Position numbers and translations under genes: made by a program. A DNA stretch of 44,190 nt from Clostridiales bacterium. Its GTDB lineage: Bacteria > Bacillota > Clostridia > Peptostreptococcales > Anaerovoracaceae. The stretch spans positions 1-44,190 of the forward strand of contig SVCQ01000018.1 in assembly GCA_015058275.1 (NCBI GenBank), given 5' to 3'. Under the pieces are notes generated by a model. That model made no database searches. It was not told the origin of the DNA and was given only the letters and a program-made list of their open reading frames with translations. Shown one piece after another: positions 1 through 44,190 of the stretch (position 1 is its first letter; every line of letters begins with the position of its first letter).

Positions 1-20
1 AAAAATTTGACAATAAAAAA

Positions 21-50
21 CAAGGCGTTGCAAGGCCTTGAGCGATTTTT
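21..50 (+). terminator. possible terminator hairpin at the left edge
   Basis: A 6-bp inverted repeat (CAAGGC at 21-26, GCCTTG at 35-40) is followed by AGCGATTTTT. It could end a gene lying to the left of the window, but the stem is short and the T run is not immediate. Confidence 0.3.
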
Positions 51-373
51 GCTATGCACGAAGTGTTAAACTACCGGCTCATATCGTAAACCTTTTCGTA
101 ACTTATTTATATTATTCGCAACAATATTATAACATCCTTGTCCGAATCGCAATACAATCTGGATATACTAAGTGTTGTTCATGCAGGCTGTCAGTTCAAC
201 TCGAAAGAGTATGTTTGCGAGTGACACTTACAGACTCTCCGGTCTACGGGGAGAGTCAAACCAAACTCGATATGAGATAGTGCTTTGAAGAAACGGCTAT
301 GTACAGGTTGATGGGGTTCAACGTGTCCAGAGTCGTTTTTTCATTGCCGCGCTTGCCCGCTGTCTGCACGTTC
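51..373. other. non-coding stretch without a recognisable gene
   Basis: I see no open frame here with a ribosome site or familiar protein features. An 8-bp inverted repeat (GACTCTCC at 233-240 with GGAGAGTC at 250-257) could fold, but it is not followed by a T run. The stretch is more AT-rich at its left end than the flanking genes. Confidence 0.5.
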
Positions 374-481
374 CGGTGCGGACATTCACCCCATTTGGGG
401 CCTTCGGTCCGCACCGTTTTGACCTCATTTCAATCCTCCGGTGCGGACAATCGCCTCATTTTGCTCTTTCCGTCCGCACCG
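374..481. repeat. two-unit hairpin array with conserved 10-bp stems
   Basis: Two units of exactly 43 nt (374-416 and 439-481) each begin with CGGTGCGGAC and end with its reverse complement GTCCGCACCG. The loops differ, and a 22-nt spacer separates the units. The first loop contains a second small hairpin (CCCCA/GGGG). The stems are identical while the loops are not, which points to selection on structure or a protein site, or to recent copying of a palindromic element. The function is unknown. Confidence 0.75.
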
Positions 482-487
482 CAGCAA

Positions 488-522
488 TAAAACAGGGGAG
501 TTCGGCTTGACCGCTCCCCTGT
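488..522 (-). terminator. terminator of the CobW/GH25 operon
   Basis: A perfect 9-bp stem (ACAGGGGAG at 492-500 with CTCCCCTGT at 514-522) lies just after the stop of the muramidase gene. On the minus strand it is followed by TTTTATT, as expected for an intrinsic terminator. Confidence 0.8.
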
Positions 523-543
523 CCGGTAACCATTATCGGTTCA

Positions 544-2022
544 CTATCTGACTCTTACTTTCTTCTTGGCGCTCCATTTTGAGTAGTACCTGACGCCGGC
601 GTAATCTCTGTAGCATCTTACCTGTACCCAGTAATTTCTCTTCCTGGCATTGGTCGAGATCTTCTTTGAGGTCTTGTTGTACTTGGTGCCGACAGTCTTG
701 ATGTCGCTTTCCTTCATGTCCTTCCTGCGGCTGTACCTGACCTCGTAACCGCTTACGCTGCTCTTGCTCTTCTTGGATACCTTTATCTTGAAGGCCTTCT
801 TCTTGCCGTTGAGCGATCTGATCTTGGTCTTAGGTACCGAGATGTTGACCGCCGCCGGAGCGTCGTATGCGGACATCCCGCCTGCGCCTGCTGTCAGATA
901 GTTGGCGCTCACGCCGTTGAGGTTCTGGTTGGCGTCTCCGCTCGATGATCCCGCTACAGTCAGAGGGACAAGCGCGTATCCGGACCAGCCGCCTGCCGCG
1001 ATACCCTTGATGTACGCGTAGCCCTGACCGGTCTTGTTGGTCCTGATAGTTCCGACGTTATAGTGCACTCCCTCCTGGAGAGTCTGACCGTTATAGGTGA
1101 TCCTGAAGTGAGGATTCTTGGCCTCCGCTACGCTCAGGACGTTCCTGCCCTGGATCGTAGTCTGCGGTCTGCCGTTCACGTTCTTGTTGATATACCAGAA
1201 GTCCGCGTCGATGCTGCCCTTGAATCCGAGATACGAGAGCATGCCGTCGATCTTGGCACTGCTGGAGTACTGCCACTTGCTGTAATTGCCGCCGTACTGG
1301 CATCTGCTGTAGTACTGTGCGCACCACAGGTCAACATCGGCAGCGAGCTGGGAAGTATCGATGTATTTGTTGAAGAAGTCCGTGCTTGCGTAGATGCCCG
1401 GAGTGTAGCCGGCCGACTTGATCGTGTTGCAGAATGCTGCCGCCGCGTTAGAAGCCGCCGTCCTCTTGAGACCGTACATCCTGCCGAGGATCCCTCCTGC
1501 GAATTCATAGTCCATGTATACAGGCAGCTGAAGGTCCTTAGGTCCGATGCCGAGAGCTCTCAGTCTGTTGATCGCGAAGTTGGCTTCCTGGACAGCCTCG
1601 GTCACGTTGGTCGCCTGCGAGAATACGTATACGCCCGTCATGACTCCGTTGGCCTTAGCATTGCTGTACTGGTATGCGAAGTTGTCGTCAGTACGTGTCT
1701 TGAGCGTACCTCTGCCGTATCCGCTCCATGTTACTCTCATGATCGCGAAGTCAACGCCGGCGTTCCTGGCTGCTCCGAAGTCGCAGTTCTTGGACTGCCA
1801 GTCGGAGATGTCCACACCGTTGACAAGCACGCTGCTTGCGTATCTGCCGTTGTGGTAGTAGGTCGATCTGCCGGTGCTGCTGTATGGGCTTCCCGATCCG
1901 AAGTCGCCCGCATATGAAGATTCCCCGACAAAGCCGAAGCCCGATGCCAGGCCGATTGTCATTGCCATTATCAGAAGTCCGGATGCGAATCTTTTGAGTC
2001 CGTTCTTAGGCTTCCTGTTCAT
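544..2022 (-). CDS. secreted GH25 muramidase (lysozyme) with C-terminal wall-type domain
   Basis: This 492-residue protein starts with a basic then hydrophobic signal peptide ending near residue 38 (SSYA). The glycoside hydrolase 25 domain spans roughly residues 65-285. It shows the family's early GVDISDWQ motif and the catalytic-type MDYEF segment. GH25 enzymes cleave the N-acetylmuramic acid to N-acetylglucosamine bond of peptidoglycan. A middle segment resembles surface Ig-like modules, and the lysine-rich end resembles the fibronectin III-like repeats of Firmicutes wall proteins. It follows the CobW-like gene by 17 bp, with the ribosome site GAGGGGACC, and is last in that operon. Why a wall hydrolase should be co-transcribed with metal GTPases is not evident; a zinc-limitation or envelope response is possible. 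Confidence 0.88.
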   Translation of the reverse strand: MNRKPKNGLKRFASGLLIMAMTIGLASGFGFVGESSYAGDFGSGSPYSSTGRSTYYHNGRYASSVLVNGVDISDWQSKNCDFGAARNAGVDFAIMRVTWSGYGRGTLKTRTDDNFAYQYSNAKANGVMTGVYVFSQATNVTEAVQEANFAINRLRALGIGPKDLQLPVYMDYEFAGGILGRMYGLKRTAASNAAAAFCNTIKSAGYTPGIYASTDFFNKYIDTSQLAADVDLWCAQYYSRCQYGGNYSKWQYSSSAKIDGMLSYLGFKGSIDADFWYINKNVNGRPQTTIQGRNVLSVAEAKNPHFRITYNGQTLQEGVHYNVGTIRTNKTGQGYAYIKGIAAGGWSGYALVPLTVAGSSSGDANQNLNGVSANYLTAGAGGMSAYDAPAAVNISVPKTKIRSLNGKKKAFKIKVSKKSKSSVSGYEVRYSRRKDMKESDIKTVGTKYNKTSKKISTNARKRNYWVQVRCYRDYAGVRYYSKWSAKKKVRVR

Positions 2023-2039
2023 TTCTGGTCCCCTCTTTC

Positions 2040-2981
2040 CTAAAATGTTGCGACCTCCGGCTCACATGCCTCGGTCTTTTCAAGTTTCTTTATGTAGAGC
2101 ACAGGGCCCTTCTCCTTGTATGCCTCGGTGTACTCAACCCGCACCTTGGCTGTAATCTTCACCCAGTCGCCTACGCTCAGAGTCTCAGATCCTGAGTAGT
2201 AGGCCAGAAGTCCGGCAAACTGTATGTCTGCCTCGCAGCAGGTCATCACGTGTCTTCCGAATGCGAACTGCCCTTCCGGGAGTTCGTCCGAGAGCGCTAC
2301 CCTGCCCTTCACTATGAAGGTCTTGCCGTCGTAGTCGTCTTCGTTCTCGTTGATGTCCCTGTACCACTCCGCGTACCACTCGTCTTCGATCTCGATCTGC
2401 GAAGCGTTCATGTCGTACGGGAGAGGATCGATTATGTCGTCCGGCTCAATGTCGTCTGGTCCGTACTCGTACACGATGAGGGATCTGCGGTTTGCGATCC
2501 TTACCTCCTTGTGGTAAGGCATCTTGTCGAATCCCTTCTCGCATCTGTTGAACACGACCATGTCCGCAGTCTGCATCTTGTTGAAGCACAGCTGACGCAT
2601 GTTCTGGTTGTACATCAGGAAGGTCTTCGCGTCGAAGAGAGCCATTTCCTGAGCGATGAGCCAGTTGCGCGGCATGGCTGCAAAGAGCTTCTGGACTTCC
2701 CACATGCCGTTGTACTCTACAACGACTCTGTCGAAGTTTCCTCTGTGCTCGAACCTTCCGAGGTTCACCTCGTTGAGCTCGGCCTCGCTTTTGATTCGCT
2801 CCACCGTCACTCCCGGGCCTACGAACTTCTCCGGCTCGTAGTCGACCTCGCCGTTCTCGCAGATCAGCAGGAGAGTCCTGCCGTCATCTCCGAACTCGTG
2901 GTTCTCGAGGGTCTCTTTTATGAATGATGTTTTGCCTGCACCGAGGAATCCGGTGAACAGGTATACAGGTTTGTCTGTCAT
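2040..2981 (-). CDS. degenerate CobW-type GTPase fused to a YcgQ/DUF1980-like domain
   Basis: This 313-residue protein opens with a CobW/G3E Walker A motif (GFLGAGKTS, residues 11-19). It lacks the CxCC metal motif that its upstream paralogue has. From about residue 215 the sequence stops looking like CobW. It resembles the C-terminal domain of the TIGR03943/YcgQ proteins: an F.GRHVMTCCEADI segment, then LSVGDWVKI and a closing PVLYIKKLEK strand. In Bacillus, YcgQ and a CobW protein belong to the zinc-starvation response (family knowledge). I infer a metal-handling fusion in which the CobW part may be regulatory or structural. The start overlaps the upstream gene's stop by 4 nt (ATGA), which suggests translational coupling. 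It could also be annotated simply as GTP-binding protein. Confidence 0.8.
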   Translation of the reverse strand: MTDKPVYLFTGFLGAGKTSFIKETLENHEFGDDGRTLLLICENGEVDYEPEKFVGPGVTVERIKSEAELNEVNLGRFEHRGNFDRVVVEYNGMWEVQKLFAAMPRNWLIAQEMALFDAKTFLMYNQNMRQLCFNKMQTADMVVFNRCEKGFDKMPYHKEVRIANRRSLIVYEYGPDDIEPDDIIDPLPYDMNASQIEIEDEWYAEWYRDINENEDDYDGKTFIVKGRVALSDELPEGQFAFGRHVMTCCEADIQFAGLLAYYSGSETLSVGDWVKITAKVRVEYTEAYKEKGPVLYIKKLEKTEACEPEVATF

Positions 2982-4084
2982 GATAATCTGAATAATTCCT
3001 TAAGCTTGTCTTTGTTGAGTCTTGTTCCGATGACTGCGACCATTCCCGTGGCCTCAGCTTCCGTGTCTCTGATCTCGCCCTCACCCGGGACGTAGTCGAA
3101 TTCTATCCATCCGCCCTCGGCGTTCTCTACGAGGCCCTTGGCTCTGAGTATCTCTCCGCACTCATCGAGGCTGTCGATGATCTCCTCAATCTCAGCTCTG
3201 GTGTATTTGTTGCTCGTCTGAGCCCCGACTTCGTCGAATACCTCATCGGCATCGTGGCCGTGGTGATGGTGATGATGGTGGTGGTGCCCGCATCCGCACT
3301 CGTGCTCTTCGTCATCATCGTGGTGGTGATGATGTTCATGATCGTGGTCATGATGGTGGCAGCTCTCATGCTCCTCATCGTCGTGATGGTGGTGATGATG
3401 ATGCTCGTGATCATGATCGTGCTCATGCTCGTGAGCCTCGAGCTCCTCGTAGGCTTCCGCTCTGAGCTTGTCGAGCTCTGCGTTGAGGGTCTTGTCAGAC
3501 TCCATCACCTCGAGCATCTTGGCCCCTGAGAGCTGATCCCAGTCCGTTGTCACTACCTGCGCGGTCTTGTTGAGCTTGCGGATGTCAGCTACGACGCTGT
3601 CGAGTTCCTCCGCGCTCATCCCCTGCTGGTGCGAGAGGAATATCGAGCTGGCATGTTCTACCTGATTGGCAAAGAACTCGCCAAAGTTCTCCATGTACAT
3701 CCTGTATCTCTTGGCATCAACGACAGTCGTGAAGCCGTTGAGTTCGATCTTGTCATTGTCGAGGTCCTGTACCGCGATGATGACGTCCGAGAGCTTGCCG
3801 ACGCCCGAAGGCTCGATGAGTATCCTGTCAGGGTCATACTGCTCGATGACCTCTCCCAGAGCCTTGCCGAAGTCTCCGACCAGGGTGCAGCAGATGCAGC
3901 CCGCAACCATCTCGTTGATGTGTACGCCTGACTCTCTTAAGAATCCCGTGTCGACTCCGATCTCGCCGAATTCGTTCTCGATAAGGACTATGTTCTTTGT
4001 CTCATAACCTTCGGATATGAGCTTCTTGATAAGTGTCGTTTTGCCTGCTCCGAGGAAACCGGAGAAGATATCTACTTTTGCCAT
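2978..4084 (-). CDS. CobW/G3E-family metallochaperone GTPase with long His-rich segment
   Basis: This 368-residue CobW-family GTPase is first in its operon. Walker A is GFLGAGKTT (residues 9-17), the ENEFGEIGVD segment follows, and the metal motif GCICC holds Cys63, Cys65 and Cys66. A long acidic and histidine-rich stretch lies at about residues 218-285 (runs of up to nine His, plus Cys-Gly-Cys), so the protein should bind zinc, nickel or cobalt. The C-terminal CobW_C-like domain follows. CobW proteins deliver metal to target enzymes using GTP hydrolysis. It is transcribed divergently from the EamA gene from a promoter overlapped by a perfect inverted repeat, so regulation by a metal sensor is plausible but unproven. 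Confidence 0.88.
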   Translation of the reverse strand: MAKVDIFSGFLGAGKTTLIKKLISEGYETKNIVLIENEFGEIGVDTGFLRESGVHINEMVAGCICCTLVGDFGKALGEVIEQYDPDRILIEPSGVGKLSDVIIAVQDLDNDKIELNGFTTVVDAKRYRMYMENFGEFFANQVEHASSIFLSHQQGMSAEELDSVVADIRKLNKTAQVVTTDWDQLSGAKMLEVMESDKTLNAELDKLRAEAYEELEAHEHEHDHDHEHHHHHHHDDEEHESCHHHDHDHEHHHHHDDDEEHECGCGHHHHHHHHHGHDADEVFDEVGAQTSNKYTRAEIEEIIDSLDECGEILRAKGLVENAEGGWIEFDYVPGEGEIRDTEAEATGMVAVIGTRLNKDKLKELFRLS

Positions 4085-4157
4085 TGCTTTCCTTCCTTGT
4101 CCGCGGGTCTCACCCCCGCCGTCAGGGCATTATCGCCCCTGTGATCTTACGCTTGTA

Positions 4158-4197
4158 AGTATAACTCTTTACATAATACTGTAAACTTTCCTTTACA
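4158..4197 (-). promoter_or_regulatory. promoter of the CobW operon with overlapping inverted repeat
   Basis: On the minus strand TTTACA (4180-4185) and TATACT (4158-4163) are separated by 16 bp, a good sigma-A promoter. The -35 box is one arm of a perfect TGTAAA-N6-TTTACA inverted repeat (4180-4197), a plausible repressor site. It does not match the Fur or Zur consensus I know. Confidence 0.6.
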
Positions 4198-4268
4198 ATC
4201 TTTAATGCTCACTCTTAACAGATTTTTAATAATTCCCGGCATGTTTGCATTTAAATGTAAACCACCGA

Positions 4269-4297
4269 TTGAACACTCCCTTCGACTGTAATAAAAT
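4269..4297 (+). promoter_or_regulatory. promoter of the EamA transporter gene
   Basis: TTGAAC (4269-4274) and TAAAAT (4292-4297) are 17 bp apart. Transcription from here would begin near 4304, which supports the start codon at 4326 over upstream ATGs. Confidence 0.55.
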
Positions 4298-4325
4298 GTC
4301 TTCCATGGAATTCAAAGGGATAGAG

Positions 4326-5252
4326 ATGAACGAAAGAAGAGGAGAATTCCTCGTTGGTTTGGCACTTGCTCTAAGAGCGAGCTCTCTTCTCTTTGCGACG
4401 ATAGCCATGCGCACGATGGGACCATTCCTGACCATTGCGATCAGGTTCACCATCGCGTTCATCATCATCGCCTTCCTCTTCCGCAGGAACATCACCAAGG
4501 TCGATGCAAAGACGCTGCTCCACTGCGCTCTCATCGGCATCACCTTCTTCTTTGCGATGCTCTTCGAGCTCCTCGGCCTCAAGACCACGCCGTCATCAGT
4601 CACGGCCTTCCTCGAGGGCATGGTAGTCGTAATGGTCCCTGCAGTCACAGGCATTGTCTACAAAAAGCTCCCTGACCGCATGACCGTGTTCTCGGCCATA
4701 CTGGCGATCATAGGAGTCGGTTTCCTGACGCTCAAGGGCGACAGGATCGGCTTCACTTCGGGCGAGCTGCTCGTACTCTTCGGTACCTTCTGGTACTCGC
4801 TCTCGGTGCTTGTCACGGACACGGCCGCCAAGCACGACGATCTTATGACAGTATCCATATATCAGCTTCTGTTCATCGCGATATTCGCCTACATCGGAGC
4901 CTTTATCTTTGAGGAGATCAGGCTGCCGCAGTCCGGCACAGAGTGGGGAGCCGTCTTCGCGCTCGCCGTCATCTGCAGCTGCGTCGGCTTCACCATACAG
5001 CCTTTCGGCCAGAAGTACATCACTCCTGAGAGAGCCGGCATACTGGCCATATTCAACCCTCTGACCGCCGCAGTGCTCGGTGTCATCTTCCTGCACGAAA
5101 AAATGACCCCGTCGATGCTGCTGGGGTCATTCCTCATACTCGTTTCCATACTCGTGCCTGCCCTGATAGCAGATCGCGCCGCCCGCCGCGATGCAGCCGC
5201 GGCCATTGACTCAGACGCGGACTCCGGTCCGGACGGACCAGGCCGTAATTAG
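4326..5252 (+). CDS. EamA/DMT-family transporter
   Basis: This 308-residue protein has about ten hydrophobic segments arranged as two similar halves, the layout of drug/metabolite transporters (EamA). Such proteins usually export amino acids, nucleotides or other metabolites across the inner membrane; the substrate cannot be read from the sequence. I chose ATG 4326 (MNERRGEF) because AAAGGGA lies 5 nt upstream and a sigma-A promoter lies just before it. Longer starts at 4245 or 4296 would precede the predicted transcript. The tail (after about residue 285) is Ala- and Asp-rich and hydrophilic. The gene overlaps the convergent isomerase-like gene by 4 bp at their stops. Confidence 0.85.
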   Translation: MNERRGEFLVGLALALRASSLLFATIAMRTMGPFLTIAIRFTIAFIIIAFLFRRNITKVDAKTLLHCALIGITFFFAMLFELLGLKTTPSSVTAFLEGMVVVMVPAVTGIVYKKLPDRMTVFSAILAIIGVGFLTLKGDRIGFTSGELLVLFGTFWYSLSVLVTDTAAKHDDLMTVSIYQLLFIAIFAYIGAFIFEEIRLPQSGTEWGAVFALAVICSCVGFTIQPFGQKYITPERAGILAIFNPLTAAVLGVIFLHEKMTPSMLLGSFLILVSILVPALIADRAARRDAAAAIDSDADSGPDGPGRN

Positions 5253-6304
5253 ACCAGGAATTCTCCGTCTCCGGTGTCATACTCATTGAGTCTGTCGGCG
5301 CTGTACACCCCTCTGTCTGTCACTACGCCCGTCACGAGTTCCGGCGGAGTTATATCGAAGGCCGGATAATAACCCTTTACCTCCTGATTGGCCGTCGGAT
5401 GCCCCATCGCCATGAGCACATCCGAGGCATTCCTCATCTCTATCTTTACCGTATCCACAGTAGGGTGCCCCTTATCCGGAGTGCCGGATACATAGTACGG
5501 TATCCCGTGATACCTGGCCGCTATCGCGATCTGGTATGTCCCTACCTTGTTGACCACATGTCCGTCCACGCATATGACATCGGCCGCCGATGTGAATAGG
5601 TCTATCCCTTCGTTCTTCATGACAGCAGCCGGCATATTGTCCGTAATGACGGTCACATCAAACCCCATGTCATGGCAGACCGTCGCCGTCAGCCTGGAGC
5701 CCTGGAAGAAAGGCCTCGTCTCCGGGCAGTACAGCCTGATGTCCTTGCCCTGCAGCCTTGCCTCCTTTAGCATCTGCCCGACTATGGTCTCGGCGAAGCA
5801 CTGCGTCATGACAGCGCCGTGATCCGGGAAGAGCGCAGCCAGATGTTTGCCGACCTTGCCTATCCCTGCATATCTCGTATTGTTCTGCTCTATGGAGAAT
5901 TCCCTGATTGCCTCCGACGCATCATCTCCGCCCGCAGCAAATACCTTTTTTGCGACCTCAAGGCAGGACGTCGTGATCCTCTCCATGCGCCATGTGGTGG
6001 TTGGTCTGGCATGCGAGATCGTGTACGATGCCTTCTCAAGGAACTCAAGCTGCTCAGCCTCGCTCCTGCCCCTGCACTCGTAAGCCGCAAGAGCCATGCC
6101 CATCGAAGCCGCCACATAAGGCCCCGCGCTCTGCGTGACCATGTCCTTTATGGCCTGCGCAACCTCCCCGTGAGTGCGGCACTCCACTTTGGTCACCTCA
6201 ACAGGATAGACGCGTCTGTCGAGTATCCTGACGACGCCGTCCTCATACCAGGCTATATTCTCATATTGGAGCATCCACGCGAGCCCTCTGTCCTGTCTCT
6301 CCAT
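5249..6304 (-). CDS. MtnA / eIF2B-family sugar-phosphate isomerase-like protein
   Basis: This 351-residue protein belongs to the eIF2B-alpha/MtnA fold. It has the RPTTTWRMER segment near residue 100, ETRPFFQGSRLTA at about 195-207, and NKVGTYQIAI near 252. Methylthioribose-1-phosphate isomerase (MtnA) uses a Cys and an Asp. Here Cys169 sits in MTQCFAETI rather than the usual THCN-type motif. The candidate Asp247 lies in a loop shortened by about four residues (CVDGHVVNK instead of a GADRI-type motif). It could therefore act on a different ribose phosphate, or be a divergent salvage enzyme. It begins 2 bp after the acyl-CoA ligase stop, so the two are probably co-transcribed, which is an unusual partnership. 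No other methionine-salvage gene is visible in the window. Confidence 0.72.
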   Translation of the reverse strand: MERQDRGLAWMLQYENIAWYEDGVVRILDRRVYPVEVTKVECRTHGEVAQAIKDMVTQSAGPYVAASMGMALAAYECRGRSEAEQLEFLEKASYTISHARPTTTWRMERITTSCLEVAKKVFAAGGDDASEAIREFSIEQNNTRYAGIGKVGKHLAALFPDHGAVMTQCFAETIVGQMLKEARLQGKDIRLYCPETRPFFQGSRLTATVCHDMGFDVTVITDNMPAAVMKNEGIDLFTSAADVICVDGHVVNKVGTYQIAIAARYHGIPYYVSGTPDKGHPTVDTVKIEMRNASDVLMAMGHPTANQEVKGYYPAFDITPPELVTGVVTDRGVYSADRLNEYDTGDGEFLV

Positions 6305-6306
6305 GC

Positions 6307-8145
6307 TTATTTCTTTGAACTCTTCTTACCCTTAGTCTCTGCCGCCGCAGTCTCAGCAGTCCCGGCCGCCTCTGCGGCCTCCTGCTCGGCCTTGTATTTG
6401 GCCGCTTCCTCTTCCTCGAGCACGCGGTACGCCACCTTGCCGACAAGGGTCTTAGGCAGCTCATCGCGGAACTCTATATCATAAGGCATCGCGTACTTGG
6501 CGATGTGCTTCCTTCCGTATTTCATGAGCTCTTCCTTGAGCTCCTCGCCCGCATTCACGCCCTTTTTTGGCATGATGAACATCTTGACCTTTTGCATCCT
6601 GTAGCTGTCAGGCACTCCTACCGCGCAGCTCATCTGGACCTTTTCGTGAGCGTCAAAGATGTTCTCTAGCTGTGCCGGATAGATATTGTATCCGGACGAG
6701 ACGATCATCCTCTTGGCCCTGCCCTTAAAGTATATGAAGCCCTCATCGTCCATCAGGCCGAGGTCTCCCGTGTATACCCATCTGAGTCCGTCTTCGTGTT
6801 CTCTGATCGTCTCGGCGGTCTCCTCAGGCATATCGAGGTAGCCCTGCATCACGGACGGACCCGCGAGCAGTATCTCGCCCTCCTCGCCGTACGTGACTTC
6901 CTCTGCCGTGCCCGGCTTTACGATCTTGTAATAAGTGTCAGGGAACGGGATGCCTATGCTGCCCTCCTTGTGGAACTGCGGCGGAGTCAGGCATGAGGCC
7001 GTTACGCACTCCGTGGTGCCGTAGCCCTCGCGCACCTGTATCGTGCCCTTGTGATCCGCGATAAAGGCATCGAACTTCTTTTTGAGCTCAGGCGTAAGCG
7101 AGTCGCCTCCGGAGAAGACTCCCTTGAGGCAGGAGAGATCCTTGCCGCTCATCGAAGGCAGTCTCAGAAGAGCTTCGAAGAGTGTCGGAACTCCGGCGAT
7201 GAAGTTGCACCTGTACTTTGTGATCAGCTTGGCGTAGCTCTTAGGCGTGAAGCGCGGCACGAGCACGCAGCGCCCGCCGCCGGAGAGCATGGTATGTATG
7301 CATACTCCGAGGCCGAAGCCGTGGAATATAGGCATGGCGGCCAGCATCTTGTCGCCCACCTTGAACATCGGATTGGCGGCTATGACCTGCTCTCCGAGAG
7401 CGTTGAAGTTGAGATTGGTCAGGACTATGCCCTTGGTCGTGCCGGTCGTGCCTCCCGAGTAGAGGATGGCAGCCGGATCATCAGGCTGTCTTTTGACCTT
7501 GTATTCGTAGCCGCAGTGTCTGCCGAGCTTCATGAACTCCGGCCACTGGAATACAGGAGCGTCTCTCGGTATCTTTTGTATCTTGCGGCCCTCGGTCAGC
7601 ATGTAGCCGACCTTGATCGGTCTTGTCAGCTCGTCCTTGATGCGGGCGATGATGACGTTCTGTATCTTGGTATTCTTTCTGATGGCTTCGATCTTGTGAT
7701 AGAACTGGTCGAGGGTGATGACCATGACCGAGCCCGACATATTAAGGTAGTTCTCGATCTCCTTTTCGGCCGAGAGCGGATGTATCATATTTGCGATACC
7801 TCCAACCAGATTGACCGCATAGAGCATGTAGATAGCCTGCGGGCAGTTCGGCATCGCGATGGTGACCCTGTCGTTCTCCCGTATCCCGAGCACCTTGAGG
7901 GACTTCGCACATGTATTGATCTGATCGACCATGTACTTGTAGCTTATGTGTTTACCCATGAAGTCCATGGCTACCGACAGAGGGTGCTTTTTGGCTGTCG
8001 CCTCCACCTTTTCGTACATAGTGCCGTTGAAGTATTCTATCGTCAGCGGCAGCTCGCCCCTGCTCTTGTCCCACGGTATCTTTACCTTGTCCGGTACCGG
8101 GAAAACTATCTTACCTTTTTCATTCAGTGTCCATTTGTGATCCAT
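6307..8145 (-). CDS. AMP-forming acyl-CoA ligase (ANL family)
   Basis: This 612-residue enzyme of the acyl-adenylate-forming family couples a carboxylic acid to CoA using ATP. Motifs in order are the P-loop YSGGTTGTTKG (near residue 230), GYGTTECVT (about 375), YTGDLG with KGRAKRMIVSSG (about 460-490), and the C-terminal PKTLVGKVAYR carrying the catalytic-type lysine. The last 35 residues form an Ala/Glu/Lys-rich tail. The fatty or aromatic acid substrate is not identifiable. The gene lies 27 bp after a receiver-fragment gene and 2 bp before the MtnA-like gene. The ribosome site is weak (AAAGG about 17 nt upstream). Confidence 0.88.
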   Translation of the reverse strand: MDHKWTLNEKGKIVFPVPDKVKIPWDKSRGELPLTIEYFNGTMYEKVEATAKKHPLSVAMDFMGKHISYKYMVDQINTCAKSLKVLGIRENDRVTIAMPNCPQAIYMLYAVNLVGGIANMIHPLSAEKEIENYLNMSGSVMVITLDQFYHKIEAIRKNTKIQNVIIARIKDELTRPIKVGYMLTEGRKIQKIPRDAPVFQWPEFMKLGRHCGYEYKVKRQPDDPAAILYSGGTTGTTKGIVLTNLNFNALGEQVIAANPMFKVGDKMLAAMPIFHGFGLGVCIHTMLSGGGRCVLVPRFTPKSYAKLITKYRCNFIAGVPTLFEALLRLPSMSGKDLSCLKGVFSGGDSLTPELKKKFDAFIADHKGTIQVREGYGTTECVTASCLTPPQFHKEGSIGIPFPDTYYKIVKPGTAEEVTYGEEGEILLAGPSVMQGYLDMPEETAETIREHEDGLRWVYTGDLGLMDDEGFIYFKGRAKRMIVSSGYNIYPAQLENIFDAHEKVQMSCAVGVPDSYRMQKVKMFIMPKKGVNAGEELKEELMKYGRKHIAKYAMPYDIEFRDELPKTLVGKVAYRVLEEEEAAKYKAEQEAAEAAGTAETAAAETKGKKSSKK

Positions 8146-8172
8146 CTTGATTCGTTCTCTGCCTTTCTTTTT

Positions 8173-8391
8173 TTATATCGTCTGGTATTCTCTGATACCC
8201 GCTATCGTCTTGTCGAACGCAGCGTATACATCTTCGAGCTTCGCCTTTACCTCCGCATCGCTGAGCCTTCTCCCGGTCTCCGGGCGGTATTCCTCGGTTA
8301 TCACTCCGACCATGGCCGCGAGACTGTTGATCTCCTGATCATCGACTACCAGCACAAGCGGTTTTCTGTACAGTTCTCCTGATCGGATCAT
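8173..8391 (-). CDS. truncated receiver-domain protein, function unknown
   Basis: This 72-residue ORF starts 7 nt after the hybrid kinase stop, with GAGGAG about 10 nt upstream. Residues 10-32 (LVLVVDDQEINS onward) match the first strand and helix of a response-regulator receiver, including the acidic pair. The phospho-acceptor Asp strand and the rest of the domain are missing. The second half is a charged helix ending in IREYQTI. It is best read as a decayed or internally deleted regulator of the adjacent kinase. It could still bind another protein. The ORF is intact and closely packed in the operon, which argues for expression. Confidence 0.55.
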   Translation of the reverse strand: MIRSGELYRKPLVLVVDDQEINSLAAMVGVITEEYRPETGRRLSDAEVKAKLEDVYAAFDKTIAGIREYQTI

Positions 8392-8398
8392 CTGTCTG

Positions 8399-9892
8399 CT
8401 ACTCCTCTGTCTCGCGTATGAAGCGCGCAAGCGTCGCCGCGAGCACGTCCGGATCCACCGGCTTCAGGAGGTGGGCGTTCATGCCCGCCTCTTCGCAGCG
8501 CTTTGCGTCATCCTCGTATGCGTTCGCCGTAAGGGCGATCACCGGTATCTTCTTCGCATCATATCTGTCGAGACCGCGTATCGCACGCGTCGCTTCGAGT
8601 CCATCCATGACAGGCATTCTCATATCCATGAGTATCGCGTCATAATGACCCGGCTCGCTCGCTTCAAATAATTCGACGATCTCTCTGCCATTGGAGGCAT
8701 GCCGTGATTCGACGCCCTCCAGTGCGAGTATATCCGCGAGTATCTCGGCATTGATCTCAACATCCTCCGCAAAGAGCACTCTCCGTCCCTCAAGGGTCGC
8801 GAGGAGCTCCTCGGCAGCTCCCTTTCCGGCGGCAGCATCCGCCTCCTCCGCGTCAGCCACATCGAAATGCATACTCAGGTAGAATGTCGTACCCTCGCCC
8901 TTGACGCTCGTCACATTGATCGTGCCTCCCATCATATCTACGATGTTTTTGGTGATCGCCATGCCGAGTCCGGATCCGCCGTACCTGTTGGTCGAGGTAT
9001 CGTCCTCCTGTGTGAAGGCGTCGAATAACTTAGGTATGTACTCCTTGTCCATACCCACGCCGGTATCGCTGATGGTGAACCTCACGCTGCTGACGAATCC
9101 GTCGTCCAGAGGCTCCTCCTCTGTGATAAAGCTGACCTTGCCTCCCTGCGGGGTGAACTTCACCGCGTTGCCGAGTATATTGATGAGCACCTGACTGAGC
9201 TTCATGCCATCACCCATGAAGTGCCGCGAGCTGTCTCCGTGCACTTCCTGTTCGAAGGTCAGCCCCTTGTCGATGCACTGGCTTTGTATGATGCTCCCTA
9301 CCTTGTCGAGCACCTCATCCAGTGAGAAGACTTCGTGTCTGAGCGGCATCTGTCCCGACTCTATGCGGCTCATGTCGAGCACATCGTTGATGAGCCCGAG
9401 CAGATGCTTTGCGCTCGCACCTATCTTTTGGAACTGCTCGCGCGTCTCCGGCTTGAGATCCGGATCTTTGAGCGCAAGCGTGTCTATGCCTATGACGGCA
9501 TTTATCGGGGTCCTGATCTCATGGCTCATATTGGATAGGAAGGCGGTCTTGGCCCGGTTGCTCTCCTCCGAGGCCATCAGCTCCGCCTTGAGCGTGCTGG
9601 TCTCGATGATACGCTTTGTGGTGATCCTGAGAGTCCTCACTATGATGGCTACAAAGATGCTGCCTCCAAAGAGTATGCCCGCCATGATGATGTTGGAGGT
9701 CCCCAGGGCCCCTACTACCACGTAGCCGAGCAGGAACATGACCAGCAGGATAAGCGGCACTATAAGAGTGGCATTATTGCCCTCCCATTCACCGTAGTCA
9801 ATAGTGGATTTCATGTAGCTGTAATATCGCAGGATGTTCCACACCATCAGTGCGGCTCCGGCGAATATCATTATGTCTATTATGATCGTCAT
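8399..9892 (-). CDS. membrane hybrid histidine kinase with C-terminal receiver
   Basis: This 497-residue protein has about three N-terminal membrane segments (residues 2-22 and two between 43 and 90). The dimerisation box SHEIRTP (His near 124) follows, then an HATPase domain with NILGNAVKFTP and the DTGVGM and GGSGLGMAI boxes. A C-terminal receiver carries the MDMRMPVMDG phosphorylation site and a conserved KP. No separate sensor domain is present, so the signal is probably sensed in or near the membrane. No DNA-binding partner is adjacent, only a receiver fragment. It is divergent from the large ABC gene and leads the operon with the ligase and the MtnA-like gene. Confidence 0.88.
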   Translation of the reverse strand: MTIIIDIMIFAGAALMVWNILRYYSYMKSTIDYGEWEGNNATLIVPLILLVMFLLGYVVVGALGTSNIIMAGILFGGSIFVAIIVRTLRITTKRIIETSTLKAELMASEESNRAKTAFLSNMSHEIRTPINAVIGIDTLALKDPDLKPETREQFQKIGASAKHLLGLINDVLDMSRIESGQMPLRHEVFSLDEVLDKVGSIIQSQCIDKGLTFEQEVHGDSSRHFMGDGMKLSQVLINILGNAVKFTPQGGKVSFITEEEPLDDGFVSSVRFTISDTGVGMDKEYIPKLFDAFTQEDDTSTNRYGGSGLGMAITKNIVDMMGGTINVTSVKGEGTTFYLSMHFDVADAEEADAAAGKGAAEELLATLEGRRVLFAEDVEINAEILADILALEGVESRHASNGREIVELFEASEPGHYDAILMDMRMPVMDGLEATRAIRGLDRYDAKKIPVIALTANAYEDDAKRCEEAGMNAHLLKPVDPDVLAATLARFIRETEE

Positions 9893-10011
9893 TATTGCTT
9901 TCCCTGTGGACTTCAGTACCCTCTACACCTGCCATAAAGCAGACCCACATACACAGCTATTCTAACATAACTCCGGTATATTCTGTTATAGAACTTACGG
10001 GATAAATGATG

Positions 10012-10017
10012 TATACT
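10012..10017 (+). promoter_or_regulatory. -10 box directly upstream of the ABC gene
   Basis: TATACT lies 8 nt before the ATG at 10026, so the transcript would begin at about 10024. No clear -35 box or ribosome site is visible. If correct, the mRNA is essentially leaderless. Confidence 0.35.
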
Positions 10018-10025
10018 CTCATCAA

Positions 10026-13000
10026 ATGCTTGAACTTAAAAACATCTCAAAAGAATACAGAACGGGAGCCGAGATAGTAAGGGCTCTCAGGGGCATCGAC
10101 CTCGCCTTCAGGAGAAGCGAGTTCGTGTCCATACTCGGGCCGTCAGGCTGCGGCAAGACCACCATGCTCAATATACTCGGAGGTCTCGACCAGTACAGCG
10201 ACGGCGATCTTGTGATTGACGGGATCAGCACCAAGGAGTACAGGGACGCCGACTGGGACGCATACAGGAACGACTCGATCGGCTTTGTATTCCAGAGTTA
10301 CAACTTAATATCCCACCAGACGGTGCTCTCCAACGTCGAGCTCGCCCTCACCCTCTCCGGTGTATCCGCCGAGGAGAGGCGCAGCCGCGCTGTCAAGGCG
10401 CTCGAGCAGGTAGGTCTCGGCGATCAGATCAACAAAAGGCCGGCGGAGATGTCCGGTGGCCAGGTCCAGCGTGTGGCTATCGCCCGCGCCCTGATCAATG
10501 ACCCGGATATCATCCTTGCGGACGAGCCTACAGGAGCCCTCGATTCCGAGACCAGCACTCAGGTCATGCAGATCCTCAAGGACATCTCTGCCACCAAGCT
10601 GGTCATCATGGTCACTCACAACCCTGAGCTCGCCGAGCAGTACTCGACACGCATAGTCAGGCTGTCCGACGGTCAGGTCATCAGCGATTCAAACCCCTAT
10701 GTGCCCGCAGTGGCTCCGGGGACAGGTCCCTGGGCCACTTCCGGTGACAACTTTGCGGCTCAGGGGACAGACCCCCGGGCCACTTCCGGTGATGACTTTG
10801 TCGTAGGGTCTGTCCCTGAGGGCAAAATGGCCCAGGGACCTGTCCCCGGGACCACCAAAAGCAGACGTGCGCGCAGACGCCGCAATAAATCCATGTCGAT
10901 GGCGACTGCACTCCACCTCTCGCTCAACAACCTGATGACCAAAAAGGCCAGGACTCTGCTCACGGCCTTTGCCGGCAGTATCGGCATCATCGGCATCGCC
11001 CTGATACTATCCGTATCGAACGGCTTCCAAAAGTATATAGACAAGCTCGAGGAGGACACGCTTTCGTCCTATCCTCTCACCATACAGTCAGAGACGGCCG
11101 ACATGTCTTCCATGATCACCGCCTTCATGACCAACGCCCAGGATACCAAGGGCGAGGATGCCGGAGACAACATACACGAGCAGCGCATCATGACAGACAT
11201 GCTCGCAAGCGTCGGCACCAACGACCTCGCTTCCTTCAAAAAGCGCCTCGACTCCAGCATGGATGAGATCGGCGGGTGGTTCAATGCCTACGATTATTCG
11301 TACGGCCTCACGGTCAACATATACTCGACCAACATGGAGTACGGCCCGCTCCGCGTGAGCCCGGGCTCCATCATGCAGTCATACATGAGCGGCTTCCAGC
11401 AGTCCAACTTCTCCATGATGAACAGCGACGTCTTCTTCCAGATGATGGACAACGAGAAGCTCCTCAAGTCGCAGTACAAGACTCTCGCCGGCAGATGGCC
11501 TGAGAAGTACAACGAGCTCCTCCTCGTGCTCGACAGCGAGGACCAGCTCAATGACTACATCGTATACACCCTGGGCCTGCGCGATCCGCAGGAGCTCAAG
11601 GACATGATCAACGACGTCATGAACGGCAAGGAAGTCGAGAACACCAGCAAGCAGCTCGAGTGGACCTACGACGACTTCCTCGGCATGGAGTTCGCTCTGG
11701 TGCACTCATGCGACACTTACAGGCAGAATTCCTCCTACAATGTCTGGGAGGACATGACCGAGGATGATGCCTTCATGGAGGATCTGATCAACAAGTCCGA
11801 GAAGCTCAGGATCACCGGAATCGTCTGCGCCAAAGAGACATCCTCGGCCAACGCCATGAATTCGGGCATCGGATACCTGCCGACTCTCACAAAGCACATG
11901 ATCGAATACGCTGCCGAGTCGGATATAGTCAAGATCCAGAAGGTCAACAAGGATATAGACGTCTTCAGCGGCAAGTCCTTCGAATCGATCCGCAACAAGA
12001 CCGATGAAGGCCTCGGCTTCGAGGACATGATCAGCATCGATCAGGCCAAACTCAAGAAGGCCCTCGGCGGAGACATCGACCCTAAGAAGGTCCAGAAGGA
12101 CATCCAGAAGATCGCCGAGCAGGAGATCAAGGACCTCTCAAAGAACGACTCAGCCGAGAAGATGGCTGCTATCAACTCAGCTGCAAAAGCAGGCTGCAAC
12201 AAGATAATAGATAGCCTCAAGGAGCAGGCAGCCAAGGATCCGGAAAATTTCCAGATCAACAAAGAGACTGCCACAAAAGCTTTCGCTGCGTCTCAGGACA
12301 GCGGCGCTCATGCCCAGGTAGTGAACGGCCTGCTTGAGGGCTACGCAGCTTTCCTCCCGGAGTTTTATACTTCAATGAAATCAACCCTCTACTCACAGAC
12401 AATTAAAGCCACCGCAGGTGCTATGAGTTATTATCTGCCACAGGGGTTGACCGATGATGAAGTTTCCGCCTTTACTGCTGTGTTCCTCAAGGGAGAGACA
12501 TTAGATGCATCCAAGGTCAAGGAAGTGCTGCCAAACCTGGAAGATCCAGCTCCCCAATTTGTTGCTCAGGGATTAAACTATGCGGTCTCACAGATTAAAA
12601 CATCTGACATAAACAACGCAGTGTTTAGTGGTCTACCGACTTCTGTTGATTCATATGTAGGAAATGAAAAAGCTCAGGAGCTTGTCGTACAATACTGTAA
12701 GGGCATCGAGATGATGCAGAACGCACAGGTCGTAGGACCTGCGCTTGGCAAGGCGGCTCAGGTAGTCGGCAGTCAGATCAATGTTGACCCTAAGCTCCTC
12801 GCTTCTGCCTTCCAGATGAAGATGAACGAAAAGGAACTCACAAGGCTGATCACATCCTACGTATCCGGCGGCCAGGAGACGAACTACGACCGCAACCTCA
12901 GGAAGCTCGGCTACGCAGAGCTCGACAAGCCGGAGACCATGTCCTTCTACCTCAAGGACTTCGAGTCAAAGGAAGCCTTCCTGAAGTTCATCGATGATTA

Positions 13001-13505
13001 CAACGATGAGATGAAGAAGAACGGCGACGAGGATATGGTCATCAGCTACACCGACGTCACAGGTGTGCTGATCAACTCGGTCAAGAAGATAACCAACGCG
13101 GTCAGCTACGTGCTCATCGCATTCGTAGCGATCTCGCTGATCGTATCCTCCATCATGATCGGAGTCATCACATACATCTCCGTACTCGAGAGGACAAAGG
13201 AGATCGGTATACTCAGAGCTATCGGAGCATCCAAGAAGGACATCTCGCGCATATTCAATGCGGAGACCATCATCGTCGGACTCTGTGCCGGCGTGATAGG
13301 AATCGTCGTCAGCCTGCTCCTGCTGATACCTATCAACAAGATACTGATAAACGTCACCGGCATCGCCGCTCTCAAGGCGATACTGCCGCTGTACGGAGGC
13401 ATAGCCCTGATACTGATCAGCATATTCCTGACCTTCATAGCCGGACTCATACCTTCGGGCATGGCCGCGCGCAAGGATCCGGTCGTCGCGCTGAGGACCG
13501 AGTAA
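10026..13505 (+). CDS. MacB/FtsX-type ABC transporter, ATPase fused to permease with large extracellular domain
   Basis: This 1159-residue fusion has an ATPase domain at residues 1-225 with Walker [10 protein letters not shown], signature MSGGQ and Walker [13 protein letters not shown]. Residues 231-275 are a low-complexity linker encoded by nested palindromic repeats, followed by a basic run (RRARRRRNK). One membrane helix near residue 315 precedes a roughly 680-residue extracellular region. Three more helices at about 1020-1150 form the FtsX domain. This is the mechanotransmission architecture of MacB-like proteins, used for peptide or lipoprotein export or signalling rather than classical import. 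Codons between about 12350 and 12705 are clearly more A/T-ending than the rest, which suggests a recombined segment. It stands alone and is closed by a strong terminator. Confidence 0.88.
10716..10849. repeat. nested palindromic element inside the ABC coding sequence
   Basis: The arms CCGGGGACAGGTCCC... (10716-10737) and the reverse complement (10828-10849) pair perfectly over 22 bp. Inside them, AGGGGACAGACCCC and GGGTCTGTCCCTG form a second pair. Between the arms a short block is duplicated (coding for ATSGDNF and ATSGDDF). The element is read through in frame as the inter-domain linker. A related copy lies at 27685-27742. Confidence 0.85.
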
Positions 13506-13533
13506 CAACAGAAATGCAATACACACAATACAA

Positions 13534-13567
13534 GAGCGATGGTCTGTGCCATCGCTCTCGTTTTTTT
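13534..13567 (+). terminator. terminator of the ABC gene
   Basis: A perfect 9-bp stem (GAGCGATGG at 13534-13542 with CCATCGCTC at 13549-13557) is followed by TCG and seven T residues. Confidence 0.9.
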
Positions 13568-13686
13568 AGGTATTATATGGAAAATTGTTATATGGAGGTT
13601 TCAGAGTTATCTCTGTTCGTCATTATAATACTTTCCAATTATGTAGAAACCGTGATGGTTTTGAGAATGATATCTGTAGATTAACG

Positions 13687-14289
13687 CTACAGGATCACGC
13701 CTCTCACAAATATCTCGATGCCTATTCCTATGAGTATCACGCCTCCGAGTATGGATGCTTTGCCGGATAACACCGTGCCCATCTTTTTTCCTATGGCAAG
13801 TCCCGCCAGGCATATCGCCAGTGTCACGACCCCGATTATCACCGAAGAAGCCAGGGCCTGCAGGAGTGCATACGATGCGATCGTGAAGCCGACAGACAGC
13901 GCGTCTATCGATGTCGCTATGCCCTGCATTACGAGTTCTCCGGCTCCAAGTGTGCTCTGCGCGCTTTCATTTTCTTTTGCATCAGCATCCGCTTTGTTTT
14001 CAGTGATGCCTTCCCTGAGCATCTTGCCGCCTATGTACAGGAGAAGCGCGAGCGCGATCCACGGCACTACGCCTTCAAACCACGCGAGCCTGCTCTCTGC
14101 GAACTGTACGAACAGCCATCCGATCAGAGGCATTGCAAACTGGAAGCCGGCGAATGTGCCGGCTATCAGAAGCATCCTTGCCCTGTCCATATTCCTCTCG
14201 GCGAGTCCGTCCGCAAGGGATACCGAAAAGGCATCCATCGCAAGACCTGCGCCGAGAAGAGCTGCTGTAATAATCAATTCAAACGTCAA
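13687..14289 (-). CDS. mntP: manganese efflux pump MntP
   Basis: This protein of about 200 residues has six hydrophobic segments in two DUF204-type repeats: AMDAFSVSLADG near residue 18 and SIDALSVGF in the second half. The two motif aspartates are typical of MntP/YebN, which exports Mn2+. I prefer the TTG start at 14289. It makes the N-terminus (TFELIITAALLGAGLAMDAF) match the family, and AGAGGGA lies just upstream. An ATG start at 14316 would add nine unlike residues and overlap the previous gene. It is last of four genes with the AEC carrier and azlDC, an inner-membrane transport operon with mixed substrates. No yybP-ykoY riboswitch is visible. Confidence 0.87.
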   Translation of the reverse strand: MTFELIITAALLGAGLAMDAFSVSLADGLAERNMDRARMLLIAGTFAGFQFAMPLIGWLFVQFAESRLAWFEGVVPWIALALLLYIGGKMLREGITENKADADAKENESAQSTLGAGELVMQGIATSIDALSVGFTIASYALLQALASSVIIGVVTLAICLAGLAIGKKMGTVLSGKASILGGVILIGIGIEIFVRGVIL

Positions 14290-14302
14290 TATCTTTCCCT
14301 CT

Positions 14303-15244
14303 TTAGAAGTATCCACCGGTTTTCAGTATGAATAGGAATACCGGTATGGTAAAGCAGGATGTGATGGTCGTGATCACCACCAGCTCTCCCGCGAGCTTGC
14401 CGTTGCCGCCCATGGACGAAGCCATCGCATACGATGCCAAAGCCACCGGAGCCGCCACCATGAGCGTGACCGCTATGAGCTGGACATCCCGTATGCCGAG
14501 CATCACCGCGCCGGCTATGCCGACCGCCGGGAATACCACGAGCTTGCCGAGAGTGCATATGAGTATGCGCTTCCTGTCACTGCTGAAGCCCTTTAGATTG
14601 AGAGCCGCGCCCAGGAGAATCATAGCTATAGGAGAAGTCGCATCCGAAAGCGATGTCACTGTCCATTCCACCGCGGTCGGCAGCTTGATACCGAGCACCA
14701 TCACAATGAGAGCAGCGATGCCGCCGTCAATGATCGGGTTGGTCAGTATCCTTTTGATCATATCCCTGACGTCGACCCTGCCGCCTCTGAAGGTCTCAAA
14801 GATCACGACAGCGCTTATGTTGTAGAACGGCACTACCAGCATCATGATGATGGCGACCGCCGTGATATTGCCCTTGCCGAATAGATTGACCGCGATAGGG
14901 AATCCCATCAGCACGTAATTGCTTCGGTACAGCGCCTGTATCATGGCGCCCCTCTCGTAATTGTCCTTTTCGATGCGTACCACGAATGCCCATGACAGAG
15001 CGAGCTGGAAGAAGGTGAAACCCACGGCGTACAGACCGAGCTTCATATCCATGTTGCCCGCGATATCCTTGCCGTAGAGATTATCGAACATAATAAAAGG
15101 ATAGAGCGTAATGAACACCAGATGGGTGAACTTGCGCACCTGTTCATCGGTAACAGAGCCGCTCAGCTTGAGGATGATGCCGATGACGAGATATATGGCC
15201 GACGGTATGACGGCGTTTACGCATATGATAAAGTTCTGAAGCAT
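14303..15244 (-). CDS. AEC-family (auxin efflux carrier) transporter
   Basis: This 313-residue, strongly hydrophobic protein has about ten membrane helices, with the AEC-type N-terminal half (VIPSAIYLVIGIILK) and a C-terminal half ending in a TSCFTIPVFLFIL helix. AEC carriers export or exchange organic acids such as malate. The substrate here is unknown. It starts 14 bp after azlD and its stop lies just before the TTG of mntP, so the four genes probably form one transcript. Confidence 0.85.
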   Translation of the reverse strand: MLQNFIICVNAVIPSAIYLVIGIILKLSGSVTDEQVRKFTHLVFITLYPFIMFDNLYGKDIAGNMDMKLGLYAVGFTFFQLALSWAFVVRIEKDNYERGAMIQALYRSNYVLMGFPIAVNLFGKGNITAVAIIMMLVVPFYNISAVVIFETFRGGRVDVRDMIKRILTNPIIDGGIAALIVMVLGIKLPTAVEWTVTSLSDATSPIAMILLGAALNLKGFSSDRKRILICTLGKLVVFPAVGIAGAVMLGIRDVQLIAVTLMVAAPVALASYAMASSMGGNGKLAGELVVITTITSCFTIPVFLFILKTGGYF

Positions 15245-15258
15245 TTCCGGGTGATTGA

Positions 15259-15573
15259 TTACAGCATTCCCATGAGAAGTTCAAGCACAAAGACCGTCAC
15301 GCAGCATGCGACTGCAACGTTGATGAGGCTTGCGCCAAACCAGGCAGCCAGTATGCCGATGATGAGAGCTGCAACTCCTGCCAGCGGCTGATCCGTCGCC
15401 TGCACTATCGCAGGGAAGGTCATGACAGCCAACGTCACGTACGGCACGTAGTAGAGGAACGACTGCGCGAACTGATTCTTTATAGGTCTCTTCATGACCA
15501 GTGACGGGATGACCCTCATGCACCAGGTCGTGAAAGCCATCACGAATATGTACAGATAGATGTTAGGCCTCAT
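15259..15573 (-). CDS. azlD: branched-chain amino acid export subunit AzlD
   Basis: This 104-residue small membrane protein has three to four helices and the PSLVMKRP segment seen in AzlD proteins. AzlD works with AzlC as a branched-chain amino acid (or analogue) exporter in the inner membrane. Its ATG overlaps the azlC stop by 4 nt, a sign of coupled translation in fixed ratio. Confidence 0.87.
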   Translation of the reverse strand: MRPNIYLYIFVMAFTTWCMRVIPSLVMKRPIKNQFAQSFLYYVPYVTLAVMTFPAIVQATDQPLAGVAALIIGILAAWFGASLINVAVACCVTVFVLELLMGML

Positions 15574-16319
15574 TCGTCACCTCCTGTCTCCGCCTCGCGA
15601 TGAGGCAGGATAAGCGCGAATGCAGCCGATATGCCTATTGTGAGTATTATAGTGCGCGTGCCCGATGACAGATCCGCGGCCGCTGGTATGACGCCCATGG
15701 CGTACGAGCATACAAAGCTGACTATGACAGCCGCCATGATCTTCCTGTCCTTCTTTGAGGCAGGCACTATGGTCGCAAGGAACATTCCGAAGAGCGCCAC
15801 GCTGAGCGCGCTCACGATATTGTCCGGCAGTATGTTGCCCATGCTGATGCCGACAGCTGTGCCCGCAGCCCACATAGGCACTGCGGTCAGAAGAGCTCCG
15901 AAGGTGAACCACGGAGTCGGCACGCCCTCTCTTGCGATTGTGACTCCGAATATCTCATCGGTGATGCAGGTGCCGACAAGCATCCTCGTCCCGAGGCTCG
16001 TGCCCTCCGGCATCCTCTGATTAAGCGCAAGCCCCATCAGTATGTATCTGAGATTGGTGATCGCCGTCAGTATGATCAGCTGTAGCAGAGTCGCATTGGC
16101 CGCATAGATCGAAAAGCCGATATACTGGCCCGCCGATGCATATGTGAACAGGCTTGCAAGGAAGCCCTGGAAGGCACTGAAGCCATACTCCCTCGCCGCT
16201 ATGCCGAGAGAGAAGGCCACAGCAAAATATCCGAGGCCTATTGGCAGCCCGTTCTTGACGCCCTCCAAAAAGGTCACTATATGTTCCTGTTCTCTTAGTT
16301 CTCTGTCCCTGATATCCAT
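15570..16319 (-). CDS. azlC: branched-chain amino acid exporter AzlC
   Basis: This 249-residue protein has the AzlC hallmarks: GLPIGLGYFAVAFSLGI near the N-terminus, SLFTYASAGQYIGF, then ITNLRYILMGLAL. About seven membrane segments are visible. It is the large subunit of the AzlCD exporter and is the first gene of the azlC-azlD-AEC-mntP operon. A weak TATAGA-like -10 lies about 20 nt upstream on the minus strand. No regulator is adjacent. Confidence 0.9.
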   Translation of the reverse strand: MDIRDRELREQEHIVTFLEGVKNGLPIGLGYFAVAFSLGIAAREYGFSAFQGFLASLFTYASAGQYIGFSIYAANATLLQLIILTAITNLRYILMGLALNQRMPEGTSLGTRMLVGTCITDEIFGVTIAREGVPTPWFTFGALLTAVPMWAAGTAVGISMGNILPDNIVSALSVALFGMFLATIVPASKKDRKIMAAVIVSFVCSYAMGVIPAAADLSSGTRTIILTIGISAAFALILPHREAETGGDE

Positions 16320-16418
16320 TATTCGTTTCTATACACTCTTAATTGTTTAAATGAACTCCGTCTATTCTATCACCAACGGCGGCGTTACTTCCACAACTAT
16401 GTTCTATTCCGCTGCAAA

Positions 16419-16446
16419 CGAAAACCGCCGGCTTTATGGCCGGCAG
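16419..16446 (-). terminator. possible second terminator hairpin
   Basis: A GCCGGC stem (16427-16432 with 16439-16444) is followed on the minus strand by GGTTTTCG. It lies between the two-component genes and azlC and could back up the stronger hairpin at 16517-16571. Confidence 0.5.
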
Positions 16447-16516
16447 CGTTCGTTCGTTTTGAAGGTATTATTATGAAGATTTTTATGAAGAAAAATTATG
16501 AAGAATAAGTTTTATT

Positions 16517-16571
16517 AAAACCGCCTGGTTTCTGTGAATCTGTCCTCCTTACAGTTCATAGAATACCAGGC
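16517..16571 (-). terminator. terminator of the two-component operon, with a ribosome-site-like loop
   Basis: The stem pairs 16523-16529 with 16565-16571 (GCCTGGT/ACCAGGC) and continues inward for about 13 more pairs. On the minus strand the 7-nt loop reads AAGGAGG, and the stem is followed by CGGTTTT. It lies 45 bp after the kinase stop. No start codon follows the loop at a useful distance, so the resemblance to a ribosome site may be chance. Confidence 0.7.
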
Positions 16572-16616
16572 AATCCTTAAGCCAAACATAAATGATTAAT
16601 TAAGTTTTCTAAATTT

Positions 16617-18017
16617 CTATGCGAGCGGGATGGTCGCAGTGACTATGAAGTCATGGCCATCCGTGGTGCGTGCGCTGATCCTGCCTTTGTGGGCAGACAC
16701 GATGGCGCTGGCCATGGAGAGCCCTATGCCGTGCCCGCCGGTCGCCGAGTTGCGCGAGGCGTCCGTGCGGTAGAATCGCTCGAATACATGCGAGAGCGAT
16801 TCGTTCGAGACTTCGCCCTCGACATCGTTGCGAAGCTCGAGCACGGCGTTCCTGCCTTCTTTGCGAAGCTCCGCCCTTACCGAAGGAGGCACCGGCATGC
16901 CGTCTTCGAGTTCTCCGAGTTCGATCCTGCGAGGCTCAGGCGAATACTTTATGGCATTCTCCATGAGTATGGATACGAGCTTTTCGAGCTCCTTGGTGCT
17001 GCCCTGGACCGAGATCATAGGCTCAATGTCCTTTTCGATGGACTTGCCCCTCTCCCTTGCCAGAGGTACGAAAGACATCACCGCATCGTCGACTATGTCA
17101 GACAACGGCACCTCAGACATTACCAGTGAATGTCCGTCCTCTTCCATTCTCGACAGATAGACAAGGTCATTCGTCAGTCCGCTGAGCCTGCCCACCTGAT
17201 CGTCTATCTCCTTTAGTCCGTCTCTGATCTCATCCGCCATGGCGCCGTCCACAGACCCGGCCCCGTCGAGCTCCATATCCAGAAGATCGAGGTTGGCCTT
17301 GATGATGGCAAGCGGCGTCTTGATCTCATGTCCGGCATCCGTGATGAATCTCTTTTGCTTCTCGTAGCTCTCGGCCACCGGTTTAACTATGCGGCCCGCA
17401 AAGTATACCATCGCGATGAATACGACCAGAAGCCCTGCCAGCGACATCAGCACGCTGGCCTTCAGGAATGCCCAAAATGACTCGAGCGTCCTGCCGCAGT
17501 CGAGGAATGTCACGCGCGTAGCGCCGTCATCCGTCTCGCTGACCGAATATCTGAAGTCTTCTACAAAACCGTTGTCATCGCCGCCCGCATATACCTCCTC
17601 GGCATAGTCGACAGCCTCATTCGAATCTATCGCGGATATCCTGTCCGTATTGAACTCAGTCACATTGCCGTCGCTGTCCATCAGAACGGTAAAGAACCTC
17701 GACTCCTCGGCTTCGTCTCTTGTCATCGAAGGGCCGCCCTTGCCGCCCGGTCCGAAGAAGTCCTTCCTGTCATCGAGGCTGCTGTTGCTTCCCGGATCAG
17801 CAGATCCTTCCTGATTCTGATCCGGCTGTATCAGCATCTGTCTCGGATTGTTCCTGAACCACTCGCTGTTCTCTTCGATCACCTCAAGACGGGCGTCAGC
17901 ATCACTGACGACCTTGTTGTAGTTGATGATGTTCATGCCCGCCACTATGGCTGTGAGCAGCAGGGCGAGCGACACCATCGCAAGCGCTATGAACTTCCTC
18001 TTTAGTGTTTTGATCAT
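16617..18017 (-). CDS. sensor histidine kinase, partner of the adjacent OmpR-type regulator
   Basis: This 466-residue membrane kinase has a first helix at about residues 10-30, an extracytoplasmic domain rich in Gly, Asp and Asn, and a second helix near 185-207. The phosphorylation box DAGHEIKTPLAI follows (His near 231), then MENAIKYSP (N box) and GGHGIGLSMA (ATP lid). The G1 box is weakly conserved, as in many Firmicutes kinases of this class. The start codon directly follows the regulator's stop. The extracytoplasmic acidic segment may sense a cation or peptide, but nothing shows the ligand. Confidence 0.9.
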   Translation of the reverse strand: MIKTLKRKFIALAMVSLALLLTAIVAGMNIINYNKVVSDADARLEVIEENSEWFRNNPRQMLIQPDQNQEGSADPGSNSSLDDRKDFFGPGGKGGPSMTRDEAEESRFFTVLMDSDGNVTEFNTDRISAIDSNEAVDYAEEVYAGGDDNGFVEDFRYSVSETDDGATRVTFLDCGRTLESFWAFLKASVLMSLAGLLVVFIAMVYFAGRIVKPVAESYEKQKRFITDAGHEIKTPLAIIKANLDLLDMELDGAGSVDGAMADEIRDGLKEIDDQVGRLSGLTNDLVYLSRMEEDGHSLVMSEVPLSDIVDDAVMSFVPLARERGKSIEKDIEPMISVQGSTKELEKLVSILMENAIKYSPEPRRIELGELEDGMPVPPSVRAELRKEGRNAVLELRNDVEGEVSNESLSHVFERFYRTDASRNSATGGHGIGLSMASAIVSAHKGRISARTTDGHDFIVTATIPLA

Positions 18018-18689
18018 TTATTCTCCGGTCACCAGCGAGTAGCCGGCGTTCCTCGACGCCTTTATCTTTACATCGGCACCCACCGCAGTGAGCTTCTTCC
18101 TGAGATAGGACACATAGACCCACACCACATTGCTCTCGGTGTCGGTATCGTATCCCCAGATGTGATCCATGAATTTGTCCACGGAGACTATATTGCCCGG
18201 CTTGGACATGAGAAGCTCCATCATCTGGAACTCCTTGTTGGCAAGCTTGACACTTCCGCCCGGAGCCGAGAGTTCGAAGCTCGCACGGTCCAGCGTGATA
18301 TTGCCGAAGCTGAGCTTGGTGTCCACCTCTCCGCCGGAACGCGTGATGGCCCTGACCGCAGCCAGGAGTTCCTTGGCATCGAACGGCTTTGTCAGGTAGT
18401 AATCGGCGCCGCTGTCGAGTCCGAGCACCTTGTCGTCGATCTCGGACTTCGCCGTCAGCATCAGCACCGGCATGTCCGATCCGCTCTCGCGGAGCTTTCT
18501 CAGAACTGTGATGCCGTCTACTTTCGGCATCATGATGTCGAGAACCGCCACGTCATAATTGCCCGCCTCAAGGTAGTCGAGCGCATCCTGTCCGTCATGG
18601 ACAGCGTCTATCGAATAATTATTGCTCTCAAAGATCTTTACCAGCGCCTTTGCCAGTGCGACCTCATCCTCTGCAAGTAAAATCCTCAT
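18018..18689 (-). CDS. OmpR/PhoB-family response regulator
   Basis: This 223-residue regulator has a receiver (LLAEDE acidic cluster, phospho-acceptor in LDIMMPKVDG, conserved KP near 103). Its winged-helix DNA-binding domain includes FQMMELLM and WVYVSYLRKKL. It is the first gene of the pair with the kinase at 16617-18017. An AGAGGGA ribosome site lies 6 nt upstream. Its targets are unknown; the DUF2207 gene lies upstream on the same strand, beyond a hairpin-rich gap. Confidence 0.92.
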   Translation of the reverse strand: MRILLAEDEVALAKALVKIFESNNYSIDAVHDGQDALDYLEAGNYDVAVLDIMMPKVDGITVLRKLRESGSDMPVLMLTAKSEIDDKVLGLDSGADYYLTKPFDAKELLAAVRAITRSGGEVDTKLSFGNITLDRASFELSAPGGSVKLANKEFQMMELLMSKPGNIVSVDKFMDHIWGYDTDTESNVVWVYVSYLRKKLTAVGADVKIKASRNAGYSLVTGE

Positions 18690-18729
18690 GCTGCATCCCT
18701 CTTATCCAAGATACCTGTGTTTACATGTT

Positions 18730-18885
18730 CAACCAGGAGCGAAGCTCCATCAAGCTCGCTTGGTTGGAGCGAGCGACGCCGTCAACAGACGACGGGAGCT
18801 TCAGCTCATGAGATCGTCAGTCGGGGATTGTGACCCGCCACTGACGATCGAATATGGAACCCGCCGCCTACTCCGTTGAGGCGGG
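18730..18885. repeat. cluster of three palindromes between the DUF2207 and regulator genes
   Basis: CAACCA/TGGTTG (18730-18735 with 18761-18766) encloses a GGAGC/GCTCC hairpin. A perfect 10-bp pair GATCGTCAGT/ACTGACGATC (18812-18821 with 18840-18849) follows. Then CCCGCC/GGCGGG (18860-18865 with 18880-18885). The rest of this 250-bp gap holds no gene. At least one hairpin may end the DUF2207 transcript, but no T run is evident. Confidence 0.6.
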
Positions 18886-18942
18886 GGACATCCGGCGTCT
18901 GTTATATCTAATCACCAACACCTTAAACGTACCTAAAAGCGT

Positions 18943-20811
18943 CTACCAGGACCCTCCGCCGGATCCTCCGCCGCCTCCGCCTCCGGAGAACGAACCTCCG
19001 CCGCTTCCGTCGGACGAAGAGCTCATCGAAGAGCTCACGCTGTCCGTCATCCTGCTTATGGAATCCGCCATTCCGGCAGCCCCGATGCCGCCGCTGTGTA
19101 TGTCCGAGCTGTACCAGTCAGGCGCTTCGGACGCCATTGAGGCAAAGCGTTTGGCATATACCGCCGTCACCCCCAGTGCGCACGCGAACGCGAGGTTGCG
19201 GTAATAATAGTCCGGATCCTTCTCGGCCAGAGTCTCCATCTGGTCCTTTTCGGCAGTCTTTAAGAATTCCGCATAACCCCTGACCCTTGCCTTGAGCTCT
19301 GCGAAGTAATCGGTCTTTTTGTCGCAAAGCCCGGCGATCACGAAGATCAGCATGCTCAGCGCGACTCCGACAGCGAACGGCAGCATCTGCCATCCGGAAA
19401 CGCAGCCTATGTATATGGTGATCCCCAGCGATATCGCGAATACTGCGAATGTCACTAAATATGACGAAACGCTTTTGCGCGCTCGTACATCCTCCGCAAG
19501 GGAGAACAATCCTCCGTTCATCATGATCATCGGGACCGCCACGCAAAGGAGCCTGTTGAAGATGCTCACTCCGGCCAGGTTGCTTGAGGTCATCACGAGC
19601 ACTACCATCAGAGCGACAAATCCTATCGCCCCCGCCGTCTTGATCATCGCCGCCTTGCGTCCGGCCTCCTTGTCGTAGGCAAGAGGCATGTACTTCTTTA
19701 GTATGGAATCCCTTATCTCATCGGCTGTCTTGTAGAAGCTGTCGCTGAGGTCGCTGACCTCCACCTTGTCCGCTTCCTCAAAGAGGCCGCTCATGAAGAC
19801 CTGCTCGTATTCGTTGCCGCTGTCATAATCGCGGAGCTTCTCTATCTCGTACTTTGTCTCTGTCTTTTTCTTACTGCCGGTCTCCTCAGCGTACTCATGT
19901 ATCCTTACATAACCCTTGTCCGCAAGAGCGAAGAGCAGTCCTATGACAGCCTGCCTCGAGACGAACTCGTTCAGTACATATGAAGTCTCCGGCGCGGTCA
20001 TGCCCTCAGGCGGATAGAACTCGAGCGTATCCGGATAGACCGGATCGCGTCCGTAGTGCCTCGTGATAACAGATCCTGCCAGCGCCAGAAGCGCGAGCAA
20101 TACATCCACTATATACAGGGATTCGGCCGGATTTCTGGCCTGTCTTGTGAAGTATCCCTCAGGCAGCACAGCCCTTATGGTCAGGCCTCCCAGCACCATC
20201 TCATCGGTCTCGCCCGTCACCGTGCGGTCATCAGGGTGCTCAAACGGCACATCCACGCCGGCACCGGTCTTGATGCCCACCTTGGACATGTCTATGTCCT
20301 CAGGGAATCTGACTGTGAAGGATGCGCTGTCTATGGACCTTGCCTCCCAGCCTGTTCCGATCAGATTGTGATACAGCTCATCGGCGCCCTCGAAGTGGTC
20401 GCCTTTGGTATCGTATACGTAGCTGTACTGATAGATCTCGTCCGTGCCTGCGTACTTGTCCGGATCGCCTATCCTGTACTTGAACTCTCCTCTGCTCTTC
20501 TCGGAGCTCACAGGCTGGCCCGAGAGCATTTTGAAGTCCGTCACTTCCGCATAATATTCGGACATCTGGCCATCTCTGTCTATCTCGGTCCTGGCCGGTA
20601 TGGTCACGTATATGCCGTGGCTCGGAGATGTGAACTCGACATACAGAGTCTCGGTGATCAGATATGTGTCATCTCTTTGCACCGTCATGTCTACATCGAA
20701 CGATCTGATGATGAAATCGCCCGCAGCAAAACTCGTGACAGCCGATGAAGCTATCAGCACTATCGCAGCAGTCAGCACCGCTGCAAGACTGAGTATGCAT
20801 CCCCTCTTCAT
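18943..20811 (-). CDS. DUF2207-family membrane protein with Gly/Ser-rich tail
   Basis: This 622-residue protein has an N-terminal signal or anchor (residues 8-30). A DUF2207 extracytoplasmic domain follows, with YLITETLYVEFTSPSHGIY early and IGTGWEARSI later. A membrane segment lies near 235, then a cytoplasmic portion and two further helix pairs (about 395-480). The last 30 residues are almost only Ser and Gly, as is common at DUF2207 ends. The function of this family is not established. An AAGGAGAG ribosome site supports the start. It lies between uvrA and the two-component genes on the same strand, with 37 bp to uvrA. Confidence 0.85.
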   Translation of the reverse strand: MKRGCILSLAAVLTAAIVLIASSAVTSFAAGDFIIRSFDVDMTVQRDDTYLITETLYVEFTSPSHGIYVTIPARTEIDRDGQMSEYYAEVTDFKMLSGQPVSSEKSRGEFKYRIGDPDKYAGTDEIYQYSYVYDTKGDHFEGADELYHNLIGTGWEARSIDSASFTVRFPEDIDMSKVGIKTGAGVDVPFEHPDDRTVTGETDEMVLGGLTIRAVLPEGYFTRQARNPAESLYIVDVLLALLALAGSVITRHYGRDPVYPDTLEFYPPEGMTAPETSYVLNEFVSRQAVIGLLFALADKGYVRIHEYAEETGSKKKTETKYEIEKLRDYDSGNEYEQVFMSGLFEEADKVEVSDLSDSFYKTADEIRDSILKKYMPLAYDKEAGRKAAMIKTAGAIGFVALMVVLVMTSSNLAGVSIFNRLLCVAVPMIMMNGGLFSLAEDVRARKSVSSYLVTFAVFAISLGITIYIGCVSGWQMLPFAVGVALSMLIFVIAGLCDKKTDYFAELKARVRGYAEFLKTAEKDQMETLAEKDPDYYYRNLAFACALGVTAVYAKRFASMASEAPDWYSSDIHSGGIGAAGMADSISRMTDSVSSSMSSSSDGSGGGSFSGGGGGGGSGGGSW

Positions 20812-20848
20812 AACAGTCTCTCCTTGATCCGGCCCTTTGTCTCTGCCC

Positions 20849-23752
20849 TCAGAGCATGCGCTTCAGATACTGTCCGGTCTTTGACTCCGATACCTTGGCG
20901 ACCTCCTCAGGCGTGCCTTCACAGACTATGTTACCGCCTGCGTCACCGCCCTCAGGTCCGAGGTCGATGATGTGATCGGCCTGCTTGATCACATCGAGGT
21001 TGTGCTCGATGACTACTACCGTATTGCCCTCATCAACGAGACGGTTCAGCACGTAGAGCAGCTTGTCCACATCAGCGAAGTGAAGTCCCGTCGTAGGCTC
21101 ATCGAGTATGTACAGGGTGTTGCCCGTACCCCTCTTGGACAGCTCTGTCGCAAGCTTGATCCTCTGGGCCTCGCCGCCTGACAGCTGCGTCGACGGCTGG
21201 CCGAGGCTGATGTATCCTAGACCTACATCGTCGAGTGTCTTGAGGTAGCGAAGTATGCTCTGCTGGTTCTCAAAGAACGGTATCGCCTCGGCGACCGTCA
21301 TATTGAGCACCTCTGAGATATTCTTGCCCTTGTATTTGACCTCGAGCGTCTCGTGGTTGTAGCGTGCTCCGCCGCAGACCTCGCAAGGCACGAATACATC
21401 AGGCAGGAAGTTCATCTCCACCTTGATGATGCCGTCGCCGCTGCAGTGCTCGCAGCGTCCGCCCTTGACGTTAAAGCTGAAGCGTCCGGCCTTGTAGCCT
21501 CTTACCTTGGCCTCAGGCATCTCTGCGAAGAGGTTGCGGATATGCGTGAACATGCCCGTATATGTCGCAGGATTGGACCTCGGGGTCTTGCCTATCGGCG
21601 ACTGGTCTATATTGATGACCTTGTCGAAATTCTCGACGCCCTTTATCTCTTTGAACTTACCGGGCCTGTCCTGGGTTCGGTTTGTGATGCGGGACACTCC
21701 CTTGTAGAGTATCTCGTTGACCAGACTCGACTTGCCCGAGCCCGACACGCCCGTGACGAGCACGAGCTTGCCCGCAGGTATCTTTACGTCTATGTTCTTA
21801 AGGTTGTTCTCGGCAGCGCCTATGATCTCAAGGTATTTGCCGCTTCCGTCCCTGCGCGCCATCGGCACAGGTATGTGTCGCTTGCCCGAGAGGTACTGGC
21901 CGGTGATCGATTCCTTGCACTTCTTGATGTCGTCGACAGTGCCCTGGCACACCAGCCTGCCGCCGTTCACTCCGGCGCCCGGCCCTATGTCCACTATATG
22001 ATCAGCCGCATACATCGTATCCTCGTCGTGCTCAACGATTATGAGGGTATTACCCATGTCCGTGAGGTTGCGAAGCGATGCGAGCAGCTTGTCGTTGTCG
22101 CTCTGGTGAAGTCCGATCGACGGCTCGTCGAGTATGTACAGCACGCCCACGAGTCCCGATCCGATCTGAGTCGCAAGCCTTATGCGCTGTGACTCTCCGC
22201 CCGACAGGGTCGAAGCCGTCCTCGAGAGGGTCAGGTATCCGAGTCCGACGTCCTTGAGGAAGCGGAGCCTCGCCTTTATCTCCTTGGTGACCATTTCGCT
22301 GATCTTGCGGTCCCTCTCGCTGAGCTCGCCGTCAAGCCTGTCAAAGAAGTCTATGGCCTGCACGACCGACATGTCCGTCAGCTCGATGATGTTCTTGCCT
22401 CCGACCGTGACCGCAAGCACTGTGTCCTTGAGCTTGCGCCCTTTACATACAGGACAGATCTCCTCGGTCATCATGTCGGTGATCTTTTCCTTGATGTAAT
22501 CCGAATTGGTCTCGCCCCACCTCCTCTCGAGATTCGGTATGACTCCCTCGAAGGTGTGATTCATATGGGATATCCTTCCGGACTTGCTTTCGTATGTGTA
22601 TTTGATCTTGCGACTGCCCGTGCCGTGCAGGAGCTCGTCCTTGAACTTCTCCGGCTGGTCCTTGTACGGTATCGACAGATCGGTCCCGTGATCGATGGCC
22701 AGGCGGTTGAGCATATGACGATACCAGCCCATCGCGTCGAGCGACGAGAAGACATTGCCCATCGCGCCGTTGAGAAGACTCTTGTTTGGATCCGTAACGA
22801 CAGCCTCGTCGGTGATGCGCAACGTAAATCCGAGTCCGCTGCACTCCGGGCAGGCTCCGTAAGGAGCGTTGAACGAGAACATCCTCGGCTCCATCTCCTC
22901 CATGCTCACTCCGTGCTCAGGGCAGGAGAGCTTGGTCGAATATGTCTGCTCGTGCTCCGCGTTCTCTTCTTTGACTATATTGCCGTCCGCACCCTCAGCT
23001 GATGTCTCCGGCTGAGCCTCCGCACCCTTTGGAGGCGTGAAGAGGACACTGCAGATGCCCTCGCCCTCCTTGATCGCGAGCTCCAGAGCCTCCGCGATAC
23101 GGCTGCGGTTGTCGCTTCTCAGCACTATCCTGTCGATGACTATATCTATATTGTGCTTATTATTCTTCTCAAGTTTGATGTCCCCGTCATCGAGCCTGTG
23201 CATCTCGCCGTCGACTCTGACTCTCGTATAGCCGTCACGGCGTATCCTGTCGATGACGGCCTTGTGCTCGCCCTTGCGTCCGCGGATGACAGGCGCGTAG
23301 ACAGTGAGCCTCGTCCCCTCTTCGTTCTTTTGTATGCTCTCAATAATGCTGTCGATGTTCTGGCTGGTGATCTCACGGCCGCAGACCGGGCAGTGAGGGA
23401 TGCCGATCCTTGCATACATCAGCCTGAGGTAGTCGTATATCTCCGTGACCGTACCGACTGTCGACCTTGGGTTCTTGTTGGTGGTCTTCTGGTCGATGCT
23501 GATGGCCGGCGACAGCCCCTCTATGAGCTGTACGTCAGGCTTCTTCATCAGGCCGAGGAACTGCCTCGCATATGAAGACAGCGACTCGACGTACTTCTTT
23601 TGGCCCTCTGCGTAGATGGTATCGAAAGCGAGCGAAGACTTGCCCGAACCGGAAAGTCCCGTCAGCACCACCATCTTGTCGCGCGGGATGGTCACGTCTA
23701 CATTCTTGAGATTGTGCTCTCTGGCACCCTTTATAACTATGTTCTTGTCCAT
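20849..23752 (-). CDS. uvrA: excinuclease ABC subunit A
   Basis: UvrA is the DNA-damage-recognising ATPase of nucleotide excision repair. At 967 residues it has both ABC modules (Walker [10 protein letters not shown] near 33 and GVSGSGKSS near 660; signatures LSGGESQRI and LSGGEAQRI) and zinc-binding CxxC pairs ([25 protein letters not shown]). It is slightly longer than usual because of an acidic, low-complexity insert of about 28 residues near position 255 (around [10 protein letters not shown]). The gene lies 51 bp after uvrB, and the two probably share the SOS-controlled promoter upstream of uvrB. Confidence 0.97.
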
Positions 23753-23803
23753 TTTGCTTACTTTATTTACTGTCCTTTGCCCTTATTGCCGCAACGATAA
23801 TCC

Positions 23804-25780
23804 CTATGCTCGCAGGCTGGCTCTTAATTCGAACAGAACATCACGAAGCTCTGCGGCGCGTTCGAAGTCGAGCTGGGCAGCGGCTTCTTTCATGTTCTTC
23901 TCTACGTCCTTTATAGTCTGGCGCAGCTCGGCCGTCGTCATGGTCTTTGCGTCCCTATGATCCACTTCGGCGTGGTACTCGGAAGTCGCCCTTGCGATCT
24001 CGCGTACCGGCTTGACGATAGTCTTAGGCACTATGCCGTGAGCCTTGTTGTATTCGTCCTGGACCTTGCGGCGCCTCGCCGTCTCGTCTATGCAGACTCT
24101 CATCGCGCGGCTTATCGCATCGGCGTACATGATGACGCGTCCGTGCTCGTTCCTCGCGGCGCGACCGACCGTCTGTATGAGCGAGGTCTCCGTCCTGAGG
24201 AAGCCCTCCTTGTCCGCATCAAGTATGGCTATGAGTGACACCTCCGGCAGGTCGAGTCCCTCTCTAAGAAGGTTGATGCCGACCAGCACGTCGAATTCGC
24301 CCAGGCGCAGATCCCTGATGATCTCGAGTCTCTCGAAATTGTCTATCTCAGAATGCAGATACCTGACGCGAATGCCCTGCTCGCGGAGGTACTTGGTGAG
24401 ATCCTCGGCCATCCTCTTGGTGAGGGTCGTGACCAGGACACGCTCTCCGTTCTTTGCAGTCTTGTATATCTCGCCGATGAGATCATCGATCTGCCCCTCG
24501 ACAGGCCTGACCTCTATCTCCGGGTCGAGAAGTCCGGTAGGTCTGATGAGCTGCTCTGCGGTGACTCCGCCCGAGCGCTCGAGCTCGTACGCGGCAGGAG
24601 TCGCGGAAACATATACTGTCTGACCTGTAAGCTCGGTGAATTCCTCGAAGCGAAGCGGCCTGTTGTCAAAGGCCGAAGGCAGCCTGAAGCCGTACTCGAC
24701 CAGAGACTCCTTGCGGGCGTGGTCGCCGTTATACATGGCCCTGAGCTGAGGCAGCATCGCGTGCGACTCGTCTATTATGGTGAGGAAATCCCCGTCCGGG
24801 AAGTAGTCGAGCAGGGTGTATGGCCTCTCGCCCGGCTTGAGGAAGTTGATGTGTCTGGAGTAGTTCTCGATGCCCTTGCAGGTACCGACCTCCATCATCA
24901 TCTCTATGTCGTAGTTGGTGCGCTGCTCGAGCCTCTCGGCCTCAAGCAGTCTGCCGTTGGCGCGGAACCACTCAAGCCTCTCTTTGAGTTCCTCCTTGAT
25001 CGAGGCTACAGCGAGCTGCATATCCTCGCGGCTCGTGATATAGTGGCTCGCCGGGAATATGGATATGTGTGATCTCTCCCCGGTCACCACTCCCGTCAGC
25101 GGATCTATCTCTCGTATGCTCTCGATCTCATCACCGAACATCTCGACCCTGACGGCGCTTTCGCCGCCCGCAGGATATATGTCCACAATGTCGCCGCGCG
25201 CGCGGAATGAGCCGCGCTGGAAGTCCATGTCGTTTCTTGTGTACTGGATGTCCGTGAGCCTGCGCAGCAGCGACATGCGGTCCATCTCCATGCCCGGTCT
25301 CAGACTGATGAGCTGATTGCGGTATGAGGACGGACTACCCAGTCCGTATATGCACGAAACAGAGGCAACTATAATGACGTCTCTCCTCTCGAGCTGAGCG
25401 GCCGTCGCGGAGTGGCGCAGCTTGTCTATCTCTTCATTTATATCCGAATCCTTCTCTATATACAGGTCGGTCGACGGCACATACGCCTCCGGCTGGTAGT
25501 AGTCGTAGTATGACACGAAGTACTCTACGGCATTGTCCGGAAAGAACTCCTTGAACTCTCCGTGGAGCTGGGCCGCGAGAGTCTTGTTGTGGGAGATGAC
25601 GAGTGTCGGCTTTTGGACCGCCTCGATGATCTTGGCCATGGTAAACGTCTTGCCGGAGCCGGTCACACCCATCAGGGTCTGTGCCTCTCTGCCCGCAAGA
25701 ATGCCGTCTGCGATCTCCCTTATAGCCTGCGGCTGATCGCCCGTCGGAGCGTATTCACTTTTGACTACAAATTTATCCAT
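23804..25780 (-). CDS. uvrB: excinuclease ABC subunit B
   Basis: UvrB is the damage-verifying helicase-like subunit of nucleotide excision repair. This 658-residue protein has the GDQPQAI start motif, Walker A GVTGSGKT, the [12 protein letters not shown] beta-hairpin, DESH box, [14 protein letters not shown] and the C-terminal UVR motif. The ATG at 25780 matches the family N-terminus but has no ribosome site. The predicted -10 box lies only 7 nt upstream, so the message may be leaderless. A perfect SOS box overlaps the -35 element. Confidence 0.97.
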
Positions 25781-25787
25781 TTATGCT

Positions 25788-25816
25788 ATTCTATCAGAAA
25801 AAACATGTAGGAACAA
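25788..25816 (-). promoter_or_regulatory. uvrB promoter
   Basis: On the minus strand TTGTTC (25811-25816) and TAGAAT (25788-25793) are 17 bp apart. Transcription would begin at about 25781, next to the uvrB start codon. Confidence 0.65.
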
Positions 25817-25822
25817 GTGTTC
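25811..25822. promoter_or_regulatory. LexA/DinR-type SOS box shared by uvrB and the small toxin gene
   Basis: GAACAAGTGTTC is a perfect GAAC-N4-GTTC site, the core of the Firmicutes DinR/LexA operator. It overlaps the uvrB -35 box on the minus strand. It lies about 20-32 bp before the predicted toxin transcript start on the plus strand, so it could repress both. Confidence 0.8.
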
Positions 25823-25827
25823 TTTTA

Positions 25828-25836
25828 TGCTATGAT
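25828..25836 (+). promoter_or_regulatory. extended -10 promoter of the toxin transcript
   Basis: TGCTATGAT is a full extended -10 element (TGn plus TATGAT). It would start RNA near 25843, exactly where the GAGCTACC end repeat begins. Confidence 0.6.
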
Positions 25837-25842
25837 ATACAG

Positions 25843-26072
25843 GAGCTACCATAGAAGGTAGGCGGTTAGCCCTCCTCTCGGAGGGTCCAATCCCTCCAAT
25901 CGTTTTGAAAGGAGGTGATTGCCATGAGTATATTCGAGTCGATATATCTCGGTCTGACCTTCGGGTTATTCCTGATAACATTGCTTGCATATATAAAGAA
26001 GTAGCCGCCCTTGTCCGGAAGGCGACTACTATGTTGCTATACTAGGGCTAACCGTCTATCGGTAGCTCTTTT
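25843..26072 (+). repeat. inverted end repeats of the toxin transcript
   Basis: GAGCTACC (25843-25850) pairs with GGTAGCTC (26061-26068). GGCGGTTAGCCCT (25861-25873) pairs with AGGGCTAACCGTC (26044-26056) apart from one G-U pair. TTTT follows at 26069. The two ends of a roughly 230-nt RNA could thus fold together and hide the ribosome site, as in known type I toxin mRNAs. Confidence 0.75.
25924..26004 (+). CDS. type I toxin-like small membrane peptide (holin-like/Fst-TxpA class)
   Basis: This 26-residue peptide has a very strong ribosome site (AAAGGAGGTGATT, 3 nt before the ATG). It starts MSIFESIYLG, forms one hydrophobic helix (LTFGLFLITLLAYI) and ends in two lysines. This is the pattern of Fst/TxpA and holin-like toxins, which insert in the inner membrane. 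Long inverted repeats bracket the transcript, and an antisense promoter faces it from the 3' side, as in par/Fst-like type I systems. The shared SOS box suggests induction by DNA damage, as known for TisB in E. coli (a comparison of logic, not of sequence). Toxicity is inferred, not shown. Confidence 0.75.
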   Translation: MSIFESIYLGLTFGLFLITLLAYIKK

Positions 26073-26075
26073 CTA
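25993..26075 (-). ncRNA. predicted antisense RNA antitoxin
   Basis: An RNA starting near 26075 on the minus strand would begin with the same GAGCTACC...GGTTAGCCCT sequence as the toxin mRNA. It would be fully complementary to the toxin mRNA's 3' part. It could end at the GTAG-CGCC hairpin (26001-26029 reversed), which is followed by TTCTTTAT. The ends are estimates. Confidence 0.5.
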
Positions 26076-26080
26076 CGGTT

Positions 26081-26108
26081 ATTATATATCAACCAGTCAA
26101 ATTGTAAA
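26081..26108 (-). promoter_or_regulatory. promoter of the predicted antisense RNA
   Basis: On the minus strand TTTACA (26103-26108) and TATAAT (26081-26086) are 16 bp apart, a strong sigma-A promoter just after the lipoprotein gene's stop. Confidence 0.6.
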
Positions 26109-26116
26109 GTTCTATT

Positions 26117-27265
26117 TTACTGGTAGGCGAATCCGCCGCCCGCGCTCTGTGCAGGCTCAAATATCGACTTCGCCTGATCGTCAGTCAGCTCGATACCGAA
26201 GACTTCCTTATAGTAGTCCTTGGCCTCCTGTATGACATCGATGTCCTGGAACTGTTCCGGATATGCTGTCTTGGCCATCCACAGCAGTGTCACCGGACAG
26301 TCGACTCCCGGAGTGTAGCTCCTGTACATGCCGAGCGGCATCTTGTAGCAGTTCTTGTTCTGCACAGCCGCTACCGGGCTCCAGTCATATCCCTCTACCG
26401 TGTTGTTGTACAGGTCCTCAGGATAGTATTCGTTGAAGTTCGTGATGAAGATCAGATCCGGATTCCAGTCGTAGACCTGCTCCATGTTGACAGGCACCGA
26501 ATTGTCCTGCGTGAGTTCCTTGGCTACGTTCTTTGCTCCGATAGCATCAGCCCACCACTGTCCGAAGAAGTGCTCTCCTGATGTGAGCAGCGTCGTGTCG
26601 TTGTACTGGAAGAGGAAGAACGCATTGGCTCTCTGGTCGTCAGAGATATTCTTTACTCTCTCCTGTACAAGATCGTACATCTCTCTGGACTTCTGCTCGA
26701 CGATCGCAGACTTGTCGCTGTCCGGGAACATCTGGCTCAGCAGCGCGATCCAGTTATTGAGTGTCTCGATGCAGTCGTAATCCCACTTGTTGACCGAGAT
26801 CGCAACTGCGGCAAAGCCGGCCTCTGTCAGCTGCTCGCCGAGTTCAGGACTCGATGCACTGTAGAATACGACGTCAGGCTCGAGCTTCGCAAGCTCCTCC
26901 ATGTTGACGTTCGCGCCGTCAATGTAGCCTGTCTCAGCCTTGAGGATCTCAGGATAGAGCTCGCCCAGCAGACCATTCTGCGCAGCCGTCATGCTCGGTG
27001 CAGGCATGCCCACGATCTTGTCGGCCGAATTGAAGAACACAGCCAGCACGCTCGGCAGCGGGAAGATATCGCATACAGCGATCCTCTGGATGTCCTTAGG
27101 CACTTCGACTTCCTTGTCCGCGTGATCTACTACCGTGATCGTATCGCCGCCCGAGCTGCTCTCATCGCTCCCGCCTCCGCAGGATGCGAGCGGCATCACA
27201 GACATCGCGAGCACCATCATCAGCACGATGAGTCTCAGCATCTTCTTACTCAGAAATGACTTCAT
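26117..27265 (-). CDS. metal-chelate ABC transporter substrate-binding lipoprotein (FepB/TroA-like)
   Basis: This 382-residue lipoprotein has a signal peptide ending in the lipobox LASC (Cys29), a Ser/Gly linker and a periplasmic-binding fold of the iron-siderophore/cobalamin class. It has the DHADKEVEVPKDIQRIAV start, LAKLEPDVVF in the middle and YDWNPDLIFI later. It should deliver a metal chelate, corrinoid or related cofactor to the FecCD/ATPase genes at 31959-33790. Those genes lie upstream in the same operon, separated from it by the four enzyme genes. It is the last gene of the operon. An AGGAGG ribosome site lies 10 nt upstream of the ATG. The ligand is unknown. Confidence 0.88.
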   Translation of the reverse strand: MKSFLSKKMLRLIVLMMVLAMSVMPLASCGGGSDESSSGGDTITVVDHADKEVEVPKDIQRIAVCDIFPLPSVLAVFFNSADKIVGMPAPSMTAAQNGLLGELYPEILKAETGYIDGANVNMEELAKLEPDVVFYSASSPELGEQLTEAGFAAVAISVNKWDYDCIETLNNWIALLSQMFPDSDKSAIVEQKSREMYDLVQERVKNISDDQRANAFFLFQYNDTTLLTSGEHFFGQWWADAIGAKNVAKELTQDNSVPVNMEQVYDWNPDLIFITNFNEYYPEDLYNNTVEGYDWSPVAAVQNKNCYKMPLGMYRSYTPGVDCPVTLLWMAKTAYPEQFQDIDVIQEAKDYYKEVFGIELTDDQAKSIFEPAQSAGGGFAYQ

Positions 27266-27279
27266 AATCAGAAACCTCC

Positions 27280-28548
27280 TTAAAATTGTTTAAATATCGC
27301 ATCCGGGTCCTTGATCAGATCCGGTATGTCGCTTCTGTAAATACGCCCCGAGAACGCCTCGTGAGGCAGGGCTATGAACTTCGCGCCCTCCGGGACTATC
27401 GGCCTGTAGAGCGGATCGGCTATGACGAAGTCCGCGCCTTCGAGTTCAGGTATTATGTCATCCTCATCAGGCGTCAGCCTGTCGCATTCTCTCAGTATGT
27501 CTTCCGGGCACTCGGTCGCGCACAGCACCCTGGCCGGGATGCCGCACTCGAGTTCAATGGAACTTGCAAGGGAAAGTGATGTAACGCCCTCTCCGATCAC
27601 TGCGGCGAAGCCTTTATCGTATGAGCGTCCGTCTTCGCTCTGCCGGCCGCCCAGGAAGACTCCCGACTCCACGCTTATCTCCGAGTGGCTCAGGGGACAG
27701 GTCCCTGTGCCATTTGGCCCGGGGACCTGTCCCCTGAGCCACAGTATCATCTGGTCTGCCAATAAGCCCGGCAGCTCATTCCCTACAGGTACTCCGACCG
27801 CATACGGCATGCCGAATCTCTCGTGCAGCACCCTCGCAGCTCCGAGTCCCGAAGCGGATACCACCAGATTGATGTCGGCTTCCCCCGCGCGCCTTATCTC
27901 GTCAAGATCCGATCCCATCGCCCACTTCGACACTACCTCGAAGCCCTCGCTTTCGAGCCACTCGGCGATCGAGCGGTCCTGGCCGTTGATCGAGAAGTCG
28001 AGCGGCGTGAGACCCAGGATGTTGACCTTTATCTTCTCACTGTGATCCTTCGCTTCGCTCAGGATGACACCTTCCGTCATTTCGGTCACTCTTGGCGTCG
28101 GCTTGTCAACAAATCTCCTTGCGATGCCCGCAAGCGCCATCGAAGCTCCGTGGATGTATGTATTCATCCCCGTGGTCGCAAAGCCGAAGCTAGGTATGCC
28201 CGTCCTCTGCTCGATGACCTCTGCCACCGCCTCGAAGTCAAAGCCCGTCATGGCCGGGATAGGAGTGCCCGCGATCGCGATGAATGCAGGCTCGAGCTCC
28301 TCCGCCGCAAGGCAGATGTCCTCTATCAGCTTCTCGTCGTCGCCCATGATGGCCTCCATCTCCGAGAGACCTGAGATATATACCATGCTGTCCATGTCGT
28401 ACCAGCGCGGTTCATCATGGGTCGTATATGTCGAATTGCATCCGGACGCGTCGTGCATGACCGTCATGCCGCCAAGCTCAAAGAGAGCCGAGCACACGCC
28501 CATCACGTCCGCCGAATATGTGGATATTACACTTGCTGTCTGTTTCAT
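27280..28548 (-). CDS. nitrogenase component 1-like subunit B, with two in-frame repeat insertions
   Basis: This 422-residue protein belongs to the NifD/NifK/BchN-type oxidoreductase family. GVCSALFELGGM (Cys19) and HDASGCNSTYTTHDEP (Cys37) align with the first two P-cluster cysteine segments. The third, normally a Cys-Pro type motif, reads AGTPIPAMTGFD, so one ligand is lost here. Residues about 156-171 (VILSEAKDHSE) and about 270-289 (RGQVPGPNGTGT) are encoded by two different palindromic repeat elements and look like insertions at loops. NILGLTPLDF at 177-186 resembles the start of the family's second Rossmann-like domain. The gene sits 14 bp after subunit A. Together they probably form the catalytic partner of the NifH-like reductase; the substrate is unknown. 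Confidence 0.82.
   Translation of the reverse strand: MKQTASVISTYSADVMGVCSALFELGGMTVMHDASGCNSTYTTHDEPRWYDMDSMVYISGLSEMEAIMGDDEKLIEDICLAAEELEPAFIAIAGTPIPAMTGFDFEAVAEVIEQRTGIPSFGFATTGMNTYIHGASMALAGIARRFVDKPTPRVTEMTEGVILSEAKDHSEKIKVNILGLTPLDFSINGQDRSIAEWLESEGFEVVSKWAMGSDLDEIRRAGEADINLVVSASGLGAARVLHERFGMPYAVGVPVGNELPGLLADQMILWLRGQVPGPNGTGTCPLSHSEISVESGVFLGGRQSEDGRSYDKGFAAVIGEGVTSLSLASSIELECGIPARVLCATECPEDILRECDRLTPDEDDIIPELEGADFVIADPLYRPIVPEGAKFIALPHEAFSGRIYRSDIPDLIKDPDAIFKQF
27685..27742. repeat. palindromic element inside the nitrogenase-like subunit B gene
   Basis: Arms at 27685-27705 and 27722-27742 are perfect 21-bp reverse complements containing GGGGACAGGTCCC, with a 16-nt loop. The reading frame passes straight through. 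The core is the same as in the element within the ABC gene at 10716-10849. Confidence 0.85.
28043..28069. repeat. fragment of a second repeat family inside subunit B
   Basis: On the minus strand the sequence reads TGTCATCCTGAGCGAAGCG followed by AAGGATCA, read in frame as VILSEAKDH. The same TGTCATCCTGAGCGAAGC end opens the intergenic element at 35043-35186. Confidence 0.75.
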
Positions 28549-28562
28549 AGTCCTGTCCGGTC

Positions 28563-29936
28563 CTATCTGTTGCAGACCTCGCAGCCCAGGCCCTTGACCT
28601 GCACGAGCTCCTTCATTTCCTTACTGTTAAGATACGCATCGCGCATCAGCTCCATCGTCCGCATCACCGCTTCGTATCCGATCATGCCGCCGCCCTCGAC
28701 GATATTGACGAAGTGATCAGTGCCGTCGAAGTACGCAGCCTTTTGGCCGAGCGCGAGAGTGTTCACGCCGCACGCGCCCTCATCCTCAGAGGTCATCGCC
28801 GAGTTCGCAAAGCGCATTCCCGCGTGGACCGTCGGATACAGCATCAGATCCGGATATTTCTCCCTGAGATAGTCGAATGCAGCCCTGTCGCCGCCCGGTA
28901 TACCGTCGACGTAAACGCGCTCGACCCTGAAGCCGTGATCGAGCAGCAGCCTCGCCAGTCCAAGCGGTCTAGGGCAGTAGGTGTAGTCGATGCTGATTGG
29001 AGTATCTCCCACGACTTCTCTGGTCTTTTCTATCTCCTCCTCGCAGGCCTTCCTGAGTCCTGCGATCTCATCTGCGCTTCTTGCATCTATACCGAGGACC
29101 CTGGCCAGATCAGCAAAGGTCTCATCTGTCTCATCATAATCGAAGCTGAACTTCAGCGGGAAGTGCGTACCGCCGAGCCTGCCGGCCAGCATGTCGCCTC
29201 CCGGCGCCGCATCCGGATTGTACGAGATGTATACGCTGCTTTCGGCCATCTCCTGGTACTCCTCATAGTTCCTGCATGAGGTGATCTCGTGGACCTTTAG
29301 TCCGGCGCCCTTCAGCAGCTTCATAAGGTCGCTGCCCTCATCCGTCGGAAGGTCATTGCCGATGATAGCCACAGCTCTTGGGTCCTTGTCGCGCTCATGG
29401 AGCAGCATGTACAGCCTCGATCTCATAAGCTGATCAGGCGTAAGGCCGCTCTTCCTCATGACAGGATTCATGTAGCAGTCTGTGAAGTCTATGTCCGGGA
29501 AGCGCTCCCTGAGAGTGCGGTATATCATATCAAGGTCGACGCCCGCGAAATGATGCACGCAGCTTGTGTACACCAGTACTGCAGGCGGCCTCTTCGGCAG
29601 CTTGCCGATGATGTCCGAGACGCCTTCGATCACGAGATCCTCCATGTCGCCGTCGAGCAGGTTGTTCTCCCTGACAGCGACGGTCGAGAACCTGTTCTGG
29701 GCGCCCATCTCAGCGGCGGTCAGCACGACCCCGCGCAGGCAGCCCGCGGCGCACACGAATATCTCGTGTGCCTCCGGGATGAGCATCCCGGTGTGGACTA
29801 TATTCCACGTGCCGCGGGCCGGAGATGAGTACTCCAGACCCGATTTGAAAGGCGCCGGGAAGTTCGCATCCGCGATCCTCACATGAGGCAGATCAGCCGC
29901 CGTTATTCTCTTCTGCTTTTCATTTACTTTCTTCAT
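28563..29936 (-). CDS. nitrogenase component 1-like subunit A
   Basis: This 457-residue member of the nitrogenase component 1 family is more divergent than its partner. Candidate cluster ligands are Cys62 and Cys66 (FVCAAGCLRGV) and Cys126 (YTSCVHHFAGVD). The latter sits where NifD/NifK carry their third P-cluster cysteine. The C-terminus ends with GLGCEVCNR, a CxxC not expected in NifD or NifK. It follows the NifH-like gene by 39 bp and precedes subunit B by 14 bp. With both it resembles a two-component reductase such as nitrogenase, protochlorophyllide reductase, CfbCD or methylthioalkane reductase. It cannot be placed in one of these groups by eye. No nifE, nifN or nifB lies nearby. Confidence 0.8.
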   Translation of the reverse strand: MKKVNEKQKRITAADLPHVRIADANFPAPFKSGLEYSSPARGTWNIVHTGMLIPEAHEIFVCAAGCLRGVVLTAAEMGAQNRFSTVAVRENNLLDGDMEDLVIEGVSDIIGKLPKRPPAVLVYTSCVHHFAGVDLDMIYRTLRERFPDIDFTDCYMNPVMRKSGLTPDQLMRSRLYMLLHERDKDPRAVAIIGNDLPTDEGSDLMKLLKGAGLKVHEITSCRNYEEYQEMAESSVYISYNPDAAPGGDMLAGRLGGTHFPLKFSFDYDETDETFADLARVLGIDARSADEIAGLRKACEEEIEKTREVVGDTPISIDYTYCPRPLGLARLLLDHGFRVERVYVDGIPGGDRAAFDYLREKYPDLMLYPTVHAGMRFANSAMTSEDEGACGVNTLALGQKAAYFDGTDHFVNIVEGGGMIGYEAVMRTMELMRDAYLNSKEMKELVQVKGLGCEVCNR

Positions 29937-29975
29937 TTCTTATGTATGTCCCACTCCGCATGATGCGGAGATCAT

Positions 29976-30740
29976 TTACTTCTCTTCGACCCCGCATACC
30001 TCAAGAAGCTTCTTTGCGAGAGTGCGGTATTCCCCGGCCATATCGCTGTCCGGGAAGGCCTCGATGACAGTGATGCCGAGGTCCTCTGCATCGGTCACGA
30101 CCTCACTCCTTGAGAGCTCTCCGATCACCTCAGAGCCGATGTCCTGTGCAAGCTCAGCCACCTTGGCATCCTCGTCCTTCACATCCCTGTGATTGAGTAT
30201 GATACCGCCCAGGCTCGCATAGCCCCTGTCCTTGAATCCATCGATGGCAACGGCGATGTTTGCAGCCGCGTGGATCGCCATGTTCTCTCCTGAAGTGATC
30301 ACAAAGACCTTGTCCGCATAGCCGCCCCTCATCGGCATCGAAAAGCCTCCGCATACAACATCACCGAGCACGTCGTAGATAACGACATCCGGTTTGTACT
30401 TCTCGTATGCGCCCTTCTCCTTGAGCTTCTCAAGAGCAGCGATTATGCCGCGCCCCGCACATCCAAGGCCAGGAGTCGGTCCGCCGGCCTCGACGCAGAT
30501 GACCCCGCCGTAGCCTTCCTTTACCATCTCCTCGAGAGTGAAGTCATTCTTCCTCTCCCTGACAAGATCGAGCACGGTCGTCATGTCATCCTGCTTGTGC
30601 AGGCTCGACGTCGAATCCGCCTTCGGATCGCAGCCGATCTGCATCACCTTGTATCCCATATCTGCGAGGGCCGCCGACACATTCGACACAGTAGTAGACT
30701 TGCCGATCCCGCCCTTTCCGTATACCGCGATCTTTATCAT
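29976..30740 (-). CDS. NifH-like iron-protein reductase
   Basis: This 254-residue ATPase delivers electrons in nitrogenase-type systems. The P-loop GKGGIGKST is at residues 8-16. CDPKADST is conserved. The two subunit-bridging [4Fe-4S] ligands are present as Cys94 (GLGCAGRG) and Cys130 ([14 protein letters not shown]), so electron transfer should work. I chose ATG 30740 ([10 protein letters not shown]) because GGAAAGGAA precedes it and the family starts here; a longer frame to 30773 is less likely. It is slightly shorter than classical NifH (about 290 residues). It begins 1 bp after the radical SAM gene and feeds the two component 1-like subunits downstream. Confidence 0.93.
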
Positions 30741-30741
30741 T

Positions 30742-31791
30742 TCATTTCCTTTCCTGGAAGTCTCCGCGTGCAACGACGACTTCGTATCCTATCGCTTCCA
30801 TCTGCTCTCTCAAAACGCGTATGCCTGTCTCCGCACTCATGTCTGTCCCGGTCTTGCCGTCGTAGAGCATGTATTTCTTCCTTACTTCCAGCGGCGACAG
30901 ATTCGGCATCACTACATTGCATCCCGCGAGCACGCCCTTCTGCCTGCCCTCCGCCTCGGCCGTACCGAGCGCGGTCGTCGAAGGTATCAGAGCATCCGGG
31001 AGCATTATCCTGCAAAGCGCGATCACCAGCAGAGTGAGATCGACGCTTCCCGCCGGCTCATCTCTGAACGGCGTGTCGTGGTGAGGTATGAACGGTCCGA
31101 GACCTATCATCTCCGGCCTGAAGTCCGTCATGAACATCATGTCCTCCGCGAGATATCTCGAAGTCTGATGCGGCGTTCCTATCATGATGCCGCAGCCCGT
31201 CTGGAAGCCTATCTCCTTGAGATCCCTGAGGCAGCGCATCCTGTTGGCAAGAGTCTGGGTCTTTGGATGAAGCATCGCGTAGTGCTCCGGGTCCGCCGTC
31301 TCATGCCTGAGGAGGTATCTCCTCGCGCCCGCATCATACAGCGCCTGGTAGTACTCCCTGCTCAGCTCTCCTATTGAAACGGTCACCGCGCAGTCCGGAT
31401 ACTCCTCCGAGATCCTTTTCACGATGCCGCACATCTTTTCCTGCGTATAGTACGGATCCTCGCCGCCCTGCAGGACGAAGGTCCTGAAGCCGTGGTCATA
31501 TCCGTCCGCACAGCACTTCAGGATGTCCTCTTCATCGAGCCTGTAGCGCGAGACCTTAGAATTGCTGCACCTTATCCCGCAGTAATAGCAGTCGTTCCTG
31601 CAAATGTTGGTGAATTCCACTATCCCGCGGAAGTATATCTTCCTGCCGAAGCGCTCAAGCGCGATGCAGTTCGCTACCCTGGTTGCATACTGCAGATCAT
31701 AAGCATCCCATGTATCGAAGATCTGTATCCACTCGGCTTCGCTCAGATGCTTTTCCTTATTCAGTTTGTCTATGAGTTCTCTGTTTTTCAT
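30742..31791 (-). CDS. HydE-like radical SAM enzyme
   Basis: This 349-residue radical SAM enzyme resembles HydE, the [FeFe]-hydrogenase cofactor maturase. It has CRNDCYYCG (Cys64, Cys68, Cys71 for the SAM cluster) followed at once by an extra Cys75 where HydE usually has Arg. Then come [21 protein letters not shown] and [14 protein letters not shown], and a C-terminal part of the BATS type. HydE acts on an iron-cysteine synthon. No hydF, hydG or hydrogenase gene is in the window, and the neighbours are nitrogenase-like genes. I infer that it builds or modifies a metal cofactor or thiol ligand for the reductase. It could also be a scavenging radical SAM such as a MqnC/PylB relative, but the motifs fit HydE best. 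Confidence 0.82.
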
Positions 31792-31812
31792 TTCTGAATT
31801 TGTAACCGTCGC

Positions 31813-31958
31813 GGCGCGCAGCTCTTATCCCGCAGTGAGTGTTGCAGCGAATGGGGGATTTGAACGGGAGCGCCTCACATACGTACATCTGACTAGGCGC
31901 GCAGGTCTTGTCTCGCAGTGAGCGTTGCAGCGAGCGAGAGATAAGACCGGGAGCGCCT
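31813..31958. repeat. two 63-bp direct repeats with internal palindromes
   Basis: Copies at 31813-31875 and 31896-31958 both start GGCGCGCAG and end GGGAGCGCCT, with a 20-bp gap. Each can fold (for example GGTCTT...AAGACC in the second). They fill the 167-bp gap between the ATPase and HydE-like genes, and the second copy abuts the ATPase stop codon. Confidence 0.75.
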
Positions 31959-32771
31959 CTAATCGACTATACTGACCGGAACGACGCTCTGTACCGTGCT
32001 GCCCACCGCATCGAAGTCCCCTATGATCGCATTGACACCGAATATGCTGCGGATATCGTCCTCGCTGACTACGAACTTCGTCGGCCCGTATATATTCATG
32101 CCGCCCTTCGTGAGCAGCAGCGACCTGTCTGCCCTCTGAAGAGCATGGGCCGGATAGTGCGTGTTGAATACGCAAGCCACGCCTTCCTCCGCAAGAGACG
32201 TCATCGCATCGAGTACTACCAGCTGATTGCGGAAGTCGAGGTTCGACTCCGGCTCGTCGAGTACAAGGAGCTCCGGCTCTGCAGCCATCGCTCTTGCGAT
32301 CAACACCATCTGAAGCTCTCCGCCGCTTATCGCATGGCATGGCTTGTCCGCGAGCTCCCATATGCCGAGCCTCTTCATCACGCGCTCAGCGACCTCCATG
32401 TCTTCATCCTTAGGCGAGCTGAAGGCGCCGATGCGAGCACTTCGACCGAGCAGCACAGTCTGGAAGGCCGTGTATGATGTAGCAGCGGACCTCGCCTGCG
32501 GCACGTATGCCATCCTGCGCCAGAGAGTATTCGCCGGCATGGTCCTTATGTCCTCTCCGTCAAGCAGGCTCCTTCCCGTCTCCCAGTGCAGCATGTCCAT
32601 CATGCAGCGAAGGAGAGTCGTCTTGCCTGCCCCGTTAGGCCCGAGCACCGCAAGTATCTCGCCCGCCCTGACCTCGACGTTTATGTCCTTTAATATCTGC
32701 GGTCCGCCTTTATAAGCGAAGCTGCCGTTCTCTATCCTGAGGATAGCCGCGCTCCTGTCTTTTGCCGTCAT
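31959..32771 (-). CDS. ABC transporter ATP-binding protein of the metal-chelate importer
   Basis: This 270-residue FecE/BtuD-type ATPase has Walker A LGPNGAGKTT, signature ISGGELQMV and Walker B LLVLDEPESNLD. It powers uptake through the FecCD permease. ATG 32771 is used because it overlaps the permease stop by 4 nt (ATGA) and fits the family. A longer frame to 33008 would run deep into the permease gene. The C-terminus has about 50 residues beyond the core, ending in VVPVSIVD. Confidence 0.92.
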   Translation of the reverse strand: MTAKDRSAAILRIENGSFAYKGGPQILKDINVEVRAGEILAVLGPNGAGKTTLLRCMMDMLHWETGRSLLDGEDIRTMPANTLWRRMAYVPQARSAATSYTAFQTVLLGRSARIGAFSSPKDEDMEVAERVMKRLGIWELADKPCHAISGGELQMVLIARAMAAEPELLVLDEPESNLDFRNQLVVLDAMTSLAEEGVACVFNTHYPAHALQRADRSLLLTKGGMNIYGPTKFVVSEDDIRSIFGVNAIIGDFDAVGSTVQSVVPVSIVD

Positions 32772-33790
32772 ATGCGCCACCCTCCGCTTCTTCTCATCAG
32801 GTATATGAATACAGGCGCGCCGATGATGGCCGTGAGTATCGAGACAGGTATCTCGGCAGCCGATATGCTGCGCGCCATTGTGTCTACTATTATCATGAAT
32901 ACCGCCCCGAGGCTGACCGAAGCCGGCACTATCGCGAGGTGGTTGTTGCCGAAGAGCATGCGGCACATGTGAGGTATGAGAAGTCCTACCCATCCGACCT
33001 GTCCGCACATCGAAACGCAGGACGCGGTGATCGCAGTCGCCGCGACGACCGTCACTCCGCGCAGAAGCCGTATATCCACGCCCGAAGCCTTCGCCTCATC
33101 ATCTGAAAGCGGCAGCAGGTTCATTCTCCATCTTATGAGCATGAAGAGCAGCACGCCCGCAATGATGACAGGCGCCCCAAGAGCAAGCGTCTTGTAGTTG
33201 GCCTTGTCGAGTCCGCCCATCAGCCAGTAGGTGATCGCCGGCAGCTGGGACTCCTCGTCAGCCACGTACTTTACAAGCGATACCAGCGCCGAGAACAGCG
33301 ATCCCATCATTATGCCCGAAAGGACTATGTAGCTGAGGCCGCCTCTGTCCCTGCCTGAGCCCGCAAGCCAGGTGAGGGTGACAGCGACTCCGCCCATCAC
33401 AAGGGCGGAGATCTGTATACCTATGAGGTCGAAGCCCAGCAGTATACCGAGGGCCGCACCGAAGCTCGCGCCGCTTGCGACTCCGAGAGTGTCCGGCGTG
33501 GCGAGCGGGTTGGCAAAGAGGCTCTGGAACGCGCAGCCCGAGACCGAAAGCCCCGCACCGACGAGTATCGCCAGCAGTATGCGCGGCAGCCTTAAATTCA
33601 TGACCGTCTTTTCGACCAGCATGCTTCCCGCATGCCCGCCCGAGAGCCTCGCAGCGAGCACGTCAAGAACTTCGCCCGAGGATATGGACATGCGTCCTAT
33701 CCCGAGAGCGATCGTCGCTGCTATGAAAGGCAGCACTATCAGTATTAACTTCCATCCAAGCGGCAGCCTGCCGTCACGTCCTGACTTCAT
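32768..33790 (-). CDS. FecCD-family ABC permease
   Basis: This permease of about 340 residues has nine to ten membrane helices and FecCD motifs, such as RLPRILLAILVGAGLSVSGCAFQ, then NPLATPDTLGVASGA and GFVGLLIPH-type WVGLLIPHMCRML. It forms the channel for siderophore, cobalamin or other metal-chelate uptake with the ATPase and lipoprotein of this operon. I prefer ATG 33790 (MKSGRDGRL) because GGGACCGGG lies just upstream. The frame extends to 33844 without a ribosome site. Confidence 0.92.
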   Translation of the reverse strand: MKSGRDGRLPLGWKLILIVLPFIAATIALGIGRMSISSGEVLDVLAARLSGGHAGSMLVEKTVMNLRLPRILLAILVGAGLSVSGCAFQSLFANPLATPDTLGVASGASFGAALGILLGFDLIGIQISALVMGGVAVTLTWLAGSGRDRGGLSYIVLSGIMMGSLFSALVSLVKYVADEESQLPAITYWLMGGLDKANYKTLALGAPVIIAGVLLFMLIRWRMNLLPLSDDEAKASGVDIRLLRGVTVVAATAITASCVSMCGQVGWVGLLIPHMCRMLFGNNHLAIVPASVSLGAVFMIIVDTMARSISAAEIPVSILTAIIGAPVFIYLMRRSGGWRI

Positions 33791-33844
33791 CCCGGTCCCT
33801 GTTACTAAAAAGGCCCTGCTCCTCTCCTGAGAAGCAAGGCTCAT

Positions 33845-33947
33845 AAGTTACTGATACAAACGATCCCGCCCTTTGGCGGCATGTCGCCTGTTCATCTTGC
33901 TTCAGCCTCAAGCCCGCGCTGCGGGATTTCGGCATCAGGGGATGTTG
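33845..33947 (-). other. hairpin-rich leader between the TM1266-like and permease genes
   Basis: ATCCCGC (33863-33869) pairs with GCGGGAT (33921-33927). Each arm can also form its own small hairpin (CCGCC/GGCGG and CCCGC/GCGGG). Such mutually exclusive folds could control the permease gene, or be a repeat remnant. I recognise no known riboswitch. Confidence 0.35.
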
Positions 33948-34193
33948 TCAGACTTTGGCGTAGGTCACCTTGGCATTGATACCGTCAATGCGTCCGAGCG
34001 CTCCGCTCAGCGAATTGATCGCGTCCATCGGTGCGTCGATGGCGATGCTGATGATGTTGAGGTTCTTCTCTCTGTACGGCACCCCCATCCTCCCGAGGAT
34101 GTACGGCGAGTACTGATGAAGAAGCTCATTCAGCTCTTCCACCCGGCCCGGATCCGTGACGATGATGCTAATCACGGCGACTCTGGTTTCCAT
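33948..34193 (-). CDS. TM1266-like small protein (putative iron-hydrogenase system regulator family)
   Basis: This 81-residue protein starts METRVAVISIIV and ends GINAKVTYAKV. This is the ferredoxin-like, NikR C-terminal-type fold of TM1266 proteins, which are typically encoded beside HydE/HydF/HydG. It has no DNA-binding part. The family is thought to be regulatory, but its role is not established. It is the first gene after the operon's promoter (AGGAGACA ribosome site) and leads the transporter, radical SAM and nitrogenase-like genes. It may sense the metal or cofactor handled by them. Confidence 0.8.
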   Translation of the reverse strand: METRVAVISIIVTDPGRVEELNELLHQYSPYILGRMGVPYREKNLNIISIAIDAPMDAINSLSGALGRIDGINAKVTYAKV

Positions 34194-34232
34194 CTTTTGT
34201 CTCCTGTTCAGTTGTATTTATGTTGCACAACG

Positions 34233-34261
34233 ATTCTACACTACGATCATCAGGCGTTCAA
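34233..34261 (-). promoter_or_regulatory. promoter of the nitrogenase-like operon
   Basis: On the minus strand TTGAAC (34256-34261) and TAGAAT (34233-34238) are 17 bp apart. Transcription would start about 35 nt before the TM1266-like gene. Confidence 0.65.
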
Positions 34262-34302
34262 TAGGATCGCAAATCCCGCCAACCGTTCGATACGATCGCA
34301 AA
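34255..34302. promoter_or_regulatory. tandem 19-bp operator-like repeats at the nitrogenase-like operon promoter
   Basis: CGTTCAATAGGATCGCAAA (34255-34273) and CGTTCGATACGATCGCAAA (34284-34302) match at 17 of 19 positions with a 29-bp period. The first copy covers the -35 box, and the second lies upstream. This is a convincing arrangement for a repressor or activator that has not been identified. Confidence 0.65.
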
Positions 34303-34315
34303 CCGTGTCGTTGCC

Positions 34316-35008
34316 CTAGAATTCATCCGGCGAGAACTCGAGCAGGCAGTCATAGGCCTCCTGTCCGAAGAGCCCGATGTAGTCCGCGACGGCTCTGTCG
34401 ATGATCTCCTTGGACTCGTCCGGGAATGCCTTGCATATCTCGTCTGCGACCGAGCAGTAGATGTGCGCCGTGTGGAAGCTGAAGTCCTTCATCGCGGAAG
34501 TCCCGAGCTCGGACTTCTTGGCTGCGACCATCTCGAGCTCGCGCTCCGACAGAGGCTTGCCCCAGTCGAATTCGCAGCGGCTTCCTCCCCAGCTCATGGC
34601 AGTCGATATCGGGGTGCATACAGCCCCGCAGCCGAAGCCGTCATAGACAGCCGCGTCAACATGTACGCAGTACTCGCGGCCGTAGTCGAGTATATCGTGT
34701 GTCTTCCAGGCCTCGCACCACGCGCACTTTGAGATGTAAGTCTGGTAGGTCGGCTCAGACCTCAGCATGCCGAATTCCATCTGCCCCGGATAGTCCGGCT
34801 TCCACTCACCGTAGGCCTGATTGGTCCACAGCTCAACAGGGTCGCCATTGGCCCGGGCGCGCGCGGCCATCCTGGCTCCGCGTTCACGTCCGTAGCGCAC
34901 CATGCCGGTCTGTATTGCTTTGCGGCCCTCCTCGCCCTTGGCCTCTATGGCCGCGCGGCTCAGGAAGGCAAACATCATAGCCTGGTTTTCGATCTTCAGT
35001 TCCGCCAT
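34316..35008 (-). CDS. L-2-amino-thiazoline-4-carboxylic acid hydrolase-like protein
   Basis: This 230-residue protein resembles the ATC-hydrolase family. The founding member opens the thiazoline ring of L-ATC on the way to cysteine; many relatives have no known substrate. The core KCAWCEAW...YGREYCVHVDAAVYDGFGCGAVC is rich in cysteine, and more Cys occur near the C-terminus. A metal- or thiol-related role is therefore possible. It has its own GGAGGT ribosome site and lies upstream of the nitrogenase-like operon's promoter, so it may be read-through linked rather than strictly co-transcribed. Its presence hints at sulfur chemistry in this neighbourhood. Confidence 0.75.
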   Translation of the reverse strand: MAELKIENQAMMFAFLSRAAIEAKGEEGRKAIQTGMVRYGRERGARMAARARANGDPVELWTNQAYGEWKPDYPGQMEFGMLRSEPTYQTYISKCAWCEAWKTHDILDYGREYCVHVDAAVYDGFGCGAVCTPISTAMSWGGSRCEFDWGKPLSERELEMVAAKKSELGTSAMKDFSFHTAHIYCSVADEICKAFPDESKEIIDRAVADYIGLFGQEAYDCLLEFSPDEF

Positions 35009-35042
35009 CTGTAACCTCCGTATCCATCGCCTCTTATGTTAC

Positions 35043-35186
35043 TGTCATCCTGAGCGAAGCAGTTATCGAAGGAGCTCAGCCTCCGAAGATCAATGCTTTC
35101 ATCATTACGGCAACGCCGTTATGAATGAAGAAAGCATTTAGGATCTCAGCGAGATTCTTCGGTCGCTGCGCTCCCTCAGAATGACA
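35043..35186. mobile_element. MITE/REP-like palindromic element
   Basis: The 144-bp element has imperfect ends TGTCATCCTGAG (35043 on) and CTCAGAATGACA (35175-35186). Inside it lies a second palindrome (AATGCTTTC/GAAAGCATT around 35092-35139, with ACGGC/GCCGT in the centre). There is no coding capacity. It separates the ATC-hydrolase-like gene from the flavoprotein gene. Confidence 0.7.
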
Positions 35187-35191
35187 ATCTG

Positions 35192-36049
35192 TTACTTTGC
35201 TTGTTCGCTCAATCTCTCAAGTATCGCATGCGCGGCGACGTTGCCCTCACCTACAGCCTTGGCTATCTGGTAAGGCCTGCCCGTGCAGTCTCCCGCCGCA
35301 TAGCAGCCCTTGTAATTCGTCTCCTGGTTCCTGTCGACCTTGATGTGTGCGCCGTCAAGCTCGAGTCCCGTAAAGAGAGTCGAAGGCGCGATCGCAGGTC
35401 TCAGTATGAAGACTCCGTCGACATCGATCTTTGTGCCGTCCGCAAGCTCGATGCTGTCGCACTTCATCGTGCCGTCGAGCTTTTTGATCGGCCCGGTCAG
35501 CATCTCGACATTGTCCGCATCGCTTGTGTAGCCGAAGTTGGTATACACATAGAGCTTGGATGCGATCTCCTCGAGGTACTTGATGTCGTGGTCCATGCGC
35601 TCATCCGTGCAGTACACAGCCACGGTCTTGTCCTTGTAAAGGAAGCCGTCGCAGGTCGCGCAGTAGCTGACGCCCATGCCGAGCAGCCTGTCTTCGTTCT
35701 CCATGCCCTTGGCCTGCGGTATGCCTGTCGAGAGCAGCACAGTGCGTGCCTCGAATGTCTCATTGTCCGCAAGCAGCATGAAGTGATCCCCGAGATCGGC
35801 TATGTTGGTGACCTTCTTGTCGGTCAGCTCAAGCCCCATCTCTTTGGCCTGGTCGCTGAATGCCTTGTTGAGATCTGCACCGGAAGTCATCGGCACGCCC
35901 GGATAGTTGGCTATCTTTTCGGACTTGCCGACCTTGTCGCTCAGAAGCGTTGAACCGAACCAGATTATCTCCTTGTTGTGAAGTTTGAGGGTAAGAGCCG
36001 CCGACAGTCCCGCCGGGCCCGTTCCCACTATTGCTACGTCATATATCAT
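35192..36049 (-). CDS. thioredoxin-reductase-like flavoprotein lacking the NADPH motif
   Basis: This 285-residue protein has the FAD motif GTGPAG (residues 9-14), the redox pair CATC (Cys130, Cys133) and the second FAD segment GCYAAGDCTG. The usual NADPH motif after FLYKDKTVAV (GGGxSA) is replaced by YCTDERM. This loss is known from ferredoxin-dependent flavin thioredoxin reductases of clostridia, so ferredoxin is a likely electron donor. It lies 21 bp after hypB1 and ahead of the repeat element. It may keep thiols of the metal-cofactor proteins reduced; a general thioredoxin role is equally possible, although no thioredoxin gene is adjacent. Confidence 0.83.
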   Translation of the reverse strand: MIYDVAIVGTGPAGLSAALTLKLHNKEIIWFGSTLLSDKVGKSEKIANYPGVPMTSGADLNKAFSDQAKEMGLELTDKKVTNIADLGDHFMLLADNETFEARTVLLSTGIPQAKGMENEDRLLGMGVSYCATCDGFLYKDKTVAVYCTDERMDHDIKYLEEIASKLYVYTNFGYTSDADNVEMLTGPIKKLDGTMKCDSIELADGTKIDVDGVFILRPAIAPSTLFTGLELDGAHIKVDRNQETNYKGCYAAGDCTGRPYQIAKAVGEGNVAAHAILERLSEQAK

Positions 36050-36070
36050 CTCAAGTTCCCTTTCTTGATC

Positions 36071-36739
36071 TTACTTGCCTGACTGCTCGCTTATCCTGTT
36101 GCGAAGCCAGTCAGTCCACTCATCGAATCCCTCGCCCGTCTTTGCGGAGAGGAAGAATATCTCTGCCATCGGATTGAGCTCGTGCACTCTCTGAACGAAG
36201 GCCTCGTCGTCGAACTTAAAGAACTTCCTCGTGTCCGTCTTGTTGACTATGACCGCCTGACATACCGTGAACATCAGCGGGTACTTGAGCGGCTTGTCGT
36301 CTCCCTCAGGAAGCGAGAGTATCTCCACATTGACATTAGCTCCCGTGTCCTGCTCTGCGGTGCACACGAGGTTGCCGACGTTCTCGAGGAAGATGAGATC
36401 GAGCCCCGCCGTGTCGAATTCCTGAAGAGCCGCCATCGTCATCGAAGCGTCCATCGCACACTCTCCGCCGGTATGGATCTGCATCGCGCGTACGCCCGCA
36501 GCCTCCATCCTCTCGGCATCGACCGTCGCATCTATATCTGCTTCCATCACGCCTACGTTGTACTCATCACCGAGGTCATCGATGGTGCGCAGAAGCGTAG
36601 TCGTCTTGCCGGCGCCCGGCGAAGCCATGATATTTACGAGGAGAGTGCCGTTCTTTTTGTTGAGAGCTCTGACTTCTCCCGCGATGCGGTCGTTCTCCTC
36701 AAAGATCCCTACGTTTACATCTATTACCTTTACTGCCAT
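36071..36739 (-). CDS. hypB: HypB-like nickel GTPase, paralogue 1, with altered metal site
   Basis: This 222-residue HypB-family GTPase has the P-loop ASPGAGKTT (residues 39-47) and NKTD. HypB loads nickel into [NiFe]-hydrogenase with HypA. The usual metal motif Cys-His is changed here: GGECAMDA (Cys94-Ala95) instead of CHLDA. Cys126 (NLVCTAE) is kept but the following Pro is lost. Nickel affinity is therefore probably altered. It follows the second paralogue by 42 bp. No hypA, hypC-F or hydrogenase gene is present in the window. Confidence 0.88.
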   Translation of the reverse strand: MAVKVIDVNVGIFEENDRIAGEVRALNKKNGTLLVNIMASPGAGKTTTLLRTIDDLGDEYNVGVMEADIDATVDAERMEAAGVRAMQIHTGGECAMDASMTMAALQEFDTAGLDLIFLENVGNLVCTAEQDTGANVNVEILSLPEGDDKPLKYPLMFTVCQAVIVNKTDTRKFFKFDDEAFVQRVHELNPMAEIFFLSAKTGEGFDEWTDWLRNRISEQSGK

Positions 36740-36781
36740 ATCTTTGTCACTTTCTTTGGATTTATGTAAATATATTATGTT

Positions 36782-37456
36782 TTACTTTATCTTTGCGTCT
36801 ATCTTAGCGCGCAGCCAGTCCGCGATCTCTCTGACTCCCTCGCCGGTCGCTGCCGAGTACGGGAAGACCGGAGCATCCGGGTTCCTCAGAGCCACGTTGG
36901 CGCGGAACTTATCTAGATCGAAGTCGAAGGCCTCAAGCGCGTCGATCTTGTTGAGGCATACGAGGTCTGCCTTCTCGAACATCAGAGGGTACTTGAGAGG
37001 CTTGTCGTCTCCCTCAGGCACCGAGAGTATGACGAGGTCAAGATCAGCTCCCGTGTCGAACTCGGCCGGGCAGACGAGGTTGCCTACATTCTCGAGTATG
37101 ACAAGGTCGAGGTCCTCAGCCCCTATCTCCCTGAGGGACTGCCTGCTCATGTCCGCATCGAGGTGGCACATACCGCCTGTGTGGAGCTGTACCGAAGCCA
37201 CGCCCGCATCGAGCATCGTCCTTGTATCGACGTCACCGTCTATATCCGCTTCGAGCACGCCTATCCTGTAGTCGCTTCTCAGCTGATCGATCAGATTGAG
37301 GAGGGTCGTGGTCTTGCCGGCGCCCGGCGAAGACATCACGTTGATGTAGTATACACCCATGTCTTTGGTCTCCCCGCGGAGCTTCGCCGCATCAGCGTCG
37401 TTGTCTGCGAGTATGCTCTCCTTGAGATCGATGATCTTTAGTTCGCTTAATTCCAT
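36782..37456 (-). CDS. hypB: HypB nickel GTPase, paralogue 2, canonical metal site
   Basis: This 224-residue HypB has the P-loop SSPGAGKTT (about residues 42-50), GGMCHLDADM with the metal pair Cys97-His98, and NLVCPAEF with Cys129, all canonical. It has no N-terminal His-rich or CxxCGC extension. It should bind nickel or zinc between subunits and release it on GTP hydrolysis. It starts a minus-strand series (hypB2, hypB1, flavoprotein) that leads towards the nitrogenase-like operon. An AAAGGA ribosome site supports the start. Confidence 0.92.
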   Translation of the reverse strand: MELSELKIIDLKESILADNDADAAKLRGETKDMGVYYINVMSSPGAGKTTTLLNLIDQLRSDYRIGVLEADIDGDVDTRTMLDAGVASVQLHTGGMCHLDADMSRQSLREIGAEDLDLVILENVGNLVCPAEFDTGADLDLVILSVPEGDDKPLKYPLMFEKADLVCLNKIDALEAFDFDLDKFRANVALRNPDAPVFPYSAATGEGVREIADWLRAKIDAKIK

Positions 37457-37475
37457 TTATTGATCCTTTCGCTTG

Positions 37476-37484
37476 TGCTATAAT
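37476..37484 (+). promoter_or_regulatory. extended -10 promoter upstream of the second acyl-CoA ligase
   Basis: TGCTATAAT is a complete extended -10 element. Transcription would start about 75 nt before the ATG at 37565. A second TATAAT at 37531-37536 could also act. Confidence 0.5.
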
Positions 37485-37564
37485 CCTTTCATTGCATTTA
37501 CATTCCCTACTATTTTATAGGATTTGGGAGTATAATGCACGCAGTATTGAATGGGGATATTTTT

Positions 37565-39406
37565 ATGAGCAGAAGATACACAGATTCAGAATTCGGGAAT
37601 ATAAAAAGGCGCGAGCGCGAAGTCATCGAGCAGATGCTCGAAGAACTCAAAAAGTCGAAGGACAAGCGCTACCTGTTCAAGGAGAAGCACGTCGTAACAG
37701 ATCTCAAGGACATGCTCAACTACAGTGCGGATGAGCATCCCGACCTGCCTCTCTTCATGCAGAAGTACAGTCCTAACCAGCCGTTCAAGAAGATCAGCTT
37801 CAGGCAGGCGCGTGAGGACGTCAATGCGATCGGCACCTCGCTTTTGGACCTCGGGCTTGAGGACAGGAACATCGGACTCATCGGCCGTAATTCATCCGAA
37901 TGGGGCGAGTCCTACCTCGCCATTGTCGGCGGAGTAGGCGTTGTAGTCCCTCTCGACAGAGAGCTCAACCAGAGCGAGCTCGAGCAGCTCACCGTCAAGG
38001 GCGAGATGGAAGCCGTGATCACGATCAACAACAAGTACTACGAGATCTTCAAGGCCATCAAGGCTGACGGCAGGACAAGGCTGAGATATGTCCTCAATGC
38101 GGACATGGATGAGCACGAAGACGAGAAGAACGGACTTCTCTCGTGGCAGAAGCTCCGCGAGGAGGGCCGCCACAAGATCTGGGACGGCGACAGGCGCTAC
38201 ATTGACGCACAGGTCGTCAACACAGATCTCGCTTCCATCATCTTCACAAGCGGTACGACCGGCGTCTCCAAGGGAGTAATGCTCAGCCACCGCAACCTCA
38301 TGCTCGACACCATGCTGGTGCAGTCGATGTTCGAGGCGCGTCCAAAGGACATCTGCTTCTCGGTGCTTCCGATGCACCACTGCTACGAGTGCACGGCGAC
38401 ATTCCTCTCCTGCGTTTACAGCGGAGCGACAGTCGCATTCAGCCGCGGGCTCAAATACATAAGGAAGGATATTCTCGAGGTCCAGCCGACCATCATGCTG
38501 GCCGTGCCTGCGATCATAGAGAACTTCCACAACAAGATCAGACGCTCCATGAGCGACCGCCTCAACGAAAAGCAGATGCAGGTCTTCGAGCTCATGGACC
38601 GCGAGGCCAGCCGCTTCAAGGTCAAGCTTCCTAAAAAGGTCACCAAGGACATCGCTGCGGTATTCGGCGGCAGGCTCCACACCCTCATCTCGGGAGGAGC
38701 TCCGATCGACGGCGCCATACTCGACTCGTTCTGTAACATCGGTTTCAACGCCATCCAGGGCTACGGCCTCTCTGAGTGCTCGCCTATCGTTGCGCTCAAC
38801 CCTGCGAAGCGTAAGTACATGAAGAACGCTTCTGCCGGCCACATCATGCCGTTCACCGAGTGCAGGATACTCGATCCGGACAGCAACGGCATCGGCGAGA
38901 TCTGCTTCCGCGGACCGCAGATCATGATGGGCTACTACAAGGACGAAGAGAACACCAAGGCGGTCATCGACGAAGAGGGCTGGTTCCACACCGGCGACAT
39001 CGGCTACCTCGACCGCGACAATTACGTGTTCATCACCGGCCGCAAAAAGAACGTCATCATCGCCTCCAACGGCAAGAACGTCTTCCCGGAGGAGCTCGAG
39101 AGCTATCTCCTCGCCAGCAAATATATTGAAGAGTGCATGGTCTGGGGCGGCGAACTCGATCCGAACTCTCAGTGGAGCGGCATCCACGCGACTATACGTG
39201 TCGACAAGGAAGCCATCGAGAGAGAACTCGGCAGCGAATACACCGAGAATCAGGTGAGCGAGCTGATCGAGCGCGAAGTCGATAAGATCAACGACAGCAT
39301 GCCGCGTTTCAAAAAGATCGCGCACATCATAATCCGGGACCGCGAATTCGACAAGACGACTACCAACAAGATCAGGCGCTTCGTTGAAGACAACAAGAGA
39401 GCATAA
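37565..39406 (+). CDS. AMP-forming long-chain acyl-CoA ligase
   Basis: This 613-residue enzyme of the acyl-adenylate family is a different subfamily from the ligase at 6307-8145. Motifs are FTSGTTGVSKGVMLSH (about 230), YGLSECSPI (about 405), HTGDIGYLD, GRKKNVIIASNGKNVFPEELE and the C-terminal TTTNKIRR with the catalytic-type lysine. The N-terminal 60 residues are charged and helical. Long-chain fatty acid activation is the best guess. I use ATG 37565 (MSRRYTDS) because GGGGAT lies upstream; a start at 37535 coincides with a TATAAT box. A possible terminator (AATGGG at 39405-39410 with CCCATT at 39444-39449, then TT) follows. Confidence 0.87.
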   Translation: MSRRYTDSEFGNIKRREREVIEQMLEELKKSKDKRYLFKEKHVVTDLKDMLNYSADEHPDLPLFMQKYSPNQPFKKISFRQAREDVNAIGTSLLDLGLEDRNIGLIGRNSSEWGESYLAIVGGVGVVVPLDRELNQSELEQLTVKGEMEAVITINNKYYEIFKAIKADGRTRLRYVLNADMDEHEDEKNGLLSWQKLREEGRHKIWDGDRRYIDAQVVNTDLASIIFTSGTTGVSKGVMLSHRNLMLDTMLVQSMFEARPKDICFSVLPMHHCYECTATFLSCVYSGATVAFSRGLKYIRKDILEVQPTIMLAVPAIIENFHNKIRRSMSDRLNEKQMQVFELMDREASRFKVKLPKKVTKDIAAVFGGRLHTLISGGAPIDGAILDSFCNIGFNAIQGYGLSECSPIVALNPAKRKYMKNASAGHIMPFTECRILDPDSNGIGEICFRGPQIMMGYYKDEENTKAVIDEEGWFHTGDIGYLDRDNYVFITGRKKNVIIASNGKNVFPEELESYLLASKYIEECMVWGGELDPNSQWSGIHATIRVDKEAIERELGSEYTENQVSELIEREVDKINDSMPRFKKIAHIIIRDREFDKTTTNKIRRFVEDNKRA

Positions 39407-39542
39407 TGGGTATTAGTTAAATTAATGTCAAACATTAGAAACGCCCATTTTACTAATCACGCCTCAGGATCTATATTATCAGTGTAAACAAAACGCAGCG
39501 GTCATGAACCGATGCGACTGAAATATAGAAGGAGGCAACACA

Positions 39543-39632
39543 ATGGCATATCTTATCGGAGTATTCGCAGTATCCGGCCTTATCTCTTACGAGATCGAGA
39601 CTAAGCTCCCTCCAGTACTGAAGCAGAAGTAA
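39543..39632 (+). CDS. 29-residue membrane-type peptide, function unknown
   Basis: A clear ribosome site (GAAGGAGG, 7 nt upstream) precedes an ATG opening MAYLIGVFAVSG. A short hydrophobic half is followed by an acidic and then basic half ending LKQK. A strong terminator follows 30 nt later, so this looks like an independent small transcript of about 150 nt or the end of the ligase message. I recognise no family. It may be a small membrane regulator or another type I toxin-like peptide, but no antisense partner is evident. The rest of the 39407-39765 gap holds only terminators. Confidence 0.55.
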   Translation: MAYLIGVFAVSGLISYEIETKLPPVLKQK

Positions 39633-39661
39633 TTCAGACTGAAGACAAAGAGTGATACTTA

Positions 39662-39685
39662 AAGCACGCGCAGGCGTGCTTTTTT
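39662..39685 (+). terminator. terminator after the small peptide gene
   Basis: Perfect 8-bp stem AAGCACGC/GCGTGCTT (39662-39669 with 39674-39681), loop GCAG, then a T run. Confidence 0.9.
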
Positions 39686-39714
39686 CGTATCAAAGCAGCT
39701 GCTTTTTCATAGCG

Positions 39715-39744
39715 CAAAAGCAGCGGCCATTGTGACCGCTGCTT
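39715..39744 (-). terminator. terminator of the pta-LysR unit
   Basis: AGCAGCGG (39719-39726) pairs with CCGCTGCT (39736-39743). On the minus strand the stem is followed by TTTTG. It lies 22 bp after the LysR gene's stop. Confidence 0.8.
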
Positions 39745-39765
39745 CATATCTTCCCTGCCGGGACC

Positions 39766-40632
39766 CTATCTTATATTGTCCTTTATGTATTTAATCACCG
39801 CGCGGGTCAGAGGGCCTGCCTCCTTCATCGACTTGATGCCTATGCCGAGAGTACGGTACGCCTCGGGATCGAGCATCCTCGACTCGTACCTGCCCGGGAC
39901 TTCCTCGAGAGTCATCTCCGGGAGTATCGCAAGCCCCAGTCCCTTCTGGACCATGGACAGCACGGCGGAGTCATCGCGTGAATAATACCTCACTTCAGGC
40001 ATGAAGCCCGCCTTCTCAAACACATAATGAGGGTCCGAGTCGTATTCCCTGTACGTCATGATGAAAGGATAATCCCTGAGCACATCGACCGGTACATAAT
40101 CGTAGCTGCTGAGGTCGTACTTGTCTGTGAACACCACCATCATCGGGTCTTCAAGCACAGGTATGAACTCAATGGACGAACTCCCCGGATCGCTCATGAG
40201 AGCTATGTCCAGCGAGCCGTCATTCAGCCTCTCTATCATCTCGTCGTGTCCGAGCTCCTCGATGCGGAACTCCACATCGGGATAGTTCTGCTGGAAGTAC
40301 TCCAGGACCTGCGGGAGCCAGCTTATCGAGGTGCTGACAAAAGATCCCACGCGGACCGTTCCCTTGTGCATCCCGAGTATCTCCGCCTTCTCCTGCTCGA
40401 GCTTCTCCTCGAGATTGAGTATCTGCCTCATGAGAGGCATCAGCATCCTGGCCTCCTGGGTCGGCTCGACGCCCTTGTTGTTTTTGATCAGGAGAGGGAA
40501 ACCCGTCTCCTCCTCCATCGCGTGCATCATCTGCGTTACCGCCGACTGGGTGTATCCGTAGATCTGCCCTGCACGTGTAAGGCTGCCATTATCAATGGCA
40601 GCCAGTAACACTTTTATTCTCTGTGTATTCAA
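39766..40632 (-). CDS. LysR-family transcriptional regulator
   Basis: This 288-residue regulator has an N-terminal winged helix (NGSLTRAGQIYGYTQSAVTQMMHAME), where LysR proteins contact DNA, and a C-terminal effector domain of the periplasmic-binding type. The start is TTG at 40632, with AGGTAG upstream. It lies 9 bp after pta on the same strand, so it is probably co-transcribed. That is unusual for LysR, which is more often divergent from its target. The effector and targets are unknown; acetyl-phosphate or acetate metabolism is a possible link. Confidence 0.88.
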   Translation of the reverse strand: MNTQRIKVLLAAIDNGSLTRAGQIYGYTQSAVTQMMHAMEEETGFPLLIKNNKGVEPTQEARMLMPLMRQILNLEEKLEQEKAEILGMHKGTVRVGSFVSTSISWLPQVLEYFQQNYPDVEFRIEELGHDEMIERLNDGSLDIALMSDPGSSSIEFIPVLEDPMMVVFTDKYDLSSYDYVPVDVLRDYPFIMTYREYDSDPHYVFEKAGFMPEVRYYSRDDSAVLSMVQKGLGLAILPEMTLEEVPGRYESRMLDPEAYRTLGIGIKSMKEAGPLTRAVIKYIKDNIR

Positions 40633-40641
40633 TTATTCTAC

Positions 40642-41652
40642 CTACAGCGCTGCAGTGATGATGGACATCCTGTAGACTTCCTCTGCATCGCATCCTCTCG
40701 ACAGGTCGTTGATAGGAGCGTTGAGTCCGAGCAGGATAGGTCCGTAAGCAGCGTATCCGCCGAGTCTCTGAGCGATTTTGTATCCGATATTGCCGGCCTC
40801 AATCAGAGGGAATACGAATGTGTTGGCATAGCCTGCTACAGGCGAGCCAGGGAACTTGAGCTGGCCTACTGTAGGGGATACTGCAGCGTCGAACTGCATC
40901 TCACCGTCGATGGCCATGTCAGGGTTGAGTTCCTTGGCGATCTTGACTGCCTCTGCGGAGAGAGCTACAGTGCCGCCCTTGCCGGATCCCTTGGTCGAGA
41001 AGCTGAGCATTGCTACCTTTGGATCGATGCCGAAAGTGCGTGCACACTTCTCGATCTCAACAGCTACCTCAGCGAGCTTCTGAGCGCCAGTGAATGTGAC
41101 GTTGCCTTCCTTGTCCTTGCTGTCTGTGTAGTCGAGGTTGACCGCGCAGTCGCCCATTGCGATAGTCCTGAGGTTCTCATCGCCGCCCTCACGGTTGAGG
41201 ATGAAGCAGGAGCTTACGAGGTGAGCGCCAGGCTTTGTCTTTACGAGCTGAAGTGCAGGGCGGATAGTGTCTGCTGTGGAGTAAGTAGCTCCGCCGAGCA
41301 GACAGTCAGCCTTGCCCATCTTGACGAGCATTGTGCCGAAGTAATTGCCCTTCTTGAGGTTGGCAGCGCATTCCTCTTCGGTCATCTTGCCCTTCCTGAG
41401 CTCTACCATCGTAGCCACCATCTCATCCATGCCCTCATAAGTAGCAGGATCGACGATCTCAGCCTTGCTGATGTCGAAGCCGCCCTTGTCCGCAGCAGCC
41501 TTGATCTCAGCAGCGTCGCCTACGAGCACGACATCCATAAGGCCCTCCTTGAGAAGCCTCGCGGCAGCCTCCTGAATACGCGCATCCGAGCCCTCGGTAA
41601 ATACTATCTTCTTAGGTTCTGCTTTAACTTTTTCGATCAGTTTGTCAAACAT
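40642..41652 (-). CDS. pta: phosphate acetyltransferase
   Basis: Pta interconverts acetyl-CoA and acetyl-phosphate, the route to ATP and acetate in anaerobes. The protein is about 336 residues, the short single-domain form. It has FTEGSDARIQEAA near the N-terminus, LGGATYSTADTIRPALQ, MLSFSTKGSG, and PGSPVAGYANTFVFP with IGYKIAQRLGG near the end. I use ATG 41652 (MFDKLIEK) because GGAGAC lies 4 nt upstream; the frame could start 4 codons earlier. No acetate kinase gene is adjacent. The LysR gene follows by 9 bp. Confidence 0.95.
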   Translation of the reverse strand: MFDKLIEKVKAEPKKIVFTEGSDARIQEAAARLLKEGLMDVVLVGDAAEIKAAADKGGFDISKAEIVDPATYEGMDEMVATMVELRKGKMTEEECAANLKKGNYFGTMLVKMGKADCLLGGATYSTADTIRPALQLVKTKPGAHLVSSCFILNREGGDENLRTIAMGDCAVNLDYTDSKDKEGNVTFTGAQKLAEVAVEIEKCARTFGIDPKVAMLSFSTKGSGKGGTVALSAEAVKIAKELNPDMAIDGEMQFDAAVSPTVGQLKFPGSPVAGYANTFVFPLIEAGNIGYKIAQRLGGYAAYGPILLGLNAPINDLSRGCDAEEVYRMSIITAAL

Positions 41653-41748
41653 ATCTGTCTCCATCTGTACATGAGTTTTACTTTATCTCGGCGTAGCTCG
41701 CCGGCTCCGGTTTATCGCCGAATCGCCGCCGTACCGCCGTCATAGAGA

Positions 41749-42120
41749 TTATAACCCATTCACGCCTTCTGCTGTATCATTTTTTGACAAAAGATACAGG
41801 CAATACTGGTTCATGCTTGTCCCTTCTTCTCGCGCATGTTCGGCCAAGGACCTGTGCAGGCTTTTCGGTATGCGAAGCTTGAACTGACCAGAGTAGTCAT
41901 CAAGTGAAAGCGGCTCAGGAATGCTTAGTCCATCTTCCATTGCCGCTTCGATCCACGCCCTTTTGGCGTCCTCGATATTAGCAAGTGCATCCTCCTTTGT
42001 CTCACCCACAGTAATGCATCCCGGAAGCTCCGGCAATCTTGCAGCAAAACCGCCTTCGTCAGCATCCGGCATTATTTCAATCTTATATGGGAGCGCCATG
42101 TACTCATCTATCGTTTTCAT
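41749..42120 (-). CDS. hicB: HicB-type antitoxin
   Basis: This 123-residue antitoxin has the HicB partial RNase H-like fold (GGFAARLPELPGC, then GETKEDALANIEDAK). A C-terminal ribbon-helix-helix-like part follows (KLRIPKSLHRSLAEHAREEGTSMNQY) that should bind DNA and autoregulate. Its start overlaps the hicA end by 17 nt. Repeated GGTGTCA boxes in the operon promoter are candidate binding sites. Confidence 0.9.
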   Translation of the reverse strand: MKTIDEYMALPYKIEIMPDADEGGFAARLPELPGCITVGETKEDALANIEDAKRAWIEAAMEDGLSIPEPLSLDDYSGQFKLRIPKSLHRSLAEHAREEGTSMNQYCLYLLSKNDTAEGVNGL

Positions 42121-42358
42121 GTCTGTTCTCCTCTTCTACGACATCCCTGACCAATTCAATATATATCTTTTTTATCGGCCTGTGTCTGGGAATAGTGATT
42201 GGGTTCTTTCCCTTCTTCCTGAATACTGCATGACTGCTGCCTCCGCCCGGCGTAGTCATGCTATAGCCATAGCTTTCAAGAATTCTGCACAGCTCTTCAA
42301 ACCGCAGATCCTTGTCTAAAGACATCAGTCTTCTAATCAGTTTATCCCATTTGGACAT
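42104..42358 (-). CDS. hicA: HicA-type mRNA interferase toxin
   Basis: This 84-residue toxin has the double-stranded-RNA-binding-like HicA fold. Its catalytic histidine is in the motif GGSSHAVFRKKG, followed by PITIPRHRPIKKIYI. HicA cleaves mRNA and is neutralised by HicB. At 84 residues it is slightly longer than many HicA (about 60) because of an N-terminal helix. ATG 42358 is supported by GGGAGGAAGG just upstream. A longer frame to 42517 would run across the promoter. It is the first gene of the pair. Confidence 0.88.
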   Translation of the reverse strand: MSKWDKLIRRLMSLDKDLRFEELCRILESYGYSMTTPGGGSSHAVFRKKGKNPITIPRHRPIKKIYIELVRDVVEEENRHENDR

Positions 42359-42371
42359 TCCTTCCTCCCTC

Positions 42372-42400
42372 ATTATATGTGGTGTCATATATGGTGTCAA
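42372..42400 (-). promoter_or_regulatory. hicAB promoter with overlapping direct repeats
   Basis: On the minus strand TTGACA (42395-42400), 17 bp and TATAAT (42372-42377) form a consensus sigma-A promoter. GGTGTCA occurs twice (42381-42387 and 42393-42399), 12 bp apart, inside the spacer and -35 region. This is well placed for HicB autorepression. Confidence 0.8.
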
Positions 42401-42523
42401 TAACCGGATGTATCTCTCTATCCCGAATAATAAGGGCATTTCAGAAGACTGTCGAACAACAAAACCCCGAAATCCTGCAATAATCTCCCTCGCATTCAAA
42501 AATACAAGAAGGAACACAAATTA

Positions 42524-42552
42524 TTGCGCAGTTACGGAGAAGCAAGTATAAT
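42524..42552 (+). promoter_or_regulatory. coaBC promoter
   Basis: TTGCGC (42524-42529) and TATAAT (42547-42552) are 17 bp apart. GTTACG (from 42531) and CGTAAC (from 42557) form an inverted repeat around the -10 box. Confidence 0.6.
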
Positions 42553-42595
42553 TTTTGCGTAACAGAAAGCTCCTTTGAAACACGGGAGGATCGAA

Positions 42596-43792
42596 ATGGA
42601 AGACAGGAAAACAGTATTGCTGGGTATCACCGGTGGAATCGCGGCATATAAGAGCGCTTACGTCGCAAGCGGCCTCAGGAAGAAAGGCTACGACGTGCAT
42701 GTCGTCATGACTGAAAACGCAGCCGAATTCATCACTCCTCTCACATTCGAGACACTCACAGGCAACCGCTGCACGGTAGACATGTTCGACAGAAACTTCG
42801 AGTATGATGTGAAGCACATCTCTCTTGCGAAGGCAGCCGATCTGGTGCTGATCGCTCCTGCGACGGCCAACACCATCGCCAAGCTGGCTCACGGCATAGC
42901 CGACAACATGCTGACCACGACGGTCCTTGCATGCACCTGTCCTAAGATCATCGCTCCTGCGATGAACACTGCTATGTTCGACAATCCTGCCACTCAGGAT
43001 AATCTCGATATCCTCAGGGATTACGGATTTGAGGTCATCGAGCCGGCCGAGGGACTCCTCGCCTGCGGAGATGAGGGCAAGGGCAAGATGCCTGAGCCTG
43101 ACTACCTCATCGCATGCGTCGAACACGCCATCGCAAGCGAAAAGGACATGGCCGGGCTCAAGGTCCTTGTCACAGCGGGTCCGACACGGGAGTCCATAGA
43201 CCCTGTCCGCTACATCACCAACCACTCAAGCGGCAAGATGGGCTACGCCCTTGCGCGCATGGCTGCCAGGAGAGGCGCGGACGTCACGCTCGTATCCGGA
43301 GTCACCGCTCTTCCGCCAGAGCCGTTCGTTGAGAACGTCTCCATAGTCAGCGCGGAGGATATGTTCGAAGCGGTTACATCCCGTGCGGAGGAGATGGATA
43401 TAGTCATCAAGGCTGCCGCAGTCGCTGACTTCCGTCCTTCGAGCGTATCCGACAGGAAGCTCAAGAAGAGAGATATAAGTGATGCCAGCATCCAGCTCGA
43501 GCACACACGCGACATACTCGCATGGCTTGGCGAGCACCGCAGAGAAGGCCAGTTCCTCTGCGGCTTCGCGATGGAGACAGAGGACCTCGTCGAGAATGCC
43601 AAGGAGAAGCTCGCCAGCAAGAACGTAAATATGATCTGCGCCAACAGCCTCAGCACACGCGGGGCGGGATTCGCAGGAGATACCAACATAGTCACTCTGA
43701 TCACAAGGGAGCGCTCCAAGGTCCTGCCTATGCTCAGCAAGGAGGAGACCTCCGACCGCATCCTCGACGAAATTATGAAGCTCCGCAAATAG
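42596..43792 (+). CDS. coaBC: bifunctional phosphopantothenoylcysteine decarboxylase / phosphopantothenate-cysteine ligase
   Basis: This 398-residue CoaBC makes two steps of coenzyme A synthesis: it joins cysteine to 4'-phosphopantothenate, then decarboxylates the product. The N-terminal FMN-dependent CoaC domain has GITGGIAAYK, HISLAKAADL (catalytic His near 71), PAMNTAMFDNPATQDN and ACGDEGKGKMPEP. The C-terminal CoaB domain has GPTRESIDPVRYITNHSSGKMG and KAAAVADFRP. ATG 42596 follows GGGAGGA by 5 nt. It stands alone between hicAB (divergent) and a hairpin array that may serve as its terminator. Confidence 0.97.
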   Translation: MEDRKTVLLGITGGIAAYKSAYVASGLRKKGYDVHVVMTENAAEFITPLTFETLTGNRCTVDMFDRNFEYDVKHISLAKAADLVLIAPATANTIAKLAHGIADNMLTTTVLACTCPKIIAPAMNTAMFDNPATQDNLDILRDYGFEVIEPAEGLLACGDEGKGKMPEPDYLIACVEHAIASEKDMAGLKVLVTAGPTRESIDPVRYITNHSSGKMGYALARMAARRGADVTLVSGVTALPPEPFVENVSIVSAEDMFEAVTSRAEEMDIVIKAAAVADFRPSSVSDRKLKKRDISDASIQLEHTRDILAWLGEHRREGQFLCGFAMETEDLVENAKEKLASKNVNMICANSLSTRGAGFAGDTNIVTLITRERSKVLPMLSKEETSDRILDEIMKLRK

Positions 43793-43831
43793 CGGGCCGC
43801 CTGCACGCAATTCCAAATACAGAACAATTTA

Positions 43832-44090
43832 AAATGTATTGCCTTTGTATATTCAGATACACAATTGGCAATACATTTACTCTATCATTAGCTCAAAATA
43901 GATCGAAATGTATTGCTTTTTTATGTTCAGCTGCATAATTGGCAATACATTTTTATTATAGAGATCTCATTGTGTATTGCCATAAGATCCTCTGCATTGT
44001 CTTTGGCAATACATTTACTCCACAATTAGCTCAAAATCGAATGAAATGTATTGCCTTTTTATGTTCAGCTGCAAAATTGGCAATACACGG
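43832..44090. repeat. four-unit hairpin array with a conserved TGTATTGCC stem
   Basis: Four units (43832-43878, 43906-43952, 43973-44016, 44044-44087) each start with TGTATTGC (usually AAATGTATTGCC) and end with its reverse complement GGCAATACA. Unit lengths are 44-47 nt and the period is 67-74 nt. Loops differ, but units 2 and 4 share a loop containing TTATGTTCAGCTGCA. The spacers after units 1 and 3 share TTAGCTCAAAAT, so the array looks like a duplicated pair with a period of about 140 bp. There is no gene in 43793-44118. The first hairpins may also terminate coaBC. Confidence 0.85.
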
Positions 44091-44142
44091 GCTTAAAAAA
44101 GGACAGGGGATTGTGAGGTGACCCCAAAAAGTTAGACTTTTG

Positions 44143-44169
44143 CTCCGGCGATTTCTCGCCGGAGTTTTT
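44143..44169. terminator. hairpin inside the IS end
   Basis: CTCCGGCGA (44143-44151) pairs with TCGCCGGAG (44156-44164), loop TTTC, followed by TTTTTC on the plus strand. It would stop transcription entering the element from the left. Confidence 0.65.
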
Positions 44170-44190
44170 CTATGCAGCGAACATCTCGTT
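44170..44190 (-). CDS. C-terminal end of an IS3-family transposase (partial)
   Basis: Only the last six codons and the stop are inside the window, on the minus strand (N-E-M-F-A-A). The call rests on the adjacent IS3-type inverted repeat, and the rest of the gene lies to the right. Confidence 0.45.
   Translation of the reverse strand, partial: NEMFAA

Follow-up and report, generated by a model that had tools for sequence, protein, structure and literature searches.

The 44,190-nucleotide contig analysed here (the window), from a Clostridiales bacterium of the family Anaerovoracaceae, carries eight minus-strand open reading frames between positions 26117 and 34193. Reading frames and family scores bear out this gene set (Table 1), as the initial annotation had proposed. 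From the binding protein to the TM1266-family protein, the intervals between the genes are 14, 14, 39, −2, 167, −7 and 103 bases. The open reading frame list starts NifH1 at a TTG codon (position 30773); we adopted the ATG at position 30743. Upstream of the eight genes, the same strand encodes an ATC-hydrolase-family protein, a thioredoxin-reductase-like protein and two copies of HypB, genes that many close relatives share.

Table 1. Genes of the locus, with the family model that each matches.
Feature	Position	Strand	Score (cut-off)
Substrate-binding lipoprotein, type II importer	26117..27265	-	Peripla_BP_2 58.9 bits (27.5)
Component-1-like subunit B1	27280..28548	-	Oxidored_nitro 99 bits (28.6)
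Component-1-like subunit A1	28563..29936	-	Oxidored_nitro 71.8 bits (28.6)
NifH1, NifH-type ATP-dependent reductase	29976..30743	-	Fer4_NifH 294 bits (25)
HydE, [FeFe]-hydrogenase H-cluster radical SAM maturase	30742..31791	-	TIGR03956 525.6 bits (254.6)
ABC importer ATPase	31959..32774	-	ABC_tran 107.2 bits (25)
FecCD-type importer permease	32768..33844	-	FecCD 270.3 bits (26.5)
TM1266-family protein	33948..34193	-	TIGR03959 108.7 bits (60.8)

In a survey of 22 loci from close relatives, to which two genomes contribute two loci each, NifH adjoins A1 in 20 (the remaining two contigs start within A1) and a FecCD gene is present in 17, whereas HydE turned up inside the fetched locus in only four. 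The nitrogenase-like system is conserved in other genomes. The ABC ATPase is fused to a TM1266 domain in two relatives (L142 and L021). A gene in the gap upstream of TM1266 in close relatives was considered as HydF and rejected; it more resembles an MFS-type transporter (44 bits, below the cut-offs).

Like the group IV nitrogenase-like systems CfbCD, Mar and Isr, the locus combines a NifH-type reductase with component-1-like proteins. However, NifH1, A1 and B1 all stay below the curated cut-offs of the named NCBIfam models listed, which upholds the earlier proposal that this nitrogenase-like system, with an importer of its own, is undescribed. The NifH model gives NifH1 320.9 bits (cut-off 394.35) and the NifD model gives B1 36.9 bits (cut-off 653.55), with no match of NifD to A1, or of NifK to A1 or B1, among the matches listed. 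The scores also place the proteins outside CfbCD (NifH1 313.7 bits against a cut-off of 402, B1 22.8 bits against 268.4) and DPOR/COR (best score with the BchLNB or BchXYZ models 194.3 bits, cut-off 345.15). The scanned A1 and B1 proteins, together with A2 and B2 of a second nitrogenase-like set described below (window, L064 and L065), fall below 80 bits and far under the cut-off with every NCBIfam model that they match. Their partners differ too, being hydrogenase maturases. Isr is marked by the radical SAM enzyme IsrB and by neighbouring sulfur-assimilation genes; the radical SAM gene in the window is HydE. Against solved chains, NifH1 scores about equally with 9fmg_D, which we take to be MarH (246.7 bits), and with NifH (243.6 bits); the A1 profile gives 19.7 bits with 9fmg_A. 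There is some likeness to the NifEN scaffold, also a cofactor-building machine, which is the best NCBIfam match for B1 and for A2 and whose NifE is the solved protein closest to the A1 profile, though at only 37.8 bits.

The window A1 and 33 other A1 proteins form one clade with 100/100 support. With a sister family of A1 excluded, A1 Cys66 and Cys126 and B1 Cys37 are present in all 34 aligned proteins and B1 Cys19 in 28 of 34; NifH1 Cys105 and Cys141 (numbered on the 265-residue reading frame) are present in 29 of 29. The pattern of A1 Cys66 and Cys126 with B1 Cys37 suggests that the two subunits share an iron-sulfur cluster. Selenocysteine was considered for A1 and rejected: in three genomes (G093, G109 and G124) a TGA codon lies in frame close to the C terminus, but by eye it reads as an ordinary stop overlapping the B1 start (ATGA). 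A natural A1–B1 fusion was discarded as a template for a model of the complex, as the mixed alignment appeared to set B1 rows on the A1 half.

The radical SAM gene clears the cut-off of a curated model and is thus HydE, a stronger assignment than the HydE-like enzyme first described. The initial annotation also noted that hydF and hydG are missing, which is true of the window; genome-wide, hydG is likewise not found but hydF is present (C19:123352-124554, 549 bits, cut-off 325.55). In this genome, which is 82.8% complete, the HydG model (cut-off 312) only cross-matches HydE, at 59 bits. The genome encodes [FeFe]-hydrogenases of group A6, at 883.6 bits against a cut-off of 765, and of group B1, at 570.2 bits against 450. 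The group A6 protein has all three H-cluster motifs, the group B1 protein shows two of them with the patterns applied, and a third protein has none; across the hydrogenase loci inspected, 27 of 32 have all three. Neither HypD nor the [NiFe]-hydrogenase large subunit has a match in the window genome.

Presence of A1 and presence of HydG are mutually exclusive across the family. Among 129 family genomes, A1 occurs in 17 and HydG in 45, with no genome having both. The 63 genomes with HydE divide into 16 with the system, 46 with HydG (including two contig-end fragments) and one with neither, and the 63 with HydF into 15, 45 and three, again with no overlap. G064 (89% complete) and G091 (83%) have HydF without HydG or the system; G063 has a HydF match below the cut-off only. 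In 391 genomes of the class, counting HydG matches at E ≤ 1e-75 only, HydG occurs in none of 16 strong carriers of A1 and in 240 of 375 other genomes, and the split also holds within genera g150 and g233. HydG above the cut-off is accordingly found in none of 31 carriers (17 from the family and 16 strong ones from the class, two genomes being shared). The genomes are related, so p-values exaggerate the independence of this exclusion. Genome-wide checks of the family-level carriers identified [FeFe]-hydrogenase (PF02906) in 17 of 17, HydE in 16 and HydF in 15. NifH1–A1–B1 thus occurs where HydG is missing, in genomes that, judging by the family-level carriers, retain HydE, HydF and [FeFe]-hydrogenase.

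Many carriers are drafts and the window genome is incomplete, and HydG might have been lost from incomplete or mixed metagenome assemblies. This is barely credible given that none of the 31 carriers in the family and class searches has HydG, that completeness reaches 90% or more in 12 of the 17 family carriers, all 12 having PF02906, HydE and HydF, and that no HydG above the cut-off is seen in G060 (3 contigs, 99% complete) or G246 (1 contig, 99%). A divergent HydG or ThiH doing the work of HydG was also considered and rejected: six of the 17 family carriers have a 180–203-bit match to the HydG model, the size of the second hit in HydG genomes, and these proteins are probably ThiH. Ten other family carriers have only a weak, HydE-sized match and G109 has none.

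Four of all 21 class-level A1 matches are in genomes with HydG. Three of these (G198, G273 and G304) belong to the A1 sister family and have the same importer type, and the fourth (G392) is a still weaker match; G266 has the sister family and lacks HydG. The sister-family and G392 matches fall outside the 100/100 A1 clade. An importer with a nitrogenase-like set therefore does not in itself imply HydG loss. The sister-family genes at L152 and L154 have neighbours (FeoB, HD, MCP, transposase, Zn-peptidase, PHP and DUF711) that give no hint of function.

HydE could in principle serve the nitrogenase-like proteins. The initial annotation envisaged a new stand-alone ATP-driven reductase whose cofactor HydE would make or repair, the importer delivering a metal chelate. 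The failure of NifH1, A1 and B1 to reach the cut-off of any named group fits this idea, and PMC11423573 describes radical SAM genes beside further nitrogenase-like sets, Mar and Isr among them. We nevertheless regard it as improbable. In 18 of 22 close relatives the locus showed no HydE, and the family carriers keep hydrogenase and, nearly always, HydE and HydF while none has HydG. Furthermore, the HydE of carriers is interleaved in the tree with that of HydG genomes, with at least six forced switches, and no alignment column separates the two groups (80% in both), although the carrier and HydG labels are still more clustered than when shuffled (10 changes, where shuffling gives 14.8 on average). 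Because HydF and [FeFe]-hydrogenases are encoded elsewhere in the genome, HydG is missing from all 31 carriers and HydE is not distinct, it is most likely that the reductase and importer feed HydE, and the proposed direction is probably reversed. The first interpretation of the locus is therefore supported in part. On these genomic patterns we put at roughly 80% the probability that NifH1–A1–B1 and its partners form a HydG-free [FeFe]-hydrogenase maturation system that replaces HydG. Such a system would keep HydE, HydF, the TM1266-family protein and the hydrogenase of canonical HydE/HydF/HydG maturation, but have a nitrogenase-like set in place of HydG, the source of CO and cyanide.

The system comes in two forms. 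Of 28 carriers whose surroundings were fetched, 18 have HypFCDE with a second nitrogenase-like set (NifH2–A2–B2), nine, including the window, have the importer, none has both and one has neither. The fetched regions include HydE or HydF in 14 of the 28 and at least one of HydE, HydF and TM1266 in 22. At L145 a single strand encodes TM1266-HydF-HydE-NifH1-A1-B1-NifH2-A2-B2-HypFCDE, and the L070 region includes an [FeFe]-hydrogenase gene. As in [NiFe]-hydrogenase maturation, the Hyp form has HypF, HypC, HypD and HypE with motifs intact: the HypC and HypD catalytic motifs are preserved in 18 of 18 and the HypE C-terminal cysteine in all 14 with that end in view. In contrast to that pathway, the genes sit beside a nitrogenase-like set and a [NiFe]-hydrogenase is usually missing. 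Of the 17 family carriers, 12 have HypD (among the other five, four show importer genes and the fifth, G057, shows neither importer nor HypD), and 11 of these 12 lack a [NiFe]-hydrogenase, compared with one of 27 HypD-containing controls. The large subunit (PF00374) occurs in one of 17 family carriers against 26 of 27 controls, and in that one carrier a further HypD lies some 9 kb away from the PF00374 gene.

The HypCDEF and nitrogenase-like sets might instead serve some other enzyme, with the hydrogenases acquiring CO and cyanide by chance and HydG being dispensable. Work summarised in PMC9431212 reports about 1% hydrogenase activation by HydE and HydF without HydG. This explanation is very unlikely in the face of the complementary distribution of the system and HydG in 62 of 63 HydE-containing family genomes, the HydE or HydF genes in half of the fetched regions and the hydrogenase gene within the G093 cluster.

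Sequence comparison did not single out a ligand for the binding lipoprotein, whose lipobox Cys29 is present in 12 of 14 aligned proteins. By profile its nearest solved chains are 4ovk (206 bits), HI_1472 (3psa, 110 bits) and 4hn9 (83 bits). HI_1472 is a molybdate/tungstate binder and, as the second nearest chain, is consistent with an importer of a metal or oxyanion (for example, molybdate, tungstate or corrinoid) that supplies a component of the A1–B1 cofactor; A1–B1 would still replace HydG, with no import of an iron-cyanide compound. We consider this unlikely, if a good deal less so than the alternatives above, since the importer (nine of 28) alternates with HypCDEF and the second nitrogenase-like set (18 of 28) and never accompanies them in the fetched regions, and cyanide-making enzymes would not be expected to substitute for a metal supply.

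For the replacement of HydG by NifH1–A1–B1 we can sketch a pathway, to whose specific chemistry we give somewhat less than even odds. In the Hyp form, HypF and HypE would produce cyanide from carbamoyl phosphate, and HypC and HypD, whose known role is Fe(CN)2CO assembly, would build that unit, which NifH2–A2–B2 would reductively convert to an intermediate X. In the form found in the window, the lipoprotein, FecCD permease and ATPase would take up X or something very similar, for instance an iron-cyanide/carbonyl complex or a different cyanide donor; this class of identity for X is tentative. NifH1 with ATP would then drive A1–B1 to turn X into the Fe(CO)2(CN) unit that is the normal product of HydG. 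HydE would activate and pair these units as usual, HydF would carry the HydE product and the hydrogenases would receive it. The TM1266 protein, which at times forms one chain with the ATPase, may act as a sensor of a product or substrate of the pathway.

To our knowledge, no enzyme other than HydG is known to provide [FeFe]-hydrogenase with its CO and cyanide ligands, and among the open-access papers listed we found no report of HydG being replaced by a nitrogenase-like system. A speculative extension is that bacteria have another way to the H-cluster that does without HydG and leaves the iron-carbonyl-cyanide chemistry to nitrogenase-family enzymes, with some organisms making the precursor themselves (through HypCDEF and a second nitrogenase-like complex) and others possibly importing it ready-made from neighbours as a vitamin-like organometallic. 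If the replacement of HydG is correct, nitrogenase-family proteins would acquire a new role, the assembly of organometallic cofactors, two hydrogenase maturation pathways would be merged and genomes with a hydrogenase but no hydG would be accounted for. It would also make the exchange of a hydrogenase cofactor precursor between microbes testable, and would constitute a new route to the iron-carbonyl-cyanide core of [FeFe]-hydrogenase in a gut-type bacterium.

The eight minus-strand genes of the window operon are present as the initial annotation described them, as confirmed from open reading frames and family profile matches, with intergenic gaps of −7 to 167 bases. HydE and TM1266 exceed their NCBIfam curated cut-offs (525.6 versus 254.6 bits and 108.7 versus 60.8 bits, respectively). 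The reductase NifH1 belongs to the NifH superfamily, and A1 and B1 to the component-1 superfamily. All three fall below the cut-off of every named NCBIfam member matched; the best A1 profile match among solved structures is NifE, at only 37.8 bits. The binding protein's relatives among solved structures (the unnamed protein 4ovk, HI_1472 and 4hn9) would be consistent with an anionic metal complex as ligand, and also with a plain oxyanion.

The operon is flanked by an ATC_hydrolase family gene (75.6 bits) immediately upstream of TM1266. ATC hydrolase is named after a substrate that is a cysteine–cyanide adduct, a possible though uncertain link to a cyanide pathway. Two adjacent HypB genes (226.8 and 227.8 bits; curated HypB cut-off 121.2) lie nearby in a genome with no match to HypD or the [NiFe] large subunit, and the pair is present in many close relatives. 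Judged by eye, a tiny hydrophobic open reading frame between the operon and uvrB, with inverted repeats on its flanks, has the look of a type I toxin or of a holin-like peptide.

Features of the window and of related fetched loci
Feature	Location	Strand	Description
Eight-gene operon	window 26117–34193	−	binding lipoprotein, B1, A1, NifH1, HydE, ATPase, FecCD permease, TM1266
Hydrophobic ORF	window 25924–26004	+	
ATC_hydrolase gene	window 34316–35008		
HypB pair	window 36071–37456	−	
Single one-strand run	L145 (genome G335)		TM1266-HydF-HydE-NifH1-A1-B1-NifH2-A2-B2-HypF-HypC-HypD-HypE
Gene run	L140 (genome G353)		HydE-NifH1-A1-B1-binding protein-permease-ATPase-HydF-TM1266
Gene run	L070 (genome G093)		[FeFe]-hydrogenase gene, then HydE-HydF-TM1266-NifH2-A2-B2-HypFCDE
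Open-frame fusion A1-B1	L065:7300–9828		842 aa
Open-frame fusion NifH1-A1	L145:9709–11805		698 aa
Open-frame fusion ATPase-TM1266	L142, L021		

Passages of a published account describe HydG as cleaving tyrosine to CO and cyanide and handing an Fe(CO)2(CN) unit to HydE, after which HydE and then HydF act (PMC11736057). The window's genome (1.82 Mb, 36 contigs) encodes HydF (549 bits) and has three [FeFe]-hydrogenase large-subunit domain matches: one assigned to group A6 (NADH-dependent; 883.6 bits; curated cut-off 765), one to group B1 (570.2 bits; curated cut-off 450) and a third under the curated cut-offs. HydG was not found in this 82.8% complete genome, where its sole match is the HydE gene (59 bits).

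This pattern recurs across the 129 family genomes, all searched for A1, HydG, HydF and HydE. A1 occurs in 17 and HydG over cut-off in 45, and no genome of the 129 has both. In the splits that follow, two contig-end HydG fragments, in G020 and G100, were scored as HydG. HydE is over cut-off in 63 genomes, of which 16 have the NifH1-A1-B1 system, 46 HydG, none both and one (G064) neither. HydF is found at E ≤ 1e-70 in 63 (61 over cut-off), with the system in 15, HydG in 45, both in none and neither in three: G064, G091 and G063, the last with a HydF match that falls short of the cut-off. Uncorrected for relatedness, this complementarity has Fisher p values of ~5e-14 (HydE) and ~7e-12 (HydF). Every one of the 17 carriers encodes a protein with an [FeFe]-hydrogenase domain, and HydE is present in 16 and HydF in 15; G090 (57% complete) is missing HydF and G109 (82% complete) both. 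Neither HydG nor the system is found in the incomplete genomes G064 (HydE and HydF) and G091 (HydF). Because the G064 HydE nests among carrier HydEs (support 100/97), the system may have been lost in an assembly gap there.

In the class survey of 391 genomes, 21 have A1 matches at E ≤ 1e-40. With the dividing line placed at a gap in the scores, 16 are strong carriers (at least 480 bits) and five weak matches (G198, G266, G273, G304 and G392; 209–355 bits) were set apart. HydG (E ≤ 1e-75) is found in none of the 16, versus 240 of the 375 others (p ~1.5e-7), and in all the weak genomes except G266, giving 4 of the 21. The exclusion is maintained within single genera: g150 has six carriers without HydG and three genomes (G211, G365 and G452) with HydG and no A1 match, and g233 has two carriers without HydG and one genome, G459, with it. 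In gene inventory, the system replaces HydG.

Two strong class carriers are also in the family set, giving 31 distinct carriers, and we examined the surroundings of 28, window included (all but G283, G325 and G416); the five weak class genomes were fetched and excluded from the two-form counts. The system is linked with HydE and HydF: one or the other lies inside the fetched regions of 14 of the 28, and HydE, HydF or TM1266 in 22. The expected co-occurrence of the eight genes held in part, as the system is seen in other genomes but HydE is in the fetched locus of only 4 of 22 close relatives. The hydrogenase gene of L070 scores 475.2 bits against a group A [FeFe]-hydrogenase model (cut-off 405.95). 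The open-frame fusions link parts of the system, though false ones can arise in draft assemblies; if real, A1-B1 and NifH1-A1 would be handy for expression and structure work.

Within the regions examined, the importer alternates with HypCDEF and a second nitrogenase-like set, NifH2-A2-B2. HypF, HypC, HypD and HypE are in the fetched regions of 18 of the 28 carriers, accompanied by B2 in all 18 and A2 in 17, in some genomes on a contig other than that of A1. The binding protein is found in nine, seven of which also have permease and ATPase. No carrier of the 28 has importer and HypFCDE together in its fetched regions, and G057 has neither. A genome-wide search found HypD in 12 of the 17 family carriers but not in G057 or in the four that have importer genes in view (G000, G016, G090 and G099). 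The Hyp proteins retain their motifs: the HypC N-terminal Cys and HypD CGTH are kept in 18 of 18, and HypE ends in PRIC in all 14 proteins with the end in view (five more are cut off). In L065 each of the four is over its curated cut-off. A1 (34 proteins) and A2 (17 proteins) each form one 100/100 clade. The importer form stands at the base of the A1 tree and in its outgroup, which hints that it may be the older, although well-supported branches force only one change. In g150 (loci L148–L151), L148, L150 and L151 have A1-B1 without their own NifH1 in view, and NifH2 may serve both component-1 sets.

The usual client of HypCDEF is [NiFe]-hydrogenase. We searched for its large subunit (PF00374) in the 17 family carriers and 27 of the 52 other HypD-positive family genomes. 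It was found in one carrier (G109, where a second HypD lies ~9 kb from the PF00374 gene) versus 26 of the 27 controls, in which nearly all matches are short, N-terminal and of 39–59 bits, the sole strong one being in G066. Among HypD-positive genomes only, the comparison is 1 of 12 versus 26 of 27 (p ~8e-8).

A HydE tree was built from 45 proteins: 23 labelled carrier (including L017 and L021, contigs of genomes not checked for HydG), 21 from the better-scoring of the 46 HydG-bearing HydE-positive family genomes, and that of G064. Carrier and HydG-genome HydEs are interleaved, with 10 label changes, at least six forced by well-supported branches; the labels are nevertheless more clustered than chance (shuffled mean 14.8 changes). 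No alignment column of this set separates the two groups at 80% in both. This interleaving and lack of a separating column suggest that the HydE substrate is most likely identical in both, and that HydG and the system were most likely swapped repeatedly. Hydrogenase loci were checked for H-cluster patterns in 32 cases: three from the window genome and, from the rest, the best 29, six of which belong to the four non-carrier genomes. All three patterns are present in 27 and two in four, whereas L004, one of the window genome's three, has none.

HypE and HypF generate cyanide, starting from carbamoyl phosphate, and HypCD build Fe(CN)2CO; nitrogenases are able to reduce CO2 to CO and to attack cyanide. 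NifH2-A2-B2 could act on the HypCD product, NifH1-A1-B1 would carry out the final step ahead of HydE, and the importer would supply the intermediate or an equivalent. Four genomes, three of them with HydG, have a sister family of A1 together with an importer of the same type; its loci (L152, L153, L154 and L155) encode NifH, A1-like, B1-like, binding protein, permease and ATPase, and none of HydE, HydF and TM1266 was seen in the fetched 19.5 kb. The ancestral function therefore need not have concerned hydrogenase. This family, the scarcity of HydE in the loci of close relatives, and G057 without importer or HypD count against replacement of HydG.

Also on the opposing side, an acetogen survey notes genomes without an identified hydG and offers other explanations (PMC9431212). 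ProPhylo counts fewer genomes with HydG (179) than with HydE (189) or HydF (200), and the passages concerned give no explanation. A search of the open-access literature found no description of a HydG-free nitrogenase-like system. The component families are already known, and the pathway, going by that search, is of a new kind.
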